Assembly: GCA_016748015.1 (NCBI GenBank)
Contig: JAAOMT010000786.1
Span: forward strand, 764,157 to 828,156
Length of the DNA: 64,000 bases
Origin: Geosiphon pyriformis
Lineage: Eukaryota; Glomeromycota; Glomeromycetes; Archaeosporales; Geosiphonaceae
Direction: 5' to 3'
Part shown: positions 1 to 64,000 of the stretch, piece by piece
Layout: each line of letters starts with the position of its first letter
Position numbering within the stretch: the stretch's first letter is position 1
Translations under genes and position numbers: made by a program
Notes under the pieces: model-generated
What the model was told of the DNA's origin: nothing
Seen by the model: only the letters and a program-made list of their open reading frames with translations
Databases searched by the model: none

Positions 1-115
1 TCTTGATAAGTTATGATTTTTATTACGTGATTGATTCTTTCCCAATATTAAAACTACTGTATATAGACATGTTTGTAGTTCTACGAGAAAATACTTTCTT
101 TTTGATATTTCAACC

Positions 116-207
116 TGGTGCTTGCTGCTATCACCAGTTGGTGTTGGCTGCTATTGTGAACTGGTGCTTGCCACTATCACGAGATGGTGTTTGCTACTAT
201 GTTAATC
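116..207. repeat. 23-bp minisatellite, four copies
   Basis: Four consecutive 23-bp units begin at 116, 139, 162 and 185, each starting TGGTG and carrying a GCTATnnn-type core, with a few substitutions per unit. It lies just beyond the low-coordinate end of the Gag remnant. I see no coding capacity that explains it. Confidence 0.85.
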
Positions 208-299
208 ATTACCTTTCTAAGATTATTACTGTGCTATATTATGATTGAATAGTTTGTATTATTTTTATGATTCTTTTTACTAAATTCTTAAACCGTAAC

Positions 300-1721
300 A
301 CCGGCTAAAAATCCCTCAATTTTCTGAGTTAATTTCTCACTTAATTGAGTTATTTTTGTGTCAATATCAGATATTCTATTGATAGTCAAGTTAATAGCTT
401 GAGTATGGTTAGTCTTTTATTCTGCTGACTCAAAATCATGAGCAAGAATAATTGCTTCTTATAGGTTTGTTGGGTGGTGAGGTCTCACAGATCGGAAGAG
501 ACTGCTTTTTAATCCTTTGACAAATTGGTTAAAAATTTGTACCACAGTGTAGTAATCCTTTTCAATGGCCTGTATTTGACAAAAGATTTGGTTGAATTAT
601 CCAAGATAAGTGGTTACTGCTTCATGGTTTTTTTGTTTTATAATACTGAACTGATTTTGTAATCTAATGAGAGTGTTGGAGTCACAAAAGTATTGCAAAA
701 AGACAAGTTTAAAGGTGGCAAAGTTGGTTGGTTTCTCTGCAAGGCTTTAATACCATGAGTCTGCAGTTCTAATCAGAAAGAATGGCAATACTTAAATGAC
801 TTTATCATTATTATAATTGTTGGTGATAATGACTTTCTCAGCTTCCACGATCCATATATATGCATCATCTTTTTCATTGGAAAATTTCTCTAATTTGGTG
901 ATATCTCAGTAAGTCATAATCTGGTAAGTAGGTGGAGTTATGCTGATTGATGCCAAAGAGTTTGGTGTTTACATATTAAAGTGTTCTCCTGGTGCTAATT
1001 CTGGTTGTTTCTCTTTGTTAATTTTTCCAATGGGCTGGAGGATAGCTGTTTCTTTGGAGAGGGTGGTTGATGATTCAGTTAATGGTTGGGTTGGTGGTAA
1101 TTCCCATGTCAACATATTTTTGTCTGTTTTGTTAAGTGTTGGAGTGAGATTTCCAAACAACGATTCATATTCTTCTAATGATTTGGTTCAACTATGTTGA
1201 TTCTAAGGATGTAGATTTCCAAAAGTTTGTGGTGTTTCCAACTGGATTTCCAGAGGTGGGTTGAATACAATTTTACTTTGAAGTGTCTGATAGTATGATG
1301 AAATTGTTGGGAAGAGGAACTTTGGTTTCTTGTTGACCATGGACTTGGCTTAGACAGTTATGGGGTTGTTGGATTCGTTTTTGTATTCCTCAGGGTTAGA
1401 TTTCACTGGTTGTTGTACTTGAGAGAATCACTTTGCCACATAATATTTAATGTCTGTATTGATTATGCGCAGAGTTTTAGTGATTGCTCAGGTAGTCGTG
1501 GCTGTTGAGTACCCTAATAAGCTTTAATAAATTTGTTTTTCCAGTTTTTCTGTGTCAGTTGTGCAGCCTAATAAGCAGTTGATTTTTGTATTAATATAGT
1601 TACAAAAATCACTTTCTGTGTAAACAGTTTCTGCTGGTATTCTTAGGTCTTTTCGAAAGTATTGAAATAGTGCTCTTCCGTATGGAGAGTGGTTTTTTCT
1701 TACTGTTCCAATAGTCACCAC
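300..1721 (-). pseudogene. Decayed Gag-like polyprotein of an LTR retrotransposon
   Basis: Reading the minus strand in one frame from about 900 down to 350 gives a continuous Gag-like protein. It includes EKFSNEKDDAYIWIVEAEKV, then a stretch around LPFFLIRTADSWY (typical of the retrotransposon Gag core), then VKGLKSSLFRSVRP. The frame is broken by several TAA codons at places where glutamine or lysine would fit, which suggests CAA or AAA origins. The N-terminal part appears at 1524-1721, and further Gag-like pieces at 969-1160 are rich in Pro/Thr/Glu. Family members are structural capsid proteins. This copy cannot be translated. Assignment to Gag is from pattern memory, with no search. Confidence 0.6.
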
Positions 1722-1761
1722 TTTTGTGTATTTCTGGGGTGCTCTGTTTCTGTGGATTTAT

Positions 1762-1785
1762 AACCTCACAAGGAGCACCAAATGT
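1762..1785 (-). other. LTR end and tRNA primer-binding site of the minus-strand element
   Basis: On the minus strand an LTR-like terminus ending ..TAACA is followed after two bases by TGGTGCTCC, a primer-binding-site pattern (PBS sequences start TGG because tRNAs end CCA). The same TAACA/TAATA + TT + TGGTGCTC arrangement recurs at 3994, at 21559 (mutated) and at 50697, each on the plus strand. The LTR itself would lie at about 1783-2600, but I cannot fix its outer edge. Confidence 0.6.
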
Positions 1786-2604
1786 TATGGGTAAACTTGG
1801 TGGGTAATAGAAATAGTAATATTTGGTGTTCTCAATTATAGGTGATGTGTCTTCTACATAATTCTGTTGGCTTAGTTTTAATTATCAGTCTCTGAAAATC
1901 TATTTTTGGATGTGAATTTACCTATTGAGTTCTTTGGTTATAAGGCACAAAGTTTGTTTTTCATTAATTACAATGTTTTCTGTAAATATGAGCTTTCTTC
2001 TTTGAGCTAATGAGCACAGTTGTTAGAATCTGGCGTTGTCTTTTCACTCTTCTGGTAAGCTAACAAGATAATGTTAATATCCAAAACCTAGAGAGAGCCT
2101 TCCTCTTTTACTAGGCTACTACGAAGTCTATTCCCAAACAGTCAATTTTACTATGTTGTCACTCCACAAAAGAAAATAAGGAAGAAAAAAAAAGAAAAAA
2201 AAAAAAGATAAATTAGTATTGTTAATCACCATAATCAAGAGCAATTGGTTTAAGTCGTTAATAATTTAAGACGATTATACTAAAAACATCTGTTCTGGAA
2301 CAAAGGTACAAAACAATAATTAATTCATGTAAATTCTACATAGTTCAAGCACATGAATTCGTGATTTTGATTTCTTAATAATGAATTTATTTCAGAAGAT
2401 GAATATGAAATATAATAAATAAGAAGGAGATATAGATATTTGTTTTTTTTTTAGTAATTCATATCTATCTGTTTGTTTTCTTTTTCTATCTTCTACAACT
2501 ACTTGCTTTTATACATTTTTTTGGTTTTACAAGATTGCTTCTAATTGTTTCATTATTGCTAACTATTGTTTTTGTTATTTCTGTTATTGCTTTGTTTTTT
2601 TATA
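1786..2604. other. Probable LTR of the minus-strand element; no gene
   Basis: By position this is the LTR upstream (on the minus strand) of the Gag remnant. It holds an A/G-rich run at 2170-2210 and no convincing ORF. I see no other gene. Confidence 0.35.
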
Positions 2605-2836
2605 TTATTACCAGTTATCCTATATTATAACACATTATCTGGTGTTATTACATGTTATTCTGTGTTATCTTATGTTATAACATGTTATCTGGTGTTATTA
2701 TATGTTATTCTGTGTTATCTTATGTTATAACGTGTTATTCTGTATTATCCTACATTATAACGTGTTATTTTGTGCTATCCTAAGTTATAATATGTTATCC
2801 AACATTATTGTGCATTATTTTGTGTTATGTTATGTT
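2605..2836. repeat. GTTAT-rich minisatellite with 10-bp subunits
   Basis: About 23 degenerate 10-bp subunits contain TGTTAT or a close variant. Higher-order similarity has a period of 50 bp: the string GGTGTTATTA recurs at 2641 and 2691. The small ORF across it is an artefact of the repeat. Confidence 0.8.
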
Positions 2837-3180
2837 CTGGTTATGTTTCTTTCTAACTTCGGATCAGTTTTTTTACTCAGATAACAGTATACATAAAAAT
2901 ATGTGATCAGAGTCTTTTAATATTTTACATTAGATACAAGCTATATTTAGATATTTTGAATTATACAATTTCTTTTTTTTGGCTACAAGTAGGCAGTAAT
3001 ATAATACTTTTATAAAATAAAATTAAAATGCTACCAAAAAAGAGCTAATATAACTGAAGCAAATTTTATTATTAGAGTACTAAACATTAAATATTTTAAT
3101 CATATTAAAATTACTATTAATATTTGAATTTATAATATTATAATAACATTTAAACTTTTAACTAATGAAATTAATCATAT
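2837..3180. other. AT-rich flank, no gene seen
   Basis: AT-rich sequence between the minisatellite and the first LTR. Its last four bases, ATAT (3177-3180), match the four bases after LTR 3 (9593-9596) and are the candidate target-site duplication of the 3181-9592 element. Confidence 0.5.
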
Positions 3181-3994
3181 TGTTATTCATAGAAATTAAG
3201 AATTATAATAATAGATAAAATAGCCAATCAGAAATAGATATAATAAAAAGAAGAATTTCAGAATTTTAAGATTTCTCTTAAGAAATTACAAAATTTTAAA
3301 GAATCTTGTATAATATAAATTATATATATATAATAAAAGTATTAAAGCAAAAAAAGTAATTTTAGAAGAATGCAATAGAATAAATAGAATTTATTAAAGT
3401 TCAAAAAAAACAATACTCTTTCTTTTAAAAAATAGTTTTCTATAACTTAAAGTAAAATTATTTCTATATAAATAAAACATTTATTATTACTCAAATTTAT
3501 GTTATTATTATTTGATTAAAGAAATATTAATTTATTTCACTTTATTTATCTTTTATGTTAATAAAACCCAATACTTAATCATACTAAAACAATAGCTTTT
3601 AATCATGGCTATTAATGAAATACTAATTTCTTGGTTTTTTTTTATTTTTTATTTTTTTTATTTTGTTTTATTTCTTTGTTGTTTATTAATTAATTAAAAA
3701 AATTAAGTATTGAGTATTTAATATTAAAGATAATTTGATAAAAAATCCAAGAACAAAAATAAAAATTTAAGAATATCTTACTAGAAAGATACAACTGTTA
3801 AAATAAACTGATTATCATACTAAAAAAAAAATTCACAGAAAAAACCATTAATTAAATCTCTGTTTATTATACAAAGAACTTAATCAAAATCTTTAAACTT
3901 TAAAATTTCCAGAAATTATAGACATTCTTAGCTATTAAGCACTAAATTATAAGTTTGTTATTTGTTTTAACATTTCAAATAATTATTTGTAATA
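3181..3994 (+). repeat. 5' LTR (copy 1)
   Basis: Begins TGTTATTCATAGA and ends TTGTAATA (TAACA in copy 3), giving the expected inverted TGTTA...TAACA ends. It aligns along its length with 4457-5264 and 8773-9592; the segment with ACAATAGCTxTTxATCATGG-type sequence near 3590 is easy to match in copies 1 and 2. It is followed by TT and TGGTGCTC, a primer-binding-site pattern. Confidence 0.8.
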
Positions 3995-4456
3995 TTTGGT
4001 GCTCTTTGTAAGATATAATTCAACAGAAAATTAATACCAACATCAATTATTCAAAAAAATAACAGACCAAGAAATCATAAGAAAAAATCATTTAGGATTT
4101 ATGAAATTTTTATTTCAATATTACCAAATTCATTTTAGACTAACAAATAATTATTGACTAGCAGAATTAGACTTCAACTTTTATGTTAATAAAAAAATTA
4201 AATCCTACTTAAAAAACCAAGAAGATTCAAAAGCTGCTCTTAAGAATTTCTACAATAAATTATTACAAAACACCACACTTCTATTAAACCATCTATTTGC
4301 ACTACTAATATCAAAAATAAATAAGAAAATTAAGTATTACATTTAACAGAGATTTTTTATTACTTTTACAAACAAAGAGAAATTACAAACTTTAGCAAAA
4401 ACACCAAAAAAAATACAACTGCCTAATTGAAAGAAACCAAGAGTCATTTTACTCAT

Positions 4457-5264
4457 TGTTATTCATAGAATATAGGAAATATATTATTATTATTTAGTAG
4501 ATATTAGCCAATCAGATGTAGACATAGTAAATATAAAATTCCAAGATTCTTCTCAGAGGAATTGCAGGATTCCAGGAATTTAAGGATTCCCTGACAAGGA
4601 ATCGCAGGATTCCAAGAATTCCAGGATTCTTGTCACAAGAAATTGAGAAATTAAAGAATCTCAAATATGTATATATAGCAGTAGAGTTAGAAGCAGAAAA
4701 GACAGAATCGATACCACAGAATCATTAGTCTAAAAACACAATCATCAAATAAATAATTATTTCATATCTCAATCCACTCTCCACTATCAATACTTCATGT
4801 TAATAGTAATTGATACTTAACCATACTGGAACAATAGCTCTTGATCATGGCTATTAATGGGATACTAATCTGCAAATTGCCTTGGCTTATTTCTTTAGAT
4901 TTCTTTATTTTCCTTTATTTTCTGTGATTTTGTTATTGTGCATTAACCAATTAATTAAAAGTGCTGATTACTGACATCAAGGATTGCCTGGTAAAAGATC
5001 TCTGTGAGTGGGTAGGACATATACAGAAGATACAGATTACTTACCAGAGGATTGCCGGCCACCAAGCCGAGAAAAAAATTGACAAACTTGCAAGTCTGGA
5101 AAGCTACAGATAAAACAACTATTGAATTTTTGTCTATTATATAAAAGACTCCATCAAAACCTTCAGATACAACACTTTCAGAACATCATCAACAGAAATA
5201 GCTTTTTGAGCACCAAGTTACAGGTTGTCATTTAATCCAACATCAGAACTTGTTATCTATAATA
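4457..5264 (+). repeat. Nested solo LTR (copy 2), best preserved
   Basis: Same ends as the other copies (TGTTATTC...CTATAATA). It is flanked by TCAT at 4453-4456 and TCAT at 5265-5268, a clean 4-bp target-site duplication. It is not followed by the primer-binding motif, so it is a solo LTR inserted in the internal region of the older element. It retains many GGATTCC-type blocks lost in the other two copies, including an approximate 41-bp direct repeat at about 4555-4640, probably in U3. Confidence 0.8.
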
Positions 5265-6486
5265 TCATTAACCTGTTATATTACCATATACCAAAAAGTA
5301 TTATTCACATACTATCTGAATTCACATTACCATTAACTATAAAAACACTATTAGCAAAAGTACCATTCCAAAATAATTAAAAGAAAACCAAATTACTAGA
5401 AATCTATAGTGATTTTTTTAAAGAATTTAAATTCTGACCAACAATACTATTAAGACTTCAATTATCACTATCTCAACCAAATTTCGGATCTATCAGTTAT
5501 TAAAAAAATATCAAATTAAAAGAAAAAAAAACAGTGATCAAGAAAATAATAATTAAAATCCAATTTCAAATAACTCAGAAGTACAAACTCTGATTGTTTA
5601 AACTCTGTAAAACCCAAACAATCTAAACTCTACTTTTATTTTTTAGCAAAACTTATCTTCAATTATTGTGATCAATTCACCAGTTGCATTAATTGCCATA
5701 TCACAACCACAATCTTAACAGTAACTATAATAACAACAACTTATATTAATGATATATGTACCTATTGCCAAATTTAAAAAATTCACCAGTAAAAAGAACA
5801 ACACTCAAGCATAGCTAAATAATGTGAAAAAAGCCATTGCAATTAACAGATAAGATAATACCAGAGCAATTTAAGCCATCTCATACTTTTTTCAGAATAC
5901 TGCTAACTTATAATATTAGAATCTTGTAAACAAATTTTAAGATTTTAACATGTTTAAAATCATGTTTTTACAATATTTAAATGATAATAATAGCTTAAAT
6001 TATTTATTAACTAGTTTTATTATGATTAAATAAAGTAATACTAAAGCAGTTACTACTTATTTGGAATGCTTTTACAGAAATTTGTGTTAAATTCAGGCAA
6101 TTTAAGCTGATTATTTTACAGTAACACAAATTTTAAACCAGTTTATTTGTAAATTATGTAGCAGCTTGTTATAATAAGTATATCTAATACACCTAAATAC
6201 TTTCCAAGATACAGTTATATACACCAGAAATTTTGAATTAGCCAAACTTGAAGTCAATTACATTCAAGCCATAAATCTAGTAATAAACAAATTGTCTAAA
6301 TTAGATACTAAATTAAAACAATTTAACAAAGTCATCAATCAGAAAATTGAGAAATACTTAACTAATAATCAAGTTATTTATTAGCTTTTATAATATTACA
6401 ACAATCAAGAAAACTTCAATTGTTTCCAAAATCAATTATGTTTGTCATTATTATCAAATCAACTATGATAACAAAAAACATGTAAT

Positions 6487-6528
6487 TGTCACTATTGTAA
6501 TAAATAAAATTATCTAAAAACAGATTGT
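6487..6528 (+). pseudogene. CCHC zinc-knuckle remnant of Gag
   Basis: Translation gives C-H-Y-C-N-K-stop-N-Y-L-K-T-D-C, which has the C-x2-C-x4-H-x4-C spacing of a retroviral-type nucleocapsid knuckle. The histidine is replaced by tyrosine (CAT to TAT) and one spacer codon is TAA. Both are C-to-T changes. It lies between Gag-like sequence and the protease, as expected. Confidence 0.6.
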
Positions 6529-7109
6529 TACTTTAGATTTAATAATCAATAATTGAAAAATTAATATTAAAACTCCAATTACAGATTTCAAACCCAAAAT
6601 TATATCAATAATTTGTTATCAGAATCATATTCATATTAGTCACATTATTTTAAATAATACAATAACTAATATATATACCTCTTATTTATCAGATTTCAGT
6701 ATTAGTAATCTATTAATTATAGCCACAAGTAATTTATTAACTCCAATTAATTTAAAAATTACCACAAAACTCAGTTTCAATATTAACCAGAAATCAAAAA
6801 CTGAAAATTATATACACACAACAGAACTGAAAATTAATGATAATTATACACCAACTAATCTTCAGTTTTTTAAACCAGTCATCAGAATTATGCCAATAGA
6901 GTTCAAAAAGTGGATATATCCAAAATCTGAATTTTTAAAACTATTTAAGCTTCTTGATTATTCCAGAAAACAACTTTTTTAACAACTTAGAAACCAATTA
7001 CCAATCACTTATTAACAACATTTTATTAGCAACCATTACAGAAAATAAATAACTAGTCACTATTTTTCTATTCAAGTTGAAAACCCAATTAAAAACCTTA
7101 TTATTTAGT

Positions 7110-7450
7110 GGAGCCATTCTCAACACCAAACTTATTACAGTTATATATACTAATACTAAAGTTGATGGCCATTCTATTAAACTAATCTTTGATAGCAGAT
7201 CAGTAAACAGCATTATTATATAATAATTCATGAACCAATTAGATTACTGAGTTGATTGTACTGTTAGTGCCAAAATTATTACAGTTAATAAAGCAATAAA
7301 AACTTCTATTGGCAAAATTAACAACTTTCTTTTTAAAGTTAATGGTATTATCACATTTATCAAAGTTCTTATTATAAAAGTTATGCAATACTAAGCTTTT
7401 ATTGATAATGACTAACTGTTTAAGACTAATGCTGTACTCAACTAGATCAT
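7110..7450 (+). pseudogene. Retropepsin-like aspartic protease remnant
   Basis: The plus-strand frame gives VDGHSIKLIFDSRS and continues with QLDY, KTSIGKINNFLFKVNGI and a C-terminal part resembling the second half of a retropepsin fold. The active-site motif expected as D-S/T-G reads D-S-R at 7191-7199; the Gly-to-Arg change fits GGA to AGA. Several TAA/TGA codons break the frame. Function is certainly lost. Confidence 0.65.
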
Positions 7451-7705
7451 ACAAAAGCTATAACTCAGTCAAAATAGTCAGCATATTTAGATATCAGCTA
7501 CTTGTGGCCACTTCAAAACAAACACTACCACCCAATAACCACTAATAAAATTCAAAGAAAAAAAAAATCCTATCTAGAAAGCCTATTAAGTCTTATGAAC
7601 TAAAGATAAACACAATAAACTATTATTAATACTTTCTTGAAATAAGAAGAAAAAAAAAGATAACAAATTTTAAGCTACCACTTTTACAAAGAAAATAAAT
7701 AATAA

Positions 7706-8760
7706 TTGATATGTTTTGTACTTAGTAAAACAAGAAAAAAACTGCCTTATATTTTACTTAAATGTATTAATTATAAGAAAAAATTTTTATTTATGAAGCT
7801 TAAATATTATCTAAAAAATATTACTGGACATGTACTTATTACTATTACAAATCATATCACAGAAAATACTTTTGTTATTTTAAATAACAAAAAAAGTAAG
7901 ACAATAAACTATGTTTTATTTGTAAAGAAACACTGCTTGACAAAAGAATATGAAATAATATTTCTAATTATGGAGGAATATATAATGTATTATGTTAATA
8001 TATAATCTTTATAAGTAACTAAGTAAGTTGAAAAATGCTTTTTAATGTTATATGGATGGTTATTTATATAATAAAAACAAAATTTGGCAAATAACAAATG
8101 CCAAAGTTGAAGATGTTTTATCCAGCAAAATACTTGTTATTAAAAACAACTTATTAAAATCTGTTAAAATTGTTCTTATTTCCAATCCAAATATATTTAT
8201 TAACATTTTAAGCAATTTAAAACAATTCTATAAATACGACCAAAATTTAGCATTCACTAAAGAAAAGCAAGAACAGTATTTAAAACAACTAAATATTAGA
8301 TTCTGTAAATATTGTTTAATTCTTAATAATTTTAAATATTGTGATGATTATAATCTTATTTACAATTTACTATTATGCATAATTTATTCAAATTTTAAAG
8401 AAAAAGAACCAATCAGTAAGTGTGTTTTAGAATTAAAATTAAAATTCAATTGTAATTCAAATTCTAACAATAATAACAATAATAGTTCTAATATTATTCA
8501 CTATGGCAACAATAATAACAATGATTTAAATTTCAATTACAACTCTAAACAATATATTGTATTCTTAAATCTTTTAAAGAAGCAAGAACTTAAATAGTTC
8601 AACAATAATAATAAAGATATCATGCCAAAATATATATATAATACCAATACAAGATTTGATTTTAGATATTTTGAAAAAACTGCTATCAGATTAGAATCTT
8701 ACTTACATATTAGTATAAATTTAAGAAATTTAAGAGATTTTAATAAAGCTTAATATTAAA
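7706..8760 (+). pseudogene. Pol polyprotein remnant: Cys-rich region and dUTPase-like start
   Basis: An open stretch of 181 codons at 8052-8597 carries a Cys cluster (FCKYCLILNNFKYCDD), then an Asn/Ser-rich linker ending KKQELK. After a TAG at 8596, translation continues with NTNTRFDFRYFEK, which resembles motif 1 of a dUTPase-like domain (D-A-G-[FY]-D-L). The 7706-8005 piece precedes it in the same polyprotein. The domain is cut at 8772 by the 3' LTR. I recall this Cys-rich plus dUTPase arrangement from Rhizophagus polyproteins; that identification is memory, not a search. Confidence 0.55.
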
Positions 8761-8772
8761 AGAAGGAAATAA

Positions 8773-9592
8773 TATTATTTATAAAAATTAAGAATTATAA
8801 TAATAGATAAAATAGCCAATTAGAAATAAGTATAGTAAAAAGAAAAATTTCAAAATTCCAAAATTTCAAGATTTTTTTTAAAAAATTACAGGATTTCAAA
8901 AAATCTTGTATAACATAAATTATATATATATAGTAAAAATATTAAAAACAAAAAAAGTAATTTTAAGAAAATTTAATAAAATAAATAGAATTTATTAGAG
9001 TTCAAAAAAAAACAATACTTTTCTCTTTAAAAAATAATTTTTTATAACTTGAAGTGAAATTATTCTCATATTAATAAAACATTTATTATTATCCAAATCT
9101 ATGTTATTATTACTTAATTAAAAAAATATTAATCTATTCTACTCTATTTACTTTTTATGTTAATAAAATTCAATATTTAACTATATTGAAACAATAGCTC
9201 TTGATTATAACTATTAATAAAATACTAATTTTTTTGTTTTTTTTTTGTTTTTTTTTGTTTTTTTATTTTGTTTCTTTGTTGTTTACTAATTAATTAAAAA
9301 AATTAAGTGTTAAGTATTTAATATTAAAAATAGTCTGATAAAAAACCTGAAAACAAAAATAAAAATTTAAGAATAGTTTAGTAGAAAAACACAACTGTCA
9401 GAATAAACTGGTCATCATGCTAAAAAAAATTCACAGAAAAAACCATCAATTAAATCTTTATCTATTATATAAAAAACTCAACTAAAACTTTTAAACTCCA
9501 AAATTTTCAGAAATTACAGATATTTTTAATTATTGAGCATCAAATTATGAATTTATTATTTGTTATAATACTCCAAATAATCATTTGTAACA
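8773..9592 (+). repeat. 3' LTR (copy 3)
   Basis: Begins TATTATTTATAAAA, the G-to-A version of TGTTATTCATAGA, and ends ATTTGTAACA. It aligns with copies 1 and 2 across its length. The following ATAT (9593-9596) matches the bases before copy 1. Sequence right of it belongs to a LINE, presumably the original insertion target. Confidence 0.75.
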
Positions 9593-10324
9593 ATATTAAA
9601 CAAATTTTTAACAAAGTAATAAGCATTTTTAGAAACAGGTCTGTTTTCAATGCTAAAAAAAACAACATAATATCTGAAAAGCCAAAATAAACTTAGAAGC
9701 AATAGCAATATTAATATAAAAATTAGCTTATTTATTTCTAATAACACCAGAGTGGTTTTTAACTTTTTTCCAATTGACTAATAAATTTTTTTTTAAAATA
9801 ACTTGGCAAATGTATTTTTTCTCAATTCAATACTTACTGTAAAAATTAGAACCAGGTTTTTTCTTGTTGAAACAACATATATTTAGCAATATTTGGCTGT
9901 TTGTAAACAAAATAACAAAGTAAAAAGTAAACACACAATTCAAAACAAAAGTAATGACTTGTAATTTTACCAAAGTCAAAAAAAGCAAACCATTTATCTT
10001 AACTCCAACACTTATGTTAATATTTGAAAAGTAAGCAGCAGCATCTCTATAAGCATCTACCAAACTTAAATTTTTAACAGAGCCATTTATATAAACATTT
10101 ATACTACTCAACCCAAAGTTCAGTAGATGTTCTTTAACATAACCTAAATCACAAAAACAGTTAGCAGAAGTTGAACAAAGGGCCAACATTCTACCATCTA
10201 CCAAGCCACTATTCTTAATAAACTTGGCCAGCAAACTAAACCAGCTAGGAATTGGACCTCTAGAGTTTAGTCTTTTCCATTTGCGGAAAGTGTTCCACGA
10301 AAAGCATGTGCCACGACGATCCAA
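9593..10324 (-). pseudogene. LINE fragment with RNase H domain, catalytic residues mutated
   Basis: The 165-codon minus-strand ORF at 9827-10324 contains an RNase H-like core: INVYINGSVKN, then TLVKLQVI, then VILFTNSQ. Family members read xDGSxxN, xELxAI and FTDSQ, so the three acidic positions are Asp to Asn (codon 10085-10087), Glu to Lys (9965-9967) and Asp to Asn (9899-9901). All fit G-to-A transitions, and nearby Ala-to-Val and Thr-to-Ile changes fit C-to-T. The frame stays open but the enzyme must be dead. Less recognisable LINE sequence continues to 9593, where the LTR begins. The LINE is truncated at its upstream side near 10324. Confidence 0.65.
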
Positions 10325-11026
10325 AAGCTGGTTAACGAAAATGATGCCGAGGTCTCACCATACTCATATAATCATTCAATCCCAATTTGTTGTTGTTGTT
10401 GAAGTTTAATTTTTTTTAAATTTTAAGTTTAAAATAATATATAATTTAAACAATTGATTTTTAATTATAATTATAATTATAATTTTTAACTTTAATAATT
10501 TTTGTTTATTTGTAATTATGATTAAATCAAAAATTAAATAGTTTGATAAAAATAAAATCCAAATTTCAATTAAGAATTTTAGCTTTCAAACTGATAAAAT
10601 AAGTATTAATATTAATATAATATGAATGCTTTGAAAAAGAAACGATTCATCAATCTGTATTTCTTTTATTTATTGTCATTTGTGCAAGTATTCTCTGTTA
10701 TGTGGAATATATCAGATTTTCTTTCTCTTCTTGTGGTTATGGACCTGGTCCAATCAACGAGATCTATAAAACACTGAAAGATCGTTACAGGTTGAGATTA
10801 CCAGACGGTGGTGTAGAAAGCGGAAATCCCCATTTTGAGTAGTGTCTTCAAGCTTCTCGACTCTTTCCAAAAATGGTATTTTGTTCGCGAGATATAGATC
10901 ACCAAGGATCGGCTCGCCACATTTTTTATATAAAAATCAATGTACATCTTATTTCCTTTTGGGCTTCACATTGTTCAAGTACATTCTCTCGCAAAACAAA
11001 CATCTATCAAGGTTGTCTACACAAAT
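10325..11026. other. Upstream region of the ankyrin-FYVE gene
   Basis: AT-rich to about 10640, then of gene-like composition. Three overlapping frames are open across 10842-11140 but none shows a domain. An ATG at 10940 is in frame with the ankyrin gene and could add 29 residues. I see no clear TATA element. Confidence 0.4.
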
Positions 11027-14000
11027 ATGGTTTCCCCAATTATCCCGCGAAAAGGATTCCAAATTCCTGAAGCAGTTCACCCACCAATACCCGGTGAAAG
11101 TCACCGGTATTATGGAAATATTCATGTCAAACAAGTGAGGCTTCCGTCCAATTATTCCACTTCAGCTAACCAAAGAACTTCAGCTCCAAGTTCAGAGGAA
11201 AAAAAGCCTAGCGATGGCAACATGACCATTCACGAAGCAGCTGCCGCCGGCAATCTCGAGCGTGTACGAGAGTTACTGGATCCTCAAGGCGTTGATCAAA
11301 CTTCGGGTTCCCTCTGGAAGCCTAACGAAGTCAATGTGGCTTCTGGCTTCACACCACTACATTATGCATCTTCTAGAGGTCACCTAGCCGTTGTAGAATA
11401 TTTAGTAGATGTCGCGGGTGCATTTATACATCCCGATGATCCAACAGGAGAGGTAATAAAGTTCTTAAATTCAATAAAACAATAAATAAATTGATATTAC
11501 TAAGAAAATTTAATGTAAATCTAATATCTGTGATATGATAATCTAATGGGTTTGAATAATAATTTGAATTTCGAAAAATAATCATAGACCGCTTTGCTGA
11601 AAGCCTCTTATAATGGTCATACCTCTGTAGTTGCTTTTCTTCTCCAAAAGAATGCCAACGTTGATGAAAAAGATAATGACGGTTGGACGGCCCTTCACAA
11701 TGCTGCATCTCAGGGCCACCTCAAAATAGTCCAATATTTACTGGATGAAACTACTGCCGATGTTGATGTGAAAAATATAAAAGGACATACTCCGTTAAGT
11801 AAGCTGGTTCACACGGGTCAAAATTTGAATAATTTCCGAACAATTCTAATATCTTTTGATTTTTGAAAGTGAACGCCGCATCTAAAGGACATATTGCGAT
11901 TGTGGAATATCTTCTTCGATCTCAAAAGGCAAATCCACTAATAAAAAATAGTCTTGGGGAAGCTGCCTATGATGTGGCAGCCACTAGTCAAAATATTTAT
12001 ATTTGTGAAATACTCGAAAGGGCTGAACGCGAATGGTGGAAAGGAAAAAAGACTTTGCCAGAACGTTTGTATTTCAAATTTTATTTTATTATCTCTTCAT
12101 GCTAGATCTAGATTATTCTCACACAAATAATTTTAAAATCTCAGCGGGGTCTCTTGCAGAGCTTGTTGCAACCCCAGCTATGAACCAACCCTATGATGTG
12201 CTTGCTTTTCATATTTCTGTCCCTGTCGTTCTTCATGAGAACCAGCGTGCCTCCAGCACCTTTTCGATTCTTCGTGGACCTCCTAAATATTCGGCGGCGA
12301 CCCGCGGTGATACTAGAGGCCCTTGGTCTTTACCTAATGGTAAACCGATGATGAAAGAAGATGTTGATCTTCCCTGGGGGGTGAACTCATCTTCCGCATC
12401 AACCTTAATTAATGCCACATCATCAAGGACACGAACTTGGTGTTGGTATTCCGATTGGCAAATTGATTTTTCACATCCTAATATAGACGCAGATGGATGG
12501 CAATATGCTCGAAGTTTTGAAGAAACTGATCAAATGTGGGAATCCGTACCTCCTTCGAATAGCAGTAATTGGGTACGGAGGAGAAGATGGGTACGGATCA
12601 TGAAACGTAACGCTCCACACTTAGACAATGGCCTTTATTTCCCTCTTTTAAAACCGGATTATGTTGAGCAAGCTGAATCAAATATATCCGTCAAAGCTAA
12701 AATCTCTCACCATGATTCCTCGGATTATCTTGAGCAAGCTGAAGCAATTATCAATAAAGATCACGGTAAAGGTAAAGCTGTCAATCTTTCTACCAACGAA
12801 CAGCTACTCCGGTATAAACATGCAATTAGTATCTTATTTCGTGGAGTTAATGGTGAGCTTCTCAAAAATATATGAAATGACATTTCCTTATGTTACCTTA
12901 CTTATGTTTTTTAATGATTCACAGGCGATACGAATGAACAACGCCAATTCGAAGCATATTCTTTGTTGGGTACTTTTCTCCAGCATGCACAATTTCTAGA
13001 AAAATTGTTAGACGGTCAAGGAGATGTTTCAAGCTTCAAAGATGTTCCAATCACTCCTAGTAACCAAACGCCCACGAGTTACTTCTCACCATTGAGTCGC
13101 TCAAGCACCGATATTGGAAATCAAATTACAAACATCCAGGCTGAATCCACTACCAGCCTTGAAAGTTTTCAAACAACTGAATTGTATTGGAATCCTGACT
13201 CAAATGAAAATACTCGTAATCCTTCTCACATTTTTTCGAGATCAACAACTTTGTCAAATCAAGTGGAACCTATAACAGGTCTTAATACTACATCAGTTTC
13301 TGCTAATGATCTATCTAATCCCTCTGGAACTTGGGAACATGACGAAAACGTCCATAAGTGTCGTCTTTGCCCTCGGAAATTTGGATTGTGGGTCAGAAGA
13401 CATCATTGCAGGTTTGTTTATCTCTACGTGTAAGATTTTAAAATCTCGAGGAGTACTCGCTCTGATCCTTACCGAAACCAACGTATAATCATCAGAAAAT
13501 GTGGTCAAGTGGTTTGTGATCGCTGTTCAACTTCTCGAGTTCCTCTTTCACCCACAGAAGTTTTAAGTGATCCTTCGGGGACCACTGATACGAACGGACC
13601 CCAAGGCCCGCAATTTCATCGCGTGTGTGACTCTTGTTACTATGCAATGGGTTCTCCTGCGATCCATAGGTCAAACAGCTTCAGTGCATCTATTACATCT
13701 GGGTCATCTATACATCATCATCCAAGACGATTAAGTAACAGCTCGACGATGACGGAATGTCCAGCTTGTCGTGTTAGACTGAGCAAAGTCTCTGGTAACA
13801 AAGCTGGACAAGAAGAGCATGTGAAGAATTGTTTGGAAAGCAGGAATGGAAATAACGTGAGCGGTTATAACTATGTGGGTGAGCAAGCCGCTTTTTGGTC
13901 TTAAGCAAAATAAACTTGACAATAAGGGCCCAAAAAAGAACCGCGATAAGACCCTACTAAACAATTATTTGGCAAACCATTATTATGACTTAATCTGGTC

Positions 14001-14593
14001 TCCTGTATTGTTTACTCTATCAAATGCTCTTGTAATCAAAAATCGTTTCCTCCGTACGTATCGATCTTGACTTCGCCCGATACGAACTGTTATTACCTCT
14101 GACAAACACAGTATACAAGCTCCCCCAGAACAACCCCATCATTGGCCAAGAATGCCCCATTTGTTTCGAAGAATTTCTTACCGGTATGAACATTTGGGAC
14201 TTAATTTTGTTTCTGTTATTTTCTTTATTTTATTGTATTTTAAAGGGAAAAAAGGAGGCATTTGTATCTGATACCCTGATACCTGTTCCACTATAAAATC
14301 ACGCTTTGATATTATTCGCTTTCCTTATTTCAATATTCTTGGTTTCTGCCTCTTTTTTTGGCCAATTCTTTTTATCTATTCTTTATCATCTTATTGGTTT
14401 TCCTTTTTGGTGATCGCCTTCCCGCGGCCTCATTTTTATCTTATGTGATAATAACCAACACCACCACCACCACCACAACCCACCGCTTCTAGGGCAAACC
14501 GTAACTCGGCTTAACTGTCTGTGTTCATATCATTATCACTGTATACATGGATGGTTCGCGCGGGGTAAAGAATGTCCGGTGCATTATCGATGA
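11027..14593 (+). CDS. Ankyrin repeat-DysF-FYVE-RING protein (probable E3 ligase of endosomes)
   Basis: Eight exons keep frame throughout: 11027-11452, 11588-11798, 11870-12064, 12145-12852, 12925-13411, 13496-13878, 14112-14183, 14493-14593 (2583 nt, 860 residues). Residues about 65-277 form ankyrin repeats (TPLHYASSRGHLAVVEYL, WTALHNAASQGHLKIVQYLL). Residues about 370-430 hold a DysF-like block (SDWQIDF, DGWQYA, WVRRRRWVRIM). Around residues 650-735 is a FYVE finger with the PI3P-binding RRHHCRKCG motif, split by intron 5. The C-terminus has CPIC, NCLC, HYHCIHGWF and CPVH, a RING-type pattern, split by intron 7. FYVE binds PI3P on endosomes and RING suggests ubiquitin transfer, as in yeast Pib1, which lacks the ankyrin and DysF parts. 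The start at 11027 is a choice; 10940 is possible. Substrates are unknown. Confidence 0.88.
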
Positions 14594-16329
14594 TCCCAAC
14601 TTTTTGCTATCAGGATTTCTTCAGCTTTTTCTTCCTGAATAAGAATAGTTACTTTTTTTATTTAATTTACTTTCGTTGATTGTTCCATTTTTATTATAGA
14701 GGATCTAACATCCTTTTGGCAGCTTTCAGGCGGACTTTACGTATAAAAAAATGTGCAATAAGAAATGGAAGTTGTGAATAGCTTGTACAGTGAAATCACT
14801 TTGTACGATATCATTTTGGTAGATAATCTATTTTAGAATATACCTTCATCTGTATTCAATAAATAAAGGGATTAGATGATTTAAGTTGACCAATTTATTA
14901 ATTCTAAAACTTAAATATAATAATAATAATAATGTAAAATTTTTAAACTTAAAACAAATATTTAAATAACTCAAAAATATTATTTAAGATGAAATTGAGA
15001 AATATTGTTGCTTTTTTTCAAGTAAAAAGATTTTGATATTTAAAAATCATATTTTTATTTTTAATGTTTTTAACAAATAATTGTTTATTTGTTAAATAAA
15101 ATTTATAAAAAAATTCGACTAAAAATATTGTATTTAAATTCTAATTAATAATAAAATAATGATTATTTTTGAAATTTTATTAATAATTTAAAATTTGTAA
15201 TATTATATAATATTTATTTGTTTAATATTTATATTACAAATAATAAATAACATATAATTTAAATAAAAAAATTCATTTATTTTTAATAATATTATAAAAT
15301 ATAATATTATAAAATCTTAACACATAATTAATCATTTAAATTTAAGTAAATAAATATTTATTTATTTTTTAAATTTAAACTATTTAGTATTTTTATTTAC
15401 TAAAATAATTTACAAATATTTGTTTAATATAAATATATTTACATATTTAATTTTTATTGTTTTTTTATAAACCATTTTTTGTTATTATTTACATATTATA
15501 CAAATTTTTTAAAATAAATAATAATAAAAAATAGTTTTTTAAAACCATAAATATTTAAAAAATAAGTTTTTTTAATTTTAAAGATTTGGTTCTTATATAA
15601 TTATTTTGGTATTAAAATATATTTTAATATTAAAATAATAATTATTAACTTAAATATATATATTAAAATTAAGTTTATTTAATTTGATTTTTGTAATTAT
15701 TATTAAATAAAAAACAATACATTAAAAATATTATTTATAATAAGAATTTAAATATTAAGTATATTAAAATAAAAGATTATTTTAAAATTATAAACAATAA
15801 TTATATTAATATATTTATAAATAATACTATAATTTAAAGTTTATATTATTTATTAATATTAAAAAAAATGTTTTTTATAAATAATAAAGTAATTTTTAAA
15901 TATTTATTAATAAAAAAACTTGTTTAATTTAATAAGTTTTAATTAAAAACTTAATTGTAAAAATAAATATATTAATAAATTTTTAATAAAAAATTATAAT
16001 ATTACTGATCTTTAAACATATTTCATAAAATATTTTCATAAAAAGTTGTTAATAATTATAAAAAAAACTTTTTAATTTTAAATATTTATATATTTTAATT
16101 TTTTATTTGTTATATAATACTATTATTAATAATTGTATTTATATAATTATTGTTAAAAATTTTGTTTTTAAGATTTAATTTTTTAAATTATTCTTAGTAT
16201 TTAATAATAATATTAAAACTAAATTATATATAATAAATTTTATTTATAATTTTGTTATAAAACACAAAAAAATATACTTTTTGTTTTTTTAATTTTATAA
16301 TTATAACCAAAATAAAGAATAAAAAAGCT
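14594..16329. other. Extremely AT-rich repeat desert, no gene
   Basis: To about 14880 this is the 3' flank of the ankyrin gene with AATAAA-like strings. After that the sequence is almost only A and T, with scattered TTTTTT/ATATAT runs and no conserved ORF. It is probably transposon sequence eroded beyond recognition. Confidence 0.6.
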
Positions 16330-18475
16330 ACAACTAGTATCTTTTGGTATTTAATAAAATTTTATTCAAAAAAGTTTTTTCTGTTGTGAAAGCAGTTAGA
16401 TAAAATGTTTTAGAAGTTTTTTTTTTAATTTATAATAACAAAAAACTATTATTAAAAATTATGTATATATTTTTTTTTTTACTAATCAAAATTTTACTAA
16501 AAAAACACACATGAGTTAGTTTTAATGTTGTCTTTACTCCTTTTAAGAGCCCAAAAATTTTCAATAACAGACTAATTAATAAGTTGGTTTTTTTCACTAT
16601 AATTGCTATTTGGTGCTGCTAACATTATTACTTTAAAAAATACCAAAAATTCAAAAAAATAAAAACAGTTATTTATTTTTATTATTATTATATTAAATTT
16701 TTTTGTGGTTTTAATAAAATTTTGAATAAAATTTCTATTGTATAATCTAGTATAACATCTAAAATAGGCCAAAATTAATCACTAGTTGTATTGTTAAATA
16801 TAGTATCTTTTGGTAAATTATTGTTAGTTTTAAAAGCAAAACAACAGTTTTTTGTTGGATTATCTGTTCTTAGAAATTGGACTGACCAAATAGAAATTGA
16901 AGCATTTTTTTTGTTGGTTTTGCTATTACTAATAGTGTTTAGAAAACTATTTTTAGTTATTAAAGATTTATTAAGTAGATAGTCTTTACTTTAGTGCTTG
17001 ATACAATTTTTAAGATTAAATTGACTTATATTAAGATTGTTTTTTAATTTGTACATGGTTTTTTGAATGTAAAATCAGTATTAAAAAATAATATAAAGTT
17101 TTTTTATATAAAGTTTGCTTCTCAAAAATTTTTAAAAGCTGCTTTTCTAATTAAACTTATAAATTTTATTTGTTTAACCACTTTTAATATTGTCAAATCT
17201 TTAATGATTTTAAATATTGGTTCTTTTTTTGCTATTATTACACTATATAATATGTTTTTAAGTATGTTTATTATTAATATTAAAACAGTATTTAGTAAGT
17301 TTGGTAAAATTACCTATATTATACTAAAATTTGCTGGTATTTAACAATACATTATTGTTTATTTCAAAGAACTAAATACTATAGTATCTGTTTTAAATTA
17401 TTAATTAGTATTAATGAGTAAAAATAATGTTAAAATTTTTTTTGGTAAATTAAAATGAAATTATTTTGTTTTATAATAAATTAAAACCAAGTTAATCAAT
17501 TTTTTTTCTGATTGTATTGTTTTTAAAATTAATAATATAATTTTTTAGATTAGTAATCAGACATGTTTTATTCTTTACTTTTTTAATTTTGGTTATTGTT
17601 TCTGGTTTGTTTTGATTATATTTAGATTTTAAGTTAATTTGAATATTATAGTAATTAAGATTAATATAATAAAAAAGTATTATATTTGATAGAAAACTCT
17701 TAATTATTAATACTGTTTTAAGTATCAAAAAATAAGCCATTTGGCTGTAAACTATAAAGTGTTTTTATCTTTTTTTCTAAGATTTTCAAAGTATTTATAT
17801 CATGTTTTGTAAATGCTAAGTTTTATGCCAAAACTCCTGCTCTTTTGAGTTTTTATCTCTAATAACTTTTGTTTTCTTTTTTGTAATTGTTAATAATTCT
17901 TTGGTTTTTTTATAGCTGACCTTTTTAAAAGCTAATTTGGCCAAATTAACTACATTAGTTAAATTTATTACTGCATTTATTAGTCTTATGTTTATTGTTT
18001 TTAAACAATTTATTAAGAGAAATTTTATTTTAAACAGTGTTTTTAGTTTTAAAATTAATAAAATTTTGATATATATAAAAGTTTTTAACAAAGCTATTAA
18101 TAAGTTAAAGTGAAAAATATTTACATTAAAAATTAAATATAGTTATAATAATATTAATATATCTGGTTCTTATGTGAATTTGTTTATTGTTAATAATAAT
18201 ATGTTTTTAATTTGTTGTTGCTTTAAAAACATAAATTTGTTAATATTAAGACTAATGCTTTTAAAACAGCTAATTAGTTGGTTATATTGGTTTTTAACAA
18301 TATTATTCTGTTTAAAATTGTTTAAAAATGTTTTTTTTGAGTAGATTTTCTTTTAGAGTTTTAATTTAATATAGTTTAAACTGACTTGAATAGCTAATTA
18401 TATGTAAAAAAGATATAAATATTATTTAGTATTAAAATACTTAATTTGTTTCTAATTTCTAAATAGTAATTGAAT
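16330..18475 (+). mobile_element. LINE ORF1-region fragment, heavily AT-eroded
   Basis: Aligns by eye along its length with 42600-44790, for example AGTATCTTTTGGTATTTAAT at 16336 against the ATATTTTTTCTGAGATATCC region at 42622. The open pieces 17063-17344 and 43449-43778 are versions of the same protein (LNxxSFFAxIxLxNMxLSMF in both). This copy has consistently fewer G and C. The encoded type is the ORF1-like nucleic-acid-binding protein of a non-LTR element. No frame is intact. Confidence 0.6.
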
Positions 18476-21164
18476 TATATTCATTAAATATATAATAATA
18501 ATAATAATAAACACAAATTAAATATTTAGTTACTAAATTTCAAGTTTAAAATTAATTATATAAAAAAACTTAATTGTTAATAACAGATTAATTTTAATTA
18601 ATATTTATAATTTTGTTAAACTTAATTTTAAAAATTTAATTAAATAAAATTTTTGTTAAAAAATATTATATTGGTTTTGGTTTTATTGTCTATTTGCAAT
18701 TATTTTTTAAGAAGTTTTATAAATATTATTATCTAAATAAAAAATTAACTAAATATAAAAAAACATAATTAATATATAATAAAATACATAATAATATAAA
18801 ATAACAAATTATAATTAATAATAGCAATATAATATATAAATAACAAAAATTTTAAGTTTTTAAAACCTATTTTATATAATAAAAAAATATATATATAAAT
18901 AGTTTTAATTTTAAAAAAAAATATTTGGTTTTTTTTATATTTAACATATAATCCAATTATTATTAAATACAATAAATCAAATTAAGTAATTTAAAATTAG
19001 ATATATTTTATGTATTTTCTATATATAATTAAATACAAGTTTAGTTCAAACTAAATTATATTAAATTTATAAAAAAAAATCTACTTTAAAAAAATATTTT
19101 ATGCAAAACTACAACCAAAAAAATTATTATTTATAATAATACTACTTAATTATTTAGCAGTTTTATCTAAATTAAACTTAATGCTAATAAATTATTATTT
19201 TTAAAAAATATTAATCTAATATAAACTTTATTATCTAAAAAATTATTATTATATTTTTATATATAATTAATATTAAAGTTATATTTAGTTTTAATTATAT
19301 TTATATTTAAAAAAAGCTTATTTATAGTCTTATATTTTATATTAAATTATATTAAATATATCTTTAAACTCTATATACAAAATAAAAAAATGTTCAAAAA
19401 AGTAATAATTAAAATAATTAATAAACTAATTAACTTAACAATAAACTTAATTAAAATAACCAAATTTAAGATCTGAAATTATAAAAAATTTAATTTAAAT
19501 TTAATTACAAAATTAACAATAAAAACAGCCAAAAAAACAATAAAAAAAACCAAAAAAGCAATAATTTTAATATAAAACTTTATATTAATAAAAAATAAAA
19601 CAACAATAATAAAATTATTAATAGATTTAAACACAATTTTATTAAAAAAAATAAAACATATTATAATTTATAGTTAAATAATCTAAATTCTAATATTTAT
19701 AATAATAATAATATTTAAAATCTTATTAAATATAAATCTTATACAAAATATTGGTTTTTATAATAACAAAATTCAAAATTTTTAAAAACTTAAAAATTAT
19801 AATAACAAAATATTAATAAAAATAAGAATTAAAAATACAAAAAATAAACCAAATATAATTATTAACTTGAAAAATCAAATTATTGATCTTAAAAATTATA
19901 CAACTAAAAAAAAATAAATAATTTGGTCTTAAAAATATATTTTAAGATAATAATTTTTTTTAATTAACCAAAAAAAATTTTAATATTATTATTTTTAATT
20001 AATACAGACCAATAAAAACAACAACAACAATAAAAAAAGTTTTAAAAATAAATAATAATATATTATTACAAATTAACAAATTTTAACTTAACTAAAATAA
20101 TAAAACCAAAAATATTTTTAATATTATTAGAAAATATATTATTATAAAGTGCAATAGCAAATAAAAAAAAAGAAACAAAAACTATTATAAAAGAGTTTAC
20201 AATTTTAAATATGATTAAAAAAAATTTTATTAATAAAAATTTTGGTAATAACAATTAAAAAAACATTAAAAGCAAAATTTATATAAAATAACTTAAATTC
20301 AATAAAACAAAACAACAACTTAAATAAAAAATCAACCAAAACCAATTTAATCTTAAGTATAATACCAAATACAAAATAGAAATTATTTATTCAATAAATT
20401 TTTAATAATTAAAAATTGGTTTTTAAATATTATTAAAAACAATACCAAAAAACAAAAAAAATATTAATTTAGTTTTCATTTAATTAGTTTAATTTTTAAG
20501 ATTAAATAATTCAATAAGTTAATTAATTGAAAACATATTTAAGAACATATCTTGTTTTGCTTTTAAAATTAATAATAATTTGTTAAAAAACATCACTTTT
20601 AATAATATAATTAGTAATTAATTTTGGTTTATTTTAAAAAATATGTTATTATTATTGTTGCTTATATTAAAAAAAAAACTAAATATTATTGTAAAAATTT
20701 TATTCAAAATTTTATCTGAAACTATAAAAAATTTAATATAATAATAGTATATACAAATAACTATTACTGTTTTTTAAAGTTTTTAGTTATTTGCAAAATA
20801 ATAGTAATAAAAAAAAAAAAAAACCAGCTTGTTAATTGGTTTATTATTAAAAACTTTAAGGTTTTTAAATAAAAACAATATAAGAACTTATTCAAGTATA
20901 TTTTTTTAAAAAATTTTTGATTAAAAAAAAATAATCAGCCAAAAAACAAAAAAATGCTTTCAATATTTAAAAAAAATATTGCCAAAATAGTTTATTTAAT
21001 TGTTTTAATAACAAAAAAAATTTTTTTTTAAACCAAATATAATTAACATAATATTTTTGGAATTTTAACAATTTAGATTAATTATTTTTAATTATAATAA
21101 TTAATAAAGTATTGATTTATTTTATTTTATTTATTTTATTTTTTTATTTTTATTTTTATAAAAT
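18476..21164. other. Extremely AT-rich repeat desert, no gene
   Basis: Nearly pure A/T with short (TAATAA)n and A-run stretches. Open frames at 18769-18972 and 20066-20254 are biased only by composition. Nothing codable recognised. Confidence 0.6.
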
Positions 21165-22440
21165 TTATTATTAATTTAAAATAGCCAAAAATAGTATATA
21201 TAACAATTTGATAATTTAATTGTTATAATAAATAATTTAAATTTATAATTTTTATTTTATTTTATTGAACTAACTAGTTAGAAAATAAATATTAAAATTA
21301 TAATATTACAAATAATTTGATAAAAAATATAAAAATAAATGTAAAATTAAATTATTAATAGTTAAATAATTTATAAAAAAATCAAAAAACACTAAAATAA
21401 ATTAATTATCATATCAAAAAAATAAAACACAAAATATTAAAATTTTGTTTTTTATACAAAAAATCTATTATAAAAACTTTTAAATTTAAAATCTTTAAAT
21501 TATATAATAAAATTACAGTATTAACTTATAAATTTTAAATCATATATTTATTTATAATATTTAGTGTTTTTGTAAAATATAATTTACAAAAAACAAAGCA
21601 TCATAAAAAATAATTCACAAAAATTTACAAAAACAAATTATCAAAAAAACCTAAAACTAATTAATAATTATTTTTTAACTAAAACAATTTTTAATTTTTA
21701 TATTAACAAAAAAATTTAATATATATTAAAAAACAAAAAAATCCAAAATCTGCAAAAATAAACTTTTACAAAAAATTTAAACAGTGTATTAACCATTCTT
21801 AATTTTATAATTTTTAAACAATATTTGTTAAATTTATCAATTATATTTAAAAAAAATTACATTAACTATTAAAGACATAAAAACAAAACAATAATTATAA
21901 ATACCAGTTGTCATCTCAAAAAAAATTACATTAATTTTATAAAAAAAGCAATAATTCAAATTTTATTGAAAGCTGTATTATTATCTATTACAAAATCTAG
22001 TTTACATTTTTTATTTCAGAGCAATTTTAAAAATAAAAATTTATTAAAAGAATATAAAACATATTTTAAAAAATTGAGATTATAATCCTCCATGCCACTT
22101 ATCATTACCACTACTACTACCAAATTTTGGTTCTACCAGTAACTAAGAAAACAAGAATTCAGAAGAAACAAAGATTAAGAAAAACTAGAGAAAACCCAAT
22201 CTTAAAACCTACTGTAATTCAAACTCTGGAACCTATTATTCAAGACCCAATTGTTTTAAACTTTGCTGTATTAGTATCTGGAAACCCATTTTCAGCTGCA
22301 CCAATAAATCCACTACCAATTCATGAAGTTCATTTACTGCCAGCAATCTTGAAACGTTGCTTCTTAACCAGAAGTATAGGAATTAGAATTACTATTTTGC
22401 GACATGACATAAACTCGCAAGAAAAGATTATTTAATTACA
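21165..22440 (+). mobile_element. Fourth, internally deleted LTR copy with primer site and Gag start
   Basis: From AAAATAGCCAAAAATAG at 21178 to TATAATA ending at 21559 the sequence follows the 3181-3994 LTR but lacks several hundred central bases. It is followed by TT and TAGTGTTTTTG, the eroded form of the TGGTGCTCTTTG primer-binding site. Leader sequence continues to 22090, and a Gag-like start is present at 22092-22435 with Thr-rich and Gln/Lys-rich segments, then stops. The transition to unique DNA is near 22440. Confidence 0.55.
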
Positions 22441-23260
22441 TACGCTGAAATTCTTTTGTATTTTTTGAAGCTTTTCTGTTGTAGCTTAATCCTTGCTTTG
22501 TCCAAGCCAATTTGGAAGATTTTTTGATGTTTTTTAAAGGGCCGAAGTCAATGTGTTGGAAAGATGAAGCAAAAGAATTCCAGCGGAGTAGGATTGCAGC
22601 TATTGGTCATCTATCCAACATTCCGTTCTCGTACACAATAGTTACTTTTAGGCTTTGGCATTATGAACTTGGCCAAAAAAAAAATAGTGAGAATCTATTG
22701 AACAAAAAAAACTAATAAAGAATTTCTATAGCGGGGTTTTAACCACTTTGGAGCGGCCATCCCTGCACGGTGACTTGCAATTACTGGCTTCCGACAAGTC
22801 CAAGTCTACCGCAGACGCTTCATTCATGCTTTGACGGAAACAGTAGGTTGAGAAAGACATTAAAATTGCTATTTGCGCCACGTGTAACAATCCATAAATG
22901 ACGTCACGCGTTTGAAAAACTCAAGCGGAAAGCATAGAAAGTTTATTTTGCTTTAGACTGAGGTTTCTCTTTCTACTGTAAGTATACACCAGATTGTTAA
23001 TTGGCTACCTTGACAGACCATGCTTCTTTGCTGGAGAAGTCTTTTAAATTCAACTATATTTTCCGCAAGTGGACTCAAAGGATGTCGTATTAACTATCCA
23101 GAAGGATATCATTGTTTTGAAGCAGTCAAAGCGATTTTTGATTTGACTGATGTAATTTGCGTTAAGGAAAATGACAGAATAAAAAGAAAATTTTTTTGTT
23201 AAGCCGTGAAAGGTATTGAAAAGACAACCTTCGCGGCTTTTCAAGAATGGAATTCATTGT
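22441..23260. other. Short GC-richer unique island, function unknown
   Basis: Composition changes abruptly to gene-like between two repeat blocks. It contains an E-box CACGTG at 22879-22884, a full CRE palindrome TGACGTCA at 22899-22906, and a GTAAGT donor-like site at 22979. A 60-codon ATG ORF lies at 23020-23202 (start MLLCWRSLLN) with no motif I recognise. It could be a small gene, a relic or a promoter fragment captured between transposons. Confidence 0.35.
22879..22906. promoter_or_regulatory. Adjacent CACGTG and TGACGTCA elements
   Basis: CACGTG (bHLH-type site) lies 14 bp before TGACGTCA (bZIP CREB/ATF-type site). Both are exact palindromes in an otherwise CpG-poor stretch. Promoter activity is inferred only from these motifs. 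Confidence 0.35.
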
Positions 23261-25230
23261 AGCGTTTTAAGCACTTTAACAATATAGGATTATTTCTATA
23301 TAAAATTAATTATATCAAATTTAATTTATATCAAATTCACTATGGAACCTACTAGAAAGATAAAAAAATTGGTATTAAATAAGAAAAGAATCACTTAGAT
23401 TTATTATAAAGAAAAAAAATTTCTTTTTTAATTATATTAAAGTACATAAATTGTTTATCTTATTTTTTTTATTAATAAAAATAAATTATAAGTTTAATTA
23501 TTATAATTTTTTAACAGATTTAAAAAAAATATATTGTTTTTTATAAATTATTATTATATATATTAAATTTAATATATATTATTATAACAGTTTTAATATA
23601 AATAAAAAATCTTATCATAAAACTATAATAGATTATGTGAATTAAATATTTAATTTAATAATAAATATATTATTATTGGGTTAAATAAAGTTTATAATAA
23701 CAAAATATAGGTTTTAAATATTTTAATTTAAAAATTTGCAAAATTAAAATTATACAACAATTTATTTTTATTTTATATATTTAATAAATGTAATTTAACT
23801 ACTACTTAGTACACAAAAACAAATTAAGTAAGATTAACTAAATATGAATTATATGTTTTTTATATGTAATCAACCACTTGGGTTAATTAAGACAATACTA
23901 TACATTTATATATACTCTTATCTTATTACAAACATCTGAAAAAAAAAACAAATTTTATGTAAACCAAAACTAACAGTAAATAACTTAATAATATTAAGCA
24001 AACAAATAACATTTATTAACAGATAATTAAACACAGCATAAAAAGCAGTAAAAACTATTTATGTATTACTAATTAAATTATTTTTTTCTATGTTTACTCT
24101 AAATTTTACTCTAAACAATTATAATTCACTTCAATGTTTTTTAGCCAAATAGTAAGCAAAATTGACTATTATTAACATAGCTTTTTTTCTCTTTCTAAAA
24201 ACCAAAACTGTTTTATTAATCTATTCTTTAAAAACAAAACTCTTGTATAAAATTTTATAAATATTAACATCTAATATTCTTGAAAAAAAAGTATATAGCA
24301 TTGAAGATAATGACAGAAAACATTCATTCATTAAAAATTTCCACAAATTAATATAACTTAGCAAAATCTCAAAATGTATTATAGCATTTTTTGAGCAAGT
24401 AAAAACATGATTAAGCAGTTTAATATTATTATATATTAAACATAACACTTTTAAGTAATTTTTATTATAAAGTCTTTTTTTAATAACAACTAACAGTCTT
24501 TTATAGACCACTTTTATCAAATATATATAGAATATTACTAAATCTTTGCTTATAAATTCTGAAAATATATGTGAATCTAAATACCAAATTGCTACAATAT
24601 TAATTTAATTTATGGTTCCAATTAATATTTTATTTATGATTTTTGCATTTGGATCAGTTTTTTATTGAGTTCTACAAACTATTTTATAAACATTCTAAAC
24701 AAAATAGTAAGTATTCCTTAATACAACTTAGTTATTAGCCATAATAAATCTTTTATGAATTCCAACAAAAAAAACAAAACTAAAAATTGCTGTAATACAC
24801 ATAAAAGTATTAGTCTTATTATTATTAATGTTTTCTAAGTAATCTTTAACTTTTACTTACTTAACAGAACTATTTTTAGACTTAATTAAATTAACTATAT
24901 AATGTCTTTCTACTTAGTATTTGTTCTGAAAATCTGGCAAAAAAAGCCCAAATTTTAAAACACATGTATTCAAAACTGCTTAACTGTTTATATGCATTAT
25001 CTTAATTTTATTATTATATATTTATTATTTTTTTTATTTAAATATTAATAATAAACAAATCAAAAATAAATTATTTTTAAATAATACTATAATTAATTAC
25101 AATTATTTCTCATTAATAAGAACCAAAATTATTTGTTTAACTAAAAATTTTAAAACAATAAAATACAATTTTATTGGTTTTCTGGTCAGAAAATAAGTTA
25201 ATCAATTCAACAATATTTAATCAATCCATA
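23261..25230 (-). mobile_element. LINE ORF2 3' fragment, AT-eroded
   Basis: The minus-strand 99-codon ORF 24221-24520 contains KRLYNKNYLKVLCLIYNN and HVFTCSKN. This resembles the Cys-His motif (CLxC...DHVFxC) near the C-terminus of Rhizophagus LINE ORF2 proteins, with the second Cys now Tyr (TGT to TAT). Sequence near 23785-23815 resembles 55810-55835 and may mark the same 3'-UTR. From 23261 to about 23780 only AT-rich DNA is seen. Confidence 0.5.
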
Positions 25231-26571
25231 TTGCAACATCAATTCCTTACTTCATCATGCTTATCACGTGGTCTTACTACTCTGCCTTAAACTAACTGGT
25301 AATTCTAAGGCCTTTATTCTTAAGAAATTTTAAAGAAAAGACAAACCACTCGATGAGAATGATAAAAGGTCAAGAACAATTTCATGGTCACAATTAAGCC
25401 AATATTCCTTCATAGCATTGAGATTCATTTACCAACTAAAATATTCAGAGTAATTGCCAAATACTTTTCTTTAGAGTTTTGTCAAACAGCAGACTTGGAA
25501 GATTCCAATCTCCCTTAGGCTTATTGAATGTTAACAAATCAAGATAAGGTTCCAGAGAGCAGAAATAGATGGGACACAATCGGGGTCAAGGCCAACATAA
25601 ACCGAACCTCCACTTTTGTAAAAGATAATTGAATAATCCATCCTATCCCGAAAGCATATTCCATTTAAAGACTCAGTTTCCAGCTGCTTGGGATCATTTT
25701 TCTTCGACCCCAAAATGGTCACCTTCCTGTTTCCAACTGGTATTTATTATGTTTCAGGAGATTGGGTGGAAAGCACATTTTAATTCCCAATATCCTGTAT
25801 TTTACAACATTCAGTCCATGCAGGGGATGTATCCCAAATGAAGAGCCAACGCATTGAAAAGTAAAATCAATGCAAGAATTGAATCAGTCCTCCTAGGAGT
25901 TCCACAATAAAAGTTAAATATTCCAAAATAAATAAATATTTTAATCGCCAAAAATCTCGCAAAATAAAGTTTAACAAAAATTACCTAAAGCAGTGGCATT
26001 AGTAAATAAGAGTATTAAATGATGGTTGAAGAATGACCCATCGAAATTAACTTACTTTTATGAAATTTAGTAACTTGCACTAAACGGTGACAATATAAAA
26101 AAAATTATATTCTAAGGCTCCAAAGTAAGGTTATCATAAGAGACTGCGGGAGGAGTGACCCCATCAAGTAACTCTGATTTCCCGAGCTAATATGCAGTTA
26201 TAGCGGTACATTTCGGCTGTCGATAGGAGTTTATTGTCTATAGAAACCATGAGTGATAGATCCCAAGTTGAACTCTTTTCTCTTTGAACAAAAAAATTAT
26301 TGCGTCAGTAACCAGATGCGGGATCGAATTATGGGTAAAAATTCAGAAGCAAAGCAATTTAAATATTTTCAACCAATCAATAACTTTTAGGCTGATATTT
26401 TTGATAAGCTTGTACATAAAAAAACACGTGTAAAATTCTAAATTTGGGAAATACTAAATGATAAACAATAATTGGATAGACACGTCAATCACCAATCACA
26501 GAAATTAATGCTAGTATGTTAGAGCCTCTTGAAAACTTTCAGTTTTGATTCTGAAGATACTTGTGAAAAAT
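25231..26571. other. Non-repetitive intergenic region, no convincing gene
   Basis: Base composition is gene-like from about 25240 to 26330, but frames are short. A minus-strand piece at 25531-25722 (GSVYVGLDPDCVPSI) is open without a recognised domain and could be an exon or relic. The last 250 bases are the upstream region of the methyltransferase gene. Confidence 0.35.
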
Positions 26572-28234
26572 ATGGAACTTTTGAATAGCGACCTTAATGA
26601 AGTTATCATGATAGATGATGAGAAAGAAGAAGAAGAAGAAGAGAATGAATTTGAAGTAGATATTAAAAAATATTTTGAGTGTTTTTTTTGAAAAATTATA
26701 ACAAAGCTTAATAGTTTAAAGTTTAACTGAAATGTTTACATATAAAATTTTTTATAAAAAGGTTGAAAAAATACTTAATAAAAGGCTTCATAAGGTGAGT
26801 TTCAAAAAAACTAACTTTTCCATTCTTTAATTTCTTTAAAAAAACGCGTTTTTTTTAAAGAAATTAAAGAATGGAGAATAAAACTTTTATAATATTTATT
26901 CATTGATTTTATTTTATTTTATTTTTTGGTTTTAATTTTTAATTTTTTTTATACTTAATTTTTTTTTTTTTTTTAAGGGACAAACAGAATATTTACTTAA
27001 ATGGAAAGGTTATGATGACAAAGATAATACATGGTTAGAATAAAAATTCATATTTTTTAAAACAAAAATTGGCAAGTATATTTTTTTAATTAATATTTTG
27101 AAATAATTTTTTTAGGGAGCCAGCAATAAATCTTAATTGTCATGATTTGATACAAAAATATGAAAATTCTTTGACATCCAAGCGTCAAGTTTCGATAAAA
27201 AATGGCAGAAAAAGGGTACAGAAAAGTTTTGAACCATGTATAGAGGTTCAATGTATATCAAATTCTTTTTTAAAAAAATATAATATTGAAATTTATCTAT
27301 CCTAAAAAAGATTGCTACTAAGACGATCTCGGAAAAAAAGCCGGCAAATATAATACATTTTGAAAAATTATTGGAATCTGATAAAGATCCAGGTCGTCTC
27401 ACTGTTGTAAATGAACTGGATAATGATGGACCACCTGAAGATTTTACTTATCTTCAAGAATATCTCTATTCTCCTGACGTTCCAAGACCTGATTCAGGAT
27501 TTCTTATTGGTTGTGGATGTTCATCAGAAGGATGCAAAAAGAACTCTAGTCGAAGAAAAAATGGAAATGGAAATACTTTATGCACTTGTTTAACCAACAA
27601 TGATGAAGATGGCAATGAGTTTTATGATGAAAAAGGACGAGTGAAAATTCCCCGTGGTCAAATGATCTTTGAATGTAATTCAGCTTGTAAATGCGGTCCT
27701 GAATGTCCAAATCGAGTTGCTCAAAAAGGTCGAACTGTTGATCTTGAAATCTTTAAGACACCTGACAAAGGATGGGGAGTTCGTGCCATGCAATATATTT
27801 ATGCCAACACTTTTGTGAGTGTTTATTGTGGGGAGTTGATTACAGCTGCTGAAGCAAGTCGACGAGGTGATAAATACGATCGAATTGGTCGAACTTATTT
27901 GTTTGATCTAGACTTTGCAGATGAACATACCAATCAGGATACCGATTTTTTCACTGTTGATGGCTACAACTATGGAAATGTATCACATTTTTTCAATCAT
28001 AGCTGCGACCCAAATATGTGGGTATATCCTGTAGTGATTGATAATCCAAATATTTTACAACATCATTTGGCATTTTTCACTCGTCGTCCAGTAAGGAAGT
28101 ATGAAGAATTGACCTTTGATTATTTAGGATGTAAAGATGAAGACTCTGAAGAAATGATGGATGAGAAATATAAGCAACAGTTAAAAGATTGTAAATGCCA
28201 CGCAATAAATTGCAGGGGTAAAGTGAGAATATAA
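26572..28234 (+). CDS. Chromodomain-SET histone H3K9 methyltransferase (Clr4/SUV39 type)
   Basis: Five exons: 26572-26655, 26762-26794 (only 33 nt), 26978-27033, 27116-27245 and 27311-28234, giving 408 residues. Splicing joins EFE to VEKILNKRL and DNTW to EPAINLNCHDLIQKYE, which rebuilds a complete chromodomain (about residues 28-75). The last exon has a Cys-rich pre-SET (GCGCSSEGC, CKCGPECPNR), a SET domain with GWGVRA, HFFNHSCDPN and ELTFDY, and a post-SET CKCHAINCRG. SUV39/Clr4 enzymes add methyl groups to H3 lysine 9, bind that mark through the chromodomain and build heterochromatin. All catalytic and zinc motifs appear intact. The donor of intron 4 is uncertain: GTTCAA at 27246 (used here) or GTACAG at 27216 both keep frame. 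Confidence 0.92.
26820..26874. repeat. Near-perfect palindrome inside intron 2 of the methyltransferase gene
   Basis: Arms of about 27 bp (CCATTCTTTAATTTCTTT + A-run, and its complement) meet at ACGCGT. They differ only by one A/T in the homopolymer. Transcribed, it would form a long hairpin in the 183-nt intron 26795-26977. Confidence 0.9.
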
Positions 28235-28537
28235 AAGCAGGGAAATCTTGATTTAACATTTATTTTTTAATTAATTCAAAGAGAACATTTTTCATTCATG
28301 TTTTTAACCAGTCAATTTTTTTCTTCTCTTTTTCTTCTCTTTTCAAAAATTTATTTGTTTTGATCTTTTATACAATTAATTTTATCATAATTTGGCAGAA
28401 CTTTTTTAAGCCAATAGTATATATATTAAAAAATAAATAAGATAATTTTTATTGACAGATTTAAAAAACAAGAAGAAAAAAAGCTTTTGTTATTATATTT
28501 TTTTGATAAATAATATATATAATATAATTTAAATATT

Positions 28538-28579
<42 letters not shown>

Positions 28580-28771
28580 TTTTTATAAAGTTATAAATTT
28601 TTTTTACATTTAATTTATGTATAATAAATTTTTTTAAAAATAATTAACATAACATAATATTTGTAAATTGTTTTTATTGAGAATAATTATTGTTTAAATT
28701 TATTTAATCATGTAATATAATATAATAAAACAAATTTTTTTGTTAAATATAATTAAATTGATTTTATATTA

Positions 28772-28811
<40 letters not shown>

Positions 28812-29028
28812 GAAAAAAAAAAAGAAAAAAAAAAGAAGAAAAAGAAGAAGAATAATAAAGTTAAAAAGAAAAGTTTTTAATTAAGAATGTACAAAAAATA
28901 TATATATATATATAAGAAAAATAAAAAGAAAAAAAGAAAAAGAAAAAAGAAACTATGTAGTTACATGTTTCAAAAATTATCAATTAAAATTAAAACTTTA
29001 AAAATTCATTTTAAAACGATTGATCGCT
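28235..29028. other. 3' flank of the methyltransferase gene with microsatellites
   Basis: AT-rich, with (TAA)n at 28541-28579 and 28775-28811, a purine-rich run of A and G at 28811-28960, and a short (AT)n at 28898. No gene seen. Confidence 0.6.
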
Positions 29029-29266
29029 AATACTTTAATAAATTACTTAATATATTTTAATATACGTAAATAAATTACTTAATACTTTAATAAATTACTT
29101 AATATATTTTAATATACGTAAATAAATTACTTAATACTTTAATAAATTACTTAATATATTTTAATATACGTAAATAAATTACTTAATACTTTAATAAATT
29201 ACTTAATATATTTTAATATACTTAAATAAATTACTTAATATTTTAATAAATTACTTAATATACTTA

Positions 29267-29268
<2 letters not shown>
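29029..29268. repeat. 52-bp tandem array, about 4.6 copies
   Basis: Units begin at 29029, 29081, 29133, 29185 and 29237 with AATACTTTAATAAATTACTT. The first three are nearly identical, the fourth has CTTAAA for CGTAAA, and the fifth is partial. A (TAA)n run follows at 29269-29306, and (TTA)n lies at about 29447-29475. Confidence 0.9.
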
Positions 29269-29306
<38 letters not shown>

Positions 29307-29665
29307 CTTTTCAAACAAAAAAAGCATAAATAGTTATTTTTATTTACCAAAACACTCAGTCCATCATCATGATCATCATCATCATCTACTAACCAAATAT
29401 CTTAAAAAATTTTTCACAACATAAAATTCTTTTAGAGTAACGGTTTATTGTTATTATTATTATTATTATTATTAATTATGTTAGAAAGTTGGGTCACAAT
29501 CATTAAATAAGTTTTTTGGATTGTTGATATTTTACGAATATAAAGCTTTGTCACAGAGTTAAAAATTACGGATATGATTATTGTCAAAGAAAATTCATAA
29601 TGGTACCCAACCCAATCCAAATCAACTCAAATCAAAAACATGTTTGTTTTAAACTTACTTTTTTT

Positions 29666-29696
<31 letters not shown>

Positions 29697-30399
29697 NNNN
29701 NNNNNNNNNNNNNNNNNNNNNNNNNNNNNNNNNNNNNNNNNNNNNNNNNNNNNNNNNNNNNNNNNNNNNNNNNNNNNNNNNNNNNNNNNNNNNNNNNNNN
29801 NNNNNNNNNNNNNNNNNNNNNNNNNNNNNNNNNNNNNNNNNNNNNNNNNNNNNNNNNNNNNNNNNNNNNNNNNNNNNNNNNNNNNNNNNNNNNNNNNNNN
29901 NNNNNNNNNNNNNNNNNNNNNNNNNNNNNNNNNNNNNNNNNNNNNNNNNNNNNNNNNNNNNNNNNNNNNNNNNNNNNNNNNNNNNNNNNNNNNNNNNNNN
30001 NNNNNNNNNNNNNNNNNNNNNNNNNNNNNNNNNNNNNNNNNNNNNNNNNNNNNNNNNNNNNNNNNNNNNNNNNNNNNNNNNNNNNNNNNNNNNNNNNNNN
30101 NNNNNNNNNNNNNNNNNNNNNNNNNNNNNNNNNNNNNNNNNNNNNNNNNNNNNNNNNNNNNNNNNNNNNNNNNNNNNNNNNNNNNNNNNNNNNNNNNNNN
30201 NNNNNNNNNNNNNNNNNNNNNNNNNNNNNNNNNNNNNNNNNNNNNNNNNNNNNNNNNNNNNNNNNNNNNNNNNNNNNNNNNNNNNNNNNNNNNNNNNNNN
30301 NNNNNNNNNNNNNNNNNNNNNNNNNNNNNNNNNNNNNNNNNNNNNNNNNNNNNNNNNNNNNNNNNNNNNNNNNNNNNNNNNNNNNNNNNNNNNNNNNNN
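29697..30399. other. Assembly gap (703 N)
   Basis: Unsequenced bases flanked by a poly-A run on the left (about 29670-29696) and a poly-T run on the right (30400-30422). Homopolymers probably stopped the assembly. ORFs that cross it are artefacts. Confidence 0.98.
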
Positions 30400-30422
30400 T
30401 TTTTTTTTTTTTTTTTTTTTTT

Positions 30423-31150
30423 GATGGTTGAAAGAATATCAAATTTGGGATAACAAAGTTTAATGTTTCTTTTACACCACAATTTCTGACCATAACGTTA
30501 TATTGAGATTTGAAATATTTTATTAAAAATTTTCTTTTCAAATTTTTTAGTTCAATAACACGTTTTTTTCGACAAATCTAAAAAAAGAATTATCTTTTGT
30601 TTTCTGTACAACCTCCCTATTCTCATTATTTCTTATCCCCCGCATATTTTATGTGATTCAAGAAAAATTCAAAATAAATAAATAAATAAATAAAAAAAAG
30701 GATACCTTTAGATTGGTTAAATACTTTAGAAAACTTATATAAAATTGAACCATATCTTACAAAATTTCCGTTTGATTTGTTTTCATTTGAACGATGCAAG
30801 CACTCCTTAATATTATTTTTGCCTTTAGAGGAGTTTTCAAAAAAAAACCTTTCTCCTCGAGTCCATTTCATTAAATTATTGGTTAACTCTGCTTTTCATT
30901 TCAAAAAAATATATATTTCTGCACACGAAAGTAACTATTAATGGTTTTAGTATGTATAATGTACTGTATATATATATATATTTCCTTTTTTTTTTTTTTT
31001 TTGAAGAAAGGAGTAAAGGAAAAGTCAAGGAATCTTCCGAAAGGATGTCATACCATTGAGTATTTGCATGTTTCTTAATAGAATAATGGGAAATAATGAA
31101 AAACAACGTATTTGACATTAAAATTATATTTCTTGTTTAATTTAATTTAA

Positions 31151-31182
<32 letters not shown>

Positions 31183-31663
31183 AATCAGTGATACACACAT
31201 TCAATATCATATTAAAATAATAATAAAAATAAAAAATAATAGTTATCCACATAAAGAATAAGCTAAAGGAAAAAGAATACCAATTAAAAAAAAAAAAATC
31301 CAAAAAAAAAAAAAAGAAAAGACAAACAAATCCCAAACGAAAAGTGACACTGTGTTCAAATATTGCGCACTTGCCAAAATTAGCAATTATTTAACTAGTT
31401 CATATATTGTGTGTTGCCAAAATCAAGAGCAACCAAAAAAAACTCGAACCTGCTTCTGACCTCCTTTGGACCAATTATACTTATAAATTAGACATAAATT
31501 CGCCAACAAAAAAAAAAAACGAAACTCAACGCCTCTTTTTCTTCAACCATCATATTCATAATCATCATCATTCATCACCATCATCGAAATTTATTATCGT
31601 CATTTGTGATATTGTGTTTTTAAAACTTTGTTGGAAAACTTTCTAATCCAAAGAAACCAAACC

Positions 31664-31700
<37 letters not shown>

Positions 31701-31739
31701 ATTCCTAAACTCAATCGCCCTTCTTATCAATATTAAAAT
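30423..31739. other. Upstream region of the Ral gene, simple repeats, no gene
   Basis: Contains (AAAT)n near 30675, (AT)n at 30965 and 31150, A-runs at 31288-31320, CAT/CAC-rich sequence near 31555-31585 and (TTA)n at about 31667-31700. Composition becomes gene-like from 31340, so the promoter and 5' UTR of the GTPase gene are probably at 31340-31739. Confidence 0.45.
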
Positions 31740-32700
31740 ATGCGTAAGAAAGTAAAGCAAGATCTTCCGCTTCATAAAGTAATCATGGTCGGCTCGGGTG
31801 GTGTTGGAAAGTCAGCGTTGACTTTGCAGTACATGTATGGTGACTTTGTTGAAGAATATGACCCCACCAAGGCTGACTCTTACCGTAAAAAGGTGGCCTT
31901 GGACGGACAAGAGTGTCAAATCGATATCTTGGATACTGCTGGTCAAGAGGAATATGCTGCTGTATCTTTTTTTTTCTAATTCTTTTGTTTCGATGACTAT
32001 TTTTGGAAATTATTCAACCCATAGAGTATCAATGAACCTTGTGAGATTTCTTAAACTTGGCCTATTGTTATACTTCAGTTACCCATTCTTTTAACCAAAA
32101 CCAAAAACTTCCTTAACTCTATATATTGACCTCTATGTACAGATTCGTGATAATTATTATCGCTCAGGTGAAGGCTTCCTGTGTGTCTTTTCTATCTGTG
32201 AACACGAATCCTTTCTACATACACAGGACTTTCGAGATCAGATCTCGAGAGTACTCGATGATGAAAGCGTATGTAAAAAAGTAAAAACAACCCCAATTCT
32301 CCCTTTCTCTCTATTGTTATTTGCTTTTTTCCTTTTCATAACCAGGCGCAACCTTTAACACAGCTAAAGAAATGTTTGCCAGATGGGATATTCATTTTAT
32401 AAATCTTAAATGATCTTTATTTTCCATTCTTCCCACTTGGAAACACCTGTTCGTTTCTCACAGATTCCGTTCATCCTAGTTGGCAATAAATCTGATTTAG
32501 CGGGAATTCGTAAGGTGACCAAAGAAGAAGCACAACAGAAAGCAAATGAATGGGGTTGTCCTTACATCGAAACTTCGGCAAAGACGCGACTCCATGTCGA
32601 TGATGTTTATACTGAATTAATGAGAAGGATTCGAGAACGAAAGGATGGTGCCAATGAAGAAATTAAAAAGATTAAAAGGGCTCGATGTGTGTGTTTGTAA
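31740..32700 (+). CDS. Ral-type Ras-family small GTPase
   Basis: Three exons: 31740-31961, 32143-32268 and 32464-32700, all phase 0, give 194 residues. All nucleotide-binding motifs are present: P-loop GSGGVGKS, switch [16 protein letters not shown], switch [15 protein letters not shown], then NKSD and ETSAK. The switch I string [10 protein letters not shown] and the exon 2 start [18 protein letters not shown] are characteristic of Ral rather than Ras or Rap/Rsr1. The C-terminus is basic and ends CVCL, a CAAX box whose final Leu predicts geranylgeranylation and membrane anchoring. Metazoan Ral controls exocyst-dependent secretion; the fungal role is inferred only. The ATG follows an AT-rich leader and is the only sensible start. 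Confidence 0.93.
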
Positions 32701-33699
32701 ATGGATTCCTGAACTTCCTTGAAAAGAAATGAGCTTGTCTCCTGTATCCAAACGAAAACTCATTGGTGAATTCGAATCTATTTGCGACTCTGTCGTGATG
32801 TCGCCAATATGGGTGTGGACTGCATTTTTGAGTTACCAGTTTTAAGTGTTCTTATATATATATACATATATATATATTTTTCAATGTAGCTTTCTTTGTA
32901 ACATATTATATTTCACAATACGAAAGGCACAAATTTGTGGACACTTTACATTTTTGGCGGTTTATGGAGGAAAATCAACAGGGTCTCCTAGATTTTTACC
33001 GGAGGATTTTTCGAAATTAGAATAATTTTTCAAAGGGATGATGTGAACCTCAACACCACCACCACCACCACCATCACCATTTTCATCAAACTCCCTCATC
33101 CTTATAATTTTTTAGTTTATTTTCTTCCCCTTTTTTTCTGGAGTACTTTAGATTTTCCTAATCATCTCGAGCATGACTTCTTTTGCCTTTTTCTTTTTAT
33201 GTCCTATTTTTCTACTGCTACCATTAATAAATATTACCCATTATACAACCTCCATATAGACTTGTACTTATACATAAATTTTCTACATTTTCATTTTCAT
33301 AATCTTTCACATCACCATCATCACCATCATCATCATCATCATCATCATCATCACATCATTTCAAACCATGTCATTTATCAGAAGTGTATTTGTTCTCGCA
33401 GAAAGAGAACGAAAGAATTGGGTCGACGAGAGGAAGGAGCGAGAAGATGGGAAATAAGCTAAATTAGCAAGTTTTGAATAAGTTTGGAAATCAAAAAATC
33501 CATGAATAAATCCACGTTACAATAATTCAATTTTAATCTGATCCTGAAAAGTTTATGAATCTTTTTCTAAATTCGTGCGGATTCAAACTAATGTCTTTTT
33601 CACAATCCTGATTTGAAATATATCAATACACAAGAATTGCCTCAATTTTTAGTGCATTTTTTAATGAAAAGATTTGCTTAATAATGTCTATCAATAAAA
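32701..33699. other. 3' flank of the Ral gene with (CAC)n and (CAT)n runs
   Basis: (CAC/CAT)n at 33052-33080 and 33309-33357. The 139-codon frame across them (33043-33462) is His/Phe-rich low-complexity sequence and not a credible gene. No other ORF is supported. Confidence 0.55.
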
Positions 33700-34035
33700 A
33701 TGCTAATCAGTTTTCTTCCCACCCCCCTCTTTCCTGAGCTAACTTCTCAAAATGCTGATACCACCATCTCTGGTACCAAGAAAGGTTACCTCTACGCCCT
33801 TGCCTCTAGTCCAAAGCAAAAAGAGGATCTCGAGCGACAAAAACAATTCCTCTCTCGATTTCCGACCTGTGAACTCCTTAGCGATATCGATCATGACTTA
33901 AGACCCTATTGGAACGAATAAGCTGCGGAATGGTCTCGGAAATTGTACTCCTGTCTACTAAAATCGACATCGCCAGTTTTATACCAAGAATTCCCATATC
34001 AGTTTCACAACAGGCTTGGATAAAAGACGCTAATG
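33700..34035 (+). pseudogene. IS607-type serine recombinase (TnpA) remnant
   Basis: Frame 1 gives KKGYLYALASSPKQKEDLER then QKQFLSRFPTCELLSDI, ending in TAA at 33919. This matches the N-terminus of IS607-family serine recombinases (Y-x-R-V-S-S-x-K-Q-x-x-D-L-x-R-Q ... L-x-S-D-I), with the SS dipeptide at 33805-33810 containing the nucleophile. The Arg before it is not retained (ALASS). After a frameshift, frame 0 continues with MVSEIVLLSTKIDIASF (33930 on), matching the next family block (V-K-E-I-V-V-A-H-K-D-R-L-x-R-F). The rest is missing, including any clear N-terminal MerR-type helix-turn-helix. Such enzymes cut and join transposon ends through a Ser-DNA intermediate. The family assignment is from motif recognition. 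Confidence 0.7.
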
Positions 34036-34139
34036 AACACGAAGACAAGAAACTCAAAAAAAGCTTCAATATGGGGCGAGCGCGAGTTCATGCGGACTGT
34101 TGTGTGTCTCGGAATGTTGCTTCGGGTATGCACGGCAAA

Positions 34140-35192
34140 GGGCTCGCGAATATTATTGATGAAACATTGATTTCTAGGGAAGAAGTAATTGAGCGTAATG
34201 CGAATCAACAAGGTCTATCAGTACACTATCTATTTCGATCACGAAAAGATCTACGACAGAAAATGTCAATTTGTGCACAGAATTCTTCGAAATCCACATG
34301 GAACCTTTTCTATTTCACTCATCTCCATAATCCGTCGGTGCTTACTACAAATCTTTATAAGCTTACCACAATTCTGGATAATGTCAAGGGTGCTTTGTTC
34401 TCTTTATTCCGAAAAAAAAAAGAGCCATAATAATAAGTGGCCCGTTCCTCACGAGATAATTTCGGATGGCAAGCTTACCTACTCTCGCAAAGCTAACGTG
34501 TGGAAGTTTGCCTCGGTATACGAGACGCAAAAACAGCTCCGCGAAACTCAAGCGGATGACTCTCTTCATGCGGTCTCCACTGATCCCGGCGTCCGTACAC
34601 CTTTTACATGACAATCCCACAACTCCGGCAGTTGCACACTTTGGACCTTCCGATTATTTCGATATTCCCACATTGATTAAAAGTCTCGGATGTGTAAGCT
34701 TCCCTAATTCCTCCGCCTTAATGATCAGACGTTGTCAAAAGCATTCGCCGAAAATTTTTTCGTGTAATCTTTCTTGTGTTGCGGTTCACCATGTCCGATA
34801 CTTCAAGAGGAGGAATAAAAATGGCATCGAATTTGCGGGTAAAAAATATAACTGATTTCCGGGGAATTTCACTTTTTCGGATGTATAACTTTTTCCCCGC
34901 ATCCGAAAAATTGCCTCATCGAGTCACCCGGCCATTTTATTCTTACATTTTGAGGAGGAAATTATTAACTTATCCTTTTGGGAGATGAGATCGTACAAGT
35001 ACTTGGAAATACGAACTATACATCCAATAGAATGTTCGCCAATCTTGCCTACCCCTTTCATGGGAGAGCATGATAGAGAGATGAAAACGACGCTCGGGGG
35101 ATTTTCCTCCGGGCATTGCTTGATGGGAGCCTTGGTCCTACAGTGTTCATGCGGGATGTATTATATTCCATCCGGCAAAAGAAAAACGATAT
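34140..35192 (+). pseudogene. Fanzor (eukaryotic TnpB-like RNA-guided nuclease) remnant
   Basis: Blocks in changing frames follow the order of a Fanzor/TnpB protein. VHYLFRSRKDLRQKMSI (about 34220-34270, frame 0) is followed by VPHEIISDGKLTYSRKANVW and TDPGVRTPFT (34582-34608, frame 1), the RuvC-I signature holding the first catalytic Asp; the next codon is TGA where Trp fits. Then come HFGPSDYF near 34640, GDEIVQVLGNTNYTS (about 34984-35025), and RDENDARGIFLRALLDG (35077-35130), the RuvC-III block D-R-D-x-N-x-A-R-x-I. Two in-frame stops (TGA TAG at 35071-35076) precede it, and the zinc-ribbon segment between YTS and RDEN is too short, so it is deleted. It lies directly after the recombinase remnant on the same strand, the IS607-Fanzor order. 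Confidence 0.72.
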
Positions 35193-35317
35193 AGTAATTT
35201 TAATCAAAATCATAACCATAATCATAATCATCTTATCTTTCAAATCATGTATTTAATTAATCTACAAATTATCACAAATAAAATATTAAATTTTCAAATG
35301 TCAATTTAAAAGTCCCC

Positions 35318-37868
35318 ATGGCTTTTATATGGGAACCATTTATAAAATTATCTCAACGGTCACGTCAAGTCTTGCCAGTCGGTAAAGGACTTAGTCGTCT
35401 CAATGTAAACTTTCGTTCTCAAAGATTTGCCTCGTTATCAAACCTCAAAACGCTTGATTCAAAGCAAAATCTTATTGAAAAAATCGTACAAAAATATGCA
35501 GTCAGCCTTCCAGCCGGACACAAGGTCAAGAGTGGTGAGTTTGTGACAATTCGACCAGAACACGTAATGACTCACGACAATACAGCGGCTGTTATGAAAA
35601 AGTAAGACCACCCCACCTACTACAGTGACTACAGGTTATGCAGATTTGAATTTTATGAGCCTTCGCTTGGGCGATTTTTTCCGTTTGCAGATTCCAGAGT
35701 ATCGGTGTGGAAAAATTTAAGTTTTCTCATCAAGCTGTATTTACTCTTGATCATGATGTACAAAATAAATCGGAAAAGGTTTGTATATATTTATACGTTT
35801 TCGCTTGTTTTATATCATTCTGACAAATTAGAAATCTTAATTTTTTTAGAATCTTATAAAGTATTCTTCAATCGAGGAATTCGCCAAAAAACATGGTGTA
35901 GATTTTTATCCGGCTGGTAGAGGAATTGGACATCAGATTCTAATAGAGGAAGGATATGCTTTTCCATATACTTTAACAGTCGCCTCGGATTCTCATTCAA
36001 ATATGTATGGTGGTATCGGCTGTCTTGGTACTCCGATAGTTCGTACCGATGCGGCAGCTCTTTGGGCAACAGGTCGAATTTGGTGGCAGATTCCTCCGGT
36101 GGTTAAAGTTGAGTTCAAGGGACAAATTCCGCTTGGAGTATCTGGCAAAGATATAATCATCACCTTGTGTGGACTTTTTAATAAAGATGAAGTTTTGAAT
36201 TGTGCAATAGAGTTCACGGGCGATGATGCGATCCGTTCGCTCACTTTAGATGACCGATTGACTATTTCCAATATGACTACTGAATGGGGTGCTTTGGCTG
36301 GGGTATTTCCTGTTGACGAGGTTACTATCAAATGGCTTAGAAAAAGGGTTGAAATATTAGACATGAAAAGATTTGAAAATCCTAATTTAAAGAATATTAG
36401 TGATCCGTTCAAACATCCTCGTATCAATCGTGAAAGGATTGATTTGATTGAACAAGAACCTATTAGTGCATCTCCAAACGCTTATTATGCGAAACATTTA
36501 ACTTTGGATCTTTCAAGTGTATCACCACATATCTCTGGTCCCAATTCTGTCAAAATTTCGACACCACTCTCACAACTTGAAAAGCAAAATATTTCAATTA
36601 ATAAAGCCTATCTTCTTTCATGCACCAATTCGCGTGCAAGTGATTTACACGTTGCAGCTGAAATAATTAAAGGAAAAAAAGTAGCCGATGGGGTTGAATT
36701 CTATGTTGCCGCCGCTAGTAGCGAAGTCCAAAAAGATGCCGAAGCTAACGGTGATTGGGAAACCTTGGTAAATGCTGGGGCTAAAGTCTTGCCAGCCGGA
36801 TGTGGCCCTTGTATTGGTGAGGAGGGCAATCACGGTGAAATATTCTATTAACTTCCCACTAAGTGTTAAAAAATTATCAATAGGTCTAGGGGTCGGTTTA
36901 TTAGAAGATGGGGAGGTGGGTATTTCCGCCACGAACAGAAACTATAAAGGTCGGATGGGATCTCCAAAAGCTTTGGCATATTTAGCCTCACCAGGTATTT
37001 TTCATCTGCTTATTAAGACGTATTTATCAGGAAAAATAATTAAAAGCAAAATTAATCCTTAAAACAGTCGTAGTGGCAGCATCTGCTATAGCTGGAAAAA
37101 TCACAAGTCCCAATTTTCTTGGATCTTCATCGTTTCCCACTTTCGAGAATTCGTTCGAGCAGAAAAGCTCTATTTCTATAAATCTTAAAGAGCAATTCTC
37201 GGACGATTCCTTGATTCCTTTAGACCAGTCATCACTGCCAAACTTTCCAGAATCAATAAAAGGTGAATTGTTATTTTGTCATGGAGATAATTTGAACACT
37301 GATGCCATCTATCCCGGCAAATATACCTATCTTGATGATTTATCGTTGGAATATATGGCAAATGTTGCAATGGAGAACTATGATCCCGAATTTCAAAAAG
37401 TTGTACGACCGGTAAGAAAAGAATGTCAATAGAATGGAAGAAAAGGTTAATTGGTGGGGTTTTTTTTGACAATTTAAATCATTTGATATTTCTCAGGGGG
37501 ATATCCTTGTTGGCGGATTCAATTTCGGTACTGGATCTTCACGGGAGCAAGCCGCCACCGCGATCAAAGCCCGAGGAATTAAATTAGTGATTGTCGGTTC
37601 CTTATCAGAAATTTTTAAACGCAATTCCATAAATAATGCATTATTACTGTTAGAGGCACCTCAACTTGTAAATGATTTGAAAAAACATTTTGGAACTCGA
37701 GCTCTTAGTCAACGAACTAATTGGTTGGCCGAAGTATTTTTGACCCAAGGAACAATTTCTATTAATCAAGGAGAGAAGATATACAAAGTAGGCGCCTTGG
37801 GAAATAGCGTACAAGAATTATGGGTAGCAGGTGGCCTTGAGAGCTGGATTAAGCAAAATGTACAATAA
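35318..37868 (+). CDS. LYS4: Homoaconitase, mitochondrial (lysine biosynthesis)
   Basis: Six exons keep frame: 35318-35601, 35691-35778, 35850-36816, 36884-36994, 37068-37411 and 37497-37868 (721 residues, normal for the family). The N-terminus is basic and Ser-rich, as for mitochondrial import. Seen in order: [54 protein letters not shown], the SCTNSR cluster Cys and GCGPCIG (two Cys, split by intron 3). Together these carry the three ligands of a 4Fe-4S cluster. The C-terminal swivel domain has [14 protein letters not shown], and across intron 5 [13 protein letters not shown], which holds the substrate-binding Ser-Arg. These motifs, especially EKIVQKYAV and the [14 protein letters not shown] region, fit homoaconitase better than aconitase. 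The enzyme interconverts homocitrate-derived homoaconitate and homoisocitrate in the alpha-aminoadipate pathway. The IS607/Fanzor relic ends about 125 bp upstream, inside its likely promoter. Confidence 0.92.
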
Positions 37869-38135
37869 GCATGATTCGCTAAATTCAAATTTCAGTCTAA
37901 CACTTATGCAACAGATAATTTATTTTATGACAAATGAAATTCATTACTTGTTGCCCAACGTTCAGGAATTAATTTGATTCTTTTAATTTCATTTCTTTAC
38001 TCAATTATGAAGTTGCTCAAGTATTTTGACTATGATTGATGATACTATATTATCCTACTATTGTTTTGATTCGATGTATGAATCAATTACCACTAATAGA
38101 TTGATGAATCCCAGGTTCGTGATATAATTTGTCGA
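37869..38135. other. Convergent intergenic region of LYS4 and SIN3
   Basis: The 267 bp between the two stop codons must hold both 3' UTR ends. AT-rich, no ORF. Confidence 0.6.
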
Positions 38136-41100
38136 CTAGTTCTGATTTGCCAAGGCCGTTAGAAGCCAGGCATCCCACTTAGACTTTCGTCGCATTTTGT
38201 CCTGATCGAGTTTAGTCTGTGAGACGGGAGGATTTAGGCGTATGAAGCTATCCTCGGTATTGTTGACAAAAAAGACATGATAAGAATTGATGCGAATCTT
38301 AATTTCAAGATCATTTCGATAGATGTACTTGTGACTTTTAGTTTGATGTTGAGTAAGATCCAAAGATGGCATGTTGTCGTCCTTTGAGAGGATATTTCTC
38401 ACAAGAAATGGTGTTTTACTCTTCCAAGGCAAGCCTTGCGTGGGATGCACATTCATATAGCTGTACACGTAAAATGCCCATGTTTCTTCGGATGATACGG
38501 CGTTACCAAATGAACCATCTCTACCTGATAACGAAATGGTCATTGTCTTTTCTCCTTTGTGATAGTCAATCCTATAAGTATGGTCTTCAGACCCGATGAT
38601 AGTATTTGCTTGTAGTTGATACATTATTCTAGCCCGAACTTTGGAAGGTTCGCTTTGGTGTTGGAGATTTTCTTCAAATAATCGCAAGAGAACTCCAGCC
38701 TTGTGATCATTTACAATGCTTTGCATCTGCTTCACAGTTTGCATTGCAATCTTGTCAACTGTAAACATCACGTAGGCTTTGATCCCATAAATTTGACGAA
38801 GGCGGTCTTCAAATTCGGTCGAGTCATATTCCTCCTCGATGAACTTATCAATGAGTTCTGATAGAACAATATAAGGTTCACCGACTGAATCTGGATCAAC
38901 GTCAGGCTCACGAAGCCCAAGTTGAACTGCAACCGGAACAGGGGCGGTGTGGTTAGGTGAAGCCGACCTGGGAGGTGGGGCAATTTTCATCTGCTCAAAC
39001 CTCATAAAAAGGACCTGTATGTACCGAAACAAACAATAAAATTGGCTATTCCCAAAAAAACAAGTAAAAGTGTTTCTTGGCTTTCCAATTCCGGCTTTTG
39101 ATACAACCGCCTTAAGATCTTCGCGGGATTTTTGCGCGATTTGAATCCAGTTATATTCTAAGGGTGCGGCTATTTGTTGTGACTCTTCAGAAGAACCGAC
39201 ATTTGCTCCTTCTTCTTTGTCAAGCAGCATATCAGTGTCTTCCAAAAACCCATCAAAGAATGTAGAAGAAAGGTCGAAATATTTGATGATGAAAGATTTA
39301 AGAAATGGCTTAATTTTTGCTCGATCAACTGGAGCAACAGTAGGTGCGTGATCCAAAGATGTAAAGAGGACATGAGCTACATCTTTAAAAACTTCAAGAT
39401 CATTGAAAGTGTATTTTAGTTGATGTGAGAATTCCTCGTCTTCCATTTGCTCACGTTGAAGAGCCTCAATCTCAGATATCATGTTTTTATTGTTCCATGT
39501 CTTCTTGTCATCGGCCTTAAAAGTGATACCTCTGTGATCAAGGGATTTATGATAATTATTCGCGTCAACTTCTCGCCAGATTTTGTTCCATTGACGCTGG
39601 GCTCGCCTGAATTCTTCATCCTTTTGTTTTAATCGTTTTAAAACAACTGGAATGGCCATAGCGCTGTTCGAATGAATGGCTTCGAGAACTTCGTCACTGA
39701 GGTCACCATATATTTTTTTGATAACACGTTGGTAAGTTAAAGACTTGCCCCCAAGCCCAGGACCCAGTCGATACTTTGCCTTTTCTTCCGGAGTCATTTT
39801 TGCGATCTTTAGTGCAATAGGTTCTAGCATAGCGATTGTGTACAAATTTGTTTGGATAAACTGATCATATTCATATCGTTCGTCTTCGGTTTTAAACATA
39901 GCCTCCTCGTACTGATTTTTTTTATGTGATTGAAAACCACCATCTTCACTAGCCCACGTGGGATAAGAAACCCATTCGTCATTCAAGACTTCATGGCATA
40001 GTTGATCTTTTCCAGAACATGGCATATGCGACTCACGATATGCATCTGGGAGTTGCCGATAACTAGGCCCATAAGCTTTACATTCTTTGAGATTCAAGTT
40101 TGGACGATCGACAGGTGTATTTATGACAATTTCATCACCCTTATCATACTTGATAAATTGTTTAAACCTTTGAAATAATTCATTATTCTTTCCAAGGCAA
40201 ACTCGCATCGAATCCACAACATGATCGTCATCCAAAATACGACATGTATATAGGTGAATGATTTTGAGGAAGTCAGTGAACTCACTTTTGTCACCTAAAT
40301 ACTGCTTAACCTTTTCGAAGAATAAAATTTCTTCATCAGAAACTTGTCGTCTGAGAGGTTGCTTGGATTCGTCTTCCAAAGAAGGATCTTGGGAAGGTTT
40401 ATGCTGATGTTTCGTCTTCTTTGTCTTTCCCGGAGATCCAGAGATGCCGTTCCTACCTATACCTGAAACGGGCCTCTTCTTTTTACTTTGACCTGAAGGT
40501 GAAGAACTCATTCCTGCTGTGGAACCCGAGCCAACACCCGTTGAACTGTCTATCAAAGGTTTTTTGTATCCGTCGTTTTTATTGGGTGCTGATTGAGAAG
40601 GCGGGAAATTACCCACTGGTGGTAATCGAGCTCCAACACTTGAAATGGCCGGAATCAAATGATGTGTTTTAATTCCAGTCCCATGGGCTTGGGCAAGCAA
40701 TGAACCCACAGGAAAGTTCCCCGAAGTATCAGGAAGAAATTGCTTGAACTCGTCCAAAAGATCGGGTGCGCTTTTGAACAAATCTTGAACCTGAGAGTAG
40801 ACCTCCTGAATAGGTTTTTGCTCTTTTTGATAGGTTTGTAATATTTCTAGGAATTGTTTATAGGTCTCAGGTTCCGTTGAGAATCGGTTCTTAATTTTAT
40901 TCACATAATTAATTGCATGATTGAACTCGACAGGTGCTCGTTTTCCCTGTTGCTGCTGTTGCTGATTATGAGTATTGGCAGTAATTCCAATTCCAATATT
41001 TGATTGAGAACCCGACATGAAGTGGGTAACCGCTTGCTGAGTAATCTGAGACGTTGGTGGATGCGGCTGCAGTGTCTGCATCATTGTCGGAGGTGGAGTA

Positions 41101-41522
41101 ACTTGAGAATAGCTAGGTGGAGCAGGATAATACCCAGACGCCGTAGAGCCGGTTGAACCGCCGGTCGTCGTTGTCGCAGGTTGATGCCCATCCCCAGTTG
41201 CACCTCCAGTTGAAGTGCTAAGGGTCCCAGATGGAGTGGTCACACGGATAGTACTAGAGTTTGGCTCGTGCGGGTTTGTAGAGCACTCGATATGATAACC
41301 AGGAGGTAAAAAGGTATTAAAACCTTGTATTAAGGATGGATGACCCTGGAAAAGTGATGATACTCGTTCTATTACTCCAGGTGTGTCGATAGTTTGACTT
41401 TTGAAATCTTTCATGATATCCAGAAAGCGATTATATACTTCTGGCTGATCTGAGAATTGGACTTTAACCTGGTCGAGATACGATAAGGCGTCTTTAACGT
41501 TAAGTGGTCTATATCCAGCCAT
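38136..41522 (-). CDS. SIN3: SIN3 transcriptional corepressor scaffold
   Basis: One uninterrupted 1128-codon frame, unusual here because the other recognised genes have introns. Three paired amphipathic helix (PAH) domains lie at about residues 5-75 (LNVKDALSYLDQVK), 199-265 (FNHAINYVNKIKNRF) and 400-458 (LFFEKVKQYL). The HDAC-interaction domain spans about 480-580 (YGPSYRQLP, CHEVLNDEWVSYPTW, YEYDQFI). A conserved C-terminal region follows (TFTCFFGNSQFYCLFRYIQ). Linkers are Ser/Thr/Gly/Pro-rich with a short Gln run near 185. SIN3 holds class I histone deacetylases (Rpd3 type) and recruits them through PAH-bound repressors. It is shorter than yeast Sin3, with a short N-terminus before PAH1. 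The ATG at 41520-41522 has PAH1 beginning directly after it. Expected location is the nucleus. Confidence 0.93.
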   Translation of the reverse strand: MAGYRPLNVKDALSYLDQVKVQFSDQPEVYNRFLDIMKDFKSQTIDTPGVIERVSSLFQGHPSLIQGFNTFLPPGYHIECSTNPHEPNSSTIRVTTPSGTLSTSTGGATGDGHQPATTTTGGSTGSTASGYYPAPPSYSQVTPPPTMMQTLQPHPPTSQITQQAVTHFMSGSQSNIGIGITANTHNQQQQQQGKRAPVEFNHAINYVNKIKNRFSTEPETYKQFLEILQTYQKEQKPIQEVYSQVQDLFKSAPDLLDEFKQFLPDTSGNFPVGSLLAQAHGTGIKTHHLIPAISSVGARLPPVGNFPPSQSAPNKNDGYKKPLIDSSTGVGSGSTAGMSSSPSGQSKKKRPVSGIGRNGISGSPGKTKKTKHQHKPSQDPSLEDESKQPLRRQVSDEEILFFEKVKQYLGDKSEFTDFLKIIHLYTCRILDDDHVVDSMRVCLGKNNELFQRFKQFIKYDKGDEIVINTPVDRPNLNLKECKAYGPSYRQLPDAYRESHMPCSGKDQLCHEVLNDEWVSYPTWASEDGGFQSHKKNQYEEAMFKTEDERYEYDQFIQTNLYTIAMLEPIALKIAKMTPEEKAKYRLGPGLGGKSLTYQRVIKKIYGDLSDEVLEAIHSNSAMAIPVVLKRLKQKDEEFRRAQRQWNKIWREVDANNYHKSLDHRGITFKADDKKTWNNKNMISEIEALQREQMEDEEFSHQLKYTFNDLEVFKDVAHVLFTSLDHAPTVAPVDRAKIKPFLKSFIIKYFDLSSTFFDGFLEDTDMLLDKEEGANVGSSEESQQIAAPLEYNWIQIAQKSREDLKAVVSKAGIGKPRNTFTCFFGNSQFYCLFRYIQVLFMRFEQMKIAPPPRSASPNHTAPVPVAVQLGLREPDVDPDSVGEPYIVLSELIDKFIEEEYDSTEFEDRLRQIYGIKAYVMFTVDKIAMQTVKQMQSIVNDHKAGVLLRLFEENLQHQSEPSKVRARIMYQLQANTIIGSEDHTYRIDYHKGEKTMTISLSGRDGSFGNAVSSEETWAFYVYSYMNVHPTQGLPWKSKTPFLVRNILSKDDNMPSLDLTQHQTKSHKYIYRNDLEIKIRINSYHVFFVNNTEDSFIRLNPPVSQTKLDQDKMRRKSKWDAWLLTALANQN

Positions 41523-42589
41523 AGCTTTACCTCAGTTAAATGAATTCTTAGACGTAAAAGAGCAAAGCTCCTTAACACCGACAATGATAAAAAAAGCTAT
41601 TTCCTCTTTTCTAAAGATTAAAGCTGTAAAGTTGAAATGGCAACAAATGAACTAACAACAAACTTGTTAAATGAGGCTTTACCACATAACGCAAGCACAA
41701 ATAGAGATCAATAGTTCTGGAACCTACTGTCTGTAATGTAGTTGATCACTGGATTATCATTTAGTGTTATGTACAAATCAAAAATGGTGAAGTAAAAAGA
41801 ATCTCGAAATTTTGTTTTAATAATTATAAGATATTTAAATAAAGATAAAGATGATATGATTAATTAATTAATAATAATTATAGTTCTTCATTTTTTCAAT
41901 TTTTTTTAATTGCTTTAACAAAGTGAGGATCTAAAATTAAACGTGACCAGCCGTTAAGGCAACACTACGCACCATTAAACATATCCATATTTATTAATTA
42001 TAACTATTATTATATGAAAAAATAGTTTAATTATAATAATTTAAAACATTATTATTTTGTTTATAAATAAATCACATATAGTTTATAAATTTTTGGTATT
42101 ATAAACATGATAATTTTTTTGTAAGAAATCAAAATATCTTATGTTTGTAATAATAAAAATGCTTTTAATAAATTATTTTTTAATTATTAATGTAAAAGAT
42201 ACTATAAAAAATTCAAACTGTCAGTTTTTTAAGCTTTTTAATAAAGAAATCAATCAAATTTTTTATTCCGTTTATTAATTTTTAATTATGAATTTTTTGA
42301 AAAAGCTAATTACAATTACAAATTTATTAAAATTAATAAACAGCTTATTATATAGCTAAATTGATTTATATAATAATAAACAATATTAACTATTATTAGT
42401 TAACATAATTTATTATTTAATTAGTACTTTAAAAAACAGTTTTATTTATTAAAATACAAAAAAAAAATTTTAAATGCTTATTTAGCTGTATGTTTTAAGT
42501 ATTTACCAATTTTATTTTATTCTAATACTATTATTATTATATTATATATTTAAGCTAAAAACTCTTTGTTTTCTTAATTTTATGATCAT
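41523..42589. other. SIN3 upstream region passing into AT-rich DNA
   Basis: 41523-41800 is of gene-like composition and probably holds the SIN3 promoter and 5' UTR. From about 41800 it is AT-rich with no ORF. A GACCAGCCGTTAAGGC island at 41946 is not explained. Confidence 0.45.
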
Positions 42590-44790
42590 AACTAGAGCAA
42601 AAAGTAAAAAAGCTGTATCTAATATTTTTTCTGAGATATCCAATAAAATTTCAACCAGAAAAGTTTTCTCTGTTGTAGAAGCAACAGACAGAACATTTTA
42701 GAAGCCTTTTTTTTACCTAATAATTATAAAAAGCTGTTTTTGGTAGTTATTAAAACAACTTCTTTATCTTTGGCTGGTCTTTTACTAGTCAAAATTCTCT
42801 CAAAGAGACACACTTAGATTAGTTTTAGTGTTGTCTCTACTTCTTCAAAGAGCCCAAAAATTTTTAATAATAGACCAGTTAACAAGCTGGTCTTCTCTTC
42901 CATAACTGCTACACCAGATGCTATTAGCACTTCTTCTTCAAAAAAAAATAATTAAAAAAACCAAAAGTTCAGAAAAGTAAAAGCAGTTGCTTGTTTCTGC
43001 TATTGTTATACTGAACCCCTTTGTGATTTCCAATAAGATCTTAGGTAAGATTTCTATAATATCATCCAGCATATTATTTAAGATAAGCCAAGATCAATCA
43101 CTAAATGTGTTGTCAAATATGGTGTTTTTTGGCAGATTATTACCAGTTTTAGAAGCAAATTAACTATTTCTTATGATGTTACTTGTTTTTGAAAACTGGG
43201 CTGACTAAATAGAAACTGAATTATCTCCTTCTCTGGTTTCTGGTGCTGCCACTAATAATTCTTGAAAAATCATTATTAGTTATCAAAAATTTACTAAGTG
43301 GATGACTTTTATTCTAATGTCTGGTGCTATTTTTAAGATCAAATTGGCTTATATTAAAGCTGTTTTCCAGTTTGTACATGGTTTTCTAAATGTAAAATTA
43401 GTATTAAAGAACAATATAAAGCTCTTTTATATGAAATTTGTTTCTTAAGTGTCTTTGAAAGCTGTATTTTTGGTTAAGCTTACAAGTTTTGTTTGCTTAA
43501 CCACTCTTAAAATTGCCAAGTCTTTGGTGGTTTTTGAGTCCAGTCCCTTTTTTGCTGCTATTATATTGCATAATATGTCTTTAAGTATGTTTGCTGCTAA
43601 TATTAAAACAGTTTTTGGTGTTTTTGATAATATTATTCATATTGTACTAAAGTCTGCTGGTATTTGGCAATATATGATTGTTTATTTTGAAAAGTTGGAC
43701 TTTGCTGTATCTATTTTAGATCATTGGTTAGTTTTGGTGAGCAAGAATAATGTTAGAATTTTTTTTTTAATAAATTAGAATAAGACTATTCTGTCTTGAA
43801 ATAGATTTAAGACCAAACTAGTTAACCTTTCTTCTGGCTGTATTGCTTTTAAAATCAATAATATGATTTCTTAGTTTAGTAATCAGACATGTTTTATTCT
43901 TTGCTTTTCTGATTTTGGTTATTATTTCTGATTGCTTTGGTTATTTTTGGTTCTCAGGTTGATTTAGATGCTGCAGTTTTTAAGACTAGTATGTTAAAAA
44001 AATTCTGTATCTGATAGAAAATTCCTGGAAATTGGTGTTATTTTTAATGTCAAGATTCAGATTATTTGGCTTTGGATTATAAAATGTTTTTGTCTTTTTT
44101 TTTTAAGACTTCCAAAGTGTTTACCTCTTGTATTGTTGATAACAAATTCTATGTTAAAGCTGCTGCTTTTGTGCTTCCTTCAGTTTTTAGTCCTTTAACT
44201 GGTTCAGTTTTTTTATTAATATAGTATCTAATAACTCTATGGTTATTTTTTGGTTAATCTCTTTAGAATTGGAGTTGGCCAAACTTTTTAATCTGGTTAA
44301 TTCTATTGTTAAGCCTGTTGATTCCATGGTAAAAGTGTTTGAACAATTTATTAATAAAAACTTGGTTTTGAATAGTGCTTTTGGTTTTAGGATTAATAAA
44401 GTTTTGGTACACATGGATTTTTTTAGCAAAACTGTTGGTAAGCTGAAACATAAGATTGTTGCTTTGAAACTAAGTATAACTATGCAGATATTAATATGTC
44501 TGGCTTTTATATAAGTTTGTTTTCTATTGACAATAATATGTTTTCTAATTTGATATTACTTTGGGAACATAAATCTGTTGCTGTTAAGTTTGATGCCTTA
44601 AAAACAACTGAGTAGTTGGTTGAATTAGTTAATAATAGTGCTATATTATTTGAAATTGTTTAGAAAATGTCTTCTTTGAATAAGTTTTTTTCCAAAGTAT
44701 TAATGTAGTATACATATAGAAAATACATAAACTATATTTAGTACTAAGACATCTAATTCCTAAATAGTAATTGGGCTATACTTGTTAAAT
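42590..44790 (+). mobile_element. LINE ORF1-region copy, moderately eroded
   Basis: Better-preserved homologue of 16330-18475. Open pieces are 43449-43778 (MSLKAVFLVKLTSFVCLTTL, NIIHIVLKSAGIWQYMIVYF) and 44239-44514 (MVKVFEQFINKNLVLNSAFG). It resembles ORF1 of the LINE at 47.1-49.8 kb in its KSAGIWQ...VYFEKLDFAVS block, an RNA-recognition-like segment. It ends near 44790 in (TAA)n at about 44795-44820, a common LINE 3' feature. CpG dinucleotides are almost absent. Confidence 0.6.
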
Positions 44791-47090
44791 CCTAATAATA
44801 ATAATAATAATAATAAATTATTATTGTTATTATTAATATTAACTGTAATTGTATATTTTTTTATAATAAAAGCCATAATAAATTTTGTTTTTTTATAAAA
44901 AAATACTATTATTAATAATAAAATTTAATAAAATAATTTAACAATTATTTAAATTTTATATAATTATTTAATAAAACTTAAAAAAAGATATTATATATAT
45001 AATTAATATTTTTATTAATATTTAAGTTGTATTTATAATAACAAAAAAACTTTTTTTCTTTAAGTTTTTAGTTTATTTATATAATTATAGATCTTGTTTA
45101 TATATGTTTTTAAAATCATAAATATTTGTTTTTTATATTTTTTGGTCTTTAATAAAAGTTTTTTTTTAATTTTTAAATATACTTATATTATTATTTTTTG
45201 AATGTTTTTAAAATTAATTTTTTTTTTGGAGTTTTTTTATTTGGTTTACATTAAAAATAAGATAATATTATTATTAAATATTTATATAAATTATAAAATA
45301 ATTTTTTTGTAAATTTTATTTACAAAATTGCAAATTTATTAATATATTTATAATCATATATATTATATTAAATTATATTTTTTTACAAAAATCTAAACTA
45401 TAAAAAATTAAACAATTAAGTACAAAACAAATATAAACAAATTTTTAATTATTATTATCACCAATTTTGCTATAATTATTAAAACAGCAAATTGTAAATT
45501 AATTATAATATCTTATTTTTAATATTTTGTTTTTAATATTTTATTTTTATTATTAACTTATTAAATTTGAAAGATATAAATATTTGAATTTAAAAAGCAA
45601 ATTTTTACTTAGTTTTTATTATTATTAGAAGATAACTTTTTTTTTATAAATTTATATGAATATTTATTGTTAAAATAATTAGTTATATATTAATTTATTA
45701 TTATAATATATTTGTTTTTTTAAACTAATTATTAATTTTTTTTAATGTTTAAATAAAATAAAAAATATATATTAATATTTTTTTATAATAAATAAATTTT
45801 TTATTTTTAAAATAATGGTTTAAAATTTTTGTTTTTGTTTTTAAAACTGTAGTAATTATAATAATTGTTAAAAGTCAAACTTATAGTTATTTTGTTGTTC
45901 TTTTTATTTTTACTTGCAATTTTTTTTGCTTAAAATCTTAATATTAAAGATTAAATATTTGTTTTTAGGATTTTTGTAATTATTGGCCAAATTTATAGTT
46001 ATTTTATTATTTACTTTACTATTTTTTAATTTTTTGTTTTTATTTTTTTTGTTTTTATATCTAAAACCAAATTAATTATTAAAAAATTGTTTTTGTAAAT
46101 AAAATATATATTTATAAAACAGCAAATTATTTTTATAGCTTTATTTTTAATTTATAATTATCTATTATAATTGTTTTTATAAATAAAATTAAAAATAATA
46201 TTAAGCAAATTATTTAAGTTTTTATGTCTTAATATTTAATAATAATAAACTTTTAAGCTTGAATAATCTTTTTTATAGTTTTATTAAAAATATTAACAAG
46301 TATTTTTTTTATATTAAATTATATTATTGTAATATAATTTTTTAATAAATTTTAAAAATACTTATAATTTTTGTTTTTTTTGTTTAAAATATAATTTTTT
46401 ATTATTATATGATATACAATTTTATAATAATAAACATAGTATAAAATTAATATTTTTAATATATATAACATATTTAAAATCTTTATTTTTTTTTAATATA
46501 TTATTTTATTGTTATTTTATATTTAAATATACATAAATTTTTAAATTTTTTGTTATTATTTCTACTTTTTGCTTTTTTTAAATATAAAAAAAAAGATTTA
46601 TTTTAGTTTTGTGTTTTTATTGTTTTTTATTGCTTATTTTTTCTTTTTTATTATTAACAATTAAAATTTGTAATAATATTTTCAATTAATTATTGATATA
46701 AAATTAGATATAAAATTATTTTATATATATATTATAATAATTTTTGTATTATTAAAATAGCAATAATAAAGTTAGTATTAGTAAATAATTATAACTTAAA
46801 TATCAAAATAATAAATATAAGTTTTTATTTTTAAGCAATAAAAAATAAAAAAACACATTTTTTAAATTAAGTTACAATATAAATATATTAATAAAGTTTT
46901 ATTTGTAATATTAGTAAAAACAAAAATTTTTAATATTGTTATTGTTAAAAAAATAATAAATTATATAATAATAAATTATAAAATATATAAAAATTTAATA
47001 ATAATAATTAGATTGTATATTTATACAATTATATAATAATATTAATAATTAATTAAAAAAAACTTTTTTTTTGTTGATCTTCTGATTACA
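44791..47090. other. Extremely AT-rich repeat desert, no gene
   Basis: Almost only A/T with T-rich runs on the plus strand. No conserved reading frame in either direction. Confidence 0.6.
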
Positions 47091-49760
47091 ATGAAAGCAT
47101 AAAGTGATTAAAGAGATAATTTTTTCTATTCTCTTTCCTTTTAAGTTTTTGCAGTTATTTTTTTTAATATACTTGTATTTGTTGTCATAAAACTGGTGGG
47201 CTCTTTTGCTAATGGGTCTGATTCTGATACAGTTGGGTTGAGGACCTGGTCTGGCATTAAAAGCAAGAAGTGTGCTGAAGGTGTATATTTTTGCAGTACA
47301 TCATACAAGAAGCCAAAGAAACCTGAAGCTGCTAAAAAGATGGTGAATTTGTCAGCTGGTTCTTTTTTTCTTGGTGATTTGGGTTTTGATAAGGTTGGTT
47401 GTAAGAAGTTTTAGAACAGTAAAGTAGAAAATGATGACACCAGTATTAGTAAAATTTTGAACATTGAAAATATAAAGAACACAATTACTAAAAAGACTAG
47501 TTACCTAAACTCAAATACATCTAAAACTAATAAGATAATAGACAATATTATGCTAAAAAAGACATGAATTAAGATATTTATTGTTAGTTATCTGTCAAAG
47601 ACTCTTTTATTTGATAATATAAGTGATAATGATGAAATTCTGGTGTTCTTGTCTTCTAAGTTTAATGAATTGAAGCAGTTGTTATTGGTTGGATTATGTA
47701 TTTTGAATAGACATAACTTTAACTCGGTTAAATTTTTTGCTTTAAATATTAATCTTTCTGCTATTTCTGGTAAATTTTTTAGTAATAAGTTAATAATAGT
47801 AAAAAAGAATCTTTTATTATGTTGATGGTTTTGGAAGTGCTTTTACTCTCTCAAAATTTTCAGAAATTATTATATTATCTTTTATATTAGAATTTAGTTT
47901 AAATAAGACAAGAGATTTGATTGTCAATAAGAAAATTTTGGTTAATAATGATTTAAGAAAAGTAAACAACCATTCAGATTGGGAAGTGATCGTCAAAAAA
48001 ATTCCAGTTAATCTTCTTAAATTAGCCATAGAATCAGTTTTTTCCAAATTTGGCAAAATTACTTCAATCAAAATGTAACTGATTAGTCTTTGGCAAAAGA
48101 CTTTGGTAAAGTTTGAGTTAGTAAATGTTGCCAGTCTGATTGCTTCTAAATGATCAGTTCTCATGGGAAAAAAATCAGTGTGTGTAACAAAAGCTGTTGA
48201 TGATAAACAAACATAAGTATCCAGAAATTAACATTGGGCTTTGCTGTATATTTTGCCAGTTGAGACTACTGTTCATAATCTTTTTGATCTGTTATTATCT
48301 TATGGTGGGAAAACTTGTATTATTGGCCATAATCTATTTATGTATGTTTGTAATAGATGTGTAGTTGTTTGTTTTGATAGTAAGATATTAAAAAATAGTG
48401 CTATTGGTTTTTTGCTGGTTTTCAAGAATGTGAATTTGTACTGAACTGGTCTTTCTTTGGTCTGTTATTCTTAGTGCAAACAATTTAGTCATGTTTTTAA
48501 CATGTGTTTTATGGATAAGAATTCTAGTGTTTATGGTAAACGAGTAGTATCCTCTTATAATTAGGTTTGTTTGGCTAATATTTATAAGAAAAAACAAGCA
48601 CTAATTGTCCATCCTGTGTCTTTTAGTGGTAAATTTTGGGCTTAAATTGCTGATGGTTCTCTTTTTCATGTAGGCTCTTTAGCTCCTAGTGCTGGTTTGT
48701 CTTTAGGTGTGAAATTTTTTTTACCAGGCTTTGTTCCTCTTATTAATTTTTGTTTGATTAATTATCTGGCTTCTTTAAAGTGCTCTATAAAGCTTTTGGC
48801 TAATCAAGTGTCTATTATTACAAAAAAATTAAGCTTTGTTGAATTGGTGTTTTTAATATTCATCTTTTATGTTTTCTATCTGGCTGTTTCTGTTTTATCA
48901 GTTTTGAATTTGAATTCAGATATGATTATGGATAATCCATTGGTGTTATCTATTTCTTTTTTTTCAGTGGTTAAAAGTGCGTCTTCTGAGTTCAGTTTAA
49001 GTAGTTCAAAGATTTTGACCACTAAGATGGGTGGTTTGGAATTAAAAATAGTTGCTTTGAAAGTATCTGTTAACTTGGTTTTGAAAAAATTGGATTGTTT
49101 GTGTTCTGTTTTAGATCTTTTAGCTCTTTTTTCATCTTAATAACAGATTTGGCTTAAAGGTTTACTATATGTAATATTAGAGGTATTAATGTTCTTGCAA
49201 AACAAAAAGATGTTATTTGTTAACATATAAATTTGGGTAACATGATTTCTTTTATTATGAAGACAAAATTAAGATCTAATATCAAATTATGGATAGCAAA
49301 TAAGTTTGAAAAAGTACAAATTTTCATGTTTGGTTTGGAAAAAGGCTTTCTTGGTACTAAGATAGTTATTATTATGAACAATTTTTTGGCTTATCATGTG
49401 TTTAAAATAAAGAAAATTCTTGGTTGGGTTATTTCAGTGCAACTTTTGTTCAAGAACAAGCTTTCAGTTACAGTTCTAAATTTGTATGCTGGTGCTTTTT
49501 CTGAGACTAGATTTGATCAGACTTCTAAAGTTAATTTTTTCATTGCTAAAGCTGTTAACTCCAGCACTTTTGTGGTCTTGGGTGAGAATTTTAATAAAAA
49601 TGGATTTGGAAAGAATGCAAGTTTTAGGTCTAGGCTTGGTTAATTTATTTTATGGGCATTTTTTAGGCAAAACTTCTACTTAGAGCAATTTAAAGAGTGT
49701 CAAAAAGGTTATCAATTACATTTTTGTCAATGAAAGTTTATTATTAGCAGTTGCTGGTTA
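47091..49760 (+). mobile_element. LINE with ORF1 and start of ORF2 endonuclease, defective
   Basis: ORF1 pieces are at 47196-48444. A CCHC knuckle at 48466-48507 reads Y-S-stop-C-KQFS-H-VFNM-C (first Cys TGT to TAT, Gln CAG to TAG). ORF1 ends with a coiled-coil-like part 48697-49140 (SSSKILTTKMGGLELKIVAL). ORF2 begins near 49160; 49233-49643 gives the APE-type endonuclease N-terminus: MKTKL (expected TETKL), NKLSVTVLNLYAGA and VVLGENFNKNG (expected GDFN). The catalytic Glu is now Lys and the Asp is now Asn. The element is cut at 49760 by an LTR. Element class is from the order knuckle, coiled coil, endonuclease; family from memory. Confidence 0.65.
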
Positions 49761-50022
49761 TGACAAAATAACTATATATTTTTTAGTAAACTTCCAGATA
49801 AGCAATTTTTGAAAAAAAGTTGACACTTATTACAACATAACTATACAAAATAATTGGCATAGAATTGGTTATTTTACTTATAAGTCCAGCAGTTCAAATT
49901 ATAAAAGATAATTTAAAGATAAATTCAGTTATTAGAAATTCAACTACTTTTAGAAAACATGAATTTACAGTGAACAAACATTTATGGTACTTAAAAAAAG
50001 AGACCAAAATCCTTCAATAATA
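49761..50022 (+). repeat. Short LTR (about 260 bp), copy a
   Basis: Begins TGACAAAATAACTATA and ends TTCAATAATA. It aligns across its length with 50439-50697; both contain TTGAAAAAAAGTTG and AAATTCAGTTATT. After its end it diverges from copy b, so this edge is a real boundary. Confidence 0.6.
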
Positions 50023-50438
50023 TTAAAAATGTGTTTATTTTTTATAAATATGCATATTTCTGAAAATATGCTTACATATTTAGTATTATTTTTTTATTGG
50101 CCTATTTTTATAATCTGTTTTTCTATTTTTTTTTGGTATTTTTTTTCTATGAATAACAACATTTTTTTAAAATTTGAATTAATATTGTTACAAATTAATA
50201 AAAATCAAATACTTTAAAAACAACAAATTTTTTAATTATTCTACTTAATATCTTCCTAATTTTAATTAATGTTTTAAAATTGATTAGCTACTAATTTCAG
50301 TAATTTGTTAATAATTTTAGGCCTGAATTATAAACAATTCTTTTAACAAAATTTTCTTTCTTTTATATTTTTTTTATTTTTCTTATTATATATATTAAAG
50401 TAATTTACAAATAAGATTTATAGAAGAATTAACTTTTA

Positions 50439-50697
50439 TAGCAAAGTAACTACACACTTTTAATAAGTTTTTAAATAGGCATTTCTTGAAAAAAAGTTGT
50501 TTTCTATTACAAAGTAACTATATAAACAATTAATACAGAATTGTTTATTCTATTTATAAGCCTAGTAGTTTAAATTATAAAAAATAATTTAAAAATAAAT
50601 TCAGTTATTGAAAATTTAACAGTTTTTAAAAAATGTGAATTTACAGCAAAAAAGTATTAACAGCATTCAAAAAAAAGTAGAAAAACTTTCAGTAATA
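50439..50697 (+). repeat. Short LTR (about 260 bp), copy b, followed by a primer-binding motif
   Basis: Begins TAGCAAAGTAAC (TG to TA) and ends TTCAGTAATA, then TT and TGGTGCTC at 50700, the same primer-site pattern as the 814-bp LTR family. Internal sequence runs on from 50698, including a Glu/Ser-rich coding-like bit at 51065-51110 (KFESESETSS). Confidence 0.6.
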
Positions 50698-51428
50698 TTT
50701 GGTGCTCTTTTAAAAATAATATAATAACAATTAAATTAAAGTAGTAATCATATTAAATATAACAACTTTAAAGTACTATCAGTTAATTTACACTCATTAT
50801 AAACAATGATTTAAAATCTAAGATAGAATTACAGCTTTTAAGAAAACATTTTTTCAATATATTAAAAATTGAATCAATAATTATCTCTTTAAAAACTACA
50901 ATATTACAAAAGTTAAGTAAAATTTTTTTAAAAATCTTATTTATTACTCAAACAAAAATCCAAAAAATATTAGTGCTAATAATTATGCTACTTATTTTAA
51001 AAAACTTAATTACAATTTTATTAAGTTTTATAAAAAAAAATATTCTGTTAATTTACAATTTGTTTTTAAATTCGAATCTGAATCTGAAACTAGTAGCAAA
51101 AACAAAAAAAAATATTTAATCAGTTTATACAACTCCTAATATACTAAAGACAACTTTTTAATACTTGTAAATATCTAAACAAAAAATTAGTTCTAAATTA
51201 TCACTTTTTATTACATCTTTTTTAACTTTGTTTGTTTAAACATAAACACTAAATTTATTATTTAATTAATTTTTAAGACCAAAAAATTTTACCAAAAGCC
51301 TAATTTAACAGCCAAAACTAATCTATATTAGCATTAATTTTTTTAATTATTTAACAAAAAACTAAAGTAAAAATTCAGAAACATTAACTTATAAAAAAAC
51401 ACTTCTGAGCCAATTAAAGAAGAAAAAG

Positions 51429-51465
<37 letters not shown>

Positions 51466-51512
51466 AAAAAAATAGAGAAAATACATCAAGGCAATTTGTT
51501 ACATTAGTATTT

Positions 51513-51532
51513 NNNNNNNNNNNNNNNNNNNN
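51513..51532. other. Assembly gap (20 N)
   Basis: Twenty unsequenced bases, with A-runs at about 51430-51463 before it and 51533-51560 after it. Confidence 0.97.
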
Positions 51533-51563
<31 letters not shown>

Positions 51564-54500
51564 GTAAAAAACATATTAGTAATAATTAAAACAAAGAAAT
51601 AACCACTATTTGTATTACAAAAATTTCTGAATTTTCAAAAAAAAACTCTGAAACCAGTTCTCAAAAATGATTTGATAAAGTTACCAAAACCAGAAATATT
51701 ATAGATAAAATATAATCAGAATATTAAAAACAATTTTTTATTTTTTACAAAAAAAACTTAATAATATTTTTTGTTAACTGGTTAGTTTTTAAAACTGTTT
51801 TTTTTTAAACAGTTTATTAGCAACAATACTTTAATTACTTCTCAAAATTATTTTTAAAACATTAAACAAAAACTTGTAAAATCTGTTATAATCTATTTTA
51901 GAAAGTTTAACAAATTTTTCCAAAGAATCAAACAGTTAGAAAACAATAACTATTACCTAAATATCCAATTATTGAATCAATTTGTTATTAAATTAAAAGA
52001 TAAACTTATTAAAAAAGTTTGATTATATACACTTGAAGATTTAACCACTTATAAATTTTTTGTATATCTTAACTTTAATTAAACTATTCATTAAATAATA
52101 TTATTAATTGAATTATAAATTTTTTGTATATTCTATAAAATTAACCAAAGCTTAAAATTTTTTTTTAATATATTTTTTATTATTGAATTTATTACAAAAA
52201 TTAAAAATTGAATCAAAGTATTTTTTAAAAGTAAAAAACTGATTTATATAATAGACAAAAATTCAACAAATTTAAAAACATTTTTAAAAAAAATTTATTA
52301 TAATGTTTTAATAATACTAAACAAATTAATAGTCTTTTTATTTAAAAGTTTTTTAATTATATTAAGTATTTTATTATAATTTATTGTATTTATTATTATT
52401 AAAAAAATATTATTATTAACATAAGCTAAAAACAAATATTAATTATATTACAAATTAGAAATATTGTTCAAAACTGCTTTTTTTTATTCAATTTTTTAAA
52501 ATTATGTCTATTTTTAACTTAATTTTATTAAAATTTAAAACTAGCTTATTTTTTACAACCAAATAATTCAGAATTATTTTATAAAATACTTATTTTAACA
52601 TATTTTTAATAATATAGTCTTTATTAATAACAAATTTAATTTTTCACTTTTTAGTTCTATAAAATTCAATAAATTTAAATATACAATATAATTTTTTTAT
52701 ATTAAATAAAATAAATTTAACTTTATTATTACTAATATTTAAATTTAACAATACTTAAATACTTAAAGTTTTGGTATTATTAAAAAACAATTAACAATTT
52801 ATTAAAAAAATAAGTTTATTATTAGGTTTTAGTTTTAATAATTTAATTATTTTTAAAACCAAAATTTTTAATCTATAAAATCTAAAAAAAAATTTAGTAA
52901 AAACATTATTAAATTTTTAAATCATATTTTAACAAATATTTTATTAAACAAGAAATACACAATTTTCTAAATAATATTTTATATTACATTTAAATTAAAT
53001 ATCTTTTTTAAAGCAAAAAACTTATCTAAATACATTGCAATATTAGTTAGTAAAACATTTTTAAAACATTTTTATTTTAAATTATTAGTATTTTTAAGAT
53101 TAAACTTTTATTTGTTTTTATTAATTTCTCTTTAAAAAAAGTTTAATTATATGTTTAGCAATTTATTCAAACTTATTAAAATAAAAGTAACTTGATAATT
53201 AATGTTAAAAAAATTTTTAATATTCAAAATATTATAACTAATAACTATATTAATAAAATTTATAAAAACATATAAGTAATTAATAGTTTTTTCTGCTTTT
53301 TTTAAGTTTTTTTATGTAATAATTTTAATTATTAAACTTTTTATTAGAAAATTAACCAAATTTAAATCCAAATAGTTTTTAAAATTAACACATTAATAAG
53401 ATTTATTTTTATTAAAATTATTATTTAATATTATAAATAAAAACTTATTTACAGTTTTTATGATTAATAAATTAATTTTATTAGTCTAAACTATATATAT
53501 AACCAAGAAAATACTAATATAAAACCCCAAAATTAAAACAAAAAATTTGGTTTTAAAAAGCAATTTAATTAACAAAAACTAATTAATAATTTTAAAAACC
53601 ATATATATATATTTAATTAAACAATTATTTATAATAATTATAATATTAAAATTAAAATAATTAAAATTTAAACCAAATGTATAAACTTAAATATTATTAA
53701 ATTTATTTACAATTCAAAGCCAAATTTTGTTTTTTGGTTTTGTTTTAATAACTATAAAAATTAAATTGTTTATTTTTTTATATTATTTTATAATATTTTT
53801 TTGTTTTATAAAATTATTTATATCTTTTATATTATATATAATAATTTTTTATATTAAACAAATTATTAAGATAAAAAAAAAATTATACTTAAAGCTAAAA
53901 TAAAATTATTAATTTTATAATAAACTTTAATAAACTTTTTATTTGCAATTTTATCTTAACAAAATTTATTAATACCAAAAAACTAAAAACAATAACAATT
54001 TTATTATTAATAGTTGTATTTAAATCTTTATTGCTATATTTCTAACTTAATTCTGCAATAGTAAGATTATTAATAATTTATATTTAAGATAAAATTAAGA
54101 AATAATTAATATAAATATATTTAATTTTTTTATTAACTTTTTAATTTATTTTATAAAATTAACAAAACTGTATTTTAAATTAATAAATCTTAAATTGATT
54201 TTATTAAACATTAATAAAAAAAGTTTAATTATATAAAAAAAATCAGAATTAAACAAATTACCAAAAATTTCATAAAAAAAAACTTTTAACAATTAAAATC
54301 CAAGTTTTATTACCAAAAAAAACTGGTTAAAAGATTAAAGTGAATTTTTTAATATAAATAGCAGTCAATTTACTTTTATTTAAATTTAAAAAAGATTTTT
54401 TTATATGTTTACTTAATATATATTAACTATTAAATCACAATTATAAAATATATAATTGAATTTACTATAAGCTAAACATATTGCTAAAGTTAAATAAAAT

Positions 54501-56130
54501 TAATAAAAAACAATACTTTTTATAATTAAAACTGTAATTAAAGCTTTTAACAAATATTTTTCAGATTTAAAACAAATAATTACATATTATATATAATATA
54601 ATTAAAATTAATAATACAAGTTTTTTTATTAATTAAACCAATATAATTTTACAGATTATAAGTATCTATGTTTATTAGCAAAATATAAAGCAAAATTTTA
54701 TAAAAGTTTCTAAATTTTATAATAATTTGTTATTATTAGTTTTTATTATTTAAACTGTATTTTTCAATAAAAATTAATTATTTTAAAACAAAAAAATTAA
54801 TTTGATCTAATTTAACAAATTTTATTACAGCTTTTTGTTATAGTTTTATTAATTATATCAAATTCAAATAGTATAATATATACAGTTTTATAGATGTTTT
54901 TACATAAATTTTTTTTAAAATTATAGTTTAACTTAAATAAATATTTAATTTTTTTAGATTAATGTTTATTACAATATTTCTATTATTAACTAAATTTACT
55001 GTTTTTAACATACTAAATTCTAAAATAAAAGTTACATAAATAATATCATTAAATTTTGAAAAGATAAAAACTTTTTTTATAACAATTTTTTTTTAATTAT
55101 TAATTAATGTTTAAAGTAAATAATTTTCAAATAAAAATATTTACTAAAATTTTAAAAAAAGATAAAAGCAGTAAAAATTTTTTTAAGTTATTAATAATAT
55201 AAAAAAAATTACTTTTTTTTAGAGATTTTTCTAGTAATTATTTAGTAACTATTTTAGACTTTTTAAAAATTATAAACATGTTATTATTATTTAGATTTTC
55301 ATTATTATTAAAATAAATACTAATTTTTTTAACAAAATTATTTTTTATTATGTTTATATTATCTGATTTAATTATGTTATTAACTTTAAATCTACTTAGT
55401 TTATCTATTATAAAAAGCTTTTATTAAGTAAAAATGCCAAATCTATTTTTTAAGTCTTTTAAATTACTATTTTTGTATTTTTTTCTAGAAGTTAAAGTCA
55501 TATCAACTTTGGTAAAGCTTGATTTTTTCACTGTTTTTTTATACTAAATTCACTAACATAATTAATAATTTTGTATTCAAATAAAAATAGTTTAAAAGTA
55601 TTTAATTAAATAATTAATATATAATAAAAACCAAAAAAAAACTTTTCTTAAAAAATATGCTCTTTAAAAAGTTTAAAATAGACTAGAAAAAAAAGTTTAT
55701 TTAATTAAAACTTAATAATACATAACAAAAATAATATATATTAAGAATAATTTATATATTTTTTATATGTAGTTAATTATTTTAACTTATATATTTTTAT
55801 TTATTTATTTAATAAATGTGGTGTAACCACTACTTAATGTAATTAAAACTATTCTAAATAATAGAAATATTGTAATAAACAATTTGTTTTTATCTTATTT
55901 AAATATTTATTTAACAATTTTTATTATAAACATAACTATTTATCTATACTTTAATAATTTTTTATTATATTTTAAAGCAGAACTTTGTATCTTGCATAAA
56001 ATTACCAATTTATTAATCTTAAAAAAAATAATTATTAATGAATTCCATAAGAGCATTTAAGAAATATTCATGAATTGATTAGAGAAAACTTGGTATAATT
56101 TATAAAGCAAATATACATAGAGATTTATTA
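51533..56130. other. AT-rich repeat desert, unassigned transposon remains
   Basis: Strongly AT-rich with no intact frame. On the minus strand 55320-55480 reads like a decayed protein (KNRFGIFT, IIDKLSRFKVNNIIKSDNI) that I cannot name. Sequence at 55805-55840 resembles 23785-23815 and may be the 3' end of a minus-strand LINE. From 56030 the composition moves towards that of the next gene. Confidence 0.5.
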
Positions 56131-56387
56131 ATGAATATAGTATATTTTTATATTTTTAAAAATAAAACCAATATACAAAATACAAAATCAAAAAATCCAA
56201 GCATGGAATATTTTTACCACCCCACCACAGTATATAGAAAAATTACGAAAAATGTCAGATTTATGATAATCGGCCGATGGTACGAAAAAAGATTATCTAC
56301 TTTCATCATGAAAGAATTTATGATCAAAAAGTCTCCAAGTGGTCGTAGACAGAATTCATTCAATTTCGATTGAATCGACTAGAGTTA

Positions 56388-57578
56388 TTACGTAGATGAT
56401 GATTGATCATCAAAATTTTTTAAAAGCTTTTTTAACGCGTCCAATTCGACTTCCAAAGCATGAATACGTTTTCTTGTCTCCGTGACACTCATCTGCTGAA
56501 TGGATTTTTTCGGCGAAAGAGTGGATTCCGAAATGGTATGGTCATGATAATCTTGTGAACGATTGTCCTCATCATCACGAATGTGTAGGAAAACGGGTTG
56601 GTCACCAATATTTCCAATTTTAAGAACACTAGGTTTTTCGTTTAAATTTTTGTCATTTTCTATGTGTTGATGATCTTCATTCATCTGTACCTCAATCTCT
56701 TTGGTTTCTAACATATTCACCGCTTTCACTTTGCTCTTTTGATCCCACCAATACAATGGATATTTTCTTTGTAAATTATTCAAAAGTAAAGCGACGACAA
56801 ACATAAGTGATACACCAAGCAAGGTTGGGGCTATTAAGTATAAAAACCCCAAATTATAAATTTTGGGCCCTCCGCTGACTGCTATCAACGCGGTTGCACC
56901 CCCAGGAGGGTGTACGGTTTTTGTCAATTGCATGAAAAACATTGAGAGTGAAACCGCAAATGCACAAATTAACCAACGATGAGAAGTATCATTATTGGGG
57001 TCATCATGAATAATAGAGAAGATGCGATTTATAGAGACGCCAATGAACGCTGAGATCAAGTGGCCAAAAACTGGGGATGAATTGAAAGAGTGTGATTTGA
57101 ATTTTCAGCCAAAATAAAAGTTTTCCAACATATGTAGATTTGATGATTGCTTACATGTGTTTTTTGGTTGTGCTAATGGAGAATCAATAGAGCCATAAAT
57201 TAAGATAGCAGTAGCTCCCTTAAAAAATTTCAATCAAGATATCTTTAATTTCAACGACCAACACTAGATCAAAATTTCACAAAAAATCCATGCCCAATAA
57301 AATAAAATCAGAAAATTTACCAAACTCCCAATAAAGACAGGCACGTCACGTTCATCAAAAAACGTGGAATTATAGGATAATCCGGTCACGAGAGCAATTC
57401 CACTAAATGATCCCACAAAAGACCAAAAATAAATGGCAAACTTAGATGGGTTTACCGAAAGATTAGACCCTTTTTGACCAAGGAAACGAAAAAAATAATT
57501 TTTTAGCCACATTATAAGAGTATGCTGAAATTCCGGTTCCTGTATCTGATCATTAGGAACGAAATTTGGTTGAGACAT
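56388..57578 (-). CDS. HPP-family integral membrane protein
   Basis: Three exons on the minus strand: 57321-57578, 57155-57218 and 56388-57070 (334 residues, frame kept at both junctions). The HPP domain covers about residues 40-190, with several hydrophobic segments and the family motifs IYGSIDSPLAQPKN, GHLISAFIGV and the signature TKTVHPPGGATALIA. The C-terminal 120 residues are hydrophilic and end in a likely coiled coil (TRKRIHALEVELDALKKLL). HPP proteins are predicted membrane transporters; some plastid and cyanobacterial members carry nitrite. The substrate here is unknown. The ATG at 57576-57578 starts a hydrophilic leader. Confidence 0.88.
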
Positions 57579-58387
57579 TGAGGAAAAAAAACCAGTTGTG
57601 TTGAGTCATGATTTCAATGAAAATGATGGCCTTTATAATTCGTTATTTTTAACACAGCAAATGTATATATTTGTAATCCATTTAAGGGATATACGTGGAA
57701 TGATGTCATATATTAAGAAACTTTCCTTCTTTTCATTTTTTTTCGATCTTTTCTGTGAAAGGAAGATTCGGTAGAAATAAAGAAAATTTCCGATAATATA
57801 TGATCGCCAAATTAAAAATAGTTTATTGATTTTTTGACTTTTTATATACATACAAGTTTGATTATTTGTATATGCATTATGTATTTAATAACATCATATG
57901 TAGTCGGGTGATCATTGTGAACGGTACTGATTGATCATTATTTATCAATTTACAGCGGCTTTTTGCGAGATCTATTTACTAAATCTTTTGACCTTTGAAA
58001 CGATCAGAGAGAAAGTGAAAGTAAGTTTTATTTTCATATAAAGTATTAAACGCTTATTTAATTATCCAAGCTTTCCATTTTATTTCGTTGTGATATCCTA
58101 GTCATCCCAAATTATAAATGAAAGTAGTTTCGAATTCACTTGGTTATGAGGGTATATGGAAATTTTACAATTTACCTCTCGCATGACTAATTTTCAATTG
58201 AAAGATGCATGGAATTTCATCGAGTTAATGATTGATGGATGGAAACTCCCAAGAATGAATTCAATTTTACAATATATTGGATCTAACAATCAAAACATTA
58301 AGAAATCTCAAGCCCAAGAAAGCTAAAGCAATCCATACCATCAAATATATTATTATGAATATAAAAATCATTTTTATTAGACCAATC
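57579..58387. other. Intergenic, no gene recognised
   Basis: Unique, moderately AT-rich sequence. 57579-57900 is the likely promoter side of the HPP gene. A GTAAGT donor-like site at 58020 on the plus strand follows an open stretch, but no product is recognisable. Confidence 0.4.
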
Positions 58388-58707
58388 TCAACTGACTAAT
58401 TTATTAAACATTACTCGATTAAAATGTTCGAACGCTCGATCAATTTGTACAATATTGCTTGCTAAAAAAGAGATATCAAGCTTTAAAACCTCTGATCCCC
58501 GAGCAATAAAATATGTGTATATAAACAAATGGGACGGTTGTAAAAATAATTTTGGTTCTTTCCCGTTTCCTTTTCCTAACGGAACTAATATCCTAGACCA
58601 AAAGTAAGAGAAAAGAAAGAAAGGTTTGGATCTCACCAGAGAATAGAAAAATCCAAAATATTCAATCTGAAAAGAAGAGTGAATTATAAAAAATATAAAT
58701 CGCTTTA
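58388..58707 (-). CDS. Unrecognised protein, possible C-terminal exons
   Basis: The minus strand is open from about 58594 to the TGA at 58388, ending SNIVQIDRAFEHFNRVMFNK-LVS. The upstream boundary looks like an acceptor (GGTCTAG). A candidate previous exon at about 58637-58667 lies between a TTTTCAG acceptor and a GTGAGA donor and joins in frame. I do not recognise a family. The ordered amphipathic C-terminus suggests real coding sequence, but no start or further exon is found. Confidence 0.3.
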
Positions 58708-58921
58708 CAAGAATTATTTTAAATTAGAGTAAATATAATGTTCATAAAATATTATATTTTGAAAGGCAGGATAGTAAAATTGTTTCATATCTTTACGCGT
58801 TTTGATTTTTGAATGGAAAACCAAGATGTCGATAGAATTCCAAGTTCGAACTGTAACACCCACATAATAAGAAGGTAGAAGTATAGTGCCCGCGAAGATA
58901 TTCCTGCTCTATAATTGATTT

Positions 58922-59742
58922 TTAACGCATCATCTTTTTGCAATTTCTTTTTTCGTTAAATTTTTCAAGTTCTGGTTTGTTTTGTTGTGTCATGCCAACA
59001 TCTTTCAATACTACAACCTGTTCAAATTTGTTACCCAGATCTGTCAGAAACTGGTCGACGTTTCTATTGTGACCGGTATAAAAGCCCACCAACTTCATCG
59101 AGACCTTGTAAATTGTTAATTCTTCCGTGATGGTTATACGAGTTGATTCTTTATCAATGGGCTCGATTTCAATGAACCAGCTACCGTTGACGTGACTTCC
59201 TTTTTCGCGTACGATCTGTAAAGATGGGCAGATTGGCAAAGTAAGAAATTCAATTATTTCGAAATAATTGAATCTTATTTGCTTTAGGGCCAAAAAAAGA
59301 AGTATCGATTTCAAAAAGTTCCTCTTCTTACTTCGCGTTTTAACATTCTCCCCTCCCAGCGATCAACTACGCGATATTTGGTGTTCCCGGAAGGAGTAAA
59401 CTCTCGAAACCATTCAAATCCGTCAGCAGGTATATGGCCGGGTAAATTGGTTTCCACTTTTGTAACCGTTGAACGCCATCTTGGATATGAACCAAACTCG
59501 GTTATTACGTTCCATATTTTATGGCTCGGTAATGGTAACTCAGCGGTTCTTTTGCACACATGATGCTTCGGGATTAAAAGAACAACAAGGAACACTAATG
59601 AGGGAATGGCAATTAACAGAAAAACTGCAAAAGGTCCAAGTGTAGTGCATGCCGCTGAGAGAGACGGTGTGGACGGCAATACGCTCAAGAATCCATGAAG
59701 GTTAAGGTCAACGTTATATGACACTGCTGATAAGTGGAACAT
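58922..59742 (-). CDS. Membrane-anchored SRPBCC (START-like, polyketide cyclase-type) protein
   Basis: Two exons, 59332-59742 and 58922-59215, join in frame (KREV to REKGSHVNGSW) and give 234 residues from the ATG at 59740-59742. The frame stays open upstream to about 59895 without an ATG, so an upstream exon or a start nearer 59868 is possible. A hydrophobic segment (FAVFLLIAIPSLVFLVVLLI) precedes a SRPBCC fold: LPLPSHKIWNVITEFGSYPR, STVTKVET, DRWEGRMLKREV, WFIEIEP and TRITITEE. These domains bind hydrophobic ligands in a deep cavity. The ligand and reaction are unknown. Confidence 0.7.
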
Positions 59743-59868
59743 TATTGGGTAGTCTAAGAATCTGTTTAGCCACAACAATTGTATATCTAATTTTGGTGTG
59801 TATGTGATGAAGATTTTATGTAAAGCAGAGAGCAAGAAGGGAAATATTATAATAAGTGACGCGTTCAC

Positions 59869-61425
59869 AAGAAAATATGCACTTGTCCTAGATTTTATTT
59901 ATCAAGGCTAAAAAGATCTCTTTGCCCAAAGTTAATCCGCGCGCAAAGTGAGGACAGGTGAAGTTGCACTTTTCAACATAGAAATAAACAAAACTTAGAT
60001 TTTAATGTGAGAAGGTATTTTTGCCGATAAGGGGTTAAGTTTATACTCAAACTGAGAGAACCCCGAATGAGAACTTATGTTGTGTGAACGTTTACCAAAA
60101 ACGCGTTTGCATCTTTGTGATCATCTATCTTGCAGCATAAATAATCATGTGTGACGTCAAACTAAGGGTTTGTGAAATTATTAATTTATTCTGGTCATTT
60201 GGCAATTGTTAATTGTAAGTTTTGAACCTTGATCCTGGTGATCTTTGGGATTTTCGGAATTCTATTAAAATAGTCATTTCGTATTTTGCAACCTTCTCGA
60301 AAACAGCCATAGAGATGATAAAAAGTAGATTTTTTCGCTGTAAAACTTTCACTCATTTTTTAAAGCAAAAACCCGACAAAGACGCGATCAATGGCATCAT
60401 CTTAAAGATAAAAGATTTTGGTTAGTATTAACAAAAAAGCATGCAGATTGTAACGCGTTGTTTGATGATTTTCGGTGAATCATCCCACGCTTTAAAATGA
60501 AGCTGCGGTGCGTTGATCCCATCTCGTGCGATCGGCTATTAAGCTCTTTATTTAATAGCATGTCTTCAGCCGAAACGGGTTTGAATTTAAAAAATCGAAA
60601 ATTTCACTGATCAACATACCCAAAAATAATGACTCATTCACCTTGTGGTTTATTAGCAACATGTAAAAGTCTCCTTGTTTCGAGCAAATAATTTAGAGTG
60701 AAACCCGTTTCATTCAAGATATCTTGAACGACAGTAAGATCAAATTTTTTATAGAATTTAGGAGTAAAGGTACAATGAAAAATGTTTGTACACAAAGTTT
60801 CTCCTTTAGGACCCAAAAATCGGAATCTCACGTGAATCAAGTCGCTAACCTTTGTTCGATAAGGTTTGAATGCAAATTAAATTATAATTCTTTCATGTAT
60901 GCGCGAAAATTTCCGGAAGGAATCTGGATTTTCTCATTAAGAAGGTCCATTTATAAATGATTTATAAATGATTTTTAAACCATTGGATATTTCATAATTC
61001 ACACAAGAGAAAATCTGAAGGTCTTAGTATTAAGGCCAATCCGGGTATGGTAACTTCTATACCATGTGGGAAAAATAAACCTACGTCACACAATTGTGAA
61101 GGCTCCATGAACTTTATCCAAAGGACAATAGCATGACCTGTTTTTAGTATCCTTGTGAATTGTTCCAATTTCAGCCGTTCTTTTCATAGATTCTTTATCC
61201 TGATCAAGTTTCTTGGCTTCAATCCTGGTTTCTTTAGTTTTTAGTAATTGTCAAAGAAATCTGAGCGTGAGAACCTCAGTCCACATAAGCACCATACAGC
61301 CTTATTTGGATCAAATTGCCATTAAAAGAATGCCTCTAATATTTTTATTATGTATTAACTATTAATATAATATTAGTGTAGAATATTTATTATTTTACAA
61401 TTTGCTGCTCTTCATAAAAAATCCA
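59869..61425. other. Intergenic with candidate unassigned exons
   Basis: Gene-like composition but no assembled gene. Candidate pieces: plus 60222-60420, open and ending at a GTTAGT donor-like site (LDPGDLWDFRNSIK); minus 60634-60830, open (VRFRFLGPKGETL, LNETGFTLNYLLETRRLLHV), with a possible donor at its end; minus 61080-61200 (RTAEIGTIHKDTKNRSCYCP). None matches a family I know, and I could not join them with confidence. A duplicated TTTATAAATGA occurs at 60951-60975. Confidence 0.35.
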
Positions 61426-63988
61426 TTATAATCCTGTAATTATATCCTGACACCACCTATTTTTTTCAAATCTCGCATTGTATTTTCCCTTGATTTCATT
61501 TAACATGAACAAAAGGGAATCGTAGTCCATAGAATCAATATCTACAACTGCCTCGGATACCTCTCGAAGAAAGTCAGCCACAATTGCGCTTCCCAACTAA
61601 AATTTCAAACGAGAAAATGTATAAATGTATACTTGAATGTATCTGTAATTTTTTCCGATATAAAAGACTTACATCAATTTCCAATTGTGAAAAATTCTTC
61701 GGCTGAGTTTTGCCGTCGATCTCCATAGAATCTGTATCGTCTAAGAATCGATGAAATAAGCAAGGCAAAGACGTTCATATGATTTATCACTCGTTTCAAA
61801 TACTGATAAATCCGAAAACTAGAACATACGTTTCGAATAGTTCTCTAATTGATTTGCCTTTCGTTGTGCGAGCTTTAATTGATAAATTATATGTCCAAGT
61901 TTATTAGACCATTCGCGAAATTACCAAAAAGACCAATGATATATGAGTTGATTAATTTTACCTTCACAACAGTAGCAGGGAAATTAGCTAATTCGGCAAC
62001 ATGGATTCCGAAACTTTCATCACAGACACCTATTAATACGAGAATATTAGTATCAGGAAGCAGATTCAATGCGAGATGAATTTAAAAGAAATCATAATTA
62101 CCTTCATTGACTCTGTATAACAAGGTAATGTCGCGGCCTCCATCACTATTGAGCCCAATATCCGCAGTTACATGGAAATTACGTACATAAGGTAATTCTT
62201 CAGCAAGAGCAGTTAGTTCGTGAAAATGTGTGGCGAAAAGGCAGTAGCATCTCATCTGCTTTGCGATATGTCTTGAAAATGATGTGTATGGCATGAAAAT
62301 AAATAGATAGACTGAAGAATAAAAATATAAAGAAAAGTGATCTTACTCAGATATAGACCAGGCTAGACCAAAACCATCATATGTACTCGTTCCCCTTCCA
62401 AGCTCATCGATTATGATCAAAGAGTACGGGGTGGCCGTCTGGATTTTATGGTGGTGAGTTTCTTAGACGACAAAGGATAAAACAATAATGCTTCAACATA
62501 CATTTAAAATACTAGCTGTTTCCAGCATCTCTGCCATGAATGTTGAAATTCCTTTGAGTTGACTATCCCCAGCACCGACTCTTGCATGGATACAGTCAAT
62601 TATAGAGATGGTGGCATCGGAACATGGGACAAAACAACCTGTTTGAGCCATTAGGGTGATGACTCCAATCTGAGTTTTTTAAAAAAAGGCTCGAACTCAG
62701 AAAACTTGGTAGAAATAATTCAAGATTAAAAACCTAATTTTTAGATGGCTTACTTGACGAATGTATGTTGATTTGCCACCCATATTAGGGCCAGTTATTA
62801 TCAAGAATTCACTTTGATCTATGGAGATTAATGTGAAATTGATTAATGTAGAATAATAAAAAATTCAAGTTTTTTTTACCTCGAATCAATTCGACGTCAT
62901 TTGGAATGAAGGAAACGTCAGATTGGACCTCCAAGCAAGGGTGCCGTGCTTCTTTCAAAGATATATATCCCTCACCTTATGGAATATTGAATTACATGTC
63001 TATAATGAAATTTAACACAATGTTTAATCTGAGGAGGTTTTTGAAGTTACCTTTCGCAAACATCTTTGGACGAGTATAAGCTTTTGGAGCATGCGCCGAA
63101 ACCTCAGCGAAACTTGAATGATTCAAATATTTGTAAATAAAATAACGAGATGACTTTTGACTGTATCAATTTTTCATGATCTCACCTCAACAATACATCG
63201 AGGTTTGCTAATAGAGCGTTAAGAGTCTCCAAGGTGGGACAATGTGTGGCTGAGTTCGAGTTCATAAATTTTTTCATAGTAAGTAGACGATCAATGTTTT
63301 ATTTATAATTACTATTAATACAAGAACAATTAAGTCGCCATACCAGCAATAGTGATCACCTCTTTAACCAGTGATCGTTGTTTCTTGCTATACTCCTCAC
63401 TAAGATCCTCAAAATTCCGTGTTAACTTTTGAATTGTACTAGTTGTGAAGTATACCCCAGTCTTTAGTGTTACAAGCTCAATGTAACTTTTGTTGCCACG
63501 TATACATGCAGAATCCTTTTATAATTTGCCGGAAATATTTAAGAAATCTCATTAAGCTTTTGAAAAAATGAGTAAGGACCATATGAAACTTAATTACATT
63601 ACGCGTAATTCGAAAACAGTAGCCGTAAACATGATGTTTTTCAAGATGAAGTTTCTTCTGTGTATCCAAATTGAGTTTCTCTCCAAGCTATAAATAAAGT
63701 ATCATGTTAAGAATTTCGAAGAATTTTTATCCTAAAAAGATCCAATCCTTGATACCTCTCGATGTTCCTCATTCATTTCATCCATGGTCTGATTCATTTT
63801 GGTACGTATTTCTATAAAATAGTAAATTTAGCTTTGCAAAAAGAATTCTTGAAAACTTGATATTATTCTCCACCTTGCAACTCTTCATCAACATCTGGTT
63901 TAATTAGATATTTATGATTATCGAGGGCCTCCAAATCTATTGTGGTTTCAACCATTTCTCGCAGTGGATCAAGTTGCTCCGTGAATCC
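61426..63988 (-). CDS. MSH2: DNA mismatch repair protein MSH2, C-terminal part (runs off the window)
   Basis: Fifteen minus-strand exons, listed 5' to 3': 63874-63988, 63756-63811, 63598-63687, 63344-63515, 63186-63249, 63051-63112, 62880-62975, 62754-62818, 62502-62669, 62347-62438, 62102-62271, 61962-62029, 61830-61872, 61673-61740, 61426-61596. They total exactly 1500 nt (499 residues and stop). First come lever and clamp helices ([27 protein letters not shown]), then the MutS ATPase: Walker [35 protein letters not shown], Walker [17 protein letters not shown], the [11 protein letters not shown] His loop, and [19 protein letters not shown]. With MSH6 or MSH3 it recognises mismatches in the nucleus. 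[18 protein letters not shown] is specific to MSH2 among eukaryotic MutS homologues. All ATPase motifs look intact; upstream exons lie outside. Confidence 0.95.
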
Positions 63989-64000
63989 CTAGGAATGGAT

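Follow-up and report, generated by a model that had tools for sequence, protein, structure and literature searches.

Remnants of an IS607-type serine recombinase and a Fanzor2 protein between shared ends in the genome of Geosiphon pyriformis

We analysed a 64,000 nt stretch of the Geosiphon pyriformis genome (assembly GCA_016748015.1, contig JAAOMT010000786.1, positions 764,157-828,156 of the forward strand; hereafter the window), in which a relic of a TnpA serine recombinase is followed by a relic of a Fanzor protein within a single pair of ends (Table 1). An earlier note on this DNA had placed the two relics at 33700-35192, an extent which the mapped ends correct to 33664-35174. The upstream neighbour of the element is a gene with a Ras match, and runs of CAC/CAT triplets lie just upstream at 33050-33360. 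A neighbouring homoaconitase exon shares 73% identity with its best named hit, from the glomeromycotan Dentiscutata erythropus, and 78% with another protein.

Table 1. Features of the relic element, in window positions
Feature	Position	Strand	Basis and remarks
Whole relic element	33664..35174	+	ATGAAAAG... left, ...CCATCCG right; sharp similarity limits between copies
TnpA serine-recombinase relic	33727..33888	+	P0250 residues 45-106, frame 1; tblastn E 2.5e-17; NCBIfam transpos_IS607 E 3.4e-4
TnpA relic, continued	33897..33950	+	P0250 residues 117-134, frame 3, past a frame change; tblastn
Fanzor N-terminal and middle part, to RuvC-I DPG (34582-34590), with frame changes	34042..34608	+	tblastn with P0140, P0162, P0250
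Inverted Fanzor middle, with alternative catalytic Glu and zinc finger	34609..35069	-	P0162 residues 209-373; edges accurate to within a few bases
Fanzor C-terminal end, RuvC-III motif RDENDARGIFLRALLDG (35077-35127), normal orientation	35077..35133	+	tblastn
Right end, hairpin of sister copies missing	35134..35174	+	fold z +0.21

Four TnpA relatives aligned by tblastn to the whole 64-kb window gave E-values from 2.5e-17 to 3.4e-14 (best E on the reversed window, 0.22), and four Fanzor relatives gave E-values down to 2.2e-32 (best E on the reversed window, 3.1e-4). Both families had thus been named correctly in kind, and the quoted motifs, frame changes and stops are all present in the window sequence. 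The IS607-type catalytic domain of TnpA survives as a relic only, with motif SSPKQKEDLERQ at 33805-33840 and LKTLLERISCGMVSEIVL, which includes EIVL, at 33897-33950; IS607 similarity ends at ...GMVSEIVL (33950), the LSTKIDIASF tail previously attributed to the recombinase is unmatched, and the remainder of TnpA is deleted, visible as a gap against the other copies of the element in the genome (sister copies). The Fanzor alignments occupy 34149-34346, 34384-34632 and 35077-35133 on the plus strand and run from 35067 to 34607 on the minus strand, with FRSRKDLRQ at 34233-34259, DPGVRTPFT at 34582-34608 and the codon of the alternative catalytic Glu at 34700-34702 of the minus strand, and the first Cys of the zinc finger reads Phe. 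A DPG together with a Glu six residues ahead of the first zinc-finger CxxC occurs without exception in seven relatives and can still be read in the window; excerpts of earlier work already describe this fingerprint and the presence of Fanzor2 in IS607 elements (PMC3627910, PMC10711439). The closest named relatives used, the Fanzor2-like proteins P0140 of Diversispora epigaea and P0162 of Cetraspora pellucida, can be aligned along the relic in the window and along its sister copies, and are open reading frames in public protein sets, whereas the window relic is broken.

Profile and structure searches were far less productive than these alignments, with transpos_IS607 in the first TnpA frame being the sole NCBIfam match among the window frames, at 20.2 bits against a cut-off of 110. 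Pfam-A gave no match for seven single frames of the element and a chance match only for three further minus-strand frames, and solved-structure searches with two window frames returned chance matches or none. A frame-aware comparison, which the earlier note had proposed, bears out both blocks with full-length relatives, and among profiles yields this one sub-cut-off TnpA match. Since no single-frame profile gives a match above its cut-off, we rely for proof on the full-length relatives and the sister copies. Two sister frames (L035 and L037) match the TnpB/Cas12f zinc-finger family, and a third (L038) gave chance matches only in both profile and structure searches. The best solved-structure match to L035, a sister frame and not the window, was the distant TnpB-like protein L79 (PDB 9b0l; E 3.9e-11, at the zinc-finger end), which we take to be a Fanzor2-type protein of a mimivirus. 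The predicted chytrid protein P0125 (Borealophlyctis nickersoniae, 790 aa) combines HMG-box, FHA and Fanzor/TnpB domains, which reflects either a true gene fusion or a faulty gene model.

Similarity between copies begins sharply at ATGAAAAGATTTGC... (window 33664) and ends at ...CAATCCATCCG (35174), with unlike flanks on either side, so the shared ends sought in the earlier note could be mapped across copies. Genome-wide, the right-end 17-mer occurs 29 times with at most one mismatch (12 exact) and the left-end 27-mer 19 times with at most three, with no occurrence of either control. The dinucleotide preceding the left end was CG in 9 of the 19 genome-wide occurrences (TG 3, AG 3, TA 2, CA 1, CC 1), a share inflated by the CG in the search pattern, and in 10 copies compared directly it was CG in 4, TG in 3, AG in 1, TA in 1 (the window) and CA in 1. 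As CG likewise closes the right end, it is the likely two-base core of exchange in this family; for bacterial IS607, part of one account reports a GG core (PMC6188088). At C317:1061373-1062131, left-end and right-end matches lie only ~0.76 kb apart, possibly as a short deletion derivative, and beside the left end of one sister copy (L005, at 715) a second TnpA relic (L005:392-739, minus strand) stands head to head with the element.

The order of the relics and the ends around them are common to the window and its sister copies. One pair of ends encloses both relics in each case, and the two are thus parts of one former element, as the earlier note had supposed. It is very probable that 33664-35174 is a dead IS607-type transposon in which the remains of TnpA precede those of a Fanzor2. 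A TnpB-family gene lies downstream of tnpA, as in IS607, both here and in the sisters, and the Fanzor shares its ends with an IS607 TnpA and not with another transposase, as Fanzor2 does. In the window taken by itself, the frame change and the deletion that separate the relics would fit two unrelated remnants lying side by side by chance, but sister copies keep both in the same order and within the same ends, which contradicts chance, and the predicted proteins P0250 and P0162 each join recombinase and Fanzor parts in one chain; we give this reading a practically negligible probability. Capture of a Fanzor1 or Fanzor2 by another kind of eukaryotic transposon (Helitron, Mariner or Mutator-like) has precedents, according to excerpts of PMC3627910 and PMC10711439, yet it is extremely improbable here, given the IS607-type TnpA within the same ends; moreover, over their last bases the ends do not form an inverted repeat, and the flanks examined carry no evident duplication.

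The IS607-Fanzor2 element in the window has been rearranged internally. The relics had been described as lying on the same strand, which holds for TnpA and the outer parts of the Fanzor but overlooks an inversion of ~460 bp inside the latter (34609-35069): along the window, P0162 residues 144-214 read forward, 209-373 backward and 377-395 forward. Orientation could be assigned in 34 copies, of which 31 are in normal order (counted by hand: 20 of 22 fetched sisters plus 11 more from a table in which 40 of 175 candidates were scored) and three carry internal inversions with differing breakpoints, namely the window copy, one on C262 (L003, L051) with a larger flipped block of about 34537-35125 in window terms, and one on C322 near 365.8 kb (L050) in which a piece of ~130 bp is flipped among deletions. 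At the left junction of the window copy TTTTACATG runs into ACAATCCC, the reversed end of the second site, and the right junction shows small differences from sister copies; the L003 breakpoint involves a few bases of possible microhomology, read by eye. A joining of two CATG sites was rejected as an account of the window inversion, since CATG is absent from the second site in the sisters. That three of 34 orientable copies are inverted, all within the Fanzor part, might suggest a switch or a side reaction of the element's own recombinase or nuclease, but the three sets of breakpoints differ, no common recombination site was found there, the large majority of copies keep the normal order, and inverted copies are no less decayed than others, all of which leaves this origin very unlikely. 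An artefact of assembly or library, at which the few odd bases at the junction could hint, is very unlikely, as independent inversions occur at two other loci and, in our own reading, the segment edges bear no long inverted repeats that might mislead an assembler. Because breakpoints differ among the three copies, the inversions are most simply explained as two DNA breaks rejoined in reverse.

The element belongs to a multi-copy family. Genome-wide profile searches gave at least 81 matches for PF07282 (E up to 0.01) and at least three for PF00239, and protein searches at least 154 for P0242 and at least 108 for P0162, all being lower bounds on matches, of which one copy can yield several. Intact copies, for which the earlier note had suggested a search, were absent from the 59 loci fetched, where the longest stop-free aligned Fanzor stretch was 169 residues against 385-562 in the relatives (four queries). 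The ends of two contigs (C310 end, L032 and L040; C397 start, L033 and L041) carry the same element and gene neighbourhood, probably as an unmerged overlap or a haplotype, and at C342:178420-178698 and C342:180549-180827 a pair of TnpA pieces 2.1 kb apart share the same match statistics, perhaps through a later tandem duplication.

The window element has a GC content of 0.424 and a CpG observed/expected ratio of 1.11, and 12 copies (the window included, some with approximate limits) range over 0.39-0.43 and 0.81-1.11, whereas window positions 15000-21000 are very AT-rich (GC 0.124, CpG observed/expected 0.04). The statement that the element is not AT-drifted thus agrees with its composition, and the contrast suggests a CpG-driven decay of some repeats from which the Fanzor copies were spared. 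Further AT-rich blocks lie at 44000-47000 and 51000-56000 (GC about 0.09-0.16). The window copy has no function of its own, having been destroyed by frame changes, by deletions that removed much of TnpA and the right-end hairpin, and by the inversion. The earlier suggestion that it was lost by another route or recently therefore stands as to the route, which was not CpG decay; a recent loss fits poorly with 22 sister copies that share 70-81% identity with the window over 34022-34611 and carry many indels.

The earlier note had also proposed a search for a structured RNA at the 3' end, and a candidate right-end hairpin is found in sister copies but is absent from the window copy. The right end of sister copy L015 folds with a z of -4.35. 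Across 11 right ends the mean z is -2.05, with six of them reaching -2 or lower, against a mean of -0.11 for 44 internal stretches, one of which reaches -2 or lower; the values for four left ends were -2.07, 0.22, 0.88 and 0.91. With the tool's own limits, eight sister right ends gave z-scores of -3.30, -1.28, -2.56, -1.24, -0.92, 0.17, -0.44 and -0.97, the fold being weak in six, and the hairpin was recovered by repeat finding in two sisters (L015 and L005) and not in a third (L012). Rfam searches returned no match for the window and one sub-threshold chance match for four loci. Taken together, the folds point to an ancestral right-end hairpin of the family, which is eroding in many copies and which the window copy has lost. 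It sits where the scaffold of a guide RNA would be expected and may be regarded as a putative scaffold.

The most interesting feature of the element is a subfamily that has lost part of its recombinase. In many TnpA relatives the N-terminus is formed by a MerR-like HTH domain (PF00376). In six measured copies (window, L005, L009, L013, L015, L016) only 66-92 nt separate the left end from TnpA residue 43-47, which is too short and therefore leaves no room for this domain, and residues 1-42, with the N-terminal winged helix/HTH expected of the recombinase, are missing from all six. Among the matches listed genome-wide, 19 begin at TnpA residue 43-47 (one sequence being included twice, from two contig ends) and nine at residue 35 or earlier; of the latter, two loci were fetched, one holding HTH residues 1-35 (L057) and the other beginning at residue 24 (L058). 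Remnants of TnpA with the HTH thus sit at other loci of the genome. A bacterial TnpA deprived of residues 1-50 loses DNA binding, as reported in PMC6188088. The HTH-less copies are a deletion derivative of the IS607 family and not an autonomous member, and because they are without the DNA-binding domain of TnpA, they were probably moved by full-length TnpA acting in trans.

By analogy with the families concerned, a living element would be cut out by its TnpA serine recombinase and inserted through exchange at two core bases, which in this family are probably CG. The Fanzor would take its guide from an RNA that starts in the right end and extends into flanking DNA, and by cleaving empty sites that match this guide it would help the element to be retained. 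Full-length TnpA acting in trans would have moved the HTH-less copies, and the window copy would then have been broken by frame changes, deletions and the inversion. We put forward tentatively, as possible and somewhat doubtful, that the subfamily multiplied after the loss of the recombinase HTH with nuclease and right-end RNA retained, such that the Fanzor, helped by a trans recombinase, kept the element spreading rather than its own recombinase.

Elements of this kind are known. According to excerpts of Bao and Jurka 2013 (PMC3627910) and Yoon et al. 2023 (PMC10711439), eukaryotic IS607-Fanzor2 elements share with the Geosiphon family an IS607-type recombinase beside a Fanzor with DPG and alternative Glu, a right-end region of structured RNA, putative in Geosiphon, and a lack of evident terminal inverted repeats. 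Measured against those excerpts, the Geosiphon family differs in being decayed, in a tendency to CG and not GG at its ends and in a TnpA without HTH, and the window copy in being inverted inside. Fanzor2 is broadly distributed in fungi, according to part of Saito et al. 2023 (PMC10432273), and in the titles and abstract openings of the open-licence literature we found no description of IS607-Fanzor elements of Glomeromycota; one review (PMC12451028) mentions both Fanzor and Rhizophagus. New here are the inversion, the HTH-less copies, the sharp shared ends with CG often beside the left one, and the folding of several right ends into a hairpin. The analysis thereby documents a large extinct population of IS607-Fanzor2 elements in a glomeromycotan fungus and provides their mapped ends, their likely core and a hairpin at the right end. 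The domain-less subfamily offers a test case for what a Fanzor is worth to an element that should be unable to bind its ends through a recombinase of its own.
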